Assembly: GCF_000504085.1 (NCBI RefSeq)
Contig: NC_022792.1
Coordinates: forward strand, 930,001-994,000
Length of the DNA stretch: 64,000 nucleotides
Direction of reading: 5' to 3'
Source: Pseudothermotoga elfii DSM 9442 = NBRC 107921
GTDB lineage: Bacteria; Thermotogota; Thermotogae; Thermotogales; DSM-5069
The position numbers and the translations under genes are program-made. Numbering within the stretch: position 1 is the first letter of the stretch; every line of letters starts with the position of its first letter. Below are positions 1 to 64,000 of this stretch, one piece after another. Under the pieces are notes generated by a model. The model made no database searches, had not been told where the DNA came from, and worked only from the letters and a program-made list of their open reading frames with translations.

Positions 1-5
1 GAATA

Positions 6-2495
6 ATGAGAAAAATCAAGCATGTTAGAAGAGTCTTTTTGCATGCATTTCTCGTTTTTTCAATAATAATTATTCTCTTTCCCACAGTTTGGGTAATCAC
101 GACTTCATTTAGAAGAGACGAAGCAGCTTTTTCAAGTGATCTTTTTACTACGAGATTGACGCTTCAAAACTATATAGATCTTGTAGCTCCGGAGAAAAAT
201 GTACCGATTCTTATTCAAGATATGCAGAATATTCTCTCTCGAGCGAAGCCTTACAATGAGCTTTCTTATTCTCAGGCTGAGCAAAAAATCAGTGTATCTT
301 TGCAAAAAATAACATCGTATCTCAAGGAAACTCGATTGAGGTACGAAGACGCAAGAAAATCTTACGAATACATCAGCGAATTTCTTCAAAACCATTCAGA
401 AGAGATTAAAAACACTGCATCAGCCGATCTGGAACATTTGAAAGAAACTGTGAGCAAAAAAATTATGGATAAAATTCCATCTTCATCAGAAGAATTCATG
501 GTAGTTTTATACGAATATCTTTCAAAAGAAAAATATGGATCAGCTGTTTTTAACGCTTTGAAGGATGATTTGAGCAGCTTAACACAATTGGATATAGATT
601 CCTCCGAAGATTTCGAAAATGCTCTTGAAAAGCTGAAAATGATTTATGATTCGTACATTGGAAAATACTCCAGACAATATGAGACGAAAACAGAAGAGCT
701 TGAATTGCTCAACAAAGATCTTGCAGTTGTGAGAAGTCAGCTTAACGAGTTTCAAAAAGAGATTCTCAATTTGGATATGATCTTGAATCAGGATTTGATT
801 AATGAAATGAATTCCATAATGGAATCGTTGGAAAATTTGCTGGATTTGAAGAATTCACTGATGGAAAGCTCTGTTGAAAATCCCTGGTTAATTGAAGATG
901 AGTGGTTTTTCGCAAGCATCTCTTCAACCATTGAGCAGTTAGAAAAAATAAAAAGTCGATTTGAGGGCTTTCTGGATTATGAAGCTGTTTTAAACACCGT
1001 TGATCGAATTATTTCGATTTTGTACGAATTTGATTTTGTTAATCCAAACATGAAAAAGAAACTGATTTATAGTGACCTTTTAAGGGCATACCAGGAGCTT
1101 CAACCCAGAATAGAAAGAATAGCAAAAGAACTTGATGAATTATCCATTAACCTGCCGGAGAAAATTAATACTTTTAAACAGCTTGGTGAAAAATTTTCAG
1201 AATTGAATTCTACCATAAGTGATCTCAAAGCACAGCAAGAAGAGATTTCTGCAAAGCTGGAAACAATAAATAGCCAGTTTAATGATGAAAGAATGATGGT
1301 GAATCTGAAAATCTTTCTTTCTCAGTTAGAGAATAGAATTTCGACTGTCAGTTCGATCAAATCATTTGAAAAAGCGGATCTTTTGAAATATTCAGCTGTT
1401 TTGAACTGGTTGAGAGGATTTTTCAATTCCTACAATGAGAGAGATGAAGTTTATGAAGAACTAAAACATGTAATCGATAAAATGAGGTGGATCGAGGAAT
1501 ATCGTACATTTGCAACAAAATTTGAGAACTTTTCTAAAAACCTCGAATCTGTATTTATTGATGTTGAAAGATATTTGCAGGATTTTCAAATATCATGGAA
1601 ACAATTGCTGAAAGTATCATTCAATGGAATTTTTGTAACTTCGGAGCCTTTGAGTAAATTGTACGATGTAGTGAAATTAGACTTTGTAACCAGAGTTCGA
1701 TCAGATATGGCTGTCGTTATGCGTAAATCGGGCGTGCTTATGAAAATAGCGCCTTTTTCTCAGTTGAAAGATGATTTTGGGGCTGTAGATAAAAATTTGT
1801 TTAGAGTAGATCAAATTTGGAAACAGAAAACCAAACATTATTTTCTTAGATGGGTTCTTAATTCTGTGATTGTGTCTCTGATCGTTGCTTTTATAACAAC
1901 TGCGGTTTGTGCTGTTGCAGCTTATCCATTCAGTAGAATGAGATTTGTTGGTAGAAGATATGGTATTTTGAGCCTTTTATTAATACAGATGTTTCCCAGC
2001 GTGATATTTATGGTTGCAATATATAACCTACTAAATTTTCTTGGCAGATATATTGACTTTCTGGGAATAGACAGTCTTGGTGGTTTAATTTTTGCCTATT
2101 TAACCAACATTGCTTACAACATGTATCTGATAAAAGGTTTCTACGATTTGATACCTCCTTCGTTAGAAGAGGCAGCTATTGTCGATGGTGCAACAAGATT
2201 CCAGAGTTTTTACAAAATAGTTTTACCTTTAGCCCAACCAATTTTGACAGTTGTCTTCCTTCTTGTATTTATAGGAACTTTCAACGAATACGTCATCGCC
2301 CGTATTATATTGCAAAATGTCCAGAATTATACCTATGCACTTGGCTTATGGGCGTTTTCAACTGGGCCATATGAAACAGAGTGGGGATTGTTTACAGCGG
2401 CATCGCTTCTTGGAATGATGCCCATGGTTATATTATTTCTTTCCCTGCAGAGGTACCTGGTGAGTGGATTAACGAGAGGAGCAGTCAAAGAATGA
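6..2495 (+). CDS. ABC sugar transporter permease (MalG/GanQ type) with giant extracytoplasmic insertion
   Basis: Inner-membrane permease of a binding-protein-dependent sugar ABC transporter, 829 residues against about 280 for usual MalG-type proteins. The first membrane segment is near residues 10-32. The remaining core starts near residue 615 and contains the EAA loop LEEAAIVDGATRFQSFYKIV, which contacts the ATPase. Between them lie about 550 hydrophilic, heptad-rich residues rich in Glu, Lys and Leu, presumably a long coiled coil outside the membrane. The ATG overlaps a TAA at 4-6, presumably the stop of an upstream partner permease outside the window. The galactanase, LacI regulator and beta-galactosidase follow, so galacto-oligosaccharides are the likely substrate (inference). 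Confidence 0.9.
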   Translation: MRKIKHVRRVFLHAFLVFSIIIILFPTVWVITTSFRRDEAAFSSDLFTTRLTLQNYIDLVAPEKNVPILIQDMQNILSRAKPYNELSYSQAEQKISVSLQKITSYLKETRLRYEDARKSYEYISEFLQNHSEEIKNTASADLEHLKETVSKKIMDKIPSSSEEFMVVLYEYLSKEKYGSAVFNALKDDLSSLTQLDIDSSEDFENALEKLKMIYDSYIGKYSRQYETKTEELELLNKDLAVVRSQLNEFQKEILNLDMILNQDLINEMNSIMESLENLLDLKNSLMESSVENPWLIEDEWFFASISSTIEQLEKIKSRFEGFLDYEAVLNTVDRIISILYEFDFVNPNMKKKLIYSDLLRAYQELQPRIERIAKELDELSINLPEKINTFKQLGEKFSELNSTISDLKAQQEEISAKLETINSQFNDERMMVNLKIFLSQLENRISTVSSIKSFEKADLLKYSAVLNWLRGFFNSYNERDEVYEELKHVIDKMRWIEEYRTFATKFENFSKNLESVFIDVERYLQDFQISWKQLLKVSFNGIFVTSEPLSKLYDVVKLDFVTRVRSDMAVVMRKSGVLMKIAPFSQLKDDFGAVDKNLFRVDQIWKQKTKHYFLRWVLNSVIVSLIVAFITTAVCAVAAYPFSRMRFVGRRYGILSLLLIQMFPSVIFMVAIYNLLNFLGRYIDFLGIDSLGGLIFAYLTNIAYNMYLIKGFYDLIPPSLEEAAIVDGATRFQSFYKIVLPLAQPILTVVFLLVFIGTFNEYVIARIILQNVQNYTYALGLWAFSTGPYETEWGLFTAASLLGMMPMVILFLSLQRYLVSGLTRGAVKE

Positions 2496-2507
2496 GGGGG
2501 AAAAGGC

Positions 2508-4301
2508 ATGAGATTAACTGCTTTGATTTTCATACTGATTTTTATGAATATATCTATTTTAGCAAATGATTTCATAATAGGAGTAGATGTGTCAACGTTA
2601 TACGAGATAGAAAAAGCTGGAGGAAAATACTATGACAGCGGCGTGGAAAAAAGTTGCCTTGAGATTTTGAAAGATCACGGCGTGAACTGGGTGAGATTGA
2701 GAGTATGGAACGATCCGACAGATCATGGTGAACCGCTGGGAGGAGGAAATTGCGATTATGTAAAAATGACACAGATAGCTATGAGAGCAAAAGCCGCAGG
2801 CTTAAAAGTTCTTGTTGATTTTCATTACAGTGACTGGTGGGCGGATCCCGGCAAACAAAACAAACCAAAAGCTTGGGCTGAATTACATGGTGATGATCTT
2901 CAGAATGCTATTTATAATTACACAAGAGAGGTTCTAATATACATGAGGCAAAATCAGGCTTCTCCAGATATGGTACAGATAGGGAACGAAATAAATAACG
3001 GTTTTCTCTGGCCCGACGGTCAGATTTCCGGGCAAAATGCTGGTGGATTTGATGGCTTTGTAAAGCTTGCAAAAAAGGCAATTAAAGCTGTTCGGGAAGT
3101 TGATCCTTCTATAAAGATTATGCTTCATCTCGCCGATGGTGGTAATAATCCACTTTACAGATGGTTTTTTGATGAAATGGTCAGGCGGAATGTCGATTTT
3201 GATGTTATAGGAGTCTCATACTATCCTTATTGGCATGGCAGCTTGAAAGATTTGTCTGAAAATCTGAATGATATAGCGCGACGATACGATAAGGATATTG
3301 TTATAGCAGAAACGGCATATGCCTGGACTTTACAGGATTTCGATGGATATCCAAATATATTTGGCGAACAACAAGAACACATAGCGGGTTATGATGCATC
3401 GATAGAAGGCCAAAAGGCATTTCTGAGCGATTTGATAAGAACTTTGAAAAGCGTTTCAAGAGGAAAATGCAAGGGTTTTTTCTACTGGGAAGGAGCATGG
3501 ATACCGGTAAAAGGCGTCGGGTGGAAAATTAACGAGGGTAACCCGTGGGAAAATCAGGCACTTTTCGACTTTCACGGTAATCTACTTGATATTGTCGAAA
3601 TCTTTGAGAGTCCTTTCGAAAAGGTTGCCGTTTTAAAAGAGTTTTCTTTACCGATAATTGAAGTATTTCTTGGGGAAAAACCGGAATTACCCGGGTCAGT
3701 AAAAGCTGCTTTTTCGGATGGTTCTGTTCGACCAGTAGAGATTCAGTGGGAGGAAATTCCAGCAGAAGATCTGAACACTCCAGGAGAGCATGTGGTAAAG
3801 GGAGTTATAACAAGCGCGGGTGAGAAAATAGAAGCTACGGTAATTGTGAAAGAGGAAAGAAATTATCTGCAGAATGCAAGTTTTGAACTGGCTGTTCTGG
3901 AACCGTGGCAGGTTGCAGGCAACAGGGAAGCGGTGAAAGTAATTCGCGCAGATCCACCGCAAAATGCACACCACGGCAAATATGCGTTGAATTATTGGCT
4001 GGATAAGGATTTTGAATTCGAGTTATATCAAAACGTAACTAATTTACCCGATGGTGTCTACACCGTCAGTATGTGGATTCAAGGTGGCGGGTCAGATACG
4101 GTATATCTCAAAATTAGTGAATATGGTGGTCCTGAGAAGTCGGTGAAAATCGTCAATACGGGGTGGCTGAAATGGAACAATCCTCAGCTAAAGAACATCC
4201 AGATAACCACAGGAAAGATAAAGATAAGCGTCATCGTTAGAGGAAAATCCGGTAACTGGGGCTGGATTGATGAATTTAAGTTAATGAGGGAAGTGCAGTG
4301 A
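2508..4301 (+). CDS. ganB: Secreted arabinogalactan endo-beta-1,4-galactanase (GH53) with C-terminal CBM61-like module
   Basis: Endo-beta-1,4-galactanase that cuts galactan or type I arabinogalactan outside the cell. Residues 1-19 are a signal peptide ending near ISILA. The GH53 domain spans about 20-385: the acid/base is Glu161 in IGNEINNG and the nucleophile is Glu268 in IAETAYAW. An Ig-like region (about 390-450, with a FSDGS motif) and a C-terminal module (about 455-597, starting YLQNASFE) follow. The last resembles the beta-galactan-binding CBM61 of the Thermotoga maritima GH53 enzyme. GAGGGGG precedes the ATG, 12 bases after the permease stop. It should feed the permease upstream and the beta-galactosidase downstream. 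Confidence 0.93.
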   Translation: MRLTALIFILIFMNISILANDFIIGVDVSTLYEIEKAGGKYYDSGVEKSCLEILKDHGVNWVRLRVWNDPTDHGEPLGGGNCDYVKMTQIAMRAKAAGLKVLVDFHYSDWWADPGKQNKPKAWAELHGDDLQNAIYNYTREVLIYMRQNQASPDMVQIGNEINNGFLWPDGQISGQNAGGFDGFVKLAKKAIKAVREVDPSIKIMLHLADGGNNPLYRWFFDEMVRRNVDFDVIGVSYYPYWHGSLKDLSENLNDIARRYDKDIVIAETAYAWTLQDFDGYPNIFGEQQEHIAGYDASIEGQKAFLSDLIRTLKSVSRGKCKGFFYWEGAWIPVKGVGWKINEGNPWENQALFDFHGNLLDIVEIFESPFEKVAVLKEFSLPIIEVFLGEKPELPGSVKAAFSDGSVRPVEIQWEEIPAEDLNTPGEHVVKGVITSAGEKIEATVIVKEERNYLQNASFELAVLEPWQVAGNREAVKVIRADPPQNAHHGKYALNYWLDKDFEFELYQNVTNLPDGVYTVSMWIQGGGSDTVYLKISEYGGPEKSVKIVNTGWLKWNNPQLKNIQITTGKIKISVIVRGKSGNWGWIDEFKLMREVQ

Positions 4302-5305
4302 GTCTGAGGAAAAGGTATGTGACGATAGTTGATATAGCTAAGAGAGCAGGAGTTTCAATTAATACTGTCTCGAGGGCTTTGAATAACAAACCAGATATAA
4401 GCGAGGATACGAAGAAGCGGATTCTAAGTATTGCGATGGAACTTGGGTATATTAAAAACATAACAGCCTCACTTTTAAGGCAGAAGCAAACACAAACAGT
4501 CGGAGTTATACTTGCAGATAGTTCAAACCCATTCTATGCCGAAGTCCTGAAAGGAATTGAAGCCGCTTCAAGAAAATATGGTTATCAAATCATTCTTATG
4601 AATACGGAAAGGGTTTACCAGAATGAGGTGAACGCTATCGAATTGCTCTTTCAAAGGAGAGTTGATGGTCTCTTGATAGCACCTGTTCAGGAAAAAGATG
4701 AAGATATAAAAAAATTATCGCGAAAAGATATTCCTGCTGTTATCCTGGGAAGGCATTTCGAAGACATTGAGATAGACGAAATATATAATGATGACTTAAA
4801 AGGAGGTTATATCGCTGCAAATCACTTACTCGAAAATGGAAGGAACAAAACTTTAATCATTTGTGGACCACTCTACAATTCAGCTGCAAGAATGCGAGTT
4901 GAAGGTTTCAGGAAAGCTTTATGTGACCACGGAATAGAATTTGACAGGAGACGTGTTTTCATAACAGATATAAACATTGAAGACGGTTATACCGCAATTA
5001 AAAATGCTCTTGAAGAACGTATAAAATTTGATTCTGTTTTTTGCTACAATGACCTTGTTGCTTTTGGTGCTATCAAAGCTCTAAAAGAAATGAATTTTAG
5101 TTTACCGGAAGAGGTAGCGGTTGTTGGATATGATGACATAATTTTTTCCTCGTTCATCTGTCCTTCGTTGACAACCGTGAAAATAAAGAAATACGAGATG
5201 GGTTTCGAAGCATTCAGAATGCTTCTTGAAAGAATGAGGGGAAAAAGAAAACGGGCAAGAAAAATTTTGCTCGATGTTGAATTGATCGTTCGTGAGAGTG
5301 CTTAA
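4298..5305 (+). CDS. LacI-family transcriptional regulator of the galactan locus
   Basis: DNA-binding repressor or regulator of 335 residues, the normal LacI/GalR length. The N-terminal helix-turn-helix is near residues 8-30 (IVDIAKRAGVSINTVSRAL), followed by the hinge helix and a periplasmic-binding-protein-like effector domain (QTVGVILADSSNPFYAEVL onward). The GTG start overlaps the galactanase stop (GTGA), so the two are translationally coupled. It probably senses a galacto-oligosaccharide and controls this locus (inference from position). I did not find a clear palindromic operator in the window; the operon promoter lies upstream of base 1. Confidence 0.92.
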   Translation: MSLRKRYVTIVDIAKRAGVSINTVSRALNNKPDISEDTKKRILSIAMELGYIKNITASLLRQKQTQTVGVILADSSNPFYAEVLKGIEAASRKYGYQIILMNTERVYQNEVNAIELLFQRRVDGLLIAPVQEKDEDIKKLSRKDIPAVILGRHFEDIEIDEIYNDDLKGGYIAANHLLENGRNKTLIICGPLYNSAARMRVEGFRKALCDHGIEFDRRRVFITDINIEDGYTAIKNALEERIKFDSVFCYNDLVAFGAIKALKEMNFSLPEEVAVVGYDDIIFSSFICPSLTTVKIKKYEMGFEAFRMLLERMRGKRKRARKILLDVELIVRESA

Positions 5306-5315
5306 GGAGGTCTGA

Positions 5316-8591
<3,276 letters not shown>

Positions 8592-8717
8592 GCAAATCAT
8601 AAATTGATTATTGTCCGTTGTTACATAATTCTCATTGAGGAGATAAAATATTTTCTGAATTAGAGTATCACTGATGTAGAGATCTTCACTTTGTTAAAGC
8701 AAGAAGAAGGTTAGCTC

Positions 8718-8745
8718 TTGATTTTTTATCAGGGTATAGTAAAAT
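8718..8745 (+). promoter_or_regulatory. Promoter of the tRNA cluster
   Basis: TTGATT at 8718-8723 and TAAAAT at 8740-8745 are separated by 16 bases, ending 15 bases before the first tRNA. The 8592-8717 stretch upstream holds no recognisable gene. Confidence 0.6.
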
Positions 8746-8760
8746 ATCTTATGGCATTGT

Positions 8761-8835
8761 GCGGGTGTAGCTCAATGGTAGAGCATCGGCCTTCCAAGCC
8801 GAGGGTCGCGGGTTCGAATCCCGTCGCCCGCTCCA
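8761..8835 (+). tRNA. tRNA-Gly (anticodon TCC)
   Basis: Cloverleaf with acceptor arms GCGGGTG and CGCCCGC (one T-G pair), D arm, anticodon stem-loop with TCC at 8793-8795, and GGTTCGAATCC T arm. The 3' CCA is encoded. It is first in a four-tRNA run. Confidence 0.96.
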
Positions 8836-8912
8836 GCGCCCGTAGCTCAATAGGATAGAGCATCGGACTTCTAATCCGAGGGTTGTGGGTTCGATTCCCG
8901 CCGGGCGCGCCA
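8836..8912 (+). tRNA. tRNA-Arg (anticodon TCT)
   Basis: Acceptor arms GCGCCCG and CGGGCGC pair fully. The anticodon loop CTTCTAA gives TCT, reading AGA/AGG, the favoured Arg codons in this window. CCA is encoded. It directly abuts the preceding tRNA, so both must come from one precursor. Confidence 0.96.
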
Positions 8913-8917
8913 GGGAT

Positions 8918-8994
8918 GGTGACCATAGCTCAGCTGGCAGAGCGCCTGACTGTGGATCAGGTGGTCGCGGGTTCAAATCCCGCTGGTCACCCCA
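8918..8994 (+). tRNA. tRNA-His (anticodon GTG)
   Basis: Acceptor arms GTGACCA and TGGTCAC. The anticodon loop is CTGTGGA (GTG). An extra 5' G at 8918 sits opposite the discriminator C at 8991, the tRNA-His identity feature. CCA is encoded. Confidence 0.96.
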
Positions 8995-9000
8995 GGATGC

Positions 9001-9076
9001 GCGCCTGTAGCTCAATGGATAGAGCGTCGGACTTCGGATCCGATGGTTGCGGGTTCAAGTCCTGCCAGGCGCGCCA
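9001..9076 (+). tRNA. tRNA-Arg (anticodon TCG)
   Basis: Acceptor arms GCGCCTG and CAGGCGC. The anticodon loop CTTCGGA gives TCG, for CGN Arg codons. CCA is encoded at 9074-9076. It is the last of the four-tRNA run, 59 bases before the SpoVS-like gene. Confidence 0.96.
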
Positions 9077-9135
9077 AATGCAATTTTCATCGCAGCTACA
9101 ATGTTGAAATCGCTTGGCTAAAGGAGGTAGAAAAG

Positions 9136-9399
9136 ATGGAAGTATTGAAGGTAGCCTCTAATTCTAACCCAAACAAAGTTGCGGGTGCTCTCGCTGGAAT
9201 GATCAGAGAAAATGGAAAGGCAGAGCTTCAAGCAATTGGTGCCGGTGCTGTTAACCAGGCTGTCAAAGCTATAGCTATAGCAAGAGGTTATTTAGCACCA
9301 AGCGGTGTTGATCTTGTTAGTATTCCTGCATTTACCGATGTTGAAATTGATAAGGAAACCAGAACAGCTTTGAAGTTCATAGTCTTTCCAAGAAACTGA
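9136..9399 (+). CDS. spoVS: SpoVS/Alba-like small nucleic-acid-binding protein
   Basis: An 87-residue protein matching SpoVS family features: the N-terminus LKVASNSNPNKVAGALAG, a central AIGAGAVNQAVKAIAIARGY and a C-terminal TALKFIVFPRN. The fold is Alba-like and probably binds RNA or DNA. SpoVS is named from Bacillus sporulation, but the family also occurs in non-sporulating bacteria, including Thermotogae. The start chosen is the ATG at 9136 because AAGGAGGT (9121-9128) lies 7 bases upstream; an open frame extending to 9043 runs into the last tRNA. A strong hairpin terminator follows. Confidence 0.9.
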   Translation: MEVLKVASNSNPNKVAGALAGMIRENGKAELQAIGAGAVNQAVKAIAIARGYLAPSGVDLVSIPAFTDVEIDKETRTALKFIVFPRN

Positions 9400-9415
9400 G
9401 GTTATCAAAAATCTG

Positions 9416-9445
9416 AACCCCGCGCTTTTTGGCGCGGGGTTTTGT
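9416..9445 (+). terminator. Rho-independent terminator after the SpoVS-like gene
   Basis: CCCCGCGC (9418-9425) pairs with GCGCGGGG (9432-9439) and is followed by TTTTGTTT. It sits between convergent genes and could also stop fumarase transcripts from the other side. Confidence 0.85.
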
Positions 9446-9453
9446 TTAGTCTG

Positions 9454-9939
9454 TTATAAAAAAAGATCGTTTCCAAGTGAGTCTATAGCTACTATTAGAG
9501 GAAAATTTACAACTTTTGCCACATATATTCCCTCTGGCCCGAGATCGTCAAACGCAATCAATCTGATGTCTTCTATGTGCGTTGATAATGCTGCCGCAGC
9601 ACCACTTGGTGTTATAAAATAGACACGATTATATTTCTTGCATAACTCTCTTGCAACTTTTCCTCTTTTCCCCTTTCCAACAGTTGCAATTACTCCTAAT
9701 TTGTAAAGAATCTCTAAATAGTTATCCATTCTTTCGCTTGTGGTTGGCCCTATCGCTCTCCTGTTGTTTTTTGGGTTGGTTGGCCCGGCGTAGAACACAA
9801 TTTTTCCGGACAAATCAATTAACGGTTGCTCTCCATGATCAATCATCATCTTGATACGTTTTTGAGCAGCATCTCTCATTATCAGAAACTCTCCGCTGTA
9901 ATCTATTCTCTCACCTACATTCAATTTCACTAAGTTCAA
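9454..9939 (-). CDS. fumB: Class I fumarate hydratase, C-terminal (beta) subunit
   Basis: Small subunit of the iron-sulphur, heterodimeric fumarase/tartrate dehydratase family, about 161 residues. Family landmarks are SGEFLIMRDAAQKR near the N-terminus, FYAGPTNPKNNRRAIGPTTS, and GKGKRGK. It converts fumarate to malate with the alpha subunit encoded just upstream, which it overlaps by 29 bases. A GTG at 9948 is almost inside the AGGAGGG ribosome site, so the TTG at 9939 is the better spaced start. Related pairs can act on mesaconate or tartrate; sequence alone does not decide this. Confidence 0.9.
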   Translation of the reverse strand: MNLVKLNVGERIDYSGEFLIMRDAAQKRIKMMIDHGEQPLIDLSGKIVFYAGPTNPKNNRRAIGPTTSERMDNYLEILYKLGVIATVGKGKRGKVARELCKKYNRVYFITPSGAAAALSTHIEDIRLIAFDDLGPEGIYVAKVVNFPLIVAIDSLGNDLFL

Positions 9940-10759
9940 TCTCGACACTCCCTCCTCTGCACAGATAACAATCCACAGATACAGCTACCGGTAGGACTGC
10001 TATGTGTGTTGGCATCTGCTCAATGTGGACATCATAGACAGTTGGACCTGCGTGTAAACCTTGAAACCCTATCTTGAGAGAATTGATCTTTTCGCACAAC
10101 TCTTTTTCAAGTTGTGCATAATTTCTATCAACATTCCTTTCGCCGAATTTTCGTATGAGGGCAAGTTTTGAAAGAATAACTGCTTTTTCGGCACTACCAC
10201 CTATTCCTATACCGATTTTTAATGGTGGGCATGCCTTTGCTCCGTTTTCTGAAATATGCTGGACAACCAAATTTATGATCTCCTGCTTACCGATCGTTGG
10301 ATTTAGCATGAACAATCGAGTTAGATTCTCGCTACCTCCGCCTTTTATCAGGAAATGTATCTGGAATGTTTTAAGCTCTGTTTGAAATATGTGTACTATG
10401 CAGGGTGTGTTGTCAAAGGTGTTTTTTCGTTCAAACAATGGATCTTCAACAACAGAATATCTAAATGGATTTTCTCTATACAATTTTCTCACAATGTCGT
10501 TCAATAGAAACTCGATAGGTTTATCCGTAACCACATTGGGATTTGCAAAAACAAAGAATTCAACCATTCCTGTATCCTGGCACAACGGAAGTTTGAGTTT
10601 TTCTGCAACCTCTATATTCTTTTTGAGTACGTCGTTGAACGGACCATCATAATTCTCAACATACATCCTTACATCGTTATTGATTACAACATTTGCTCTT
10701 AACAATTCTTCTCGTAGCACATGATCTAAGTGATTGGTATCAACTGTGTAAATTCTCAT
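9911..10759 (-). CDS. fumA: Class I fumarate hydratase, N-terminal (alpha) subunit
   Basis: Iron-sulphur subunit, 282 residues, the usual length. Three conserved cysteines expected to hold the 4Fe-4S cluster are visible in LPLCQDTGM, GAKACPPLKIGIGIGGSAEK and DCYLCRGGS. It forms the active enzyme with the beta subunit that follows in the same transcript. AGGGGG lies 6-7 bases before the ATG. The gene is divergent from urocanate hydratase, sharing an 86-base promoter region. The oxygen-labile cluster fits an anaerobe. Confidence 0.93.
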   Translation of the reverse strand: MRIYTVDTNHLDHVLREELLRANVVINNDVRMYVENYDGPFNDVLKKNIEVAEKLKLPLCQDTGMVEFFVFANPNVVTDKPIEFLLNDIVRKLYRENPFRYSVVEDPLFERKNTFDNTPCIVHIFQTELKTFQIHFLIKGGGSENLTRLFMLNPTIGKQEIINLVVQHISENGAKACPPLKIGIGIGGSAEKAVILSKLALIRKFGERNVDRNYAQLEKELCEKINSLKIGFQGLHAGPTVYDVHIEQMPTHIAVLPVAVSVDCYLCRGGSVEIELSEIECR

Positions 10760-10798
10760 TTCTTACCCCCTTTCTATTCCTTACTGGATATATAGAAA

Positions 10799-10807
10799 TG
10801 ATACAAT
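10799..10807 (+). promoter_or_regulatory. Extended -10 promoter element before hutU
   Basis: TGATACAAT (TG, one base, TACAAT) ends 22 bases before the ribosome binding site AGGAGGT at 10830-10836. The -35 is unclear; TTACTG at 10781 gives a short 15-base spacer. Confidence 0.4.
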
Positions 10808-10845
10808 ACAGACTGTAAAGAAAGTAAGAAAGGAGGTAATTGATT

Positions 10846-12492
10846 ATGAGAACAGTCAAAGCTCCAAGAGGAAACGCATTGACCTGCAAAAGCTGGCAAA
10901 CTGAAGCAGCAATGCGGATGTTGATGAATAATCTGGATCCGGAAGTTGCCAGAGATCCAGCAAATTTGATTGTCTATGGTGGAACGGGGAAAGCTGCGAG
11001 AAATTGGGAGTGCTTTGATAAGATAGTCGAAACACTGAAAAAACTCGAATCTGATGAAACGTTACTTGTCCAGAGTGGTAAACCAGTTGCTGTTTTCAAA
11101 ACCAGTGAGTGGTCACCACGTGTTTTGATAGCAAATTCGTTGTTGGTCCCAAAATGGGCCAACTGGGAATACTTTAGAGAACTTGAAGAGCGTGGTTTGA
11201 TAATGTTTGGGCAGATGACGGCTGGCAGCTGGATTTACATAGGAACACAGGGGATACTTCAAGGAACGTATGAAACTTTTTATGCAGTAGCACAGAAATA
11301 TTTTGAAGGAACACTGAAGGGAAAATTTGTCTTAACAGCTGGACTTGGTGAAATGGGAGGAGCTCAGCCACTCGCTGTAACGATGAACGATGGCATCATT
11401 CTCGCTGTTGAAGTAGATAAAAGAATGATAGATAGAAGGTTGAAAACAGGTTATCTGGATACATGGACCGATGATCTCGAAGAAGCCTTAAGACTGATCG
11501 ATGAAGCCAGAAAAGCCCAAAAACCTCTTTCAATAGGTTTGCTGGCAAATGCCGCAGAGGTTCATCCAAAACTTGTTGAATCTGGAATAATACCAGATGT
11601 GGTCACAGACCAAACTGCTGCGCATGACCCATTGAATGGATATATTCCAAAAGGATTAACAGTTGAGCAAGCAGCCGAACTTAGAAGAAATAATCCTCAG
11701 GAATACTTAGACAGAGTTTATGATTCTGTATGCGAACATGTAGAAGCAATTTTAAATATGAAAAAGCTCGGTGCAAAGGTTTTTGAGTACGGTAACAACA
11801 TAAGAAGGCTTGCATATGATCATGGAGTTAGAAACGCTTTTGAAATACCGGGGTATGTTCCGGAATATATTAGGGACCTCTTTGCTCAAGGAAAGGGACC
11901 ATTCAGATGGGTTGCTTTAAGTGGAGACCCAGAAGATATATATGCTACCGATCAAAAGGTGCTGGAATTATTCCCACGCGATGAACACCTCAGGAAGTGG
12001 ATTGAAATGGCCCGAGAAAAAATTCATTGGCAGGGATTGCCAGCTCGCATTTGCTGGCTTGGTCAGGGCGAGAGAACTGCCATGGGGCTTGCCATGAATG
12101 AGATGGTAAAAAGTGGAAAACTTAAGGCTCCAATTGTCATAGGCAGAGATCATCATGACACAGGTTCTGTGGCTTCTCCATACAGAGAGACAGAAGCAAT
12201 GAAAGATGGTAGTGACGCCATAGCTGATTGGCCTATTTTAAACGCATTGCTCAATACAGCAAGTGGGGCTACGTGGGTTTCCGTTCATCATGGAGGAGGT
12301 GTAGGAATAGGGTATTCTATTCATGCTGGTATGGTTATAGTAGCTGATGGAACTGAGCTTGCCAGAAAGAAACTTGAACGTGTGCTAACAAACGACTCTG
12401 GAATCGGTGTTATAAGACATCTGGATGCTGGATATGAAATAGCCAAAAAAACGGCAATAGATCAACACCTGAACTATCCAATGATGAAGTAA
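10846..12492 (+). CDS. hutU: Urocanate hydratase (urocanase)
   Basis: NAD+-dependent urocanase, 548 residues, converting urocanate to imidazolonepropionate in histidine breakdown. Landmarks: N-terminal [19 protein letters not shown], the NAD-binding region [14 protein letters not shown], active-site Cys403 in [30 protein letters not shown], and the C-terminal [22 protein letters not shown]. The ATG at 10846 is 9 bases after AGGAGGT; an in-frame TTG at 10840 is too close. Histidase, imidazolonepropionase and formiminoglutamase genes are not in this window, so any pathway partners lie elsewhere or the enzyme serves another need. Confidence 0.95.
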
Positions 12493-12507
12493 TTAGGAGG
12501 TCTTAGA

Positions 12508-13613
12508 ATGCTCGAAGGATTGATAGCCTTTTTTCAACAATCGGCGTTTGGCTATGTGACAGTTGGGAATGTTCTGATGTATTTTGTGGCTCTACTTCTC
12601 CTTTATGTTGCGATAAAGAAGGATGCTGAACCGTTACTGCTTATACCTATCGCTTTTGGAATAATTCTTGGCAATATTCCGTCCCAGTTGACAAGACTTT
12701 TTGACGAAGGCGGGCTATTCTGGTATTTGAATATGGGTGTGACCAAGGGTATATACCCTCCTCTCATATTTCTTGGAATAGGTGCCTTAACTGATTTCTC
12801 TTTTATGCTTTCTTACCCATTAACCATTTTTCTTGGTGGAGCAGCACAATAACGTTTATTCTGGCAAAGATTTTTGGTTTCAGTCTAAAGCAAGCCGCGT
12901 CAATCGGTATCATAGGGGGAGCAGACGGTCCTACATCGATATACATCAGCAGTCAATTTGCTCCCGAGCTACTTTCATCAATAGCGATAGCAGCTTACTC
13001 GTATATCGCACTGATACCAATTCTTCAGCCTGTAGTGTCTAAGATTTTGACTACAAAAGAAGAGCGAAAAATAAGAATGGGACCTCCCCGAAGAGTTTCA
13101 AAAACGGAACGGATTCTTTTTCCGATAATAGTCACGATTGTCTCTGCCTTGCTGGTGCCACAATCACTTTCGCTCATCGGCATGTTGATGCTGGGTAATA
13201 TTCTCAGGGAAGCAGGAAATGTGAAGAGACTTGTGGAAGCCGCAAGTAGGTATATTCTTGATACTGTTACGATAATTCTTATGGTTTGTGTGGGTGCTTC
13301 CGCAAGAGCCGAGATATTTTTAAAACCTCAGAGTTTGCTTATTTTCGGTCTTGGGGCTTTAGCATTTATTTGCTCTTTGTCTGGGGGGATTTTGTTTGCA
13401 AAATTTATGAATTTGTTTTTAAAACAAAAAATAAACCCATTAATAGGAGCTGCTGGCGTATCGGCTGTGCCTGATTCAGCAAGGGTTGCGCAAAAGATTG
13501 CTCAGGAGGCCGACCCAACCAATTTTATTTTGATGCATGCGATGAGCCCAAATGTTGCCGGAGTCATTGGATCAGCAGTAGCAGCTGGTGTGTTTCTTGC
13601 GTTGATAAAATAG
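12508..13613 (+). pseudogene. oadB: Na+-translocating carboxylate decarboxylase beta subunit (OadB/MmdB family), frameshifted
   Basis: Integral membrane subunit of oxaloacetate/methylmalonyl-CoA decarboxylase Na+ pumps, which couples decarboxylation to Na+ export. Frame 1 reads to TAA at 12850-12852 after IFLGGAAQ. The rest continues in another frame from ITFILAK to the stop at 13611, with IIGGADGPTSIYIS, AYSYIALIPILQP and AGVSAVPDSAR. Family members have AAQFGIF at the junction; FGIF is missing, so about 13 bases appear deleted at 12849-12853. This is more than a single-base miscall, so the gene is probably inactive in this strain. No alpha or gamma subunit gene is nearby. GGAGG precedes the ATG, 15 bases after hutU. 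Confidence 0.85.
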
Positions 13614-13626
13614 GGAGGGAATAAAA

Positions 13627-13854
13627 GTGAAAAAAAGTTATGAAGTTGAAATAAACTATTCCTGGTGCAAAAGCTGTGGAATATGTTACAGTTTTTGCCC
13701 AACTGGTGCTATTGGTAAGGGAAATTTACTGGAGCCAGTTGTCAGTGATGAAAAAAAATGTATTGGCTGCTTGATGTGCGAAAATCTCTGTCCGGATTTC
13801 GCGATTGTTATAAAAGAAAAACAATCTGTACAGGAGAGTGCTCAAAATGGGTGA
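13627..13854 (+). CDS. 2x[4Fe-4S] ferredoxin, 2-oxoacid oxidoreductase delta subunit type
   Basis: A 75-residue ferredoxin with two cluster motifs: CKSCGICYSFCP and CIGCLMCENLCP. It resembles the delta subunit (KorD/VorD type) that passes electrons from 2-oxoacid:ferredoxin oxidoreductases. The start is GTG at 13627 behind AGGGAGG. Its end overlaps the alpha-subunit gene by 8 bases, implying translational coupling and a shared complex. Confidence 0.9.
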   Translation: MKKSYEVEINYSWCKSCGICYSFCPTGAIGKGNLLEPVVSDEKKCIGCLMCENLCPDFAIVIKEKQSVQESAQNG

Positions 13855-15007
13855 AAGAGTTTTAATGCAGGGTAATGAAGCTTGTGCACTCGGGGCCATT
13901 AAAGGTGGTTGTAGATTTTATGCTGGTTATCCAATAACACCTTCTTCCGAGATAGCTGAGACCATGGCAAGAGAACTTCCAAAGATTGGGGGAGTTTTCA
14001 TCCAGATGGAGGATGAAATATCAAGTGCTGCTGCAATAATAGGAGCATCTCTTGCTGGGGTAAAATCTATGACTGCTACCAGCGGTCCTGGTTTCAGTTT
14101 AATGCAGGAAGCTCTTGGATATGCTGTGATGACAGAAACTCCGTGTGTTTTTGTGAATGTAATGCGTGGAGGTCCATCCACAGGATTACCAACACAACCC
14201 GCTCAGGGTGATATAATGCAGGCAAGATGGGGAACTCACGGAGATCACGAAATAATAGCTCTGTATCCATGGAGTGTTGGGGAAACTTACAAGTTGATAA
14301 TCAAAGCGTTCAATTATGCTGAAAAATACCGAACACCGGTTATTTTTTTAATGGACGAGGTACTTGGCCACATGAGGGAGACTTTTGACATGCCAGATGA
14401 ACGAGATATAAGGGTAATTCCGAGATTAACCGAAAGTGAACTGGAGGAGGAAGAAGTTTACACACCTTTTTCAGAGCAGGATACAGCCGAACCAACTCCT
14501 ACTCCTTTAATTGAGATGGGAAAGGCGCGATTTCACGTTTCAGGGCTTGTCCATGATGAATCAGGCTTTCCACAGGCAAGCTTTGAAGTTAGTGATAAAT
14601 TGATCAGAAGATTATCTAATAAGATCAGAATTCATGCTGATGAAATAGCAATGTATGAGGAATTTATGACTGATGATGCAGAAATACTGGTTGTTGCGTA
14701 TGGATCAGTTGCAAGAAGCGCCATAAGGGCCATCAAGATAGCCAGACAGGACAAAATAAAGGTGGGGTTATTCAGGCCTATAACAATCTGGCCTGTTGCA
14801 GCAAACAGGTTAAAGAGATTGTTGTCTCGTGTTGAAGGAGTTTTATTTGCAGAAATGAATCTCGGCCAGTACGCAAAGGAAATTCTGGCCCTGTCCAAGA
14901 GGAATCTAAAAGTAAAGTTTGTAACAAAGGTTGGAGGCCGATTGATAAGCCCTGAAGAAATACTTGATGGTATAAGTTCTTTACAGGTGGAAATTGCTGA
15001 ATTCTAA
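13847..15007 (+). CDS. korA: 2-oxoacid:ferredoxin oxidoreductase alpha subunit (KorA/VorB type)
   Basis: Pyrimidine-binding and transketolase-C-like subunit of a CoA-dependent 2-oxoacid:ferredoxin oxidoreductase, about 386 residues. Landmarks: QGNEACALGAIKGGCRFYAGYPITPSSE split by the usual conserved turns, ATSGPGFSLMQEALGYA, RGGPSTGLPTQPAQGD and the C-terminal FRPITIWP. The ATG at 13847 is 8 bases after AGGAGAG; an earlier GTG (13838) lies on that site. The thiamine-diphosphate-binding beta subunit and gamma subunit that normally follow are absent: the next gene encodes a ferritin-like protein. Substrate (2-oxoglutarate or branched 2-oxoacids) cannot be told. Confidence 0.88.
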   Translation: MGERVLMQGNEACALGAIKGGCRFYAGYPITPSSEIAETMARELPKIGGVFIQMEDEISSAAAIIGASLAGVKSMTATSGPGFSLMQEALGYAVMTETPCVFVNVMRGGPSTGLPTQPAQGDIMQARWGTHGDHEIIALYPWSVGETYKLIIKAFNYAEKYRTPVIFLMDEVLGHMRETFDMPDERDIRVIPRLTESELEEEEVYTPFSEQDTAEPTPTPLIEMGKARFHVSGLVHDESGFPQASFEVSDKLIRRLSNKIRIHADEIAMYEEFMTDDAEILVVAYGSVARSAIRAIKIARQDKIKVGLFRPITIWPVAANRLKRLLSRVEGVLFAEMNLGQYAKEILALSKRNLKVKFVTKVGGRLISPEEILDGISSLQVEIAEF

Positions 15008-15023
15008 TTGGGAGGATGAGAGC

Positions 15024-15473
15024 ATGGTGTCTCTTGGAGATTTGTTGTCTATCGCTTTGAAAATCGAAGCGAGTGGTTATGAGTTTTATTCAAATTTGTC
15101 CCGGCAGCATAGTGATAGTTTACAAAAATTCTTTTCAGATCTTGCCGAACAGGAAAGGCAGCATCAGGAGATTTTTAGAAAACTCATTGAAGACGATAAG
15201 AAGAAGAATGCCTCATTGAGCAACTGGATTGAAGAAGAGACCGCAGGTTATTTGAAAAGTCTTGCAGATGTTTCGATTTTCCCAAATATAGAGAAAATGA
15301 AAACAAATATGACATCGCAGGATGCTTTGAATTTTGCTATAGGAGTGGAGAAAGATAGCATCATATTTTATTCAGAATTAATTCCCTATATCGAAGAAGA
15401 AAAACAGATTATCAAAGAAATTATTGCTGAGGAAAAAAGGCATCTGATGGATCTTCTTTCAATCAAACTCTGA
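15024..15473 (+). CDS. Ferritin-like diiron protein (rubrerythrin-type four-helix bundle)
   Basis: A 149-residue protein with the two half-bundle signatures of ferritin-like diiron proteins: IEASGYEFY with ERQHQE, then VEKDSIIFYSEL with EEKRH. There is no C-terminal rubredoxin cysteine domain, so it is an 'erythrin-like' form. It may handle peroxide or oxygen and protect the Fe-S enzymes encoded upstream (inference). GGAGG at 15011-15015 selects the ATG at 15024. The end overlaps the convergent RseC-like gene by 11 bases. Confidence 0.85.
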   Translation: MVSLGDLLSIALKIEASGYEFYSNLSRQHSDSLQKFFSDLAEQERQHQEIFRKLIEDDKKKNASLSNWIEEETAGYLKSLADVSIFPNIEKMKTNMTSQDALNFAIGVEKDSIIFYSELIPYIEEEKQIIKEIIAEEKRHLMDLLSIKL

Positions 15474-15870
15474 GTATCTCGATTATTCTTGGGCGAAACT
15501 TCTTTCTGAATTTTGTATCATAGAACCTCAGAAAGAAGTAATACGCAGCTACAGCAGCAGTTGATATCAAAAGTCCTTCGATTTCATTTAGCAGAGAAAT
15601 GGTTGTTATAAGGCTACCGACAAAAATTATCGTGGGCAGGGTATAGACAAGCATAGCAGTTTTGATGCTGCCTGTCGCGGGAGTCTCCACTATTACTTTA
15701 TCTCCAGTTTTCAGATCAAACCCTGCCTTTTGTACTTCTAATCGAATCTTCTGAGATTCGCCAGTACAAAACATGTTTGCTGGACATTTACCGCACATTG
15801 AGGTCCTTTCTTTTTCGAGAATAACTGTTGATTCTTTAACCTGTGTTACCACCATCGTCTCACGCGCCAT
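15463..15870 (-). CDS. RseC/MucC-family membrane protein
   Basis: A 135-residue protein. The N-terminal cysteine motif C-x2-C-x5-C (MCGKCPANMFC) is followed by a beta-rich stretch with KTGDKVIVE, then two membrane helices (about 72-92 and 96-113) and a basic tail. This matches the RseC/MucC (SoxR-reducing RsxC-associated) family, linked elsewhere to envelope stress control and electron transfer. No Rnf genes are here. It overlaps the MFS gene upstream by 25 bases, suggesting co-expression. Confidence 0.8.
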   Translation of the reverse strand: MARETMVVTQVKESTVILEKERTSMCGKCPANMFCTGESQKIRLEVQKAGFDLKTGDKVIVETPATGSIKTAMLVYTLPTIIFVGSLITTISLLNEIEGLLISTAAVAAYYFFLRFYDTKFRKKFRPRIIEILRV

Positions 15871-17210
15871 CTTTTGTCTTCCTCCAATCTTGATTCAATT
15901 TTTTTTCTTATGACTCTTCTTAAGTCGTACATATTCACACCGTTTGTTCTAAATGCGTTGTTTCTTGATAAATGGCTGAGAGTGTTTATTGCAAGCCTTA
16001 TTGCGGGAACATATCTTTTTGTTCTCACTCTCAATAAAAATCTTAACACAGATGCCCTCAAGAATCCTGCTGCTAAAAACATAAATTGAATTCCAAAAAT
16101 CGGTATTCCTAAAATATTGAAACTTAAAGAAGAGAGTATTTTTGCAACTGCTCCTCCTACCAAGGATCCTATCAGCCCTCCAATTCCCCCAAATACAGAA
16201 TAAATTGCAAAATAAGCGGGGGATGAACTGCTTGCGACTTCCATCGGCAATGTCAAGAACGATAGATTTATTGCTGACCAAGCTATGGCGCTCATTACAG
16301 CATCAATCAACATCATATATCTCCATGTTGCCTGATTCATCAAGATCCAGAGAGGGGAGATGAAACAAGCTATGAAGACACCAAGTACTGCTGTTGTCTT
16401 ATGACCATGCCTATCTGAAAATTTTCCCCAGAAACCATAGAATATCATGGCAACCACGCTGTTTATAACTGTCGTGAATCCTATGTATGAAAAAGGAACA
16501 TTCAAATTTTTCAACAGGTGAAAACTGAAAAATGGTGAGCTGAAAGCTATCACCGCATTCCACATTAGATAAAAGATGCACAACCTCATAAAATTGAAAT
16601 CCTGAAGTACAAGTTTTGTTTCAACCAGAGCCCCGGAACTCTTTATAGGTACATCGGGGACTTTTCTCAAAGACCAGAGAGAAATAAGCATGCCAAGCAT
16701 GCCGGCGGCTATTACTAGTTCATATCCAAGTGGATCTTTGAACTTCTCGATCAAGAGTGAATAGCCATAGAAAGCAACCAGTGTAGTTAGAGATATATAT
16801 ACATTTCTCTTACCAAAAAACGAACCACGCTCTTTCTCAGGTATTAGATCTCTGACAAGAGATGTCCACGCATTCCCGGCAAGAGTTCCAAATATCTGTG
16901 AAATGGCAAAAACTGTTATGAAGACCGCAGGGTTTCTGTTTGGAAACAAAAGAAAAATCATTAACAAAATCCACGGAGATCTTGAAAGGAGGTTGAAAAC
17001 ATTTGTCATAAACCTTCGTTTGGGAAATTTCTTTATGATTACTGGTGAAATCACCTGAAAAACCTGAGCTATCATTGGAAACGATGCACTGACACCTATT
17101 AAAAATTCATCCAAGTTAAATGCCAATGCAAGTCCAGTAAAAATTGCTCCTTGTATAATGATGCTGTAAAGCGTTGAGGCAATACCTTCTAAATTTAGAT
17201 ATAATCTCAC
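15846..17210 (-). CDS. Major facilitator superfamily transporter
   Basis: A 454-residue membrane protein with about 12 hydrophobic segments and MFS features: an RD-rich loop after helix 2 (KKFPKRRFMTNVF), the turn RDLIPEKERGSFFGKRN and the mid-protein loop GKFSDRHGHKTTA. A basic C-terminal tail follows. The GTG start overlaps the rtcB stop (GTGA). The substrate cannot be told from sequence; the arrangement rtcB-MFS-rseC-like looks like one transcript. Confidence 0.85.
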   Translation of the reverse strand: MRLYLNLEGIASTLYSIIIQGAIFTGLALAFNLDEFLIGVSASFPMIAQVFQVISPVIIKKFPKRRFMTNVFNLLSRSPWILLMIFLLFPNRNPAVFITVFAISQIFGTLAGNAWTSLVRDLIPEKERGSFFGKRNVYISLTTLVAFYGYSLLIEKFKDPLGYELVIAAGMLGMLISLWSLRKVPDVPIKSSGALVETKLVLQDFNFMRLCIFYLMWNAVIAFSSPFFSFHLLKNLNVPFSYIGFTTVINSVVAMIFYGFWGKFSDRHGHKTTAVLGVFIACFISPLWILMNQATWRYMMLIDAVMSAIAWSAINLSFLTLPMEVASSSSPAYFAIYSVFGGIGGLIGSLVGGAVAKILSSLSFNILGIPIFGIQFMFLAAGFLRASVLRFLLRVRTKRYVPAIRLAINTLSHLSRNNAFRTNGVNMYDLRRVIRKKIESRLEEDKRWRVRRWW

Positions 17211-18604
17211 CCTTTTACCACGCCCATTGGTATTAATCGCGCCACTCTTCTCGCGATACCTACTTTTTCAACAATATCTACAACTTTATCAACATCCTTG
17301 TAAACAGCCGGAGCCTCCTCGATTAATGTTCTCTTTCCTTTACTCATTACTTCTATATTTTTCTGCTTCAGTTCATTCATCAATTTCTCGTAGTTCAATG
17401 TTTTCAGAGCAGCCCGTCTTCCCAGAAGTCTACCAGCACCGTGAGCAGTACTTGCATACGAGATCTGCTCAGCCTTTTTTGCGCCAACAAGTATGTAAGA
17501 TGCGCTCCCCATACTTCCCGGGATCAACACAGGTTGGCCTGTTTCAATAAATTTCTGTGGTAAGAGATGATTTCCAGCCCCGAGAGATCGTGTTGCACCT
17601 TTTCTATGAACTATCATTTTTCTTTTTTCATACTCTTCGATTTTTGCAATGTTGTGAGCCACATCGTAGAGAAGCCACATATTTTTTGAAGGGAAAGTTT
17701 TGTGAAAAGCTAACTGAATCATGTACGAAATCATTTGTCTATTTGCAAATGCATAATTTGCAGCACAATTCATGGCACTGAAATATTTTTGCCCTATTGG
17801 GTGGCTGAATGGGGCATTAATCAGTTGTTTGTCAGGTAAATTTTTGTTATGTGAGCTGAGATTATCTCTCATAATTTGAATATAGTCAGTTGCTATTTGA
17901 TGGCCAAAACCTCTGCTTCCGCAGTGTATACAGACGGCTACCTGACCTTCAAAGATACCGAATATATCTGCTGTATCTTTGTCAAATATGCGTTCGACTT
18001 TCTGAATTTCTATAAAATGATTTCCTGCTCCAAGGGTACTTAATTCATCGAGCCCTCTTTCAAAAGCTTTTTTCGAGACATCCTCGGGGTCAGCCGGGCT
18101 GAGTTTTCCACCGTCCTCGATATTTTCTAAATCGCTTTTGCTGCCATAACCCTGATCTACAGCCCATTGAGCACCATAGATACATATTGAGCGCAAATCT
18201 TTTTTGTTTATCTTTACAGCTCCGCTCGCCCCGACACCAGCAGGAACAGATCTGTATATTTCCTCAATTAGTTTTCTCAAAACTGGTCTTGCTTCTTCTT
18301 CATGAAGAGAAGTTAACATTAATCTCACGCCACAATTTATATCAAATCCGATTCCTCCTGGCGATATGATTCCGGTTTCAGTATCAAAGACCCCCACGCC
18401 CCCAATGGGAAATCCATAACCCCAGTGAATATCAGGCATGGCGATCGCCGCTATAATTCCTGGTAACTGTGTAACATTGACTATTTGCTGAAGAGCCTCC
18501 TTGAATTCTGGATTATCAATAGTCTCCTGATCAGTGAAAACCACTGCATCAACGTTAACGCCTTTGATTCGATAGATAAATCTCTCAAGGCGTTTAATAT
18601 TCAA
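17207..18604 (-). CDS. rtcB: tRNA-splicing/RNA repair ligase RtcB
   Basis: GTP- and Mn-dependent RNA ligase that joins 2',3'-cyclic phosphate or 3'-phosphate ends to 5'-OH ends; about 465 residues. Metal and active-site motifs: MPDIHWGYGFPIGGV, FDINCGVRLM (metal Cys), GAGNHFIEIQ, HCGSRGFGHQ, KGATRSLGAGNHLLPQ and STAHGAGR with the His expected to carry GMP. AGAGGTGAT favours the TTG at 18604 over an upstream GTG at 18613, which overlaps it. No archease or RtcA gene is beside it. A tRNA-Cys gene lies immediately upstream in the same direction with its own promoter. Confidence 0.94.
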   Translation of the reverse strand: MNIKRLERFIYRIKGVNVDAVVFTDQETIDNPEFKEALQQIVNVTQLPGIIAAIAMPDIHWGYGFPIGGVGVFDTETGIISPGGIGFDINCGVRLMLTSLHEEEARPVLRKLIEEIYRSVPAGVGASGAVKINKKDLRSICIYGAQWAVDQGYGSKSDLENIEDGGKLSPADPEDVSKKAFERGLDELSTLGAGNHFIEIQKVERIFDKDTADIFGIFEGQVAVCIHCGSRGFGHQIATDYIQIMRDNLSSHNKNLPDKQLINAPFSHPIGQKYFSAMNCAANYAFANRQMISYMIQLAFHKTFPSKNMWLLYDVAHNIAKIEEYEKRKMIVHRKGATRSLGAGNHLLPQKFIETGQPVLIPGSMGSASYILVGAKKAEQISYASTAHGAGRLLGRRAALKTLNYEKLMNELKQKNIEVMSKGKRTLIEEAPAVYKDVDKVVDIVEKVGIARRVARLIPMGVVKG

Positions 18605-18624
18605 TCGAATCACCTCTGATTTAG

Positions 18625-18652
18625 ATTATGCAACTATTAATGTATTAGTCAA
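18625..18652 (-). promoter_or_regulatory. Promoter of the rtcB operon
   Basis: On the minus strand, TTGACT (18652-18647) and CATAAT (18630-18625) are separated by 16 bases, about 20 bases before the rtcB start. Confidence 0.6.
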
Positions 18653-18678
18653 GGGAGTAATGTTCTGGAAGGAAAACC

Positions 18679-18754
18679 TGGAGGCGACGGTGGGATTCGA
18701 ACCCACGCATAGGGATTTTGCAGACCCCCGCCTTAACCACTTGGCTACGTCGCC
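18679..18754 (-). tRNA. tRNA-Cys (anticodon GCA)
   Basis: Minus-strand cloverleaf: acceptor arms GGCGACG and CGTCGCC, anticodon loop TCTGCAA with GCA, T arm GTGGGTTCGAATCCCAC, discriminator T and encoded CCA. Confidence 0.95.
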
Positions 18755-18763
18755 ACCGAAAAT

Positions 18764-18791
18764 ATTATACCACGGTAGCAAAGATGTTCAA
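18764..18791 (-). promoter_or_regulatory. Promoter of tRNA-Cys
   Basis: Minus strand: TTGAAC (18791-18786), 16-base spacer, TATAAT (18769-18764) preceded by TGG (extended -10). It ends 9 bases before the tRNA. Confidence 0.75.
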
Positions 18792-18851
18792 GAGAGAGAT
18801 CAGGTGTTATCATAAAAATATAGAAAAAGAAATTAAGGAGGAATGATCACG

Positions 18852-20147
18852 GTGTGGGTTTATGTTGAGGATTTGAAAGATTATATTGGCCAGGAAGTTG
18901 AGTTACGCGGTTGGGTATGGAATATCCGATCAAGTGGTAAAATTCATTTTCTTCAATTTAGAGATGGAACAGGCTTTGTTCAGGTAGTGGTCGAAAGATC
19001 AGATGTGGGTGAAGAGGTCTTTGAAGTGGCAAGCAAATTGAGAATTGAATCCAGTGTTATTATTAGGGGTAAAATCGTCGAAGACAGGAGATCTCCGTAT
19101 GGTGTGGAAGTGCATGCAAAAGGTATTGTTCCGGTTCAGATACCAGAAGAACCATATCCCATCTCGAAAAAAGATCACGGAATAGACTTTTTAATGAGTT
19201 ACCGCCATTTGTGGTTACGTTCGCGCAGACAGTTCCATATCCTTAAAGTTCGTGACGCCATGCTGACAGCAATAAGACAGTTTTACAGGCAAAGAAATTT
19301 TGTCTTAATAGATACCCCCATTTTTACTGGAGCTATAGGAGAAAGTGCAGGCAATCTTTTTGAACTCGATTATTTTGACTATGGCAAAGTTTATTTGACT
19401 CAAACCGGGCAGTTATACCTGGAAGCAGCTTGCATGGCTTTTGGAAAAGTGTACAACCTTGGTCCAACTTTCAGGGCAGAAAAATCGAAAACCAGGAGAC
19501 ATCTTATAGAATTCTGGATGCATGAAGCTGAAGTTGCATATTACGAACATGAGGACAATTTAAGGCTGCAGGAGGAGCTTGTATCATACATAGTGAAATA
19601 TGTTTTGGATAATGCATCAGAGCATCTTATTGCGCTTGGAAGAGATGTATCAAAGTTAGAAAAAGTGTGTGTCCCATTTGAGAGAATAACTTATGATGAG
19701 GCAATCAAGTTATTGCAGAAAAATGGTTCTGATATACGTTGGGGTGACGATTTCGGGGGCGATGAGGAAACAATAATTGCCTCGAATTTTGAAAAACCGG
19801 TTTTTGTTACGCATTATCCTCGCAAAGCCAAGGCATTTTACATGCAACCAGATCCACATAAGCCTGAGGTTGTATTGTGCGGGGATCTGCTTGCTCCTGA
19901 GGGTTATGGAGAGATAATAGGTGGTTCACAGAGGATACATGATTATAATCTCCTACTCGACAGGTTGAACGAGTTCAATTTGCCTGAGGATAAATACCAG
20001 TGGTATCTTGATCTTAGAAAATGGGGAAGTGTGCCACATAGTGGATTCGGCTTGGGTATTGAGAGAACAGTTGCCTGGATTTGCGGGTTAGAACATATAA
20101 GAGAATCGATACCATTTGCAAGAACATTGTATAGAATTTACCCATGA
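18852..20147 (+). CDS. asnS: Asparaginyl-tRNA synthetase
   Basis: Class IIb synthetase, about 431 residues, charging tRNA-Asn. The OB-fold anticodon domain is at about 10-100 (RGWVWNIRSSGKIHFLQFRDG). The catalytic core holds motif 2 (FRAEKSKTRRHLIEFWMHEAE) in two parts and motif 3 (GFGLGIERTVAW). The ending HIRESIPFARTLYRIYP and GGSQRIHDYN favour AsnRS over AspRS. AAGGAGGA at 18835-18842 is correctly spaced for the GTG at 18852; the ATG at 18843 would touch it. RuvB follows 12 bases later. Confidence 0.92.
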   Translation: MWVYVEDLKDYIGQEVELRGWVWNIRSSGKIHFLQFRDGTGFVQVVVERSDVGEEVFEVASKLRIESSVIIRGKIVEDRRSPYGVEVHAKGIVPVQIPEEPYPISKKDHGIDFLMSYRHLWLRSRRQFHILKVRDAMLTAIRQFYRQRNFVLIDTPIFTGAIGESAGNLFELDYFDYGKVYLTQTGQLYLEAACMAFGKVYNLGPTFRAEKSKTRRHLIEFWMHEAEVAYYEHEDNLRLQEELVSYIVKYVLDNASEHLIALGRDVSKLEKVCVPFERITYDEAIKLLQKNGSDIRWGDDFGGDEETIIASNFEKPVFVTHYPRKAKAFYMQPDPHKPEVVLCGDLLAPEGYGEIIGGSQRIHDYNLLLDRLNEFNLPEDKYQWYLDLRKWGSVPHSGFGLGIERTVAWICGLEHIRESIPFARTLYRIYP

Positions 20148-20159
20148 AAGGAGAAAAAA

Positions 20160-21191
20160 ATGAATTTTGTTCAGCAAAATCGAGAAGGTGATGCAATACT
20201 CGTTTCGTTGAGGCCAGATACTTTGGAAGACTATATAGGCCAGGAAGAAGTAAAGAAAAAACTTTATATTGCTATGAAAGCTGCAAAATTGAGAAACGAA
20301 CCACTTGATCACATACTTTTTTCTGGGCCACCAGGACTTGGAAAAACAACGCTCGCATTTGTCATAGCTAAGGAAATGGGTAAAAATATTCACATTACGA
20401 GCGGACCAGTTCTTGAGCGGCAGGGTGATATCGCTGCAATATTATCAAGTATAGAAGAGGGAGATATCCTTTTCATCGATGAGATACATCGAATAAACAA
20501 AGCAGTGGAGGAAGTTTTTTATTCTGCTCTGGAAGATTATAAAGTTGACATAATGATAGGAAAAGGTCCAACGGCCCGTTCTATCAGAATAGGGTTAAAG
20601 CCATTCACACTTGTTGGAGCAACCACAAGAAGTGGGTTATTAAGTTCTCCTTTGAGAAATCGCTTTGGAATGATACTTGAGTTGCAATTTTACACAGTGA
20701 AAGAATTGATGGAAATAATTAAAAGGGCCTGCAAGATAATGAATATAGAAATAGAAGAATCGGCAGCCCAGTTAATCGCTTCAAGGGCACGTGGAACTCC
20801 AAGAATAGCACTCAGACTTCTCAAGAGAGTGAGAGATGTTGCCACAATTAGGAAAGAGAACAAAATAATTTCTCATCTGGTCGAAAAAACGATGGATATT
20901 TTGGAAATAGATAAACTCGGTCTGGACGAAATGGATAGAAAAATCTTGAGAACCCTGATTGAAATCTATGATGGCGGTCCTGTTGGAATAGAAGCTCTTG
21001 CGGCTACTTTGAATTTAGAGATTGATACACTGAAGGAAATTCATGAACCTTATCTTTTGCAGCAGGGCTTGATTATACGTACCCCAAGAGGAAGAGTGGC
21101 AACTGGTATTGCTTACGAACATCTTGGGTATCCTTCAAAGATTTCAGGAGGTTTGTTCGATGAGTCTTTACGAAAATCTGATGAAAGTTAA
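20160..21191 (+). CDS. ruvB: Holliday junction branch-migration ATPase RuvB
   Basis: AAA+ motor that drives branch migration with RuvA; 343 residues, the usual length. Walker A is FSGPPGLGKTTLA, Walker B ILFIDEIHRI, sensor I GATTRSGLLSSPLRNRFG. The C-terminal winged helix contains LLQQGLIIRTPRGRVAT. ruvA and ruvC are not in the window. Its 3' end overlaps the YggS gene by 32 bases. Confidence 0.96.
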   Translation: MNFVQQNREGDAILVSLRPDTLEDYIGQEEVKKKLYIAMKAAKLRNEPLDHILFSGPPGLGKTTLAFVIAKEMGKNIHITSGPVLERQGDIAAILSSIEEGDILFIDEIHRINKAVEEVFYSALEDYKVDIMIGKGPTARSIRIGLKPFTLVGATTRSGLLSSPLRNRFGMILELQFYTVKELMEIIKRACKIMNIEIEESAAQLIASRARGTPRIALRLLKRVRDVATIRKENKIISHLVEKTMDILEIDKLGLDEMDRKILRTLIEIYDGGPVGIEALAATLNLEIDTLKEIHEPYLLQQGLIIRTPRGRVATGIAYEHLGYPSKISGGLFDESLRKSDES

Positions 21192-21831
21192 GAAAAAGAT
21201 TGATCAATCAACGGCTAAAAGTGGTAGAGACCCGGATTCGGTTGTGCTTATTGCTGTCACAAAGGAAGCTGATATGGATTCTATCAGGCAGATACTTGAA
21301 TTTGGTATAAAAAATCTTGCAGAAAATTATGCCCAGAAACTTGTTCGAAAATCAGAGCAATTTACGAATGCCATCTGGCACTTTATTGGAAGAATTCAAA
21401 CAAATAAGCTGAAGTATATAGTTCCGAGATGCGAATACATACATTCTGTTTGGAGAGAAGAAGAATTGAAAGAAATAAACAAAATAGCGGAAAGATTCCA
21501 GAAGATTCAAAAAATTTTGATCGAAGTGAATGTCTCAGGTGAACCAACAAAGGCTGGCGTTGACCCAATCAAGCTGGAAAAGCTCCTGAAAGCTGCTTCT
21601 TCCCTTAGCGCTGTGCAAATAGTGGGATTAATGACTATGGCCCCGTACGTTGAAAACCCTCAGGAGGTTCGATGGATTTTCTCAAAGCTCAGGCAGCTTA
21701 GAGACATATATAGAAAAGATTTTCCATCCCTGGAGCATCTTTCTATGGGGATGAGTAATGATTTTGAAGTGGCGTTAGAAGAAGGAGCAACTATGATCAG
21801 AATAGGCAGAGCTATTTTTAAAGGAGAGTGA
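21160..21831 (+). CDS. yggS: YggS-family pyridoxal-phosphate homeostasis protein
   Basis: Alanine-racemase-like TIM-barrel protein that binds PLP and buffers its level; about 223 residues. Motifs: IAVTKEADMDSIRQILE with the PLP lysine, GVDPIKLEKLL, and LSMGMSNDFEVALEEGATMIRIG. AGGAGGT (21146-21152) inside ruvB selects the ATG at 21160. It is followed by yggT, the classic neighbour of this gene. Confidence 0.93.
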   Translation: MSLYENLMKVKKKIDQSTAKSGRDPDSVVLIAVTKEADMDSIRQILEFGIKNLAENYAQKLVRKSEQFTNAIWHFIGRIQTNKLKYIVPRCEYIHSVWREEELKEINKIAERFQKIQKILIEVNVSGEPTKAGVDPIKLEKLLKAASSLSAVQIVGLMTMAPYVENPQEVRWIFSKLRQLRDIYRKDFPSLEHLSMGMSNDFEVALEEGATMIRIGRAIFKGE

Positions 21832-21836
21832 GTGAA

Positions 21837-22133
21837 ATGTTCGTGATCTCTAATCTGATCCTGGCAATTGCGAAGGTTCTTCAAATTTTTATTTATTTTG
21901 AGATGACATGTGTTATTGTGTCTACGATTCTGAGCTGGATTACACCATACCACTATTATCCTTTAAGGCAATTTGTTGATGGTGTTTCTTCTATTATAAT
22001 TAAACCTTTAAGGAGGCTTATACCACCGATAGGACCGGTAGATATAACTCCAATGGTTGCTATTTTGATCCTTACCTTTCTTGATATCTTCCTTGTGAGG
22101 ACATTGATAGATTTAGCGGGGGTGCTGCGTTGA
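21837..22133 (+). CDS. YggT-family membrane protein
   Basis: A 98-residue protein with two hydrophobic segments (about 8-27 and 70-95) and the family core WITPYHYYPLRQFVDG followed by PLRRLIPPIGPVDITP. Function is uncertain; YggT proteins have been tied to division or osmotic response and co-occur with yggS, as here. AAGGAGAG spaces well to the ATG at 21837. The stop overlaps the NAD kinase start. Confidence 0.88.
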   Translation: MFVISNLILAIAKVLQIFIYFEMTCVIVSTILSWITPYHYYPLRQFVDGVSSIIIKPLRRLIPPIGPVDITPMVAILILTFLDIFLVRTLIDLAGVLR

Positions 22134-22924
22134 AACCCTCAGCAGTGATTTATTATCGGAACGACAAAGAAAAAGAAGCGAGAAATTTATCTCAAAAGAT
22201 AAGTTCACACATACTGATTAACCAGATTTGCCAGGCTGAAGAGCAAGTGATTTCTAAAGGGTGCGATTTTGTCATAGTTGTAGGTGGAGATGGAACAGTA
22301 ATAAAAGTCGCAAAGTTCACTACATGTCCTATCATTGGATTCAAGGCAGGTAGAGTTGGATTTCTTGCATCGTATAAACTTGAGGAAATAGATAGATTTC
22401 TCAAAGATCTATCGCAACAGAGATTGTTGATGGAAAAAAGATTCATGCTGACAGTGAAGGTAAATGAAGTAGATTATGATGCGGTAAATGATGTCGTTTT
22501 TCATCTTCCTTCAAGACGAATGGGAGAATTCAGGCTGTCTTTTGACGGATGCAGCGATTTACTATTTTTTGCAGACGGGATACTTATATCGACTGCAACA
22601 GGTTCAACTGCTTATAATCTATCTCTCGGAGGAGCTATTGTCACACCAGTGAGCGAGGTTATTCAAATTATGCCCATTGCTCCGTACTATTTGCAGAACA
22701 GGAGCATTGTCGTCCCAAATGAGCAAAGGATTACAGTTGATACTCTTGACATCTGTGAAGTAATTGTTGATGGCGTGATTGTGGGAAAGGTGAACTCTAT
22801 TACTGTGCAAAAATCGAACAAGCATTTCACTTTACTCAGACCCGATTATTATGATTTTTTTGCTGTGCTGAAAGATAAAGTTGGCTATGGAAAGGGTGTT
22901 ACAAATGAAGTGGATCGTGGATGA
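22130..22924 (+). CDS. nadK: NAD kinase
   Basis: Phosphorylates NAD+ to NADP+. 264 residues, normal for bacterial NadK. Motifs: VVGGDGTVIKVAK (GGDGT), GFLASYKLEEID, and DGILISTATGSTAYNLSLGG. The TTG start overlaps the yggT stop (TTGA). The last 20 bases overlap the PhoU-like gene. Confidence 0.94.
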   Translation: MKPSAVIYYRNDKEKEARNLSQKISSHILINQICQAEEQVISKGCDFVIVVGGDGTVIKVAKFTTCPIIGFKAGRVGFLASYKLEEIDRFLKDLSQQRLLMEKRFMLTVKVNEVDYDAVNDVVFHLPSRRMGEFRLSFDGCSDLLFFADGILISTATGSTAYNLSLGGAIVTPVSEVIQIMPIAPYYLQNRSIVVPNEQRITVDTLDICEVIVDGVIVGKVNSITVQKSNKHFTLLRPDYYDFFAVLKDKVGYGKGVTNEVDRG

Positions 22925-23609
22925 AAAGATGGAACTTTTTAGAAAGGCTCTCATGAAAATGGGATGGTATACTGAAAAGATGTTTTTGAATGCGATAGAG
23001 GCTCTTGAAAATAAAGACTCAAAATTGGCCAAACAAGTAATAGAAGATGACAACGTTTTGGACGGAATGGAAATTGAACTGAGAGAAGAAGCCGCGGTGA
23101 TGATGGGCATTCATACACTTATTGGCTCTCGGTTGAGATTTGTAGTTGGCAGTATTCAGCTTGCCAATATCTTTGAACGTATTGGTGACAACGCAAGGAG
23201 AATATCGCAAATTACCATCACTTTACTTAGGGAACAACCTCTGAACACCTCAGGCATTTTAAAGTTGGGAAAATTGACTTCGAATATGTTGAAAGAAAGC
23301 ATCAGACTGCTCGCAGATTTACAACCGGAAGGGGCTTTTGTGATATGTTCAAAAGATGCCGAAGTCGACGAACTATATCAGGAAATCAGAAGCGAACTTT
23401 TGAATTCCATTAGAAATAAACCAGATCAAATAGAGAAAAATATGCTTCTCGCAGAGATTGCTCAACGAATAGAGGAAATTGCGGACCTTTCAACAAATGT
23501 TGTTGAGACAGTTTTATATATAGTTACCTCAGAAGCTTATAAATGCTTTCGCGATGAAATGAAACTTTTTAAGCAAAGCGAAGGTGTTCTGTTTGGGAAT
23601 ATTGACTAA
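22905..23609 (+). CDS. phoU: PhoU-like phosphate regulatory protein
   Basis: About 234 residues forming two repeated three-helix bundles. Repeat 1 has AIEALENKDSKLAKQVIEDD with VGSIQLANIFERIGDNARRI; repeat 2 has AEVDELYQEIRSEL and AQRIEEIADLSTNVVE. The E/D-x-x-x-D metal-site pattern ERIGDNA and EEIADLS is present. PhoU proteins damp phosphate uptake signalling; no Pst genes are here, so the role may be broader. ATG at 22905 was chosen for its GAAAGGG site; GTG 22917 and ATG 22929 are alternatives. Confidence 0.82.
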   Translation: MKWIVDEKMELFRKALMKMGWYTEKMFLNAIEALENKDSKLAKQVIEDDNVLDGMEIELREEAAVMMGIHTLIGSRLRFVVGSIQLANIFERIGDNARRISQITITLLREQPLNTSGILKLGKLTSNMLKESIRLLADLQPEGAFVICSKDAEVDELYQEIRSELLNSIRNKPDQIEKNMLLAEIAQRIEEIADLSTNVVETVLYIVTSEAYKCFRDEMKLFKQSEGVLFGNID

Positions 23610-26600
23610 ATATATAATCAAACTTTCTGTGGGCCCTATGCTCATAGGCCTTGCGGGATTTGTTATTTTTGTCAGTGTTGAGATACTTTATCAACTATCT
23701 GATTTGATAGTTCGACATAGAGTTGGAATATTTGTTTTGCTGAAAGTTCTGTATTATTACCTTCCATATTTTGTGGCACTTGGGATTCCTGTTGGCATTC
23801 TGCTTTCAATATTCTGGGTTCTTTCACAGCTTTCAACAGATCATGAATTAATGGCATTGCAAGTTCATGGAATATCATTAAAAGTTTTGATTGTTCCTTT
23901 TTTGATATTATCAATAGCTTTGAGTTTTGTGACTTATGTACTGAGCGATAGAATAGTACCTTTGTACAATCAAAAGGCAGACAGTGTGATTTCGAAATAC
24001 GTCTATAAGAGACCTGAAGTATTTATAAGCGAAAATGTTCTAACAAAAATTGATGAGAGCCAGTATTTCTATGTAAAGAAGTACGACAGACAAAATGGGA
24101 TTCTTGAGGATGTAGTGCTTTTCAGAAATGAACCTTCTGAGGAGGAGATAATAACAGCAAAAAGGGTTGTTAAAGAAAAAAACAAATGGTTCATGTACGA
24201 TGGGAAAATGTACAGAGTTGATAAAGATGGTGTGCTGAGATTTGATATCAGTTTCAACAAAGTTGAGCTTGACCTTCAGGAAGATATAGAATCTATAATG
24301 CGCGTCGGCAAAACGCCAAAGGATATGAGAAGCGAGGAACTCAAGGAGCGAATAGACACTTTCAAAAAACTTGGAGTGGATCCAGCCCCGTGGATTGTGG
24401 AACTTCACACGAGATATTCGCTTTCGCTCGGGCCAGTGATAATTGTGCTTGTTGGAATTCCTCTTTCACTTATGTTCAATCTCAAGAGCAAATCATGGGG
24501 TGTGATACTGACATTTGTTATAGTCGTTTTGTATCAGGGTAGTGGAGCGTGGCTTGGCGCTATGGGAAAAGAGAGGCTGGTTGATCCAGTCACTTCGGCA
24601 TGGATGCCGAACACGATTTTTGGTGTAACAGGTGCTCTGCTCTTTTTACTCCTCGATACACCTGCCAGCTATAAAATAAAGGAAAGCCTTTCCAAGTTGT
24701 TTCTTATAGCTGTACTTTTAATTTCTTCGGTTACATTTTCTTCACAACTTCCAAATTTAACTGTGACTGCGAGTTCAGTAACTTACGATGCAACTTCACT
24801 AACATTCTCAGGAGATGTGATAGCGACTTTCAAAGAATCTCAAATTCAATGTGAATCTCTCACAGTTTATATAAACGATAAGGGTGCAGCAGAGAAAGTT
24901 TTTGCCTGCCAGGATGTCATATACAGAAAAGAAGATACACTTATCAAATCAAATACACTTTTATATACATTTTCAACTGAACATATGCTTCTTGCAAAAG
25001 TAAAAGGAGAGACAATCTACACCGATGAAGAAAAAGTTGAACACAAAATTTATTTTTATGGTAATACTATGCAAAAAGATCAGTCAGAATACGAAATAGA
25101 AAGAGGATATTTGACAACATGTGAGCTTGATCATCCACATTACAGGTTGCAGGCTTTGAATGTTGAATTAAAAGAAAATGAATATCTTGCTGCATATAAC
25201 GCAATATTTTATATACTTGATATTCCTACAATTTACTTACCTGTTTATTTTGTATCACTTAAAGATGGTCCTCAACCATTCGCGGTAAGATTTGGCTACT
25301 CGAAGGACGAGGGATTATCATTTGAAAGTGAATACAACGTTACATTCAATGATGGTAGCATAGGAGCAAAAATAGGATGGATTGAATCGGGTTCTGAAAA
25401 TGGGAGGTACGCGCAATTTGATTTGCAAAAGAAATGGAAGGATTTCAAGATAGATTCTTCTTACTATGTTCGCCAGCCACTGGATCAATCAGAAATTGAA
25501 TACAGCCTTGATAGTGTTTTTTCCTATTCGAGTGGTATTTCAACAAAAATGAGGATGCTTTTTACAGATGAAAAGAGCTATATCTATTATCAGATTTCAC
25601 CGATTAAGGAACTTTCTCTGGAACTTTCCAGATTGAGAACTTCTAATAGCGTGTACTGGGTCCTGCCATATATTACGTTGAAAAAAATATCTCTCTCTGC
25701 CTCACCTTTTTCTCTCAGTGTGAATTCTTTTTACCACAGAAGTACTGTCGAATATTCAGAAGGTTCATTGCTTGATCACCTGAAAGAAATTGACAGTCTT
25801 GGAAAACTTAACGCGACGCTTTCAATCAATCTTCCATCGCCATTCTCAACCTTTACGACGAGTTTCACGGGTTTTTATGAGATTGAGCAAATGAACTTCA
25901 CAGAGAAAACCTACCTTTTGATAGATTCGAAATTGCCTCTGAAAACGGCGAGATTTTCTCTCGCATGGATGGATTTATCTGTTACGAATAATATTTATTC
26001 TGGTGTCCGGTTATCTATTAATAAAGACCCGGCTTATAGAATAGCCGATGTTTTTGAAGCCGGATTGACACTTAAGCCATTGAATTTTTTGAGTTTCTCG
26101 ACGACATATTCCCGAACAGGTGTTCTTTCAAATGATATCTATTCTGGTTTTTCAAATTCTGAAGATGAATCTGAACTTCAGTTTCTTGCCAAGTTGAATG
26201 TGCCTACAACCTTGTTTCAATTTTCCACAACTTATGATTTACTCAATCGACAGTGGGATGATTTGATATTCAAGACGAGTACGGCATTCAAATTAGGATC
26301 AGTCGGCTTTGCCTTATACAGTAACACTGTGTACAAAACCCTCAGCGAAAAATTGTACAAAACTGATTTTGATTTCAATGTTTCCTACAAGACCCTGAAA
26401 CACACAACAGAATTTACCTGCTACTATGGAGAGCAAACACCCGTTGATTTTATTACAAATACATTGACGATAAAAGGAATGGATTTTTTCTTTATGAAAA
26501 ATCCAGATTTGAAAATCATTTATAAACTCACTCCATGGCCAGTGGATCTGCTGTCAGTAGAAGCAAAGGGTAGTTTCTATGTTGATGAAACCAGGCATGA

Positions 26601-26901
26601 ATTTTCAGGTTTATACATAAAAAGCTCTTCAAGATTTAGAATCTCTTACGATTTCTCAGGTGCAGATCCATCTTTTGGAGTTTTTCTTGATCTCTATACT
26701 GATTCATGGACCGTGGAAAGTTTTGATGTTACAGTCAAGAAAGATCTTCACTGCTGGGGTTTAATTTTCGAGGGGCAGTTTTCTGCAGACCCGGCTTTTT
26801 CTGTTGAAAAATTGGCGTTTAAATTTTATATAAAAGAATTCCCAAAAAAGAGTTTTACTGTAGATCCCGTTACCGGTGATTTCAATATGGACGTCTTTTG
26901 A
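23584..26901 (+). CDS. LptF/LptG-like permease fused to OstA/LptD-like outer-membrane module
   Basis: An 1105-residue fusion. Residues 1-370 are YjgP/YjgQ (LptF/G): six membrane helices, the DHELMALQVHGIS loop and RYSLSLGPVIIVLVGIPLS. Residues about 370-387 form another hydrophobic stretch (LFLIAVLLISSVTFSS) resembling a signal peptide. From about 390 an OstA/LptA-like region begins (SSVTYDATSLTFSGDVIAT). Then comes an LptD-like segment (TTCELDHPHYRLQALNVELK, AYNAIFYILDIPTIYLPVYF) and about 550 residues of alternating aromatic/polar strands typical of a beta-barrel. It may join transport of an envelope lipid from inner to outer membrane. The start could be GTG 23584, TTG 23593 or TTG 23602. 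Confidence 0.85.
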   Translation: MFCLGILTKYIIKLSVGPMLIGLAGFVIFVSVEILYQLSDLIVRHRVGIFVLLKVLYYYLPYFVALGIPVGILLSIFWVLSQLSTDHELMALQVHGISLKVLIVPFLILSIALSFVTYVLSDRIVPLYNQKADSVISKYVYKRPEVFISENVLTKIDESQYFYVKKYDRQNGILEDVVLFRNEPSEEEIITAKRVVKEKNKWFMYDGKMYRVDKDGVLRFDISFNKVELDLQEDIESIMRVGKTPKDMRSEELKERIDTFKKLGVDPAPWIVELHTRYSLSLGPVIIVLVGIPLSLMFNLKSKSWGVILTFVIVVLYQGSGAWLGAMGKERLVDPVTSAWMPNTIFGVTGALLFLLLDTPASYKIKESLSKLFLIAVLLISSVTFSSQLPNLTVTASSVTYDATSLTFSGDVIATFKESQIQCESLTVYINDKGAAEKVFACQDVIYRKEDTLIKSNTLLYTFSTEHMLLAKVKGETIYTDEEKVEHKIYFYGNTMQKDQSEYEIERGYLTTCELDHPHYRLQALNVELKENEYLAAYNAIFYILDIPTIYLPVYFVSLKDGPQPFAVRFGYSKDEGLSFESEYNVTFNDGSIGAKIGWIESGSENGRYAQFDLQKKWKDFKIDSSYYVRQPLDQSEIEYSLDSVFSYSSGISTKMRMLFTDEKSYIYYQISPIKELSLELSRLRTSNSVYWVLPYITLKKISLSASPFSLSVNSFYHRSTVEYSEGSLLDHLKEIDSLGKLNATLSINLPSPFSTFTTSFTGFYEIEQMNFTEKTYLLIDSKLPLKTARFSLAWMDLSVTNNIYSGVRLSINKDPAYRIADVFEAGLTLKPLNFLSFSTTYSRTGVLSNDIYSGFSNSEDESELQFLAKLNVPTTLFQFSTTYDLLNRQWDDLIFKTSTAFKLGSVGFALYSNTVYKTLSEKLYKTDFDFNVSYKTLKHTTEFTCYYGEQTPVDFITNTLTIKGMDFFFMKNPDLKIIYKLTPWPVDLLSVEAKGSFYVDETRHEFSGLYIKSSSRFRISYDFSGADPSFGVFLDLYTDSWTVESFDVTVKKDLHCWGLIFEGQFSADPAFSVEKLAFKFYIKEFPKKSFTVDPVTGDFNMDVF

Positions 26902-26958
26902 TTTGACTGAGCTGTATTTTAGTGTTATACTAAAACCATGGAATATGAAAAATAGTGC

Positions 26959-26988
26959 TTGACATATCTGATCGTTTTATGGTATAAT
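26959..26988 (+). promoter_or_regulatory. Strong sigma-A-type promoter
   Basis: TTGACA (26959-26964) and TATAAT (26983-26988) match consensus perfectly with an 18-base spacer. The expected start is about 26995, directly before a terminator-like hairpin. Confidence 0.8.
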
Positions 26989-26996
26989 ATTATTTA

Positions 26997-27025
26997 GCAG
27001 GGTTAAAGCCCTGCTTTTGTTTTTT
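26997..27025 (+). terminator. Terminator-like hairpin in the leader of the lipoprotein gene
   Basis: GCAGGG (26997-27002) pairs with CCCTGC (27009-27014), followed by TTTTGTTTTTT. It can end the upstream fusion gene transcript but also stands at the very start of the transcript made from the promoter just before it. Confidence 0.75.
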
Positions 27026-27038
27026 AGTGGGTGACACA

Positions 27039-28001
27039 ATGAAATTGATTAAATTGCTATTTTTTGTTTTTTCATTTTTTGTCGTTACTTCCTGTGTTGA
27101 AAGTACTATTACTCAAATTGATACGGATCTCATTCGTTATATTGCTGTTGCGTATAATAGGGGTCACAATCTAAGCCTGGAAGAAATCTCCAATCTCATT
27201 AGCGAAATCAGTTATGATGATGATGTACTCATAAATTACATGTACTTTGTCGGAAAGATCAGCCTTGAAGAGCTTTTACAGCAGCGTAAAGAACCTTCGA
27301 TATACGATGAGCGCATAGTTTCATATCTAAAATCCACGTTATCCGAAAACGGATCTTCAGAATTACTGATCATTGATCACTTTGATGAAAATATCCCGGT
27401 TGAAGATCCAGAAGATTTTCTGAATCCGGAAGCTCGCGTGAATGATTCGCTATCTGAAAGAGTTTATGAACTTATAAAATATGATTATTTTTCGAAAGCA
27501 ATGTTTTATCAGTGGTACAAAAAGTTTTATGATGAAGAACTTTCAGAGAGCCAGATTCGTAAATTTGCAGAGTTTCTTGTGAAGGTTGCAGAAGGTTATT
27601 CTTCTCTGACGGTAAAAAAAATAAGCCAAGTTGATTCGGAGTTTTTTCTACAAGAAGTAGATCTTGGATCTGTGCCCACAGAACTTGTGCTTGCAATTGC
27701 CTATGAGGAGTCAAGATTTTTTCCCGCTTCATTTAGATCAGAAATATCTGATGACATCTATGCTATTTCGCTTGGATTAACTCATATACTTCTCGACGCA
27801 GATTCTCTGGATATTTCATCGCAGTACAGTGACATAGGAGATGGAAATAAACGATATTGGACTTTTGAGTTGCTTGCCTTGCATTATTTTGAAGGTTTCT
27901 CAGGAGAAGATCTTCTCCAAATTCGAAGCGCCTTTCTTTTTGCGCGTACTTACCTTAGTTTGATAAAATGCAAGATAGAGTTAGAACTTTGCAAACAATA
28001 A
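27039..28001 (+). CDS. Putative lipoprotein with lytic-transglycosylase-like C-terminus
   Basis: A 320-residue protein. The N-terminus has a lipoprotein signal with lipobox VTSC (Cys17), so it should be anchored in a membrane facing the periplasm. The middle (about 25-205) is acidic and unrecognised. The C-terminal part has VPTELVLAIAYEESRFFPAS then SLGLTHILLD, which resembles the SLT (soluble lytic transglycosylase) pattern of a catalytic Glu followed by a GLMQ-like motif. The usual GLMQ is not kept, so enzymatic activity is doubtful. ATG at 27039 is preferred to GTG at 27027 because it directly precedes the signal peptide. Confidence 0.7.
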   Translation: MKLIKLLFFVFSFFVVTSCVESTITQIDTDLIRYIAVAYNRGHNLSLEEISNLISEISYDDDVLINYMYFVGKISLEELLQQRKEPSIYDERIVSYLKSTLSENGSSELLIIDHFDENIPVEDPEDFLNPEARVNDSLSERVYELIKYDYFSKAMFYQWYKKFYDEELSESQIRKFAEFLVKVAEGYSSLTVKKISQVDSEFFLQEVDLGSVPTELVLAIAYEESRFFPASFRSEISDDIYAISLGLTHILLDADSLDISSQYSDIGDGNKRYWTFELLALHYFEGFSGEDLLQIRSAFLFARTYLSLIKCKIELELCKQ

Positions 28002-28035
28002 CTGTGATAAAATCTCTCCAGCGGAGGTATCAATT

Positions 28036-29919
28036 TTGGAAGATTATCTTCAGCAACTCGATGACGAGCAAAGAACAGCTGTTTTGAAATCTACGGGCAG
28101 ATCGATAATAATAGCAGGTCCCGGCTCGGGAAAGACAAGGGTTATAACTTACAAACTTTTACACCTTTTGAAAACAGGAATAAAGCCTTCAGAAATACTC
28201 CTGGTGACATTTACAAGGGCTGCAGCAAATGAGATGATTGATAGAGCCAGGATGTTGACCGGTATTGATCTTGAAGGTATAACAGCTGGCACTTTTCATC
28301 ATATATGCAATTTAATCCTTAGAAGGTACGCCAGGAAAGTTGGCCTTTTTCCAAATTTTACAATACTTGATGAAGAAGATTCCAAAAGCCTTATAAAACA
28401 CGTTAGAACTATGGTTCTTGAAAGAACCGGAGAAATAAAGCATTTTCCTTCACATGGTGTGCTTCAGAAGATTTTCTCTTACGCTACAAATACAATGAGC
28501 ACACTTCACTCAGCTTTGTTGAAAATTAATCCAAAGTATATCGATTACGAAAAAATAATCGAAGATATATACAGAGAATATACTATCGAGAAAAGAAATC
28601 AAAATTGTGTGGATTACGATGATTTACTCGTATTTGCAGTTCAGGTGCTTCAGGACAGCGACATAAGATTGCGTGAATCGCGTAAATACAAATGGATACT
28701 TGTGGATGAATTTCAGGATACCAATATTCTGCAACTTAATTTGATAGAACTGTTGTCCAGCTTTCATAAAAACATAGTGGTTGTTGCAGATGATTCGCAA
28801 AGTATTTACTCATTTAGAGGTGCACGCTATGAGAATGTTAGAGATTTTATGAAAATAGATGGCACCAAACTTTTCAAGATCCAGACGAATTACAGAAGTG
28901 TAGAACCAATAGTGAAATTGATAAATGCAACTATACCAAAAAGGTCTGTTCCAAAAGTTCTGAGGGCAGTGAAATTTTCTGATCAAAAACCCATCGTTAT
29001 TAAAACTTCAGATAGGCAGGAAGAAGCTGCCTATGTGAGCAAACAGATTTTGAGGTTGATAGAACAGGGCTTTGATCCTGAAGAAATAGCGGTTCTTTAC
29101 AGGAGTCATTCCCACTCTCTTGAGCTTCAAATAGAACTTTCAAAGCAGCAGATAGATTTTAAAATACTTTCAGGCATTAGATTTACTGAGACAGCACATG
29201 TAAAGGATATAATAGCCTTTCTGAGAATTCTTCAGAATCCACGCGAAAAAATCTCCTGGATTAGAGTGGCAAGATTATTTCCCGGTATTGGGGCGAAAAC
29301 TGCTTCAAATCTTGCTGAACATGCTTATGGTGCCGCTTTACAGAATGATGTATCTTCAATTCTGGATGGATTCTCTCAGAAAAAAGGGCAAATTCTGGAG
29401 ATAAAGAAATTGCTTAGCGAAATGCAGGAGGAATCAACCGTCTCTGACAAAATATCCTTTCTCTATGAAAGTTTCTATCAACAGTACCTTCAGGATAATT
29501 ATCCAGATTATAAAGAAAGGCAACAGGATATAGAAAGATTGATAGAGGTAGCGCTCAGGTACAATTCCTTAGAGCATTTTTTATCTGACTTGACAGTAAA
29601 TGAAGATGTTCAGAATAATGTTTCGAAAGGGCAAAAAATTACACTCACGACAGTGCATCAAGCTAAGGGTTTGGAGTGGGATGTTGTTTTCGTAATAAGT
29701 GTTAATCCTGGAGATTTTCCAAGTTACTATGCCCTGATGGAAAATAATATTGATGAGGAAGAGAGAATTTTTTATGTTGCAATTACCAGACCAAGAAAAT
29801 TGTTGTATTTAGTTACTCAGCAATACCCATCTTCTCCATACATGTACTGGGCTAAAGCTGTTGATTTCTTGCAGAAAATACCTGAAGAATTGGTTGATAT
29901 TTATGACACCTCCTATTGA
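28036..29919 (+). CDS. UvrD/PcrA/Rep-type superfamily 1 DNA helicase
   Basis: A 627-residue SF1A 3'-5' helicase. Motif I is IIAGPGSGKTRV, Ia LLVTFTRAAANEM, II WILVDEFQDTN, III VVADDSQSIYSFRGA, IV TNYRS, V TTVHQAKGLEWDVVFV, VI RIFYVAITRPR. It lacks the long C-terminal tail of UvrD. Likely acts in repair or replication restart; recN follows 15 bases later. The start is TTG at 28036 behind GCGGAGGT. Confidence 0.92.
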   Translation: MEDYLQQLDDEQRTAVLKSTGRSIIIAGPGSGKTRVITYKLLHLLKTGIKPSEILLVTFTRAAANEMIDRARMLTGIDLEGITAGTFHHICNLILRRYARKVGLFPNFTILDEEDSKSLIKHVRTMVLERTGEIKHFPSHGVLQKIFSYATNTMSTLHSALLKINPKYIDYEKIIEDIYREYTIEKRNQNCVDYDDLLVFAVQVLQDSDIRLRESRKYKWILVDEFQDTNILQLNLIELLSSFHKNIVVVADDSQSIYSFRGARYENVRDFMKIDGTKLFKIQTNYRSVEPIVKLINATIPKRSVPKVLRAVKFSDQKPIVIKTSDRQEEAAYVSKQILRLIEQGFDPEEIAVLYRSHSHSLELQIELSKQQIDFKILSGIRFTETAHVKDIIAFLRILQNPREKISWIRVARLFPGIGAKTASNLAEHAYGAALQNDVSSILDGFSQKKGQILEIKKLLSEMQEESTVSDKISFLYESFYQQYLQDNYPDYKERQQDIERLIEVALRYNSLEHFLSDLTVNEDVQNNVSKGQKITLTTVHQAKGLEWDVVFVISVNPGDFPSYYALMENNIDEEERIFYVAITRPRKLLYLVTQQYPSSPYMYWAKAVDFLQKIPEELVDIYDTSY

Positions 29920-29934
29920 AAGGTGAGTGTCTGA

Positions 29935-31506
29935 ATGCTCATAAGATTCCATGGTGAAAACTTATTGTATTTCAACAATTTCGATATTGAATTTGACGAG
30001 CAATTGAATGTTATAACAGGTGAAACGGGGGCAGGAAAATCAATTTTGCTTAAAGCCCTCCAGGCTCTTTTAGGAAACAAAACAGAATTACCAGCAGGTA
30101 ACGGGTGTTATCTTGAGGCGTTGTTTGATCCGTCGGAAAACTTAAAACGGCAGTTGAGAGATCTATCCTTAGAAGAGGATGAACTGGTAGTTTCTCTCAC
30201 AATCGGAAAAAGATGGGTTTACAGGTTGAATGGTAGAATGTTTCCACAGAGTACAGTTGCTCAACTTTTTGAAGATGAGGTGCAGTTTCATCAGCAGAAC
30301 TCCCAAACGAGCCTGTTGAAACCGCGTAATCAAATAGCTTTGATCGATTCGTTTTACGATAGCAAAGAGCTTCTTGAAGAGTATCAAAATGTGTACAGAG
30401 AGTACAGAGAGACTGAAAAATATCTATCTGATCATCATGAAGAAATCCTTCAAAAGAGACTTGATGAACTGCAAGCTCAACTTGAGTATTTTGAAAAAGT
30501 AAATCCATCGCTGTCAGAAGAAAAAGAGCTCAGAGAAAAATACGAGAGAATGGTTAAGTTCCAGGAGCTTTCGGAGATGCTCGCTGTAGTTCTATCAATC
30601 CTTGAAGGAGAATCTGAAGGTAGCTTGAGGAATCTCTGGAATATTTTACACAAACTTGAGAAGAACAAGCATTTGCTCCCGACAGGATTTGTGGAATTAC
30701 TTGAGGAAATAGTTGAAAAATCTGAGGAGCTCTCAAGAATTGCGAAAACAACACTTGAAGAAATGGAGATCGAGGATTTGAGGAGTATTGAAGAACGTAT
30801 CTGGGATTACAACGAATTGAAAAGACGTTATGGACCAGAATTAGAAGACGTGATGAAATATTACGAGAACATAAAACAGGAAAGAGATCGTTTAGCTGAG
30901 GAGTTGCTGAAACTGAAACAGGCTGTGCAGAAGATATCTGTATTGAGAAAAAATGCCTTTGATCTTGCAAAGAAAATTCATAGCGCAAGAATTGAAGCCG
31001 CAAAGCAGCTCGAATATCAGATTGAAAATCATTTAAAAGATTTATCCATGAGTACAAAACTTACTATTTCAATCAGAGAATTAAAAGATCTCACGTTAAC
31101 AGGTATAAGCGAAGTTGATTTTCTAATCCTTTCGCACAAAAATGAACAGGCTCCAATGAAAAATGTCCTGTCTGGCGGGGAATTATCCAGAATGATGCTG
31201 GCTCTGGAATTAGCAATAGCGAACAGATTTTTTTCGAAAACTCTGATTTTCGATGAAATAGATTCTGGTATAGGTGGTTTGACGGGTAATGTTCTGGGAA
31301 TAAAGCTGAGTAAAGTTTCTAAGAGTCTCCAGACCATCGTAGTTACTCACTTACCTCAGATTGCACGTTTCGCAGACAGACATTTTGTTGTTGAAAAGAC
31401 TGAGCAATCAAAAATGATTTTAAAAATGTTGTCCGGTGAAGAAAGAAAAAAAGAGATGGTCAGAATGATTGGCGGAGAACAGATCCTGTGGGGTGAGGAA
31501 TCGTGA
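29935..31506 (+). CDS. recN: DNA repair protein RecN (SMC-like)
   Basis: SMC-type ATPase for double-strand break repair, 523 residues. Walker A is NVITGETGAGKSILLKAL, then a coiled coil at about 155-350, the signature LSGGELSRMMLALELA and Walker B TLIFDEIDSGIGG. IVVTHLPQIARFADRHFVVEK is the usual C-terminal switch. It is slightly shorter than E. coli RecN (553). Its stop overlaps the next GTG start. Confidence 0.93.
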   Translation: MLIRFHGENLLYFNNFDIEFDEQLNVITGETGAGKSILLKALQALLGNKTELPAGNGCYLEALFDPSENLKRQLRDLSLEEDELVVSLTIGKRWVYRLNGRMFPQSTVAQLFEDEVQFHQQNSQTSLLKPRNQIALIDSFYDSKELLEEYQNVYREYRETEKYLSDHHEEILQKRLDELQAQLEYFEKVNPSLSEEKELREKYERMVKFQELSEMLAVVLSILEGESEGSLRNLWNILHKLEKNKHLLPTGFVELLEEIVEKSEELSRIAKTTLEEMEIEDLRSIEERIWDYNELKRRYGPELEDVMKYYENIKQERDRLAEELLKLKQAVQKISVLRKNAFDLAKKIHSARIEAAKQLEYQIENHLKDLSMSTKLTISIRELKDLTLTGISEVDFLILSHKNEQAPMKNVLSGGELSRMMLALELAIANRFFSKTLIFDEIDSGIGGLTGNVLGIKLSKVSKSLQTIVVTHLPQIARFADRHFVVEKTEQSKMILKMLSGEERKKEMVRMIGGEQILWGEES

Positions 31507-32942
31507 TAAAGTTTGGGACAGGTGGTATCAGAGGATTGATGAAAGAAGGCGAGTTCGATGAAAAGCTTGTGGAGCAAGCAAGCAGAGCTGTTGCATCTTG
31601 GATGGTAGAAGAAGGTTTGAAAACGATTGTGATAGCTTATGATACGAGAATGAATTCTGATCTTTTTGCCAAAATAAGCGCTTCAGTCATTTCGTCTTTT
31701 GGCATTGAGGTATACCTTTTTCCAGAACCAGTTCCAACCCCTCTTTTATCATTTGCTGTCAGAAAAATTGAAGCTGGTGCAGGTATTGTCATCACAGCAA
31801 GTCATAATCCTCCAGATTACAACGGTTTCAAAGTGTACACAAAAGATGGTGTGCAGGCGATTCCAGAGTATACAGAAAAGATAGCGAAATATATGGATAA
31901 CCCTGTAAATCTCTCAAGACCAGTTAAAGTGCGCACAGTGCCACCACAAATAGTGAAAGAATATATCGAAATGGTTGTAAAAGTTGTTGAACCTTTGGTA
32001 GAGAATGATACAACAATTGTTTATTCTCCGCTTCATGGTACAGGTGCCAGATTTGTGCCGAAAGTTCTTGAGATGCTTGGGTTCAAAGTGGTTTGTGTTG
32101 AAGAACAAATGAATCCAGATCCTCATTTTTCAACTGTTACCACACCAAACCCCGAAGAAGAGAGTGCTTTTGCACAGTCAGACAAATATCAGAGTGATTC
32201 TACTTTCGCTATAGCAACAGATCCAGATTGTGACCGTGTTGGGCTTAAGGTTGGTTCTGTTAAACTTTCTGGCAATCAAATCGGAGTGCTTTTAACAGAT
32301 ATGCTTCAACAAGATCAACCTTCTGGGAGCCATCTTATAAAAACCATAGTGACAACCGATATGGTTTATCCTATGTGTGAAAAAAAGGGGCAGGTTGTTC
32401 TGGAAACCCCTACAGGCTTTAAATTCATAGGCAGTGAAATAGAAAAGAGGTCTTCAAGGGAAAATTTCAAATATTTTCTGGCTTTTGAGGAAAGCTGCGG
32501 ATATCTTACCGGTGATTTTGTGCGCGATAAAGACGGTGTTCTTGGTTCTGCTTTGATAGCGGCTATGTGCAGCAAAGTTGACCCTTTGGAAAGACTGAAG
32601 TATTTATATGACAAATACGGTTATTATATCGAAAAATTGATTTCAATAAACCTGACAACCCCTGATCAAGCAAGAAAGATCTACGAAAAAATACGGGATT
32701 TTCCACCAAATAAAATTGGTTCAACAAGGGTTTCGAAGGTTTATGATTATTCGCAAGATACTCAAATACCAAACGAGACTCTCCTGCTGGAAGCCAATGG
32801 AGCAAAAATTTATATAAGGCCCTCTGGAACGGAACCAAAGTTGAAAATTTATTTTAAAGTGGTCGATGAGAATGAGAGACAGGCTCTAAGAAAAATCGAA
32901 GAGTTGCAGAAAGGAATGACCAGAATTGAAGATTTTACTTAA
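31503..32942 (+). CDS. Alpha-D-phosphohexomutase (phosphoglucomutase/phosphomannomutase)
   Basis: A 479-residue enzyme interconverting hexose 1- and 6-phosphates. The N-terminal KFGTGGIRGLM resembles the family start. The phosphoserine loop is GIVITASHNPPDYNGFKVY, the metal loop ATDPDCDRVGLKV, the sugar loop FEESCGYL and the phosphate loop RPSGTEPKLKIY. EESCG is the form seen in phosphoglucomutases more than in GlmM, so glucose or mannose phosphates are likely. GTG start overlaps the recN stop (GTGA). Confidence 0.9.
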   Translation: MIKFGTGGIRGLMKEGEFDEKLVEQASRAVASWMVEEGLKTIVIAYDTRMNSDLFAKISASVISSFGIEVYLFPEPVPTPLLSFAVRKIEAGAGIVITASHNPPDYNGFKVYTKDGVQAIPEYTEKIAKYMDNPVNLSRPVKVRTVPPQIVKEYIEMVVKVVEPLVENDTTIVYSPLHGTGARFVPKVLEMLGFKVVCVEEQMNPDPHFSTVTTPNPEEESAFAQSDKYQSDSTFAIATDPDCDRVGLKVGSVKLSGNQIGVLLTDMLQQDQPSGSHLIKTIVTTDMVYPMCEKKGQVVLETPTGFKFIGSEIEKRSSRENFKYFLAFEESCGYLTGDFVRDKDGVLGSALIAAMCSKVDPLERLKYLYDKYGYYIEKLISINLTTPDQARKIYEKIRDFPPNKIGSTRVSKVYDYSQDTQIPNETLLLEANGAKIYIRPSGTEPKLKIYFKVVDENERQALRKIEELQKGMTRIEDFT

Positions 32943-34167
32943 AAATGCGTTGATTCTGAAAAACGCATTTTCCGATTTTGTGAAAGAGAATATATTCATA
33001 GAAAACGGGAAAATAGTTGAGATTGGAAAATTTCAGCGGCAAGCCGATAAGGTTTACGATCTTTCTGGAAAATTGATTATGCCTGGCTTTGTAAATGCAC
33101 ATACACATGCAGCAATGACATTGATGCGTGGTGTGGCAGAAGATGTTTCACTTGAGGAATGGTTATTTAAGAAAATTTTCCCAATAGAAGATAAATTGAC
33201 TCCTGAAGATGTCTATATTGGAACAATGATCGCACAGATGGAGATGGCAAGAAAAGGTGTTGTGGCATATGTGGATATGTATTTTCACTGTGAGGCAGTA
33301 GTCCAGGCAGCGATTGATTTTGGGATGAAGGCTTTAATTACACGTGGATTAACAAATCAGTCGGGGTCTGATAATGGTAGATTAAGGCAAAATATAGAGT
33401 ATTTTGAAAAATTCAATGGAAAAGATGGGTTGGTGTTTATAGGTTTTGGTCCTCATGCCCCCTACAGTTGCTCACTGGATTATTTAGACCGTGTAGCAAC
33501 AGTTGCAAATGAACTTGGAGCACCTGTAACAATTCATCTTTATGAATCTGAGAAAGAGACTTATTCTTTGAAAGAGATTTTAAAGACAAAACTATCCGAA
33601 TGCAGGGTAATTTTTGCGCACTGTGTTCATTTGAAAGAAAGCGATATTGAACTGTTGGCGAAAGAGAGTTTTTTTGTGGCACACAGTCCCACGAGTAATT
33701 TGAAGCTGGCAAATGGAATAGCTCCGGTTTCAAAAATGCTTGAAAAGAATATTCAGGTCTGCCTTGGAACTGACGGGGCTGCGAGCAACAATACGCTTGA
33801 CATATGGCATGAAATGCGTTTGGCATCGCTTTTACAGAAAGCACGTGATCCTGTTAAAATCTGCACAACAGAAGCCTTGTCGATGGCAACATTAACAGGA
33901 GCGAAAGCAAGTGGTTTAACATCTGGTTCACTGGATACCGGATATGATGCGGATTTAATAGTTTTAGATATCGAGAAACCATGGTACCTTCCACTGGAGC
34001 AGTTGAAATCTCACTTAATACATTCGGCTAATTCACTTGACGTTTATGCAACCATGGTTAAGGGTAGATGGGTTTATTTCAACGGAGTTTTTCCAACCGT
34101 GGACGAATCTGAGATAAAAAACAGGTTTGAAGGGGTGGTTCAAAGATTGATAGATATCGGAAATTAA
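32926..34167 (+). CDS. mtaD: Amidohydrolase, 5'-methylthioadenosine/S-adenosylhomocysteine deaminase type
   Basis: Metal-dependent amidohydrolase of 413 residues, deaminating MTA/SAH or related adenosines. Metal ligands: GFVNAHTHAAMTLMRG (HxH), a His in VTIHLYESE, a His in IFAHCVHL, and the Asp in LGTDGAASNN. The family-typical ...GVAEDVSLEEWLF follows the first motif. Thermotoga TM0936, shown to deaminate MTA and SAH, is the closest family I recall. The TTG start lies within the end of the mutase gene, an overlap of 17 bases. Confidence 0.9.
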   Translation: MKILLKNALILKNAFSDFVKENIFIENGKIVEIGKFQRQADKVYDLSGKLIMPGFVNAHTHAAMTLMRGVAEDVSLEEWLFKKIFPIEDKLTPEDVYIGTMIAQMEMARKGVVAYVDMYFHCEAVVQAAIDFGMKALITRGLTNQSGSDNGRLRQNIEYFEKFNGKDGLVFIGFGPHAPYSCSLDYLDRVATVANELGAPVTIHLYESEKETYSLKEILKTKLSECRVIFAHCVHLKESDIELLAKESFFVAHSPTSNLKLANGIAPVSKMLEKNIQVCLGTDGAASNNTLDIWHEMRLASLLQKARDPVKICTTEALSMATLTGAKASGLTSGSLDTGYDADLIVLDIEKPWYLPLEQLKSHLIHSANSLDVYATMVKGRWVYFNGVFPTVDESEIKNRFEGVVQRLIDIGN

Positions 34168-35045
34168 GTGTTTATCTTAAAGAAAGGTATGGAACACGTG
34201 TACACAGACTCGTTATAGATGGAGGTTTCAGTTGCCCTAATCGAGAAAAGGGGAAACCATGCATATTTTGCGACCCTGCAGGTAGTGGTTTTAATGCTTA
34301 TCATGGTTTGTCAATAAGAGATCAGGTTCTAAAACAAAAGGAAAGAGCCGCTCAGAAGTATAAAGCAAAAAAATTTATAGCCTATTTCCAGGCTTTCACA
34401 AATACCTATGCTCCTCTGCATGTTTTGAGAGAGAAATACGAACAGGCGATAGTAGATGAAAGCATCGTTCAGCTTTCGATTTCTACAAGACCTGATTGTA
34501 TCCCCAACGAGGTTCTTGGATTGCTGGAAAATTTCAAAAAGAAAGTTGATGTTTCCATCGAACTTGGGCTTCAAACTATAAACAGCAAAACCCTGCGCAT
34601 AATTCAAAGGGGACATGGCATAGCCGAATTTATTGACGCCGTTTTAAGAGCAAAGATGCACAGCATAGAGATTGTAGTGCATGTGATTGTCGATTTACCT
34701 TGGGACGATCTGGAAGATGTAATCGACACAGCCAGAACACTGTCTTATCTTGGTGTGAATGGAGTTAAATTGCATTCACTCTATGTGGTTAGAAATACCC
34801 CCTTAGAAAATATTTTTATCAATAGAGAGGTAGATTTTATAGATTTCAAAGAATATAAAGATAGGGTCGTGGCGTTCCTTGAGAATTTATCACCTCATGT
34901 GGTAATACACAGGCTTGCCTCTGATCCTCCGAGGAATATGGTTGTTTACGGGAACTGGGGAATGTCTAAAATTCAGATAGTAAACGAGATAGAAAAGGAG
35001 CTTGAAATGCGAGATACATTTCAAGGAAAAAGATGGGCAAAATAA
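34146..35045 (+). CDS. Radical SAM protein (YtqA/TIGR01212-like) with apparent ATT start
   Basis: About 299 residues. A radical SAM cluster motif is near residue 26: FSCPNREKGKPCIFCDP, Cys-x8-Cys-x2-Cys as in the TIGR01212 (YtqA/YhcC) family. Later: KFIAYFQAFTNTYAP, STRPDCIPNE, ELGLQTINSKTLRIIQRGH and GVKLHSLYVVRNTPL. The frame is open back to a stop at 34128, but no ATG, GTG or TTG precedes the cysteines. The best start is ATT at 34146, 7 bases after AGGGGTGG (34131-34138), overlapping the previous gene by 22 bases. A TTG at 34308 would remove the cluster site. Substrate unknown. Confidence 0.85.
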   Translation: MDRYRKLSVYLKERYGTRVHRLVIDGGFSCPNREKGKPCIFCDPAGSGFNAYHGLSIRDQVLKQKERAAQKYKAKKFIAYFQAFTNTYAPLHVLREKYEQAIVDESIVQLSISTRPDCIPNEVLGLLENFKKKVDVSIELGLQTINSKTLRIIQRGHGIAEFIDAVLRAKMHSIEIVVHVIVDLPWDDLEDVIDTARTLSYLGVNGVKLHSLYVVRNTPLENIFINREVDFIDFKEYKDRVVAFLENLSPHVVIHRLASDPPRNMVVYGNWGMSKIQIVNEIEKELEMRDTFQGKRWAK

Positions 35046-35064
35046 ATCATTTGTGAATTTGTTG

Positions 35065-35073
35065 TGCTATAAT
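35065..35073 (+). promoter_or_regulatory. Extended -10 promoter of the HD-GYP/H-NOX operon
   Basis: TGCTATAAT (TGn then perfect TATAAT) lies 26 bases before the ATG; the -35 is weak. GGAGGT precedes the start. Confidence 0.6.
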
Positions 35074-35098
35074 TTTTCTACAAATATGGAGGTAAAGT

Positions 35099-36424
35099 AT
35101 GAATCTCGCGATAACTGTACCATTGAATACATTTGTAAAATTGATGCATGAACTTGGCATACTGGAATATAAGAATTTCATTAAACATTCGTTTCAGGTA
35201 GCCAAACTCTCAAAACAGATAGCTCAGAATATAAATCTCGACTACGAACCAGAGCAAATTTATTTAGCTGGTCTTCTGCATGACGTTGGCTTGGTTTTGA
35301 AAGCATCAGTTGAAAATTATGAACTGTTCAAAGATATTTTTCGCAATACGCCGGATATTGAAAAAGTTGTTCTGGCTCTTGATAAAAAAGATCAACACTC
35401 ACTTTTATCCAACCTTGTTACATCTAAAATACAATTTGTGGATCCTGATTGCTCGAAAGCGTTGCTGTATCATCATATGTCAGGCAATGAGATTGGAGAA
35501 TCGAAAAAAATTGCTCTTCTCGCCAATTGTATAAAAGCAGCCGATACAATTTCTTTGGCAAACATGAGAAAGAAAAGGGATGAACTTTCCGCAGAATCTA
35601 TGGAAGAAATGGTTAACGCTATCGAAAAAGACAGAGGATTATTTGAAGAAGTGAAAAAAGCTTCTCTGGAAATAATTCATGATTATACGAAAATCTTTGA
35701 TCTTCTGGATGAACGAGATGATTTTTCTTCAAGCAAACAACTTTCACTGAAAGATTTCGAAACTGGTGCTAAATTAATTGCGACTTTGATGGATTTAAGA
35801 AGTCCTTACACAAGGAGCCATACATTTCTTGTAACGCGTGTAGCAAAGCAACTCATGGCTGAATTGATGTCTGAAGAAGATTCCAGGTTTATGACTGTAG
35901 CAGCGCTTCTACATGATATTGGCAAGATATCAACACCTCTTGAAATTCTCCATAAGAAAAGCTCTTTGAACGATAAAGAATTGCTGATTATGAGAAGACA
36001 TGTCGTTGAGACGCGCAGAATGTTATCAAGAGCAGGAATAAAAGCGGTTGCAGATGTTTCAGCTTCGCACCATGAAAGATTGGATGGAAGTGGTTACCCG
36101 GTTGGTTTGAAATCGAATGAAACAACGATCTATATGAGAATTCTTCAAGTTAGTGATGTGTTTTCTGCTCTTGTTGAAAAAAGACCTTACAGAGATGCGG
36201 TGAGTTTAAATGAAGCAATTGAAATTCTGGAGAAGGAAGCATCTTTCAAAAAATTGGATTCGCAGGTCTGCAAAAAATTAAAAGAGCTCATCAATAATGG
36301 ATATTTGGACGATTTTTTTACAGACAGGTTTACCCACGTACTGGAAGATTTGCTCGAATTGAAATTTAATGAAATTGATACGATCTTTGAAAGAGATTTT
36401 GATGGCTGGGAGGGATTGTTTTGA
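35099..36424 (+). CDS. Two-domain HD/HD-GYP protein, probable cyclic-di-nucleotide phosphodiesterase
   Basis: A 441-residue cytoplasmic protein. Residues about 10-200 hold a first HD-type domain ([32 protein letters not shown]). Residues about 220-390 hold an HD-GYP domain: [35 protein letters not shown] and [15 protein letters not shown], with [23 protein letters not shown] enzymes hydrolyse c-di-GMP. No receiver or membrane domain is present; input may come through the H-NOX chemoreceptor encoded next, with which it overlaps by 4 bases (TTGA). Confidence 0.88.
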
Positions 36425-38238
36425 AAGGCTTTGTCGTGAATATGTGGTTTGAAACGTGGGGTAAGCTTTACGGTAAAGAAGTCGTAGAAAAGCTGAAAAC
36501 TCAGTTTGGATTAAAGCCGGATCATACTTACAGCCCTCTCGATGATGTTCCTGACGAGTTACCAATTGATGTCTCAAGGAAGCTTGCAACTTTGAAAAAT
36601 CTGAGTTTTGATGAAATCTGGTACAGAACAGGTAGAGAGAACCTTTACACGTTCTTCGAGCATTATCCAGAATTTTTTAAAAAGCCGAGCTTTCTATCTT
36701 TCATGGCTGCTATGGATGCTGTTCACCGGGTTTTGACTAAGAGAATAAAAGGAGCGACACCTCCAAGAATTTTTTTCAGATTGATCAACGGCAATAGAGC
36801 AATAATAAAATATGAATCTAAGAGAGACTTTAGAAAATATTTTCTTGGTTTGATGGAGAGTGCTTCAGAATTTTTTAAAGATCCCATAAAATACAGCGTT
36901 GTTTCCGAATTGAGAGATAAAGTAACTCATATTGAAGTGGACGTCACAGCAACAAGATCCTATGGCAGATTTGAAAAATTGGCAGTTGTACCAGTTTTAG
37001 GATTAGGGCTATTCAAATCCATTTTTCCAACTTATGCCTTTATGATACCTTTGTATGCATTTGTTTTATCATATCTGTCTTACACATTTCTTCCAGCCAA
37101 CGCGTTAATCAAATCGATGGCGGTCGGCCTTGGAACGTTTGTGCTATCTATCATAGGTATGATTGATTTCAAAAAAGGCCATCAATCGCTTGAACAGACT
37201 ATTGAGTCTGTGTCAGAGAAAAATCTGGATAACCCGCTTTCTGTGGATGGCGTTAAAGAATTTTCAAGGCTCTCACAATCTCTCATGAATGCTTCTGACA
37301 GTCTGAAAGAGGTTTTTTTAAGCATTTCGGGTGATGTTCAGGAAATGAGTTCGTATTCGCAAAAAGTTGTTGATGCAGTGAATTCTATGAAAGAACAACT
37401 TGATACAATGGGATCTCTTTCTAATGAAATAGCAAATACAGCTGTGCAGATCAGCAACGACACAGAAAAGATATCAAGTGCTGTCAATTCAAATGTAGAT
37501 ACGATAACATCTATAATCGATGAACAAACTAAGATAGTTCAATCTCTCAACGATGCTGTTTCACTCATAGCGAATTCTGCGAGAAATGTTGAAGGCTCTG
37601 CTGAAGGTATAGTTAGAATGAGTGAGAGATTTTCAAAGTTGGTTGATGAGGGGAAAAAACTCCAAGATCAAGCGAGCCTTATCATGGAAGTTGCCGAGAC
37701 TGTTTCAACCATTGCCGAGCAAACAAATTTACTTGCACTCAACGCTGCCATAGAAGCGGCGCGCAGCGGCGAAGCAGGGCGTGGGTTTGCTGTTGTGGCA
37801 GATGAAATTAGAAAACTCGCCGAGGAAAGTAGATCTTCCGCGGCAAAAATATCGGAATTTCTTTCGTCAATAACCGCTGGCATAGAACAACTTGGCAGGA
37901 TTATACAATCTGAATTTAATGAAATGAAACAGCAATCACAGAAACTTATCGAAAGTTCGGAGCACAACAAACAATCAAGTGATGTTATCTCTAATATATC
38001 TTCAAAGTTGAATAATCTGATAGAAACCTTGCACGCAGAGGCAAAAAATCTTCAGAGCATGACGGGTAATATTCAAAGCTTGCTGGCGATCTCCGAAGAA
38101 AGCTCCGCGACAGCTGAAGAGATAAGTTCTTCGATACAAAATTTCTTTATGCAATTGAAAGTTGTGCTTGATAGCGTTAATGAAACTATGAAGCTTTTAA
38201 AGGTAGTTGAAGAAAATTTCAAGGATATCAAGTTCTAA
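36421..38238 (+). CDS. H-NOX heme sensor fused to a methyl-accepting chemotaxis domain
   Basis: A 605-residue chemoreceptor. Residues 1-180 are an H-NOX heme gas-binding domain: heme ligand His102 ([10 protein letters not shown]), Pro115 in KGATPPR, and the propionate motif Tyr131-x-Ser133-x-Arg135 (YESKR). The distal Trp9, Asn74 and Tyr140, which hold bound O2 in the Thermoanaerobacter H-NOX, are at the same numbers, so O2 binding is predicted. Two or more membrane helices follow (about 185-250), a short linker, and an MCP signalling domain (about 280-605) with [20 protein letters not shown] at the hairpin. Start TTG at 36421 gives MKGFVV, matching the family N-terminus. Confidence 0.93.
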
Positions 38239-38261
38239 AAGCGGGGTTAAGCCCCGCTTTT
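38237..38261. terminator. Bidirectional terminator between convergent genes
   Basis: GCGGGG (38241-38246), loop TTAAG, CCCCGC (38252-38257), flanked by AAAA and TTTT so it works on both strands. It ends the H-NOX operon and the S9 peptidase transcript. Confidence 0.85.
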
Positions 38262-40147
38262 CATTCAAAACATTTGTTGACATCGAAACCTTCTTTTTCT
38301 TCCAGTAATTTTTGCTTGAAAAACTCAACAATAAGTTTGTACCTTTTCAATCTATGAGTGTACGAACCCTGAACGCTATGCCCATGAGCTCCTTTTTTGA
38401 ATATTGCCAAGTAAACTTCTTTCCCAAAATCTTTCAGGATGGTATAAAACATGAGAGATTGATCAAGAGGGCATCTGAAATCTTCGAGGCTGTGTATTAA
38501 CAACAACGGTGTCTTGATATTCTTTACGTAAAAAATTGGACTGAGCTCTCTGTAATTAGGATTACTGAGAGGATCATTCCCAATGAGGCTTTTATCAAAC
38601 CAGAAACCTATGTCAGAGAAAGCATAACTTGTGAACCAGTAAGATATTCCGTTTTCACTCACGGCAGCTTTGAACAGATCAGTTTGTGTGATTGCCCAGT
38701 TTGTCATGTAGCCGCCGTAACTTATGCCTGTTATACCCACGCTGGCGATTTGCTCATTTTTTCTAAGATTGTCTATAGCTGCCAATATATCTTTGAAATC
38801 TTCCTTTCCTGTTTTTTCCGTAACGGTAAGGGCAAACTGCTCAGAATAATTATCACTGCCGCGGGGGTTTGTAAACAGAACAAAGAAACCTTCCTCTGCT
38901 AACAATTGCCCGAGAAAATAGAGATTGTATCCATAAGCTCCTTTGGGGCCCCCGTGAACAAAGACTACAGCTGGAGCTGGAACTGAATCTGGTTTAATAT
39001 ACCATGCATCTATGTTGGTGCCGTCAAAACTTGTGACATCAAGGTGTTTCATCGGCCTGACTTTTAATTTTGAAATTATTGATTGGTTCAACTCGGTCAC
39101 TTTGTTTTCTTTACCATTTTCATATAAATACACTTCTGCAGGTTTTTCCGGACTAACCTTCACAAATACAATCCTTCCATTATCGCTTGCGTCAAAAGCA
39201 GTTATTATCGAATTATCCGAAATTATTGTTTGCTTCTCTGTCTCTTCAAGATTCAATTTCTCCAGCAAAATTTTTCCACCTGATCCACTTTTGAAATAGA
39301 CTGTGTTATTCCTGATCAAAGGATAAACTTCACTGTCAGATGCCCATATCTCGGCACTTATATGCCCGGAGTTGTTAAGTGCGTATTTTTCTGTCAAGGG
39401 GTGTAATTTTCCATTTTCATATAAATATACATACTCGTGTTGAAATGCACTTTTCCGCTCTCTCCCCAGCATGATGATTTTCTTGCCTTCTGCTGAAGTT
39501 GGAATTAATCCGACCTTTTCTAAAATCAACCGTTTTTTACCATCGGTATATAGAAAAATGTCGAATTCCGTGAATGGCTTTTTCTCGCTATATTTAGCGT
39601 AAACAATATCATTTTCAATCCAGAATATATTTGCTATATTTCTTTCTTCCATCTGATCGAGAACCTGGCAGCTCTCTACATCTATAATCTGAACAACATC
39701 TATTGAACTATCCAGAAAACCCTTGCCGTCAAACCAGACTGGTAACGTATCTTCAAAGTACAAATCTTTGTCATTTCTCTTCTTTGCAAACATTATCAGG
39801 AGTTTTTTACTGTCTGATGACCAATCGATAGCTGTTAAAGAATCCACCTTGAGGATCTCTTTTTCTGAAAAGTGTGCCAATTCAATCATACTTAAAATGT
39901 TAGAATCATTTATTTTCCTTATAAAAGCCAGTTTTTTCCCATCAGGTGAAAATTTTGGTTTGGAAGTTTCCTGAGGCAAATAAAATGATTCTCCTGTGGA
40001 AAGATTTTTAATGGTGATTTGTCGAATAGTCTTGTTTTCGGCAGGTGAAATTTTCTTCAGTGTGTAAGCAATCCATCTTCCATCACGACTTATCTTTACT
40101 TCAACTGGCACAACAAACTTTGTAAACGTTGAACATTCCCATTTCAA
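38261..40147 (-). CDS. Prolyl oligopeptidase family (S9) serine peptidase
   Basis: About 628 residues without a signal peptide. The N-terminal beta-propeller (about 1-370) has TolB/WD-like repeats such as KPKFSPDGKKLAFIRK and LTAIDWSSDSKKLL. The C-terminal alpha/beta hydrolase carries the nucleophile in GISYGGYMTNW, an Asp in LEDFRCPLDQS and the His in KKGAHGHSVQG. It fits acylaminoacyl-peptidase-type enzymes that trim short peptides. AAAGGAG favours TTG at 40147 over GTG at 40156, which overlaps the upstream stop. Confidence 0.9.
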   Translation of the reverse strand: MKWECSTFTKFVVPVEVKISRDGRWIAYTLKKISPAENKTIRQITIKNLSTGESFYLPQETSKPKFSPDGKKLAFIRKINDSNILSMIELAHFSEKEILKVDSLTAIDWSSDSKKLLIMFAKKRNDKDLYFEDTLPVWFDGKGFLDSSIDVVQIIDVESCQVLDQMEERNIANIFWIENDIVYAKYSEKKPFTEFDIFLYTDGKKRLILEKVGLIPTSAEGKKIIMLGRERKSAFQHEYVYLYENGKLHPLTEKYALNNSGHISAEIWASDSEVYPLIRNNTVYFKSGSGGKILLEKLNLEETEKQTIISDNSIITAFDASDNGRIVFVKVSPEKPAEVYLYENGKENKVTELNQSIISKLKVRPMKHLDVTSFDGTNIDAWYIKPDSVPAPAVVFVHGGPKGAYGYNLYFLGQLLAEEGFFVLFTNPRGSDNYSEQFALTVTEKTGKEDFKDILAAIDNLRKNEQIASVGITGISYGGYMTNWAITQTDLFKAAVSENGISYWFTSYAFSDIGFWFDKSLIGNDPLSNPNYRELSPIFYVKNIKTPLLLIHSLEDFRCPLDQSLMFYTILKDFGKEVYLAIFKKGAHGHSVQGSYTHRLKRYKLIVEFFKQKLLEEKEGFDVNKCFE

Positions 40148-40152
40148 TGCTA

Positions 40153-41268
40153 TCACTCCTTTAACTCAAGAAATATCAGGAAAATATCTTTTGAGATATT
40201 ATCTGAACTTCCAGTTCCTATTATTTCGTTTTTCGAAATTATTATACTCGAGTTTATATTCTGATCATTTTTTTCTTCAATTACTTTCTTAAAAACCAAA
40301 TCCCCATTTTGATCAAGAAATATAAAGATTACGTCAAATCTATTTTCACCATTCCAGATATTCCCGTAGACACAGTAGAGATTTTCCTGAAACTCTATCA
40401 GACCTTTCGGAAAAAACTCGGTTTTTAGATCCAGTACCTTTTGCCAGATAATTTTTCCGCTTTTGTCTGTTTTCAACAACAGAGGGCTGTTGTAGTCTGT
40501 GAAAGAATTTGACAAACCCAAGATTAAAAAGCCATCGTTAACCATTGTTGCACTGATTGCTCTATCCCACTTCTCTCCCCCAGCTGTTTTCCACCAGATA
40601 AGTTTTCCAGTTCTGGAAAAAAACGTAACAAGGAAATCCGCCATGCCTTTAGTATAGCTTTCAGTTGAACCAACGCAAAGGTACCCATCACCACCGTCAA
40701 TGATTTTACTGAACCATTCGTCTGAAGAACCACCAAATTTTTTGCTCCAGATGATCTTCCCGGAGTTGTCACATTTTATTAAAAGAGCATCATACCAGTT
40801 TCCCCCAATCGACCTGTGCCCTCCAGCGAGAATATATCCATCATCAGTCAGGAGAGCAGACTCTACCCACTGATCGGCACCGGAAACTGGGAGGATGAGA
40901 TAGTTCAGAACAACAAAATAGCTGTTCAATTCCAGAATAGCTATTTTTGCCTGATCTAACAGAAGTTTATTTCCAGAAAGAAAAAATCGATTATCAGGAG
41001 TTTTTTCAACAACATTGAGTCTGTCAAGAAATCTTTCACCTATAGAATTTATTTTTAGAAGATCCAGATTTTTATCAAAAGTGATTGCAAAAATTTCATT
41101 GGTGTTTCTATGCTGGCCAAAGAGAACATAACCATAATCCTCTTGTGTTATACTAATTGCTTCCTCTGAGTTACCCAGGTCTATGTAGATTACCCTGGCG
41201 GATGCGGTAGCCGCCAGGAACATTAAAGCAGTGATAAACAAAAATATTTTAAACAACTTTTTTTGCAT
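40153..41268 (-). CDS. Secreted beta-propeller-like protein of unknown function
   Basis: About 371 residues. The N-terminus MQKKLFKIFLFITALMFLAATASA is hydrophobic, split here only as a signal peptide ending at ASA. The rest is a series of roughly 45-residue repeats with the pattern DGYILAGGHRS, NSGKIIWSKKFGGSSDEW, GDGYLCVGSTES, TGKLIWWKTAGGEKWDRA and DGFLILGLSNS, typical of blades in quinoprotein- or kelch-like propellers. No catalytic motif is seen. It overlaps the end of the ornithine aminotransferase gene by 20 bases and precedes the S9 peptidase directly, so the three may be co-transcribed. Confidence 0.75.
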   Translation of the reverse strand: MQKKLFKIFLFITALMFLAATASARVIYIDLGNSEEAISITQEDYGYVLFGQHRNTNEIFAITFDKNLDLLKINSIGERFLDRLNVVEKTPDNRFFLSGNKLLLDQAKIAILELNSYFVVLNYLILPVSGADQWVESALLTDDGYILAGGHRSIGGNWYDALLIKCDNSGKIIWSKKFGGSSDEWFSKIIDGGDGYLCVGSTESYTKGMADFLVTFFSRTGKLIWWKTAGGEKWDRAISATMVNDGFLILGLSNSFTDYNSPLLLKTDKSGKIIWQKVLDLKTEFFPKGLIEFQENLYCVYGNIWNGENRFDVIFIFLDQNGDLVFKKVIEEKNDQNINSSIIISKNEIIGTGSSDNISKDIFLIFLELKE

Positions 41269-42484
41269 CACCCTTATTGTAAATTGGTTCGGTAAGAACC
41301 TTATATATCCTTTCAAGTGCCCAGTCGATTTCTTCCTTTTTTATAACAAGTGGAGGTGCAAATCTTGCTACTTGATCATGGGTTTCTTTACAGAGTATTC
41401 CAAGTTTCGCCAGTTTCTCGCAAAATGGTCTTGCCGTTCCATATTCTTTCTTTATCTCAACACCTATCAACAATCCTTTTCCTCTGACGTCTTTCACATA
41501 GTCACTTTTTATATCTCTCAACTGTCTCAGAAAATACTCTCCGAGTTCTTTTGCTCGTTGATCAAGTTTCTCTTCAACCAGCACATCGATTGCAGCTATG
41601 CCAACGGCAGCAGCCAGTGGGTTTCCACCGAATGTTGAACCATGATCGCCCGGTTTAAGTACGTCCATAATTTCGTCATTTGCAAGAACTGCTGATACAG
41701 GATATACCCCTCCGCCAAGAGCTTTTCCAAGTATCAGGACATCCGGTTTTGCATCTTCCCACTGCCATGCAAACATTTTTCCAGTTCTACCGAGACCTGT
41801 CTGAATTTCATCAAACATCAATAAAATTTTATGCTCAGAAGAAATTGCTCTGAGATCCTTCAGGTAACCTTCTGGAGGTACTCGAACTCCACCTTCGCCT
41901 TGAATCGGTTCTACAAGTATACCGAGCGTTTTATCATCTATTAGGTCTCTTATAACCCTTGCATCGCCAAACGGTGCGACTTTGAACCCGGGCGTAAATG
42001 GACCAAATCCGTCTTTGTACTGATCTTCTGTTGAAAAGGATACAATCGTTATGGTTCTACCATGAAAGTTACCTTCAACAACTATTATGTTCCCCTGGTT
42101 CATAGTTATTCCTCGTTTGTAGTAAGCCCATTTTCGCGCAATTTTTAGAGCACTTTCCACTGCTTCAGCACCCGTATTCATTGGAAGTACTTTATCGTAA
42201 CCAGCGAACTCTGCCAGCCTTTGCTCAAATTTCCCTAAGAGATCGTTGTAGAAGGCTCTTGATGTAAGTGTTAGTTTTTCTAATTGATCTTTCAAAACTT
42301 TTAAAATTTTGGGATGCCTGTGACCATGGTTCAATGCCGAATACGCTGAAAGCATATCCAGATACCTGTTTCCTTCGACATCCCATACCCAAACTCTTTC
42401 ACCTCTTTCGATCACAACAGGGATCGGCTTATAGTTGTGAGCGCCATATTTTTCTTCAAGGTTCATGAAATAGGAACTGTTCAT
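41249..42484 (-). CDS. rocD: Ornithine aminotransferase (class III, PLP)
   Basis: A 411-residue class III aminotransferase. Motifs: VWDVEGNRYLDMLSAYSALNHGH (split by family turns), PMNTGAEAVESALKIARKW, EPIQGEGGVRVPPEGYL, LLMFDEIQTGLGRTGKMF, the PLP lysine in LILGKALGGGVYPVSAV, and GSTFGGNPLAAA. These match ornithine delta-aminotransferase, moving the delta-amino group of ornithine to 2-oxoglutarate. ATG at 42484 is preceded by AAAGGAGGG. Its upstream region carries unusual phased repeats. Confidence 0.92.
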   Translation of the reverse strand: MNSSYFMNLEEKYGAHNYKPIPVVIERGERVWVWDVEGNRYLDMLSAYSALNHGHRHPKILKVLKDQLEKLTLTSRAFYNDLLGKFEQRLAEFAGYDKVLPMNTGAEAVESALKIARKWAYYKRGITMNQGNIIVVEGNFHGRTITIVSFSTEDQYKDGFGPFTPGFKVAPFGDARVIRDLIDDKTLGILVEPIQGEGGVRVPPEGYLKDLRAISSEHKILLMFDEIQTGLGRTGKMFAWQWEDAKPDVLILGKALGGGVYPVSAVLANDEIMDVLKPGDHGSTFGGNPLAAAVGIAAIDVLVEEKLDQRAKELGEYFLRQLRDIKSDYVKDVRGKGLLIGVEIKKEYGTARPFCEKLAKLGILCKETHDQVARFAPPLVIKKEEIDWALERIYKVLTEPIYNKGDAKKVV

Positions 42485-42552
42485 CTTAACCCTCCTTTGA
42501 ACATACACCTCTTTTAAAGAGAGTAGCATATAGAGATTCTGGATCAAAATCT

Positions 42553-42586
42553 GGCAATCTGTGGCTATTCACGGCAATATTTGGCA
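42553..42586. repeat. Three GGCAA motifs upstream of rocD
   Basis: GGCAA occurs at 42553, 42573 and 42582 (TTGCC on the rocD strand). The first minus-strand copy can act as -35 TTGCCA, 17 bases from a TCTATA-like -10. This may be a promoter with regulator sites; support is only visual. Confidence 0.35.
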
Positions 42587-42604
42587 AAGTTTCTATAATA
42601 TGCG

Positions 42605-42654
42605 TATGCTTTCTCTTTCTCATTTATGCTTTCTTATGCTCAGGTATGCTAACT
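42605..42654. repeat. Ten-base-phased TATGCT repeats upstream of rocD
   Basis: TATGCT occurs at 42605, 42625, 42635 and 42645, exactly in 10-base register, with a degenerate unit at 42615. The 42485-42732 stretch contains no gene; these repeats are its main structure, placing four identical sites on one face of the helix. Confidence 0.6.
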
Positions 42655-42732
42655 TCTGTTATCGCTGGAAGTTTTTTCTTTGAAAAGGCAATTAAGCAAA
42701 ATTGTTACAGCGATTTTCTATGAAAAAAATAA

Positions 42733-44073
42733 TCATTTTTTTGTCTGATCGTGCGATTTGCAGAATGAGATTAGAGAGTCGTAGAAATTTTTTATTTCTT
42801 CGTCATTGAGTTTCTTTCTCCCGTATTTCGTTTTTACATAAATACTGGTCAACATTGATAAATTTTTGTCGCCTTCTATATCTAATATTTCATGGGGTGT
42901 TTTGCTGTGATACTGTGCAAAATACTTTCTCCTTAACCACCAGTAAGCTTTGAGAATGGATCTTTTATCAAATTCGAGTGGTGGGGTGTTTTCAAAAATA
43001 TGTTGTTCTTGTTCATCACCCTTTTTTTGATTAAGAACTTCTTTTTTTCTCAAGATTCTTGCCGAGTAGATCACTGCTATTATCATTAGAGACAAAACAG
43101 CGACGCTTACAACATTCAAAAAAGGGATAATGTTTACTCTGTTTGAAAACATTTTTTCTCTCTGAGTTACAACCGTTGTTGCCGGTGCTGTGTAAATAGA
43201 TTGTTGATCATTAACAATTGAATTTCTATGTAAGATCATTTGATCGGCATTTCTCTCAACTGGTTTAACAAATGAGAGTGATATTGACAGAGCTGTTATT
43301 ATGATTAAAAAAGTTGCTGCACCAGTGAGAAACAACTTTATCGTTCCACTTATTCCAAAATTGTTCAGGGCAAAACTTATAAGAAAAATCCCGAAAATGA
43401 TCAGAACAGATGGAAACCATATTTTTTCCAGTATCTCTGAAAATTTATCTTTTGGCACATTTTTATCGGTAGATTTGTCCGGGCGAACGACTGTTACATA
43501 ATTTCCTTCTCCAGGTAAATTTTCACTTTTTCTCATCTTCTCACTGTGAAGGTTGTTTTGATCAAATACTGGTTTCAAAAGAGAGAAATTCACATCGGGC
43601 ACGATTGTTGATGCAATCAGGACTATCAGCAGATAGACAACTATGAGCCGGATTCTACATTTTTTTGTCTTGTGCAGATACCACAGAAAAGTCAGGACTG
43701 CAAAGAATAATGAATCAAACCTGACGCCGTGCGATCCGGCCATGCTCAGGTATATTCCTACAGTCAGCAGTGAAATAAATGATGGGACGGTATATTTAGA
43801 AAAGATCAAAGCTGCACACTCCACAATTATTAGAATTAAGAATGCTTGTGAGAAGCCAAGTTTTGCAATACCTGCAACCACGAAACTTGCTATTAAAACA
43901 AATGGCGAAACTATCACCAAAGAGCAATTTTCATCCGAGAGAAATAGAACCAGAATAGATGAAAAAACAGTCAGAGGCAGGCTGAACCATAACGGCAGAA
44001 ATGCACTGAGTAAATAAAAAGATGTTATTCCAGCACCGAAAATAGTAAATTGCCTAAGATCTTTGAATCTCAT
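42733..44073 (-). CDS. Membrane protein with DUF4129-like C-terminus
   Basis: A 446-residue membrane protein: about six N-terminal helices in residues 8-160, a long extracytoplasmic loop (about 165-215), more helices near 220-265 and 315-340, then a cytoplasmic tail. The tail (FDKRSILKAYWWLRRKY, SKTPHEIL, YVKTKYGRKKLNDEEIKNFY) resembles the DUF4129 domain found beside MoxR-DUF58 genes. No transglutaminase domain is present. It is the last gene of the riboswitch-led operon and overlaps the DUF58 gene by 20 bases. Confidence 0.75.
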   Translation of the reverse strand: MRFKDLRQFTIFGAGITSFYLLSAFLPLWFSLPLTVFSSILVLFLSDENCSLVIVSPFVLIASFVVAGIAKLGFSQAFLILIIVECAALIFSKYTVPSFISLLTVGIYLSMAGSHGVRFDSLFFAVLTFLWYLHKTKKCRIRLIVVYLLIVLIASTIVPDVNFSLLKPVFDQNNLHSEKMRKSENLPGEGNYVTVVRPDKSTDKNVPKDKFSEILEKIWFPSVLIIFGIFLISFALNNFGISGTIKLFLTGAATFLIIITALSISLSFVKPVERNADQMILHRNSIVNDQQSIYTAPATTVVTQREKMFSNRVNIIPFLNVVSVAVLSLMIIAVIYSARILRKKEVLNQKKGDEQEQHIFENTPPLEFDKRSILKAYWWLRRKYFAQYHSKTPHEILDIEGDKNLSMLTSIYVKTKYGRKKLNDEEIKNFYDSLISFCKSHDQTKK

Positions 44074-45334
44074 CGAAAACCTCCTGAAGGCTCTGATTTG
44101 GTCTAATTATTCTAACAATTATTTGCTCCTTCTCGAGGATTTTTGCTTTTTCTATAAGTTTTTGCATATCCAGTGGGTACATCTCATATGTTTTCGCTGG
44201 TTTAAACCTGGGATCTCTAAAACCATATGGAATTAACAGAACGATAACTCTTGCACATCTGGTTCTTGCTTGAATCAGTAGTGGCAAAAGTGTATCTGTA
44301 AGATACATCGAAATTATTAGAATTGTGTTGGAAGGCGTCAATCTGTACAAATCTTTGAAAAATTCTTCTGATAATTGCGGACCATTCTCATCTCCTTCAG
44401 CTTTTGCTAAAAGCTCAACAGCACTCACCCAGTCAGAATTCACCATGTAATTTCTTCTCAAGACTTCTTTGCCAACCACTACGAGATCTATAAGGTTACC
44501 TCTATTGGCGAGCAGATATATTATCGATGAGGTTGCGATTACAGCGTCTTCTTCGTAATTTTTTCTAATCTGCGCCCATACTTTTCTGGCAAAAATCTCC
44601 GACGATAGATTCAAATCAAGGTACAGAACTGTGTTGCTTATAGCGGTGTAATCCAGTTCTTTTACGCACAATTTTCCAAGTTTTGCAGAAATTTTCCAGT
44701 GTATTTTGCTGAGAGGTTCGTTGAAGTATTCTCGAACACCTTTTATCTGAGTGGTATCCTCAAGCAGTTTGAATTCTGACCTCTCAGCTGGAAGAAGCTC
44801 CCTCAATCTGGATGGAAAGCTTTCTATATACATAATCTTTGGCAAAACAAGTATTTCTTCTTTGCCTGAATAACACGCGTAATGCCTGAATAAATTTATG
44901 GGGTGTTCGTAGAGAACAAAAAAGTCAGATAGAATTTTTTTGCCACGGGTTGGAAAAGAAATTTTTGACTGGACATATACTGATTCTGATTTTCTTATTA
45001 ACAGTGTTTTTTCAAAAAGATTGTACGTCAAAAAACCTGACGTCGTGACGTGTGAAGAAATGGAGGCATCTATATCACCAAACGGGCTTTGAATCCTATG
45101 ATTGATCGTCAAATCCTGGTCTGTAAAAGCCCGTGTCTGGTTCACCCACCTTTCAATTTCAAGATGTGTCAATTTTCTTTTTGTATCATAAAATTGTAGC
45201 CACAGAAAAATGCAGGCAATAACAAGAGTAATTGAAAATACATTGAAACTGAGCAGCGCCCAGACGCATGACAAAATACTCATAAAAATAAGAAGACCAA
45301 ATGAAGATGACTTTGATTTAAGTTTGAGCTTCAC
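44054..45334 (-). CDS. DUF58 domain protein (MoxR-associated)
   Basis: About 426 residues. Two N-terminal membrane helices are followed by a soluble part with the DUF58 core RGVREYFNEPLSKIHWKISAK (written across the KxxREY-x-IHW pattern). A VWA-like region comes next (NTVLYLDLNLSS, NTILIISMYLTD). DUF58 proteins pair with MoxR ATPases in envelope or complex-assembly systems. The start chosen is GTG at 45334, 12 bases from GAGGAGG; an ATG at 45370 would lie 53 bases inside MoxR. Confidence 0.82.
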   Translation of the reverse strand: MKLKLKSKSSSFGLLIFMSILSCVWALLSFNVFSITLVIACIFLWLQFYDTKRKLTHLEIERWVNQTRAFTDQDLTINHRIQSPFGDIDASISSHVTTSGFLTYNLFEKTLLIRKSESVYVQSKISFPTRGKKILSDFFVLYEHPINLFRHYACYSGKEEILVLPKIMYIESFPSRLRELLPAERSEFKLLEDTTQIKGVREYFNEPLSKIHWKISAKLGKLCVKELDYTAISNTVLYLDLNLSSEIFARKVWAQIRKNYEEDAVIATSSIIYLLANRGNLIDLVVVGKEVLRRNYMVNSDWVSAVELLAKAEGDENGPQLSEEFFKDLYRLTPSNTILIISMYLTDTLLPLLIQARTRCARVIVLLIPYGFRDPRFKPAKTYEMYPLDMQKLIEKAKILEKEQIIVRIIRPNQSLQEVFDEIQRS

Positions 45335-46268
45335 TTTTAATAGGGGCCTCCTCGGTGTTGAGTATTTCATTCAGGATTTCCTGCTTTGTTTTTTTCATCA
45401 GCCTCGCTTCCGGTTTCAAAACTATGCGGTGTGCAAGAACATCCACCGACAGTTCTTTGATATCGTCCGGTAGCACATACTCTCTTCCCCTGAGAGCAGC
45501 GAGTCCCCGCGAAATATTCATAAGCGATATAGCGCCTCTCGGACTTGCACCTAAAGCAAGATCATCGTGATTTCTGGTTCGTTCAACAATTCTGACTATG
45601 TAATCCAGTATGGAATCGTCTATATAAATTTCTTTAGTTTTCTTCTTGGCTTCTTCGAGTTCTGTTAAATTGCTCACAGGTTTGATATTTTCTATTGGAT
45701 GAGACATCTCTTGCTTTTTCAACATTTCTATTTCCTGGGATTTATCGAGATAACCAATGGATAAGCAAATAGAAAAACGATCCAGTTGAGCTTCAGGTAA
45801 GGGAAAAGTTCCTTCAAATTCGACAGGATTTTGCGTTGCAATAACGAAGAAATGTTCACTCAGCTGATAGGTAATACCATCCACAGTTACTTGCTTTTCC
45901 GCCATTGCCTGTAGCAGGGCAGATTGAGTTCTTGGTGTGGTTCTGTTAATCTCATCCACGAGCAAGATATCAGTGAAGACTGGTCCTTTTCTAAAAACAA
46001 ATTCATTCAATTTTGTATCAAGTACATTCAGACCTGTTACATCTGACGGAAGAAGATCCGGGGTCGCTTGAATTCTGTTGAAGCTCAAACCAGTCGAGAT
46101 GGCTAAGGCTCTTGCTAACATTGTTTTGCCGACTCCCGGGACATCATTCAAAAGCACATGACCGCCACTCAACATTGTGGCCAGTATCTTTTCAACGATT
46201 TTTTCTTTTCCTACGATGACTCTGGAAATGTTTGTGATTACCTTTTTGGCAAAAACCTCCATAACCAT
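45318..46268 (-). CDS. MoxR-family AAA+ ATPase
   Basis: A 316-residue AAA+ chaperone-like ATPase. Walker A is LLNDVPGVGKTMLARALA, Walker B ILLVDEINRTTPRTQSALLQ (canonical MoxR), sensor I FVIATQNPVEFEGTFPLPEAQLDRF. C-terminal: ASPRGAISLMNISRGLAALRGR. It probably remodels a partner complex with the DUF58 and DUF4129-like products. Start ATG at 46268 is 7 bases after GGAGGA, overlapping the DUF6062-like gene by 31 bases. Confidence 0.92.
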   Translation of the reverse strand: MVMEVFAKKVITNISRVIVGKEKIVEKILATMLSGGHVLLNDVPGVGKTMLARALAISTGLSFNRIQATPDLLPSDVTGLNVLDTKLNEFVFRKGPVFTDILLVDEINRTTPRTQSALLQAMAEKQVTVDGITYQLSEHFFVIATQNPVEFEGTFPLPEAQLDRFSICLSIGYLDKSQEIEMLKKQEMSHPIENIKPVSNLTELEEAKKKTKEIYIDDSILDYIVRIVERTRNHDDLALGASPRGAISLMNISRGLAALRGREYVLPDDIKELSVDVLAHRIVLKPEARLMKKTKQEILNEILNTEEAPIKSEAQT

Positions 46269-46915
46269 AGTCTGTTCCTCCCGTCTTGAATTCTGTTATT
46301 GGATATCAACATTCCTGCAATCTTACATGCCCTCGGTGTATCTCCCATTTGCTTGTCTTTTCTGTAATCGTGTTTTTCTATAAAAACAGTCAGTTTGCTC
46401 TTCAAATCCAGAAGTTTTTTTACTTGAATAGCTTTTAAATTTTCTTGATTGATATGATTTGTCGTTGAGAAAATTTTCCAGTAGTGGTCTCTACATAAAA
46501 TACGTTTACTTTTCTCGTATATGGATAATATATCTGATATAAATGAAGTGCATGTTTCAACATAAATTTTTTCTGATTCTGACTCATGTTTGCAAAACAA
46601 ACATTCACTTTCAGTATGACAGTTTTTCACCATATCTTTTATCATTTCAGACATGATATCTTCATAGATTATTGCTAAGCCAAGTAATCCAAGCTCTGGG
46701 TGGTTATTAAGGGTGTTTTCAATAGCCAGAACATGTTTACTGCAGATACCACGCCTCAGTCTGGATCTTGTATTTGGATCGTTTACGAATTCATACAGGA
46801 TTTCTTCTACGAACTTCTCGACACTGGTGTAGATTAACTCACAGATAGGACAATCATCTGTTTGCTTTTCGAATGCCTCGATTATTTTTATTTCAGCAAA
46901 ATTTCTCGGGTTCAC
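46238..46915 (-). CDS. Cysteine-rich DUF6062-like protein, first gene after the fluoride riboswitch
   Basis: A 225-residue soluble protein with paired metal-binding motifs: CPICEL at about 22, a CSKH at about 58, CLFC at about 106 and CRDH at about 140. The pattern, two C-x2-C plus two C-x2-H, suggests two zinc-like sites and resembles DUF6062. No function is known to me. The start is GTG at 46915 behind TTGGAGGAA. The riboswitch terminator ends about 17 bases upstream, so this gene and the MoxR operon behind it are the direct riboswitch targets. Confidence 0.7.
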   Translation of the reverse strand: MNPRNFAEIKIIEAFEKQTDDCPICELIYTSVEKFVEEILYEFVNDPNTRSRLRRGICSKHVLAIENTLNNHPELGLLGLAIIYEDIMSEMIKDMVKNCHTESECLFCKHESESEKIYVETCTSFISDILSIYEKSKRILCRDHYWKIFSTTNHINQENLKAIQVKKLLDLKSKLTVFIEKHDYRKDKQMGDTPRACKIAGMLISNNRIQDGRNRLWLWRFLPKR

Positions 46916-46932
46916 AAAGATTCCTCCAAAAT

Positions 46933-46958
46933 AAAAAACCCCTACTCATTCAAGTAGG
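46933..46958 (-). terminator. Riboswitch-controlled terminator
   Basis: Minus strand: CCTACT (46958-46953), loop TGAATG-like, AGTAGG (46946-46941), GG, then six T. The 5' arm overlaps the aptamer pseudoknot, the expected ON-type expression platform. Confidence 0.85.
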
Positions 46959-47000
46959 AGTCATCAGCCTTTAAGGCAAATAACGGTGGACTCCATCACC
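46953..47000 (-). promoter_or_regulatory. Fluoride riboswitch (crcB RNA) aptamer
   Basis: Minus-strand RNA with all core parts of the crcB motif. Stem GGTG (47000-46997) pairs with CACC (46988-46985). The enclosed loop GGAGTC (46994-46989) is exactly complementary to GACTCC (46962-46957), the aptamer pseudoknot. A short GCC/GGC hairpin (46977-46975 with 46969-46967) and the invariant GCTGATG follow. The joining region reads GTTATTT, a little unlike the usual AAC. The last CC of the pseudoknot is also the start of a terminator stem, so ligand binding should favour read-through. Confidence 0.85.
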
Positions 47001-47038
47001 AGGCTTATTCATATCCTGAACTCTTCAAACACAGTATT

Positions 47039-47047
47039 ATTCTACCA
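47039..47047 (-). promoter_or_regulatory. Extended -10 promoter of the riboswitch operon
   Basis: Minus strand TGGTAGAAT (TGn, TAGAAT) lies about 40 bases before the aptamer; no good -35 is seen. Confidence 0.5.
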
Positions 47048-47112
47048 CAAACCGCGGGCCCTTCATCACCGTGTTTTTATCAGTTCCTGTTTTAATATTT
47101 TTGAAGAATATA

Positions 47113-47118
47113 TATAAT
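47113..47118 (+). promoter_or_regulatory. -10 element before the YhhN-like gene
   Basis: TATAAT, 17 bases from a weak TTTTAA at 47090, with GGGAGGT and the ATG following. Confidence 0.5.
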
Positions 47119-47135
47119 TAACTGGGAGGTCTTTT

Positions 47136-48278
47136 ATGAAAAAATTAGTTTTTCTTTTCTTTCTGGTTATTTCTATCACGGGATTGTCTGCTTCTGTTGA
47201 GATCAAAATGCCATCTTTTGACAAAAAAAATGGAATACACAGGATCTATTTCTACAGTCATGATGATAAAACAGAAGTAACAGTTGTTTTCTGGGATGAA
47301 GACTACCCAAATTTTCTATTAGATCTCGTCTACGATGTCTACAGATTCTTTAAATGGGGACGCTTTTATGATATTGAAACGTTTTTTGTGGAGAGAGATA
47401 AAATCGTTTTTCCGGATGACTTTTGCCCATCAGTAGATTATTTTCAGATCGACAATTTACACAATTATGCCGGGGTACCAATTGAAAAAGTTCAGAAAAA
47501 CGGTGAAAAAATAGTTGTTTACGTTAGCACATGGAATCACATGTTTTCCACTCAGCCATTATCCAGCGTTGAATATCAAAATTATTCAGTTAAAGAAGAA
47601 ATTGAGGCAAGAAGAATCGATGTTGAAAGGATTTTCAGTTTTAAACATTCTTCTAGATTGCTTTTGGCTGTTGTTCTATCATTAACTATGTTTGTGTTAT
47701 CAGTACTAACAATCTTACTAAAAAGTAAATCCAAGAATGCAATCTTTTTTAAGGCCTCTACGACTCTCTGCGCGTTGTTAATAGCTGTTATGAACAGCTC
47801 TCATTTTGAATGGTTTATCAGCGCTGGCTTATTTTTTGGGCTCTTGGGAGATATTTTCCTGGAGAATCCAGAAAAATTCAAAGATGGTATGATCATGTTT
47901 TTGATTGGGCATATTTTGTATTCGCTTGGATTTGGATTAAAATTCACGGTACCTCCCGTGTTGATTTTTGGAACGATTTACTTCACTCTGATGGCAATAT
48001 ATTTTCTCGTTCTTCACAGGCATCTTGGAGAATACAAACTGGCCATCTTCATATATGTTTTAGCGATAGCCACAATGATGGTTTTCTCATTTGGCCCGCT
48101 TTATCTGGGTGTGTACTACATAGGTTTTCTGCTGCCTCTATCAGCAGGGTTATTTGTGTTTTCTGATCTATGCATTGCCTATGACAGATTTGTAAGAAAA
48201 TTGCCCGCAAGAAACCTGATAATTTTGTCGACATACTTTTTTGCCCAGTGGGTTATATCTCTATCTAATTTGTTTTAA
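47136..48278 (+). CDS. YhhN-family membrane protein with extra N-terminal extracytoplasmic domain
   Basis: A 380-residue protein. The signal peptide (1-19, ending LSA) is followed by an unrecognised extracytoplasmic domain of about 150 residues (20-170) rich in Tyr, Phe and Asp. The C-terminal 200 residues are about eight membrane helices with YhhN (lysoplasmalogenase-like) motifs: GLLGDIFLENPEKFKDG, FLIGHILYSLGF and FVFSDLCIAYDRF. YhhN proteins are usually about 210 residues and start directly with the membrane part, so the N-terminal domain is an addition. The end overlaps the convergent YkvA-like gene by 18 bases. Confidence 0.8.
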   Translation: MKKLVFLFFLVISITGLSASVEIKMPSFDKKNGIHRIYFYSHDDKTEVTVVFWDEDYPNFLLDLVYDVYRFFKWGRFYDIETFFVERDKIVFPDDFCPSVDYFQIDNLHNYAGVPIEKVQKNGEKIVVYVSTWNHMFSTQPLSSVEYQNYSVKEEIEARRIDVERIFSFKHSSRLLLAVVLSLTMFVLSVLTILLKSKSKNAIFFKASTTLCALLIAVMNSSHFEWFISAGLFFGLLGDIFLENPEKFKDGMIMFLIGHILYSLGFGLKFTVPPVLIFGTIYFTLMAIYFLVLHRHLGEYKLAIFIYVLAIATMMVFSFGPLYLGVYYIGFLLPLSAGLFVFSDLCIAYDRFVRKLPARNLIILSTYFFAQWVISLSNLF

Positions 48279-48617
48279 AACTGAATCTATCAACCATAAA
48301 ATCATTAAAAGCCAGAAAACAATAATAAAAACAGTTGTAAGGTTGAATCTTTTTCCGATATTCAAGTTTTTTGCTCTGCTTTTGTAGTCTTTTAAGAGTT
48401 CTTCTGGTATAGAACTCAGAGTACATTTTATCAGTAATGGGATTATGATGAAATCATCCAGTTGTCCCAATACAGGTATGAAGTCAGGAATCAGGTCGAG
48501 TGGATTTAATGCATAGGCTATTGTTATAACAGCGAGAGCTTTTGTTTTCCCTGTCAGCACCCTATCTTTATTCATGAGATACAATGCCGAAATCGTAAGA
48601 TTCAGCTCTCTCAGCAA
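48261..48617 (-). CDS. YkvA/DUF1232-family small membrane protein
   Basis: A 118-residue protein with the DUF1232 core IAYALNPLDLIPDFIPVLGQLDDFIIIPLLI and a C-terminal membrane helix (about 93-110). Function unknown; the core is a short amphipathic hairpin. The start is TTG at 48617 with a poor ribosome site, 15 bases after the rex stop, so it may be read through from the hydrogenase operon. Confidence 0.8.
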   Translation of the reverse strand: MLRELNLTISALYLMNKDRVLTGKTKALAVITIAYALNPLDLIPDFIPVLGQLDDFIIIPLLIKCTLSSIPEELLKDYKSRAKNLNIGKRFNLTTVFIIVFWLLMILWLIDSVLKQIR

Positions 48618-48632
48618 ATTTTTTTGAGATTT

Positions 48633-53592
<4,960 letters not shown>

Positions 53593-53604
53593 TCATTTCA
53601 CCTC

Positions 53605-54744
53605 CTAACAGTATTCAACTTTTACGATTTTTCCCATTTTGGTCAGGATTTGTGCAATGTCCTGAACTAATCTGAATTTCAGAGATATGTCGTGACTGAA
53701 TAGCGGATTTTGGTGAGCTGGGTTAATAGCCCTCCCCACGGTGAAATTTATTTCGTCTGCTTTCAGAAGCATTTCGGTCAACATGGCTGCTCCATAACCT
53801 AATTTTTCTTGTTGCCCCTGCAGATATCTAAAGACATGCGTCAAAGTAACTATTCCTTCGGTAACAAGGTCGATTCCATCCATTTTGCCAATGGGTGGAA
53901 GTTCCTCGGTGAAAGACATAATATCGAGTTTCACTTTCTTTTCAAGCACTCTCTCAAAGATCTGGGCTGTGGTTCCACCGCATACGATCTTTTTTCCTTT
54001 ACGTGAAAGAAATTTTTTCACTATTTCTTCATCTTTTGATTTGTCCTCGGGCGGGCCAACGAACAGATTTACAACCTCTAAGGGTTTGAAGTGAATAGCC
54101 GCAACAAGTGCATCATCTCCCCTCGTTCCTTTGTCTAACCTTTCGGTGAGCTTAACCAAATGTCGAACGATGCTTAACGAATTTATTCTATTTTCAAGTA
54201 ATACCTTAATTTCTCTGACAATATTTTGAACGCCAAATCCTAAGGGGAAATTATCTGTTCCCATTCCTGCCTGAGATACACCATCTGTCATTAAAAACAG
54301 TAGATCGCCCTGTACAGGTGATATTTCATAAAAAAAGATCTTTCTCCCAAGAACAGTTATTTGTTTTTTATCTATCTGAAGTAATTTTTTGTCCCTAAAA
54401 TAAAGAACGACCGGAAACTCGTACTCAACAATATGGCACACGTTAGTTTCTGTATCAAAAACAACCGAACAGAGATTTGCATAACTTATTCCCCTCACTT
54501 TGCAGACAGGAAGCGTAGCAAGAATCGATGAAAAAACCTCGTCAGTTGGAACATTGTTAAACAGCATCGTGGTTGCCATGGAGGTGGTCAATGTCGAAAG
54601 TATGCTTGCTTTTACACCACTCCCTAATCCGTCGGAAACACTCACGGCAATTCTGCGTTCTCCTTTTTTTACACAGATTGAATCACCACAGATCTCTTCT
54701 CCTTGCTTGTTTTTGAAAGCATAATTAATTTCGCAGGTTAACAT
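53605..54744 (-). CDS. SpoIIE-type PP2C-like serine phosphatase in the hydrogenase operon
   Basis: A 379-residue cytoplasmic protein. The N-terminal two-thirds is a SpoIIE/PP2C-like fold with VSVSDGLGSGVKASILS and FLMTDGVSQAGMG, the two Asp motifs that hold Mn. It presumably removes phosphate from a serine of a partner protein. No anti-sigma factor or kinase is nearby. It lies 12 bases before hydC and directly after the sensory hydrogenase, suggesting both act in one signalling path for hydrogen or redox state (inference). Confidence 0.82.
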   Translation of the reverse strand: MLTCEINYAFKNKQGEEICGDSICVKKGERRIAVSVSDGLGSGVKASILSTLTTSMATTMLFNNVPTDEVFSSILATLPVCKVRGISYANLCSVVFDTETNVCHIVEYEFPVVLYFRDKKLLQIDKKQITVLGRKIFFYEISPVQGDLLFLMTDGVSQAGMGTDNFPLGFGVQNIVREIKVLLENRINSLSIVRHLVKLTERLDKGTRGDDALVAAIHFKPLEVVNLFVGPPEDKSKDEEIVKKFLSRKGKKIVCGGTTAQIFERVLEKKVKLDIMSFTEELPPIGKMDGIDLVTEGIVTLTHVFRYLQGQQEKLGYGAAMLTEMLLKADEINFTVGRAINPAHQNPLFSHDISLKFRLVQDIAQILTKMGKIVKVEYC

Positions 54745-54745
54745 C

Positions 54746-56344
54746 TCATTCCTCCATAAATTTTCTTAATTCTACGAAGTGGCTTTTGGTCTCGGCTATC
54801 GATTCACCTAACAATCCAGCTATTTCCTGTGCGATTCTCATTTGCCTTGCCAGCATTTCTTCGATTTTATTTAGAGTTTCATGTTTTATTTCCTTCAGTC
54901 TTTCTTCCTGTAATTTTTCTTTTGTCATATCCACGAGCAACAAAACTTCCCCACTGTCTTCAGGAAGAGTGAAAGACTTAACAAAAAAGAAGCCCTTATC
55001 TGGAATTTCATAGATGCGGTTAGAAAATATTTTTATTTCATTCAGCAGTGAAATTAAATTGGCTGTATCTAAGAAAAGCTTTTCAGCCGCTTTATTTTTG
55101 TAGATTAGGCAGTTGCCTTTATATATGAAAATAGCGTTTGGCGACTCTTCTACAACTCTATTTGTGGCAGCCTTTAGTTTATCCACCAGATACGTGATAC
55201 ACATTTCTTTTTCCGCTTTTCCCAAAACAACTGCTACAGCTTTGTCTTTACAACTTTCATAACCACAGGCTCCACAATTGAGTTGTTTTTTCATATCATC
55301 CTTTCCAAGCGATTTGAGTACTTGCTGAACAGCTTTTTCATCCACATAAACCTTTGAAAATTTAGAGGAGAATTTTTTATGCAAATCAATAGAAGGTGCT
55401 TCAAATTCAATCAAATTTTTCTCTGTATTCAGATTAGCAGAATGATTCATTATTCTTCGTCTTTTTTCGAGGATATTTATGTCTTTTCTAATAGCAGGTC
55501 CATTTATGCAACTTCCAATGCACGCAGATGCCTCTATAAAAAATCCAGTTTTGATTTCGTCTATTTTTGAAAAAATGTTCATTACGTTTTCTATGCCTTC
55601 AATAGATATGTGGGTTTTCCAATCGCCATCAATTGTGTAATTTATACCTCCTGAAGTTGGGTACATTCTTGCCTTATCTGGATAAGGCGGAGTGGGTAAT
55701 TCATCTATCAATTGATCAAGCTGAAAATTTTCATTTTTAATGAATTCGTCGAATTCTTCGAAGGTAATCACAATGTCAACAAGCTGACTTTCACTTTTCT
55801 TCGCCACACATGGTCCTAAAAACACCACCGGTAAATCCCCAAATTTTTGCTTTAAGAAAGTAGCATGCGCGACCATTGGGGACACAACCGGCAAGAGATG
55901 ACCGAGTACCTCTGGAAAATATCTTTCTGCCAGATAGACAATAACAGGACAGGCTGTGCTTATCACCGTTTCTTCGTTTTTCAAAAAATATCTGGCATAT
56001 TCTCCTGATACCAATTCTGCGCCAACAGCTGTTTCCTGAACAACTGTTGCTCCTAATTTTTTTAACAGGGAGATGATCTTATACGGCTGATCGAAATGTG
56101 CGAAAAAAGAAGGCGCTAACGATACCATAAATTTTTTTCCAATGAATTTCTTAAATTCATCTATACTTTTCACGTATGTTCTTGCTTTTTGAGGACACAC
56201 TTCTATACATATCCCACATTGTATGCAATCTTCATCAATTATTTTGGCTTTGCCGTGGTTAAAACTTATCGATTTGACAGGGCAATTTCTCAAACATTTG
56301 TAACAGTACATGCAACTTGCATCGTTCGAAACGATAGCGTTCAC
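54746..56344 (-). CDS. hydS: Putative sensory [FeFe]-hydrogenase HydS with PAS-like domain
   Basis: A 532-residue protein. Two 4Fe-4S motifs (CMYCYKCLRNCP, CIQCGICIEVCP) precede an H-cluster domain whose ligand motifs are STACPVI, GPCVAKKSE and ASACIGSCINGP. All four cluster Cys remain, but the proton-transfer Cys of catalytic enzymes (TSCCP) is Ala here, as in sensory HydS enzymes. A further 4Fe-4S motif follows (CGACGYESCKDKA...C), then a PAS-like domain (about 405-500) and a coiled-coil tail. It likely senses H2 and signals to the phosphatase encoded next. The GTG start overlaps the ferredoxin stop. Confidence 0.88.
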   Translation of the reverse strand: MNAIVSNDASCMYCYKCLRNCPVKSISFNHGKAKIIDEDCIQCGICIEVCPQKARTYVKSIDEFKKFIGKKFMVSLAPSFFAHFDQPYKIISLLKKLGATVVQETAVGAELVSGEYARYFLKNEETVISTACPVIVYLAERYFPEVLGHLLPVVSPMVAHATFLKQKFGDLPVVFLGPCVAKKSESQLVDIVITFEEFDEFIKNENFQLDQLIDELPTPPYPDKARMYPTSGGINYTIDGDWKTHISIEGIENVMNIFSKIDEIKTGFFIEASACIGSCINGPAIRKDINILEKRRRIMNHSANLNTEKNLIEFEAPSIDLHKKFSSKFSKVYVDEKAVQQVLKSLGKDDMKKQLNCGACGYESCKDKAVAVVLGKAEKEMCITYLVDKLKAATNRVVEESPNAIFIYKGNCLIYKNKAAEKLFLDTANLISLLNEIKIFSNRIYEIPDKGFFFVKSFTLPEDSGEVLLLVDMTKEKLQEERLKEIKHETLNKIEEMLARQMRIAQEIAGLLGESIAETKSHFVELRKFMEE

Positions 56345-56565
56345 GTCTTTGCCTCCTCGATAATCTTCTCTATGTTTTTGTCATCAACATGTGTATAGAG
56401 TTTTCCATCTATTTCCACGCAAATTCCGTCCGAGCACCTTCCAAAACAGAGCGATCCATAAAGTTGTATCTCTGGATACTTTTTTCTAAGCTGCTCTATT
56501 TTTTGGACAATTTTATAGGATCCTTTTAAATGGCAAGAGCTTCCCATGCAAACTCTGATCAACAT
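56341..56565 (-). CDS. Small thioredoxin-like 2Fe-2S ferredoxin
   Basis: A 74-residue protein with the four Cys of a thioredoxin-like 2Fe-2S fold: CMGSSCHLKGS and CFGRCSDGICVEID. It matches the C-terminal domain of HydA and may carry electrons within the hydrogenase or HydS system. ATG at 56565 follows AGGTGAT; an open frame to 56640 runs through the promoter. It is the first gene of the operon. Confidence 0.88.
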   Translation of the reverse strand: MLIRVCMGSSCHLKGSYKIVQKIEQLRKKYPEIQLYGSLCFGRCSDGICVEIDGKLYTHVDDKNIEKIIEEAKT

Positions 56566-56590
56566 AAAATCACCTATCGTGATATTTTTA

Positions 56591-56608
56591 TCGTTATTTA
56601 TTTCACGA
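56591..56608. promoter_or_regulatory. Candidate Rex operator
   Basis: TCGTTATTTATTTCACGA is an 18-base near-palindrome of the Rex type (TTGTGA-N6-TCACAA like). It starts 3 bases downstream of the -10 and so covers the transcription start. A second half-site gives ATCGTGA at 56576. Confidence 0.6.
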
Positions 56609-56611
56609 TTT

Positions 56612-56640
56612 ATTCTATCTCTTTCCTTCCCATCTGTCAA
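56612..56640 (-). promoter_or_regulatory. Promoter of the hydrogenase operon
   Basis: Minus strand TTGACA (56640-56635), 17-base spacer, TAGAAT (56617-56612). The start of the first gene is 47 bases downstream, and the candidate Rex operator overlaps the predicted transcription start. Confidence 0.75.
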
Positions 56641-56763
56641 TGAAGCTTTTTCAAATGAAAATCAAGAGTTGATTAACCAAAAGTGACATGAATATGAACT
56701 CGTTCCTCACTGTTCAAAACGGGTATCACTTAATGTAAACTTGTTTCGTGGTGATCAGATTAA

Positions 56764-57945
56764 ATGGTCTGGCGAGAACTCGATAAAGGCGTCAGAAATT
56801 ATCTCTGGCTTTACAGCATATCAGGCTTTTCTTTTTCAGCGGTTATTGCCGTTCCGTCTTTTGGAAAATTGATGAATATATCCATAGAAAATGTAGGTTG
56901 GCTGTTTAGCTTCTCTTACATCGTGCAGGCAGTTTTGACATATGTTCTTGGGAAAAAATTCGAGCAATTTTCCACAAATTATGGTCTATTTCTCGCTAAA
57001 ATCTCTTTTGCGCTTGGCTCATTACTTTTTGCTTTATGCAATGGGCTTTGGTTATTTGCCATTGCACAGATGCTGTTAAGTTTTACAGATGTATTTTACC
57101 CGTGTCAGGTAATGTATGAAAGAGCGTTATTTCCACCAAAATATAGAGAAACTCTGTATTCTTATTTATTTTTTGCCACGGAATCTACAAAGGCTATCAG
57201 TTATACGCTTTTTGTTTTTGTATTGTCTCCTTTTATGGGTGGAAAAACTTTCCTGAAGGCTGTTTTTGTTATGATCTTTCTGTTGAATTTTTTCTACGCT
57301 TTTTCGTATTTGAAAATCCTCCCAAAAATTCAAAGTGGCTTGGTATTACATAAAGGCCAGGTGATTGCTACCACAAATTTTCGTGCTTTTTTCTCAATCA
57401 TGCTTCATCAATATCTTTCCTATGTTGCTTTTAATTTCTCTGGATTTCTTGTTATCTCATATTATCTGATCGATTATTTTAAACTCAGCAGCTCTTCACC
57501 ATTTCTTTTTGAAATGGTTTTTTCTGCATCTGTTGCTCTGTCGTGGTTCTGGAGGAAACGCATTCGAACAAAGGCACATATCAATTTAATGATAGGAAAT
57601 TTTCTGATCCTTTCGACGTTTCTCTTATGGGTAATACCAAATGTTTATGTTTTCTTCATTTCTCATATTTTGATGGGTATAGGTTTCATTCTCTGGTTTC
57701 CCGCGAAAGAAACCATAAAGATTCAGATAGCCCCAAGAGAGCTTGGGAGATGGGAAGGATTTTTTCAGGGATTGAATATTTTCAGCAGAATTTTTACCCC
57801 TGTTCTGTCTGCTTATGTGGCGATGGCCTTGGGTTATCAGCAGGTATTCTTGATTTCTTCGATATTTTCCGCTTTTGCCCTTTTAGCGTCGCTCCCGGCA
57901 GCAACCTGGATAAGAAAGTTTGCCTATCAATCAAAAGTTGATTGA
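56764..57945 (+). CDS. Major facilitator superfamily transporter
   Basis: A 393-residue, roughly 12-helix membrane protein. MFS features include the KFEQFSTNYG loop after helix 2 and ETIKIQIAPRELGRWEGFFQG before the last helices. The substrate is unknown. It is unrelated in detail to the MFS gene at 15846-17210. The 3' end overlaps tatD by 15 bases, converging with it. GTGGTGATC lies upstream of the ATG. Confidence 0.82.
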   Translation: MVWRELDKGVRNYLWLYSISGFSFSAVIAVPSFGKLMNISIENVGWLFSFSYIVQAVLTYVLGKKFEQFSTNYGLFLAKISFALGSLLFALCNGLWLFAIAQMLLSFTDVFYPCQVMYERALFPPKYRETLYSYLFFATESTKAISYTLFVFVLSPFMGGKTFLKAVFVMIFLLNFFYAFSYLKILPKIQSGLVLHKGQVIATTNFRAFFSIMLHQYLSYVAFNFSGFLVISYYLIDYFKLSSSSPFLFEMVFSASVALSWFWRKRIRTKAHINLMIGNFLILSTFLLWVIPNVYVFFISHILMGIGFILWFPAKETIKIQIAPRELGRWEGFFQGLNIFSRIFTPVLSAYVAMALGYQQVFLISSIFSAFALLASLPAATWIRKFAYQSKVD

Positions 57946-58704
57946 GAAAAGTTCCTTAGCGTTCCCAAGCAGTACATCTGAAACTTTCTGAACATTTTGG
58001 TTCAAAATTTCTGATATTTTTTCCACAACTATTCTGACATAGGCTGGTTCGTTTCTTTTGCCTCTGAATTGCTGTGGTGGTAAATATGGACAATCTGTTT
58101 CACTAAGGATATTTTCAATTCCTACAACTCTAACCACAGATCGTAGACTGTGGTTTTTAGGATAAGTTATAGGACCACCTATACCAATGAATGCGCCGAG
58201 TCTGACAAATTTTAGCGCCCATTCTGTGTCCGCCGAGAAAGCATGAACAACTCCTCCAGGACCAGGTAACCCTATCTGCGAAAGCAACTTATACGCATCA
58301 TCATACGCATTTCTTATGTGTAGTATTACCGGTAAATCAAGTTCCTTAGCAAGGATCAATTGTTCTCTAAAGGCTTTCAACTGTTCTTCTTTTGGAGAAA
58401 GGTTTCTGTAATAATCTAAACCCATTTCACCCAGAGCAACGACTTTATCATCTTTTGCAAGCTTTTCCAGCTGTTTTATATAATCTTTTTCAACCTTTTC
58501 TGCTTCATGTGGATGAACGCCTACTGCACAGAAAATATTTTCTGATCTTTTCGACAATTCCAGTGCTCTTTTTGAATCTTCCACATCTATACCTACATTG
58601 ACGATGAATTCTATCTGTTTCGATTTAAAAAGTGAAATTATTTTGTCCAGATCATCTTTAAATTGTGGAAAATGCAAATGGGCGTGAGTATCAACAAATT
58701 TCAT
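57931..58704 (-). CDS. tatD: TatD-family metal-dependent deoxyribonuclease
   Basis: A 257-residue TIM-barrel hydrolase. Metal ligands: FVDTHAHLHFPQF (HxH), GEMGLDYYR (Glu), VILHIRNA (His), VVHAFSAD (His) and LSETDCPYL (Asp). Its role is DNA trimming in repair or quality control. AAGGTGATG favours ATG at 58704. Confidence 0.92.
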   Translation of the reverse strand: MKFVDTHAHLHFPQFKDDLDKIISLFKSKQIEFIVNVGIDVEDSKRALELSKRSENIFCAVGVHPHEAEKVEKDYIKQLEKLAKDDKVVALGEMGLDYYRNLSPKEEQLKAFREQLILAKELDLPVILHIRNAYDDAYKLLSQIGLPGPGGVVHAFSADTEWALKFVRLGAFIGIGGPITYPKNHSLRSVVRVVGIENILSETDCPYLPPQQFRGKRNEPAYVRIVVEKISEILNQNVQKVSDVLLGNAKELFSINF

Positions 58705-58828
58705 GATTTCATCACCTTTCCAAAAAATCATTTGAAAGCAGTAGAAAATTTAAATCTTTACAACTACTTATTATATACAGTTCTGTGTTTTTTCCTGTTG
58801 TTTGGAGTAAAATTTAAATGGTGATTTT

Positions 58829-59353
58829 GTGAGAAAATATATTTCTTTTTTATTGTTTGCGATGATTTTTACAGGGGTATTTTGTCAAAGTGATTATTTA
58901 CAGAGGATAGATGAACTTTCCGACTTCTACTTCTCGTTTGACCTAAATACAATAAAGCTTTCTATACTTGATGCCATAAGGGCAACTGGCCAGAAAGATG
59001 TGATAGCGGCATATCTTGATTTTGTGAACAATTCTCCCGTTTGGGTTGTGGTAACAGCGAGCAGTTCGATATATGTCAACCCATTTACAGGTAGAATGAA
59101 TGTTTCGGCAAATTCCTATCTTTACAGAATATCCTACCCTGTTTCCTTAGAAGACGCCATTTCCCTGGCTTTCGTTTCAGGTGGGCGAGACATATTTTTT
59201 GCTTTTCTACAAAATCAGAGCAATTGGATCATCGGTACAACAAAACAACTGATAACTGTGAGCACCAGAGCACCTGTGGTGATTTCTATTCAAAGTAGAT
59301 CAAACAGGGGTGAATCAAGTGGGTCTAAAAAAGGAGAAGGTACTAATCGTTGA
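58829..59353 (+). CDS. Secreted protein of unknown function upstream of a two-component system
   Basis: A 174-residue protein with a signal peptide (KYISFLLFAMIFTGVFCQ). The mature part contains IRATGQKDVIAAYLDFVNN and two repeated hydrophobic strands ending in polar tail residues (SRSNRGESSGSKKGEG). I do not recognise a domain. Its end overlaps the response regulator gene by 35 bases, so the three genes are one transcript and it could be a sensor accessory protein (inference). GTG start behind GGTGAT. Confidence 0.65.
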   Translation: MRKYISFLLFAMIFTGVFCQSDYLQRIDELSDFYFSFDLNTIKLSILDAIRATGQKDVIAAYLDFVNNSPVWVVVTASSSIYVNPFTGRMNVSANSYLYRISYPVSLEDAISLAFVSGGRDIFFAFLQNQSNWIIGTTKQLITVSTRAPVVISIQSRSNRGESSGSKKGEGTNR

Positions 59354-60005
59354 GGACAATGAAGATCTACTTAATTCTATAAAGGAATTTTTGCTAAAAG
59401 AAGGTTATGATGTTAGTTGCGCAGTAGATGCAGAGCAAGCTTTTGATATGGTTATCGAGGACCATTATGATTGTTTAGTTGTTGATGTATTGCTTCCGGG
59501 GATAAATGGCTTCGAATTTGTCGAACATCTCAGAGAAAGTTTGATAAATGTCCCGATTTTAATTTTAACAGCCCTGGATGCAATTAATGACAAAGTTAGA
59601 GGGCTGAGTTGTGGTGCGGATGATTATTTAACTAAACCATTTGATTTTCGCGAATTACTCGCCAGGATAAAAAGCCTGATAAGGCGAAGCAATATTACAA
59701 AAGGAGAGGAAATCAACTTTAAGGGCTTAAAATTAAACAGTAGATCAAGACAAGTTACCGTTGAGGATACTGTTCTCAAAATGAGCAAACGGGAATTTGC
59801 ACTTCTGGAACTATTTCTAAGAAACCCCGGGATAGTCTTCTCGAGGGAAGAAATCATGGAAAAAGTCTGGGAAAACGAGAAAATAATAAAAAGCAATGTA
59901 ATTGATGTGTATATTCTCTATCTGAGAAATAAATTAAAACCTTACGGATACGACAGATATATACAAACCGTGCCGGGTTACGGGTACAGATTCTGCGAGG
60001 AATGA
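59319..60005 (+). CDS. OmpR-family response regulator
   Basis: A 228-residue two-component regulator. Receiver: VLIVEDNEDLLNS acidic pocket, phospho-Asp in CLVVDVLLPGINGFE, LTALDA and the lysine in LTKPFDFREL. The C-terminal winged helix has MSKREFALLELFLRNPG, VIDVYILYLRNKL and IQTVPGYGYRF. AGGGGTG favours GTG at 59319; an earlier GTG is at 59310. It is cognate to the kinase gene that follows. Confidence 0.93.
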   Translation: MGLKKEKVLIVEDNEDLLNSIKEFLLKEGYDVSCAVDAEQAFDMVIEDHYDCLVVDVLLPGINGFEFVEHLRESLINVPILILTALDAINDKVRGLSCGADDYLTKPFDFRELLARIKSLIRRSNITKGEEINFKGLKLNSRSRQVTVEDTVLKMSKREFALLELFLRNPGIVFSREEIMEKVWENEKIIKSNVIDVYILYLRNKLKPYGYDRYIQTVPGYGYRFCEE

Positions 60006-60010
60006 TTGAG

Positions 60011-61273
60011 ATGCGTTCCTTGAGAAAATCTATAGAAAAATATTATCTTTCGATTTTTATGGTTTCAACATGTTCTATGGCAGTAATTCTGTTTATCGTT
60101 GTTCAATATTTTACTCAATCACAGATTGACCATGAGATTCTAACATTTACGAACGACCTCATACATTTTCTGGATAATCCCGCTAATGAATCAATAGCTA
60201 TTATCGGAAAAAGAAATTATTCTTTTCAGATTTTTGAGAAAAATAAGACCTACGCCAGCTTCAATGTGACAGAAAATATCCCTGTCAAAAAAGAGGGATT
60301 TTATACATATGGTTTTAATAGGGTTTATCTTATTCACGATGGAGATTATAAAATAGTTGTATCGAGGAACATTGCTGATCAGATTTTCTTCATTTCAATA
60401 CTTGGTGTGATCCTTGCAGTTACGGTAATGGGTTTATTTTTTGTTGTGAAAAGATTTGGCTCAAGGCTGACTTACAGACTCATCAAACCGATTGAGGAAA
60501 TAGGAAAACAAATGATAGACATCTCAAAGGGTCACGCCAGAAGAATCGAAGTAGAGCTGACAAGCAGAGAAACATATGAATTACAGTCACAAATAAACAT
60601 GGCTCTTGAGAAACTTAACAGTATTATGGATCAGCTTAGAGAATTTGCCTCAAGTATATCTCACCAACTCAGAAATCCTCTTGCTACGATAAAAGCGCAG
60701 TTAGAGGTTACTATGAGCCGTCCTGAATCATATTCTTTGAAAAATGATCTCAATGCAATTATGAGAAATGTAGAAAAAATGATTCAAATTACCTCTGGGC
60801 TCCTTCTAATTGCTCGCGCCAAACATCAAAGTGAAAATGCGTTTGAGGAAGAAGACCTTTCAACAGTTGTTTTAGAGGCTGTTGAGCAAAATATGCAGAG
60901 ATTCCCAGACGTAGAATTTGTTCTGGAAATTCCCGCTGGTGTAAGATCACGCTGTATTTCGGAACTCCTGTTTCATGCTTTCGCAAACTTGATTGAGAAC
61001 GCCTGCAAATACACCGATAAGAACAAGCCAGTTTATGTTGGATTAAGTGAAAAGGATAGTTTTGTAGAGTTTTTTGTTTCTAACCACGCAAGTCCGATAC
61101 CCCTGGAAGACAGAAAAAAGATCTTTGAAAGATTTTATCGAGCCAGTAATGCTAAGGGCGATGGACTCGGTCTTGGTTTAGCAATAGTCAAGGCTATCGC
61201 AGATTTACACCATGCGAAAGTCGAGTATGTTTTCAATGGGTTGAACACGTTCTTTTTTACTTTGCCAAAATGA
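60011..61273 (+). CDS. Membrane sensor histidine kinase
   Basis: A 420-residue kinase. Two membrane helices (about 12-35 and 133-153) flank a short extracytoplasmic sensor of about 100 residues. HAMP region next, then the H-box FASSISHQLRNPLATIKAQLE (phospho-His), N-box LIENACKYTDKN, and GDGLGLGLAIVKAIADLH. GAGG before the ATG at 60011 supports this start over 60002, which overlaps the regulator stop. No target genes are identified. Confidence 0.93.
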   Translation: MRSLRKSIEKYYLSIFMVSTCSMAVILFIVVQYFTQSQIDHEILTFTNDLIHFLDNPANESIAIIGKRNYSFQIFEKNKTYASFNVTENIPVKKEGFYTYGFNRVYLIHDGDYKIVVSRNIADQIFFISILGVILAVTVMGLFFVVKRFGSRLTYRLIKPIEEIGKQMIDISKGHARRIEVELTSRETYELQSQINMALEKLNSIMDQLREFASSISHQLRNPLATIKAQLEVTMSRPESYSLKNDLNAIMRNVEKMIQITSGLLLIARAKHQSENAFEEEDLSTVVLEAVEQNMQRFPDVEFVLEIPAGVRSRCISELLFHAFANLIENACKYTDKNKPVYVGLSEKDSFVEFFVSNHASPIPLEDRKKIFERFYRASNAKGDGLGLGLAIVKAIADLHHAKVEYVFNGLNTFFFTLPK

Positions 61274-61345
61274 TCTGCCACAAAATTTGCAAAACTTAAA
61301 CATTCGTTTGATGATGTGATGGTAATTTTTTTATGGGTGATTGTC

Positions 61346-61939
61346 TTGATTCTTTATCTAATAAGGCATGCAAAAACATCGTGGAACGACAGAGGACTCT
61401 GGCAGGGTAATGTCGATATACCTTTGAATGACGAGGGGTATCTTCAGGCAAAGAAGCTTGCTCAAAGATTTTCCGGCCTGTCAATAGAGGCAATCTATAC
61501 CAGCCCTTTATCGAGAAGTTATCAAACTGCAGAAGAAATTTCAAAAGTGCTTTTACAGCAACCAATTGTGGAATCGTCCTTGCGGGAATGTGAAATATCT
61601 CTTTGGAACGGTTTGACCATGAGCGAGACACTTGAAAAATATGAAAACCAGTATAAATACTGGTCTATGAATCCGCTTGCTACGGTTGAAGGGGTTGAAT
61701 CACTTCAAAACGTACAGAATAGAACCGTAAGTGTTATTCAGCAAATATCAAGCTCTCACAGGGGGAATGTCATAGTAGTTTCTCATGCAATAGCTATTAA
61801 GATGATTATTTGCTGGGTACTTGGACTGCCAATACCATTTAGCAAAAATTTCAGGATTGAAAATGCCTCGGTGAGCGCACTGGATTTTTCAGATAACCCC
61901 AGGCTTATTCTTTTGAATGACACATGCCATCTTTTGTGA
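61346..61939 (+). CDS. Histidine phosphatase family protein (phosphoglycerate mutase-like)
   Basis: About 197 residues. Catalytic motif YLIRHAKTSWNDRG (RHG-type with Ala), later Arg in YTSPLSRSYQTAEE, and a second His in IVVSHAIAIKM. This fits the cofactor-dependent PGM/CobC/phosphatase family; a specific substrate such as alpha-ribazole phosphate is not clear. Start TTG at 61346 behind GGGTGAT; upstream in-frame starts would add hydrophobic residues not seen in the family. Confidence 0.88.
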   Translation: MILYLIRHAKTSWNDRGLWQGNVDIPLNDEGYLQAKKLAQRFSGLSIEAIYTSPLSRSYQTAEEISKVLLQQPIVESSLRECEISLWNGLTMSETLEKYENQYKYWSMNPLATVEGVESLQNVQNRTVSVIQQISSSHRGNVIVVSHAIAIKMIICWVLGLPIPFSKNFRIENASVSALDFSDNPRLILLNDTCHLL

Positions 61940-61973
61940 TGATTGTTGTATTATATAAAAAGGAGGTGCAGAT

Positions 61974-62387
61974 ATGAAAACAGAATGGCTTGGCAAGAGA
62001 GCCTTCATTTCTTTTACTGATTCAGGCAGACAAGTTTTGATGGACGCTAAGAGAGAAGCAGGAGGACTTCATGCAGCGGCATCACCAATGGAACTGGTCC
62101 TTTCTGCCTTAACTGGTTGTACGGGAATGGATGTTGTTTCAATACTTGAGAAGATGAAAGTGCTTGACGATATTGAGAAGTTTTCCATGGAAGTTTCCTC
62201 CGAGCGATCCCAGGACCATCCGAAAGTTTATACAAAAATACACCTTAAATATATATTTAAATTCAAAGGTGAAGCACCCGTAGATAAAGTGGAAAAAGCT
62301 GTAAATCTTTCTCAGGAGAAATACTGTAGCGTTGCTGGAATGTTGAAAAAAGCTGCCGAAATTACCTATGAAATTGTATATGAATGA
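61974..62387 (+). CDS. OsmC-family peroxide-reducing protein
   Basis: A 137-residue OsmC/Ohr-type protein. Motifs: [28 protein letters not shown] with the catalytic Cys, [10 protein letters not shown], and [18 protein letters not shown] with the second Cys. These proteins use a Cys pair to reduce organic peroxides. AGGAGGTG precedes the ATG. In an anaerobe it may support oxygen defence alongside the ferritin-like gene. Confidence 0.9.
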
Positions 62388-62398
62388 GGTGAAAATTT

Positions 62399-62955
62399 GT
62401 GATATTGAGAACTTTCAGGTATGAGGATGTGAGTGTAGAGATTGTTGAGGATGATATAACCAGACAGGAAACAGATATTATAGTAAATGCGGCGAACTCA
62501 TACTTAAGGCATGGCGGCGGAGTTGCAGGGGCTATTGTAAAAGCAGGTGGCGAGGAAATCCAAAAAGAGAGCGATGAATATATAGAGAAGTACGGTTCGG
62601 TGCCTGTTTCTGGTGTGGCGGTGACGGGGGCTGGAAAATTAAGAGCGAGATATATTTTCCATGCCGTTGGACCGGTATGGGGTGAAGGAAATGAGCACGT
62701 AAAACTTTACAATACGGTCAAAAATGTTTTGCTTAAGGCTAATGAACTTAGAGAAAAATCCATAAGTATCCCGGCAATAAGTAGTGGTACATTTGGTTTT
62801 CCAAAAAAGACTGCGCGGAGATTTTCTTAAGAGCGATTAAAGATTATTTAATATCATGCAAAGATAACTCCCTTAAAACAATAAGAATTTGCAATATAGA
62901 TCATCAGACCTGCCAGATTTTTTTGGAAACCTTTGAAAGATTCTGGGGGTGGTAA
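62399..62955 (+). pseudogene. Macrodomain (ADP-ribose-binding) protein with single-base deletion
   Basis: Macrodomain fold: IIVNAANSYLRHGGGVAGAIV, VSGVAVTGAGKLRARYIFHAVGP and IPAISSGTFGFPKK. After FGFPKKTA the frame stops at 62828, but another frame resumes with AEIFLRAIKDYL and runs to TAA at 62953. The family reads KERAAEI-like here, so one base is missing near 62813. The full protein would be about 185 residues, bind ADP-ribose and perhaps deacetylate O-acetyl-ADP-ribose. The GTG start follows GAGGTGA. It could be a real mutation or a sequencing error. Confidence 0.85.
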
Positions 62956-63257
62956 CCATTACAGATCAGAAAGAAGAAAAAATTGTCAAACTTTCGATGA
63001 TTGAATTGATATTGCTCAGTTTTAATACAATTGCTGCGCGGTGCTGGGCAAGACTTGGGCTTGTGAAAGATGAATATGGTGAAATGAGGCAGGATCTTAA
63101 AGAAGCCAGAATAGGCATTGATACACTTGATGCTATATTGAAAGCCTTAAATGGGAATATCGAAGATGAGATTTACAGAGAATTAGAAGGTATTGTATCT
63201 AACCTAAAACTTAATTATGTAAACCAATATAATAAATCAAAGGGCGAAAAAACGTGA
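62949..63257 (+). CDS. DUF1844-family small protein
   Basis: A 102-residue protein: LSMIELILLSFNTIAARCWARLGLV, a hydrophobic helix, then LKEARIGIDTLDAILKALNGNI and a LKLNYVNQY end. This fits DUF1844, small proteins often beside translation or GTPase genes. Start GTG at 62949 overlaps the end of the frameshifted macrodomain gene; its stop overlaps the ychF start (GTGA). Confidence 0.8.
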   Translation: MVTITDQKEEKIVKLSMIELILLSFNTIAARCWARLGLVKDEYGEMRQDLKEARIGIDTLDAILKALNGNIEDEIYRELEGIVSNLKLNYVNQYNKSKGEKT

Positions 63258-64000
63258 AAAAAGCAGGTATAGTAGGTCTTCCAAATAGTGGAAAATCGAC
63301 GTTTTTTAACGCGATCACAGATCAAAATGTCCCGGCTGAAGAATATCCATTTTGTACTATTGAGCCAAACAATGGCGTTTTAACTGTTGTTGATGAGAGG
63401 GTCAATAAACTTGCGCAGATGGAAGGTTCGCAGAAAATCATCTATCCTTTCATTCAGATCGTCGATATAGCTGGTTTAGTAAAAGGGGCAAGCCATGGAG
63501 AAGGCCTTGGAAATCAGTTTTTAGATCATATAAGCAAGGTAGATTTGATTCTTCATGTTGTGCGTTGCTTCAAAATAGATGATGTTTCGCATCCAATGGG
63601 TGATGTTGACCCTGAAAGAGATATAGAGATTGTGGAAACTGAGTTGATACTGAAAGATCTTGAGACGATAGAAAAAAGAATGGCCAAGATATCAAAGCAG
63701 GCTAAATCAGGGGATATAGATTCGCGCAACGAGCTTATTTTTTTGCAACGATTGAAAGAACACTTAGAAAGCGGGAAATTATCTGTAATGTTTGAAAGAA
63801 ATGAAAGTGAAAGTAAGATAATAGACTCCCTGTTTCTTCTAACCGAGAAACCCGTTATATATATTGCCAACGTTGATGAGTGGGGTATTGACAGGGAACT
63901 AAATAAGAAAGTAGAGCGCGTTGCCAAAAACAAAGGATTCAGTTTTCTGGCAATTAATGCCCGCCTTGAGTACGAACTGAGGCAGATGGAAAAAGATGAA
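63254..64000 (+). CDS. ychF: Ribosome-associated GTPase/ATPase YchF (OLA1 family), partial
   Basis: First 249 residues of a protein usually about 365 long; the window ends inside it. G1 is GIVGLPNSGKSTFFNAI, G2/switch EEYPFCTIEPN, G3 VDIAGLVKGASHGEGLG, and IYIANVDEWG replaces the usual NKxD as in YchF (NxxE), the change linked to ATP use. The start is GTG at 63254. Confidence 0.94.
   Translation, partial: MKKAGIVGLPNSGKSTFFNAITDQNVPAEEYPFCTIEPNNGVLTVVDERVNKLAQMEGSQKIIYPFIQIVDIAGLVKGASHGEGLGNQFLDHISKVDLILHVVRCFKIDDVSHPMGDVDPERDIEIVETELILKDLETIEKRMAKISKQAKSGDIDSRNELIFLQRLKEHLESGKLSVMFERNESESKIIDSLFLLTEKPVIYIANVDEWGIDRELNKKVERVAKNKGFSFLAINARLEYELRQMEKDE

Follow-up and report, generated by a model that had tools for sequence, protein, structure and literature searches.

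How a lipid permease of the inner membrane and a lipid translocon of the outer membrane come to be encoded as one polypeptide, and whether that polypeptide stays whole, is the question raised by a gene at positions 23584-26901 (+ strand) of the window, the whole 64,000-nucleotide stretch of Pseudothermotoga elfii DNA analysed here. The gene is a single uninterrupted frame of 1105 amino acids, with a GTG start, no internal stops and a stop codon at 26899..26901 (+). The first-pass annotation had divided it into an LptF/G module, a signal-peptide-like helix, an OstA domain and an LptD-like barrel, and this naming of the parts was correct, with a refinement of the last two given below. The start of the gene is overlapped by 26 bases by its upstream neighbour (22881..23609, +), which encodes a PhoU-like protein (PF01895, TIGR02135); the two genes are probably co-transcribed, and the PhoU-like protein is not part of the lipid-export machine.

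The first 360 residues (23584..24663, +) form an LptF/LptG-type permease module, as judged from PF03739 (LptF_LptG), which matches residues 9-355 at 265.8 bits (E 7.3e-79; cut-off 27.9), from matches to LptF/LptG chains in the PDB, and from a full-length AlphaFold2 model (31 rows; pLDDT 83.4, pTM 0.45). The model displays six permease helices with a periplasmic β domain (residues 152-229) between the third and fourth and, after a linker, an all-β LptD-like region. As the NCBIfam equivalog cut-offs for LptF and LptG are not reached (146.1 vs 240 and 144.8 vs 230 bits, respectively), the permease is assigned only to the LptF/LptG superfamily. It shares with LptF and LptG the PF03739 match, the six helices, the periplasmic β domain and the presence of LptB in the genome. 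However, LptF and LptG are two different copies, whereas this genome bears a single PF03739 match, with a seventh helix and an LptD attached, and no second, different permease gene from which an LptF/LptG heterodimer could be made. A single LptF/G homologue together with OstA proteins is also described in diderm Firmicutes, which, unlike Thermotogota, make LPS, and in which LptD was not found according to the same source (PMC5007114, in excerpt).

The remainder of the chain is predicted to comprise an N-terminal β-taco of the LptA/OstA fold (residues about 393-558; 24760..25257, +), placed by VIA-align, hhalign and the alignment of relatives, and an LptD-like outer-membrane β-barrel (residues about 566-1105; 25279..26898, +), placed by AlphaFold2, Foldseek, VIA-align and cysteine conservation. 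Taken by itself, the window protein gives only weak grounds for calling OstA, because LptD_N matches residues 394-470 at only 12.8 bits, under the Pfam cut-off of 20.4; the same model is matched by 14 of 42 relatives at E 0.01. A profile built from the C-terminal parts of the 42 relatives matches LptD and LptA in the PDB (7omm, 2.2e-7; 8h1r, 6.1e-7; 8onu, 1.3e-6) and is aligned by hhalign to residues 52-221 of Escherichia coli LptD (E 1.5e-6). The AlphaFold2 model of the C-terminal part alone (32 rows; mean pLDDT 88.6, pTM 0.61) is all β after its first helix, with the exception of one short helix. The first 15 PDB matches returned by Foldseek for this predicted model are all LptD, the best being 5iv9 (E 8.8e-22), with moderate TM-scores of 0.39-0.47. 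In the VIA-align ranking, rows 1-13 are likewise LptD (Z 16.3-20.9, with 513-557 residues aligned at rmsd 8-9.4), and the β-taco superposes onto LptA (2r1a; Z 14.1, with 115 residues at rmsd 2.4). The LptD matches of both programs span about residues 24-725 of the C-terminal part.

Conserved cysteines point the same way. The block GYxTTC....PHY...A......P..YL.A.N......P..Y.P.YF.SL is found throughout the alignment of relatives' C-terminal parts, with its cysteine kept in 42/42 rows; that of a C-terminal LHCW motif is kept in 36/42, and in 19 rows the two are the sole cysteines. In the window protein, the motif TTC...PHY...P..YLP at the end of the β-taco presents C513, the counterpart of C173 in E. 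coli LptD (within FTSC), and the conserved LHCW near the C-terminus of the barrel presents C1057, the counterpart of C724/C725 (within SSCCYA). C173 and C725 form an inter-domain disulphide in E. coli LptD, for which the window protein and most of its relatives retain the cysteines. By these sequence and model comparisons, the C-terminal part is one complete LptD-like protein, composed of a β-taco and an outer-membrane barrel. The identity proposed at first is thereby upheld by profile, fold and cysteines, and its description as two units, OstA domain and barrel, gives way to a single complete LptD; the absence of a barrel from the predicted structure, which would have refuted the proposal, was not encountered. 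The likeness to LptD extends to the β-taco and large barrel, the TTC and C-terminal cysteine motifs and the PDB fold matches. The difference is that here this protein is the C-terminal part of an inner-membrane permease, without a start of its own.

The arrangement is not peculiar to P. elfii. PF03739 is matched in 100 of 103 Thermotogota genomes and the C-terminal profile in all 103 at E 1e-3, where some weak matches (G042, for example) may represent only the LptA-like protein. One frame runs through the junction in 97 of the 103 genomes, two are split (G015 and G064) and four cannot be judged (G011, G014, G042 and G065), a count made by eye from the frames in the tables of both profiles, some of them limited by contig ends. 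In G051, G054, G078 and G093 a frameshift or stop lies elsewhere in the gene and the junction is still read through. The gene of Athalassotoga saccharophila is a fused frame of 1083 amino acids, and that of Marinitoga lauensis is broken by frameshifts with the junction in one frame. No permease-LptD fusion was found outside Thermotogota among the matches listed (74 genomes with a match, from 287 non-Thermotogota genomes); a 1269-residue frame in one of these (G170) proved to be a chance-open upstream stretch with a permease at its end, not a fusion. The comparison of fused and split forms that had been suggested for Thermotogae finds the fusion to be real and, as far as gene sequences can tell, a phylum-wide trait and a new arrangement of a known machine, a wider setting than the single 'toga' bacterium in which it had been framed.

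The two split genomes locate the boundary between the parts. In G064 the permease frame closes immediately behind the final helix; a few bases further lies an ATG that opens MHLRYKSFSPVLFIISLFFIILSGTKVFSA, which leads into the LptD part. In G015 two tandem permeases lie on one contig and an LptD-like gene with a signal peptide on another. Both stand-alone LptDs carry their own N-terminal signal peptide and keep both cysteines. A tree of 87 permease rows unites the 67 from Thermotogota in one group (SH-aLRT 100), and 3 changes are required to explain the fused state on it; the tree was made by a quick method and has several long branches, that of G015 among them. From such data the fusion may have been gained once and lost twice, the splits being secondary.

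Other components of an export pathway are encoded in the window's genome. An LptB gene (TIGR04406, 298.7 bits vs a cut-off of 240; next best 187) adjoins a gene for a Skp/OmpH-like protein (PF03938), and BamA and signal peptidase I are present. A 215-residue protein matching both the LptD_N and LptC models is encoded directly beside the gene for an Omp-alpha-like protein of 387 residues, and an Omp-alpha-like frame lies within about 2 kb at 10 of 15 further LptA-like loci. A clearly separate LptC was not found in this genome, only one protein matching both LptA and LptC models. As for the cargo, LpxC was detected in 0/103 Thermotogota genomes, with 4/14 control genomes positive, which supports the earlier statement that classical LPS is lacking; Thermotogae are also counted among the phyla without LPS coding capacity (PMC5007114, in excerpt). 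As the phylum is without LpxC, lipid A is not the cargo, which is probably instead a non-LPS lipid, most likely a glycolipid belonging to the outer membrane of the toga, an inference for which the absence of LpxC is the sole evidence here. Thermotoga maritima makes dihexosyl glycolipids (PMC8788747, in excerpt), and glycolipids have been proposed as cargo in LPS-less diderms (PMC10353723, in excerpt). The same excerpt credits T. maritima with Lpt orthologues, citing Putker 2015, and describes the Lpt proteins of LPS-less Borrelia, another LPS-free diderm with a proposed glycolipid cargo; these are six separate proteins, and the excerpt does not mention a fusion.

The junction itself (residues about 361-388; 24664..24747, +), delimited by hydrophobicity and AlphaFold2 and lying where the two relatives split, consists of a positive stretch, SYKIKESLSK, followed by the hydrophobic LFLIAVLLISSVTFSS, the seventh helix or putative internal signal peptide, and a low-confidence linker. 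The hydrophobic segment at about 365-392 is consistent with the helix first claimed at about 370-387, and the signal-peptide-like helix is set here at about 366-383; AlphaFold2 places the seventh helix at 360-380 and the linker at 375-390, with pLDDT under 50. The stretch before the helix is net positive in 66/66 frames, which fits export of the downstream part. A simple signal-peptidase site rule is satisfied in 50/66 frames, and some relatives show textbook A-x-A ends to the helix; the window protein has no clear A-x-A. The hydrophobic run of the seventh helix (median 16) is not separable from those of permease helices (medians 14 and 20).

The reading we hold to be reasonably well favoured is that the product is a polyprotein whose cutting at this internal signal peptide yields two proteins, a self-pairing permease and mature LptD, which together serve the export of a non-LPS lipid. 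The first part would enter the inner membrane to serve as an LptF/G-type permease and, by inference, associate with a second copy of itself and two LptB ATPases, both of these physical partnerships being inferred; self-pairing is most likely because the permease is the only one in the genome. The seventh helix would act as an internal signal peptide that directs everything downstream into the periplasm, and signal peptidase I is inferred to cut there and free the mature LptD, which BamA would fold into the outer membrane. The separate LptA/LptC-like β-taco protein may then bridge permease and LptD, again an inference only, with the Omp-alpha rod encoded beside it setting the width of the periplasm. 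The glycolipid cargo carried along this route has the same inferred standing. A comparable layout is known from FbcH of Bradyrhizobium, a cytochrome b/c1 polyprotein in which an internal signal peptide links a polytopic membrane protein to the exported protein behind it. FbcH is cut by signal peptidase, and its product belongs to a respiratory complex and stays at the inner membrane, unlike the LptD part as proposed here.

The rival that survives best leaves the chain uncut, with the seventh helix an LptC-like inner-membrane anchor, the barrel in the outer membrane and lipid channelled directly at contact sites. We consider it unlikely, although several observations speak for it. LptC is built of one transmembrane helix and then a β-taco, a layout that the seventh helix and β-taco resemble, and no clearly separate LptC accompanies them. 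Retention of the fusion nearly phylum-wide may signify that the link has importance of its own. Moreover, the cleavage site is not demonstrated statistically, as the signal-peptidase pattern that follows the seventh helix is no commoner than in shuffled residues: in a shuffle-controlled test of 63 rows (the 66 frames minus duplicate and short rows) it occurs in 47, with 49.6 expected from shuffling the same residues. A chain of this kind is possible in principle, since for the diderm Firmicute Veillonella an elongated MlaD has been proposed that remains uncleaved and reaches from inner to outer membrane, one lipid-traffic polypeptide anchored in the first and forming a barrel in the second, albeit with an MCE domain and phospholipids rather than LptF/G and LptD (PMC10665443, abstract).

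Geometry is less kind to an intact chain. The Omp-alpha periplasmic rod of T. maritima is predicted to be 45 nm long (PMC9388160, in excerpt), too far to be crossed by one β-taco and a linker of roughly 10 residues, the distance from the seventh helix to the first taco strand in the window protein. The linker is longer in some relatives (position of the TTC cysteine in the C-terminal part, 144 to 236), and for these the argument is weaker. The loss of the link in two lineages that kept both proteins also tells against an uncut chain, as do the A-x-A helix ends of some relatives. Between the two options first offered, internal cleavage and a single envelope-spanning chain, cleavage is therefore the better supported, by the naturally split LptDs, each of which has a signal peptide of its own, by the genome's signal peptidase I and by the 45-nm geometry. 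It remains an inference without direct evidence. The boldest form of the alternative, in which a phylum-defining exporter is never cut, so that ATP-driven inner-membrane permease and outer-membrane translocon are one molecule that meets at contact sites of the envelope, and lipid passes within a single chain in LPS-free cells, appears slightly more doubtful again.

Fainter still is the prospect that the entire protein remains at the inner membrane, its C-terminal part being a periplasmic β structure of other function and never an outer-membrane barrel. The low sequence identity of this part (20% mean column identity) leaves room for such a reading, against which stand the predicted fold of a complete LptD, the kept TTC and HCW cysteines, and the BamA and Skp-like chaperone encoded in the genome.

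Outside Thermotogota, LptD-like frames were found directly after LptF/G at three loci (L133, L135 and L137) when the LptD profile was run on 14 stretches from 13 genomes, and it may be inferred that the fusion arose from an operon of this kind. Such adjacency would make a false join of neighbouring genes by frameshift or annotation easy, but this weakest of the readings can be put aside almost entirely, as the frame is open in 11/11 genomes of the family (in a draft genome among them, as two pieces limited by contig ends), and so is neither chance nor assembly error, and in independent genomes across the phylum, single-contig genomes included, which rules out the frameshift that would have refuted the first-pass annotation.

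No description of an LptF/G-LptD fusion was found in the literature, Putker 2015 not being covered, and YjgP, permease and OstA are absent from the main text of a toga proteomics paper (PMC3387000). Thermotogae have been reported to be without nearly all of the outer-membrane assembly genes studied, except bamA (PMC8871954, in excerpt), and an LptD present throughout the phylum but concealed by a permease annotation alters that gene count, as far as the excerpt gives it, and is relevant to the question of an ancestral outer membrane. The genes suggest a minimal Lpt set consisting of LptB, one LptA/C and one fused FG-D, the last with a fixed 1:1 synthesis of its two parts, and what an Lpt system carries in the absence of LPS becomes a direct question.

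Directly downstream of the fused permease-LptD gene, the next gene in the window (27027-28001) has a putative product of 324 aa that resembles a lipoprotein and for which the only match, to a transglycosylase, was sub-threshold. Among the fused proteins themselves, those of family f9 genomes (loci L014, L017 and L021) bear extended C-terminal parts about 300 aa longer than elsewhere, in frames of 1430-1490 aa, with the additional sequence located N-terminal to the conserved LHC block.

The split genome G015 (L029 and L073) carries two tandem, diverged LptF/G genes along with LptD as a stand-alone gene, and is the only one of the Thermotogota genomes seen to possess two complete permease genes; this pair apparently arose by a duplication later than the loss of the fusion. 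Outside the phylum, among the matches listed, single open frames of about 730-940 aa holding two permease matches occur in several genomes (L126 of genome G186; genomes G320, G178, G184, G188, G136 and G124), suggesting LptF-LptG double fusions.

Elsewhere in the P. elfii genome, the gene for its sole LptA/LptC-like protein lies immediately 3' of that for an Omp-alpha-like coiled-coil rod protein (L052:8853-10653; contig C1, about 234850-236650), a pairing seen again in 10 of 15 further loci. The best LptB of this genome, encoded immediately after a Skp/OmpH-like chaperone gene, forms with it another envelope-assembly pairing (L117:1498-2681; C1, about 1552040-1553230).

Follow-up and report, generated by a model that had tools for sequence, protein, structure and literature searches.

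Current understanding of fluoride resistance rests almost wholly on export and on overproduction of the enzymes that fluoride inhibits. A locus on the minus strand of the genome of the heat-loving bacterium Pseudothermotoga elfii DSM 9442 = NBRC 107921 (NC_022792.1) raises the question of what a fluoride riboswitch controls when the genes behind it include no recognised exporter. The stretch analysed, a 64,000-nucleotide window (positions 930,001 to 994,000 of the contig; all coordinates below are those of the window), carries such a switch ahead of genes for a DUF6062 protein, a MoxR-family ATPase, a DUF58-like protein and a DUF4129-like membrane protein. The explanation that we favour, an ON switch driving an operon of four genes, none of them a known exporter, with a role in fluoride stress, is reasonably probable when taken as a whole.

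Riboswitch and leader

An earlier note on this DNA had proposed a crcB-type aptamer whose pseudoknot shares bases with a terminator, and both proposals were borne out. RF01734 matched the minus strand at 46948-47009 over the full length of the model (positions 1-64 of 64), scoring 51.8 bits where the gathering threshold is 34, with an E value of 1.8e-11 for the window as a whole, and this was the sole match above the cut-off across the 2.17-Mb single-contig genome; our own model R1 and covariation in relatives identified the same aptamer. P1 is formed by GGTG/CACC (47000-46997 with 46988-46985), the pseudoknot by GGAGTC/GACTCC (46994-46989 with 46962-46957) and P2 by GCC/GGC (46977-46975 with 46969-46967), and the GCTGATG sequence is present. 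Across 32 relatives, 98.1% of cells in the aptamer helices were paired, against 88.9% in shuffles, two-sided changes fell in 49 cells, against 12.5 in shuffles, and 9 of the 13 pairs showed such changes. The switch RNA itself is an ordinary member of the RF01734 family.

An intrinsic terminator of 11 pairs followed by a T run occupies 46937..46962 on the same strand, in a region with 2 terminator-like sites where 0.2 were expected. The expression platform, read from 46962 to 46937, is built on the pseudoknot: the 5′ arm of the terminator is the 3′ pseudoknot strand GACTCC, and through this common strand terminator and aptamer are, by sequence, mutually exclusive. The location first given for the element (46933-47000) stood, with its limits shifted slightly to those of the aptamer and terminator above. 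An aptamer-overlapping terminator was also found at all 14 DUF6062-led and 8 of 11 MoxR-led switches, compared with a few per cent of shuffled tails. In its aptamer, pseudoknot and terminator logic the element resembles the described fluoride riboswitch (crcB motif, RF01734); on the model of that family, from which the response to fluoride is taken, binding of Mg-fluoride would stabilise the pseudoknot and block the terminator, allowing the four genes to be transcribed.

The first gene has an RBS, GGAGG, at 46923..46927 (-) and starts with GTG at 46915, 22 bases from the terminator stem. A consensus promoter scan of the leader region found none. Located 5′ of the aptamer, at window 47051-47070 (-), GGTGATGAAGGGCCCGCGGT looks like the 5′ half of another aptamer, lacks a 3′ half and an Rfam match, and is perhaps a chance resemblance or a remnant.

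Operon genes and their proteins

The first gene (46238..46915, -) encodes a DUF6062 protein of 225 aa, matched by PF19538 with 45.1 bits (cut-off 27). It contains two CxxC...CxxH modules and a C-terminal K-x-DYR, and the 18 invariant columns of a 14-sequence alignment include both CxxC...CxxH sets and K-x-DY. Because its N- and C-terminal halves align to each other (94.6% probability), the protein is a duplicated zinc-site-like module. It is soluble by hydropathy, and its predicted model is all-helical and confident (pLDDT 86); a PDB fold search with this model gave no match, every E being above 1, and comparison of the family profile with PDB sequences gave nothing credible.

The second gene (45318..46268, -) overlaps the first and encodes a canonical MoxR-family AAA+ ATPase, with Walker A GVGKT, Walker B LLVDE, AAA_3 (PF07726, 203 bits) and AAA_lid_2 (PF17863, 88 bits), whose nearest solved structure is 2r44. 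The third product (44054..45370, -) is a degenerate VWA-type protein with two N-terminal membrane helices by hydropathy and an IHWK-type DUF58 motif. It scored 18.8 bits against DUF58 (PF01882), below the cut-off of 23.4, and an orthologue passed with 25.3, so that by its profile score it is best described as a divergent relative and not a formal DUF58 member. In place of the canonical MIDAS DxSxS, as sought for the CbbQO type, it reads DLNLS, and every switch-linked DUF58 sequence in the alignment has DxN for DxS.

The fourth product (42733..44073, -) is a polytopic membrane protein with a TgpA-like layout lacking the transglutaminase domain. It has no Pfam match; its Thermotogota orthologues reach 17-20 bits against DUF4129 (cut-off 24.8), and a Bacillota protein in the same position reaches 45 bits. 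The alignment (A4) has an invariant T-P-x-E, and its invariant residues sit in the C-terminal domain; the predicted model, which shows 7 helices at the N terminus and others besides, was too weak for a fold search (pLDDT 67, pTM 0.39). Of the gene assignments made earlier, DUF6062 and MoxR were thus confirmed by Pfam, the DUF58 assignment remained sub-threshold, and the DUF4129-like one drew on weak matches of orthologues and on the Bacillota counterpart.

The four genes are consecutive and their ends overlap, so they likely share one transcript; regulation of the operon by the fluoride switch is almost certain. PADLOC found no matches to defence families.

Fluoride exporters in the host genome

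CrcB (PF02537) had no match in the host genome at E 0.1, a search that succeeded in 10 of 14 control genomes. The single CLC of the genome carries both GSGIP and GREGP and aligns best with structures of ClcA, a Cl-/H+ exchanger. A CLC-F would be expected to lack these chloride-type motifs, and the host CLC was rejected as a fluoride exporter on its motifs and PDB match. With CrcB absent and the sole CLC ClcA-like, the genome sequence reveals no known fluoride exporter, in agreement with the earlier note, which had seen none near the switch.

Switch targets in Thermotogota

In a sample of 103 Thermotogota genomes, RF01734 was found in 48, DUF6062 in 46 and CrcB in 43, and 62 switches were inspected with their neighbours. 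Their targets, checked by Pfam except for enolase, which was assigned from sequence, comprise MoxR-DUF58-DUF4129-like operons, DUF6062, a MutS-domain pair, hydrogenase-like operons, Na+/H+ antiporters and enolase. None of the 62 leads CrcB; the general statement that these switches usually control Fluc/CrcB holds in our Bacillota sample and fails in Thermotogota.

The pairing seen in the window was sought in other Thermotogae and recurs in about 20 of the 103 genomes: in 19 genomes of four families, and in one more (G013) by coordinates, a switch leads MoxR-DUF58-DUF4129-like genes, preceded by DUF6062 in some and lacking it in others. The complete order, switch-DUF6062-MoxR-DUF58-DUF4129-like, is found also in the host's genus, in two more genera belonging to the same family, and in family f9, and MoxR is led directly by the switch in G056, in G004 and in family f8 (G008-G012, G014, G016, G017). 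Two f8 genomes, G014 and G016, have a second, separate switch before DUF6062 elsewhere, and since the two halves are separately switched there, each belongs to the fluoride regulon independently. Genomes of family f11 have a switch followed by DUF6062 without MoxR.

Operons without a detectable switch also exist. Two close relatives, G058 and G060 (L126, L127), retain DUF6062-MoxR-DUF58-DUF4129 with a MATE-like gene close upstream and no detectable switch, and MoxR-DUF58-DUF4129 operons lacking one occur in Thermotoga-, Fervidobacterium- and Mesotoga-like genomes; because of such operons, the MoxR machine is not fluoride-specific in general. In G043 a CrcB-DUF190-MoxR-DUF58-membrane protein gene run lies on one strand with short gaps (L159:6100-10436), again with no detectable switch, and in three congeners CrcB or DUF190 adjoins the MoxR operon. 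CrcB was rarer in genomes with a switch-led MoxR (2 of 19, against 41 of 84 others; Fisher p 0.002, relatedness uncorrected), a scarcity that is only suggestive, with few clades behind it.

The pairing in other phyla

When GTDB contigs were scanned with the DUF6062 alignment, 80 loci were obtained, and 70 of these belong to phyla other than Thermotogota. A covariance model from the Thermotogota switches matched 17 times among these 70, and a retrained model (R2), which is partly circular in that it was built with those 17, gave 24 matches, and 19 of these sit on the same strand as a DUF6062 gene, no more than 1.2 kb upstream of it; about 1.3 were expected (binomial tail 3e-20, kinship among loci ignored). 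The unmodified Rfam model exceeded its own cut-off at L178 (Omnitrophota), L189 (UBP3), L194 (Aerophobetes), L220 (Chthonomonadales), L205, L182, L193 (Chloroflexota), L210 and L211.

The Bacillota sample consisted of 299 genomes searched with RF01734, in which roughly 70-85 switches were inspected. Single genomes have switch-CrcB-DUF190-DUF6062 (G161/L294; CrcB from sequence and a tblastn match), switch-DUF6062-CrcB (G376/L351) and switch-DUF6062-Na+/H+ antiporter-UspA-like (G264/L349). MoxR was found at only one of the inspected Bacillota switches, in G362 (L345:1474-6186), where CrcB-DUF190-switch-73-aa ORF-MoxR-DUF58-DUF4129 run in one direction, as confirmed by Pfam and Rfam; this locus is the clearest tie between the AAA+ operon and a fluoride exporter. 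In an Anaerolineales locus (L195) DUF6062 is followed by enolase and preceded by a weak switch (20.4 bits, retrained model R2 only).

Because the pairing recurs across Thermotogota and other phyla, fluoride regulation of the gene set is strongly supported, and the suggestion in the earlier note that DUF6062-MoxR-DUF58 may be an undescribed fluoride-responsive system is upheld. Comparative genomics shows the set to be a repeated part of the fluoride regulon, whether arranged as a single operon, split into units with a switch each, or placed next to CrcB. On these sequence comparisons it is highly likely to be a genuine fluoride-regulon module, and the DUF6062, MoxR, DUF58 and DUF4129-like genes very probably make up a module for fluoride stress that has gone unnoticed; the set probably protects against fluoride.

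Relation to known systems

Known RF01734 targets are crcB, CLC-F, mutS, FHL, enolase, pyrophosphatase and Na+/H+ antiporter genes, whereas here the switch leads DUF6062-MoxR-DUF58-DUF4129-like genes. MoxR, DUF58 and DUF6062 are unnamed among the switch-controlled genes in the accessible portions of PMC2864571, PMC11139923 and PMC5533749, and Baker et al. (2012) may list them in their supplement. The literature search returned no paper on DUF6062 and none pairing a fluoride riboswitch with DUF58; for a fluoride riboswitch and MoxR it returned only a Megasphaera genome paper, which names each separately.

The Enterobacter cloacae FRM operon, ppaC-uspA-eno-gpmA-crcB-orf5249, is likewise a switch-led multigene fluoride operon, for which PMC5533749 gives experimental support for a contribution by non-exporter genes. 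Its genes as named there include no MoxR, DUF58 or DUF6062, and the operon in the window has no exporter and none of the FRM enzymes.

A MoxR ATPase next to a VWA-type partner recalls the rubisco activase CbbQ/CbbO, which remodels inhibited rubisco (PMC4660213) and offers a possible parallel in the release of a tight inhibitor; here, in contrast, the partner is a DUF58 protein with membrane helices and no canonical MIDAS, and an additional membrane protein and DUF6062 are present. The MoxR + VWA pairs NorQ/NorD and RavA/ViaA are similar in composition and act as chaperones on membrane metalloenzymes, the first inserting iron into cNOR (PMC9976466) and the second modulating fumarate reductase (PMC10585395); the literature searched contained no report of either with a fluoride switch.

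Function of the operon

From these parallels, the membrane-anchored DUF58 and DUF4129-like proteins could combine with MoxR into an AAA+ remodelling machine, CbbQ/CbbO- or NorQ/NorD-like in kind, with DUF6062 as its zinc-site adaptor, and such a machine might restore proteins jammed or damaged by fluoride, whether Mg-phosphate enzymes or envelope complexes. By analogy, a rescue mechanism of this type is the possibility that we prefer and put forward tentatively. Counting against the favoured explanation are the Thermotogota operons without a switch, the missing canonical MIDAS of the DUF58 members, the single MoxR among the Bacillota switches inspected and the failure of DUF6062 to match a solved fold. 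The most specific form of the rescue mechanism, in which DUF6062 and MoxR-DUF58-DUF4129 are a non-export fluoride-resistance machine, a fluoride-induced AAA+ 'activase' freeing fluoride-locked Mg-phosphate enzymes or membrane complexes, is rather doubtful; if true, it would allow the host's Thermotogota lineage to live without any known fluoride channel. A conserved switch-controlled AAA+/zinc-site set in exporter-less organisms would add a third strategy of fluoride resistance. It would also offer a first clue to what DUF6062 does, and a physiological cue for the DUF58-type MoxR operon, whose chaperone group is widespread but little understood.

The best-surviving alternative, which we nevertheless regard as unlikely, is that the four genes make up a TgpA/DUF58-like AAA+ system for envelope maintenance or general stress, induced by fluoride through membrane damage from HF and acidification and without action on fluoride-inhibited enzymes. 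The DUF58 and DUF4129-like proteins are indeed predicted membrane proteins, copies of the operon without a switch exist in Thermotogota, and fluoride stress is linked to pH homeostasis, Na+/H+ antiporters being the next most common switch genes (PMC11139923); however, DUF6062 is soluble by hydropathy and is separately switched, and neighbours such as CrcB and enolase point to fluoride itself, not to generic stress.

A second alternative would make the DUF4129-like polytopic protein, energised by MoxR, an unrecognised exporter in place of CrcB. The lack of CrcB and of a CLC-F-like CLC in the host, and the scarcity of CrcB beside switch-led MoxR, are what such a replacement would predict, but that scarcity traces to few clades, two genomes possess both CrcB and a switch-led MoxR, and CrcB-DUF190-MoxR-DUF58 occur together. 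The membrane part of the protein is moreover poorly conserved, its invariant residues being in the C-terminal domain, and it shows a weak relationship to DUF4129/TgpA-type proteins and none to transporters, which leaves an exporter role very unlikely.

That the switch is a positional accident or the remnant of a lost crcB, uninformative about the operon genes, is almost certainly wrong: loss of CrcB is conceivable in principle given the switch-CrcB-DUF190-DUF6062 order of one Bacillota genome, and G058 and G060 keep the operon without a switch, but the pairing is kept over Thermotogota families and other phyla with overlapping terminators retained, and a CrcB between switch and operon, the loss of which the earlier note had raised, was found in no relative (0 of 62 switches), so that the vestigial reading was rejected on this conservation and the Bacillota arrangement strengthens, and does not weaken, the link to fluoride.

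Other genes in switch operons

Outside Thermotogota, dynamin-like GTPase genes (GQFKRGKST motif) were seen in switch operons with DUF6062 in Caldisericaceae and Bacillota (L211, L349, L350), and two Anaerolineales loci (L186:7228-8660 and L205:7235-8711) have a switch, a phosphoglycerate-mutase-like gene and DUF6062; gpmA is also present in the E. cloacae fluoride operon (PMC5533749).

Within Thermotogota, many switches (L054, L049, L057, L062 and others, including one in G092) lead an adjacent pair of MutS-domain-V proteins of about 500 aa each. Switches of family f8 (L060, L072, L112, L122) lead hydrogenase/complex-I-like operons, where an apparent RBS block, in which TAGGAGG can pair with the pseudoknot strand, would operate without use of a terminator; in some f8 genomes this switch diverges from a second one before the MutS pair. 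In G041 and G039 (L070, L069) a switch precedes enolase, and in G041 the MutS-like pair comes next.
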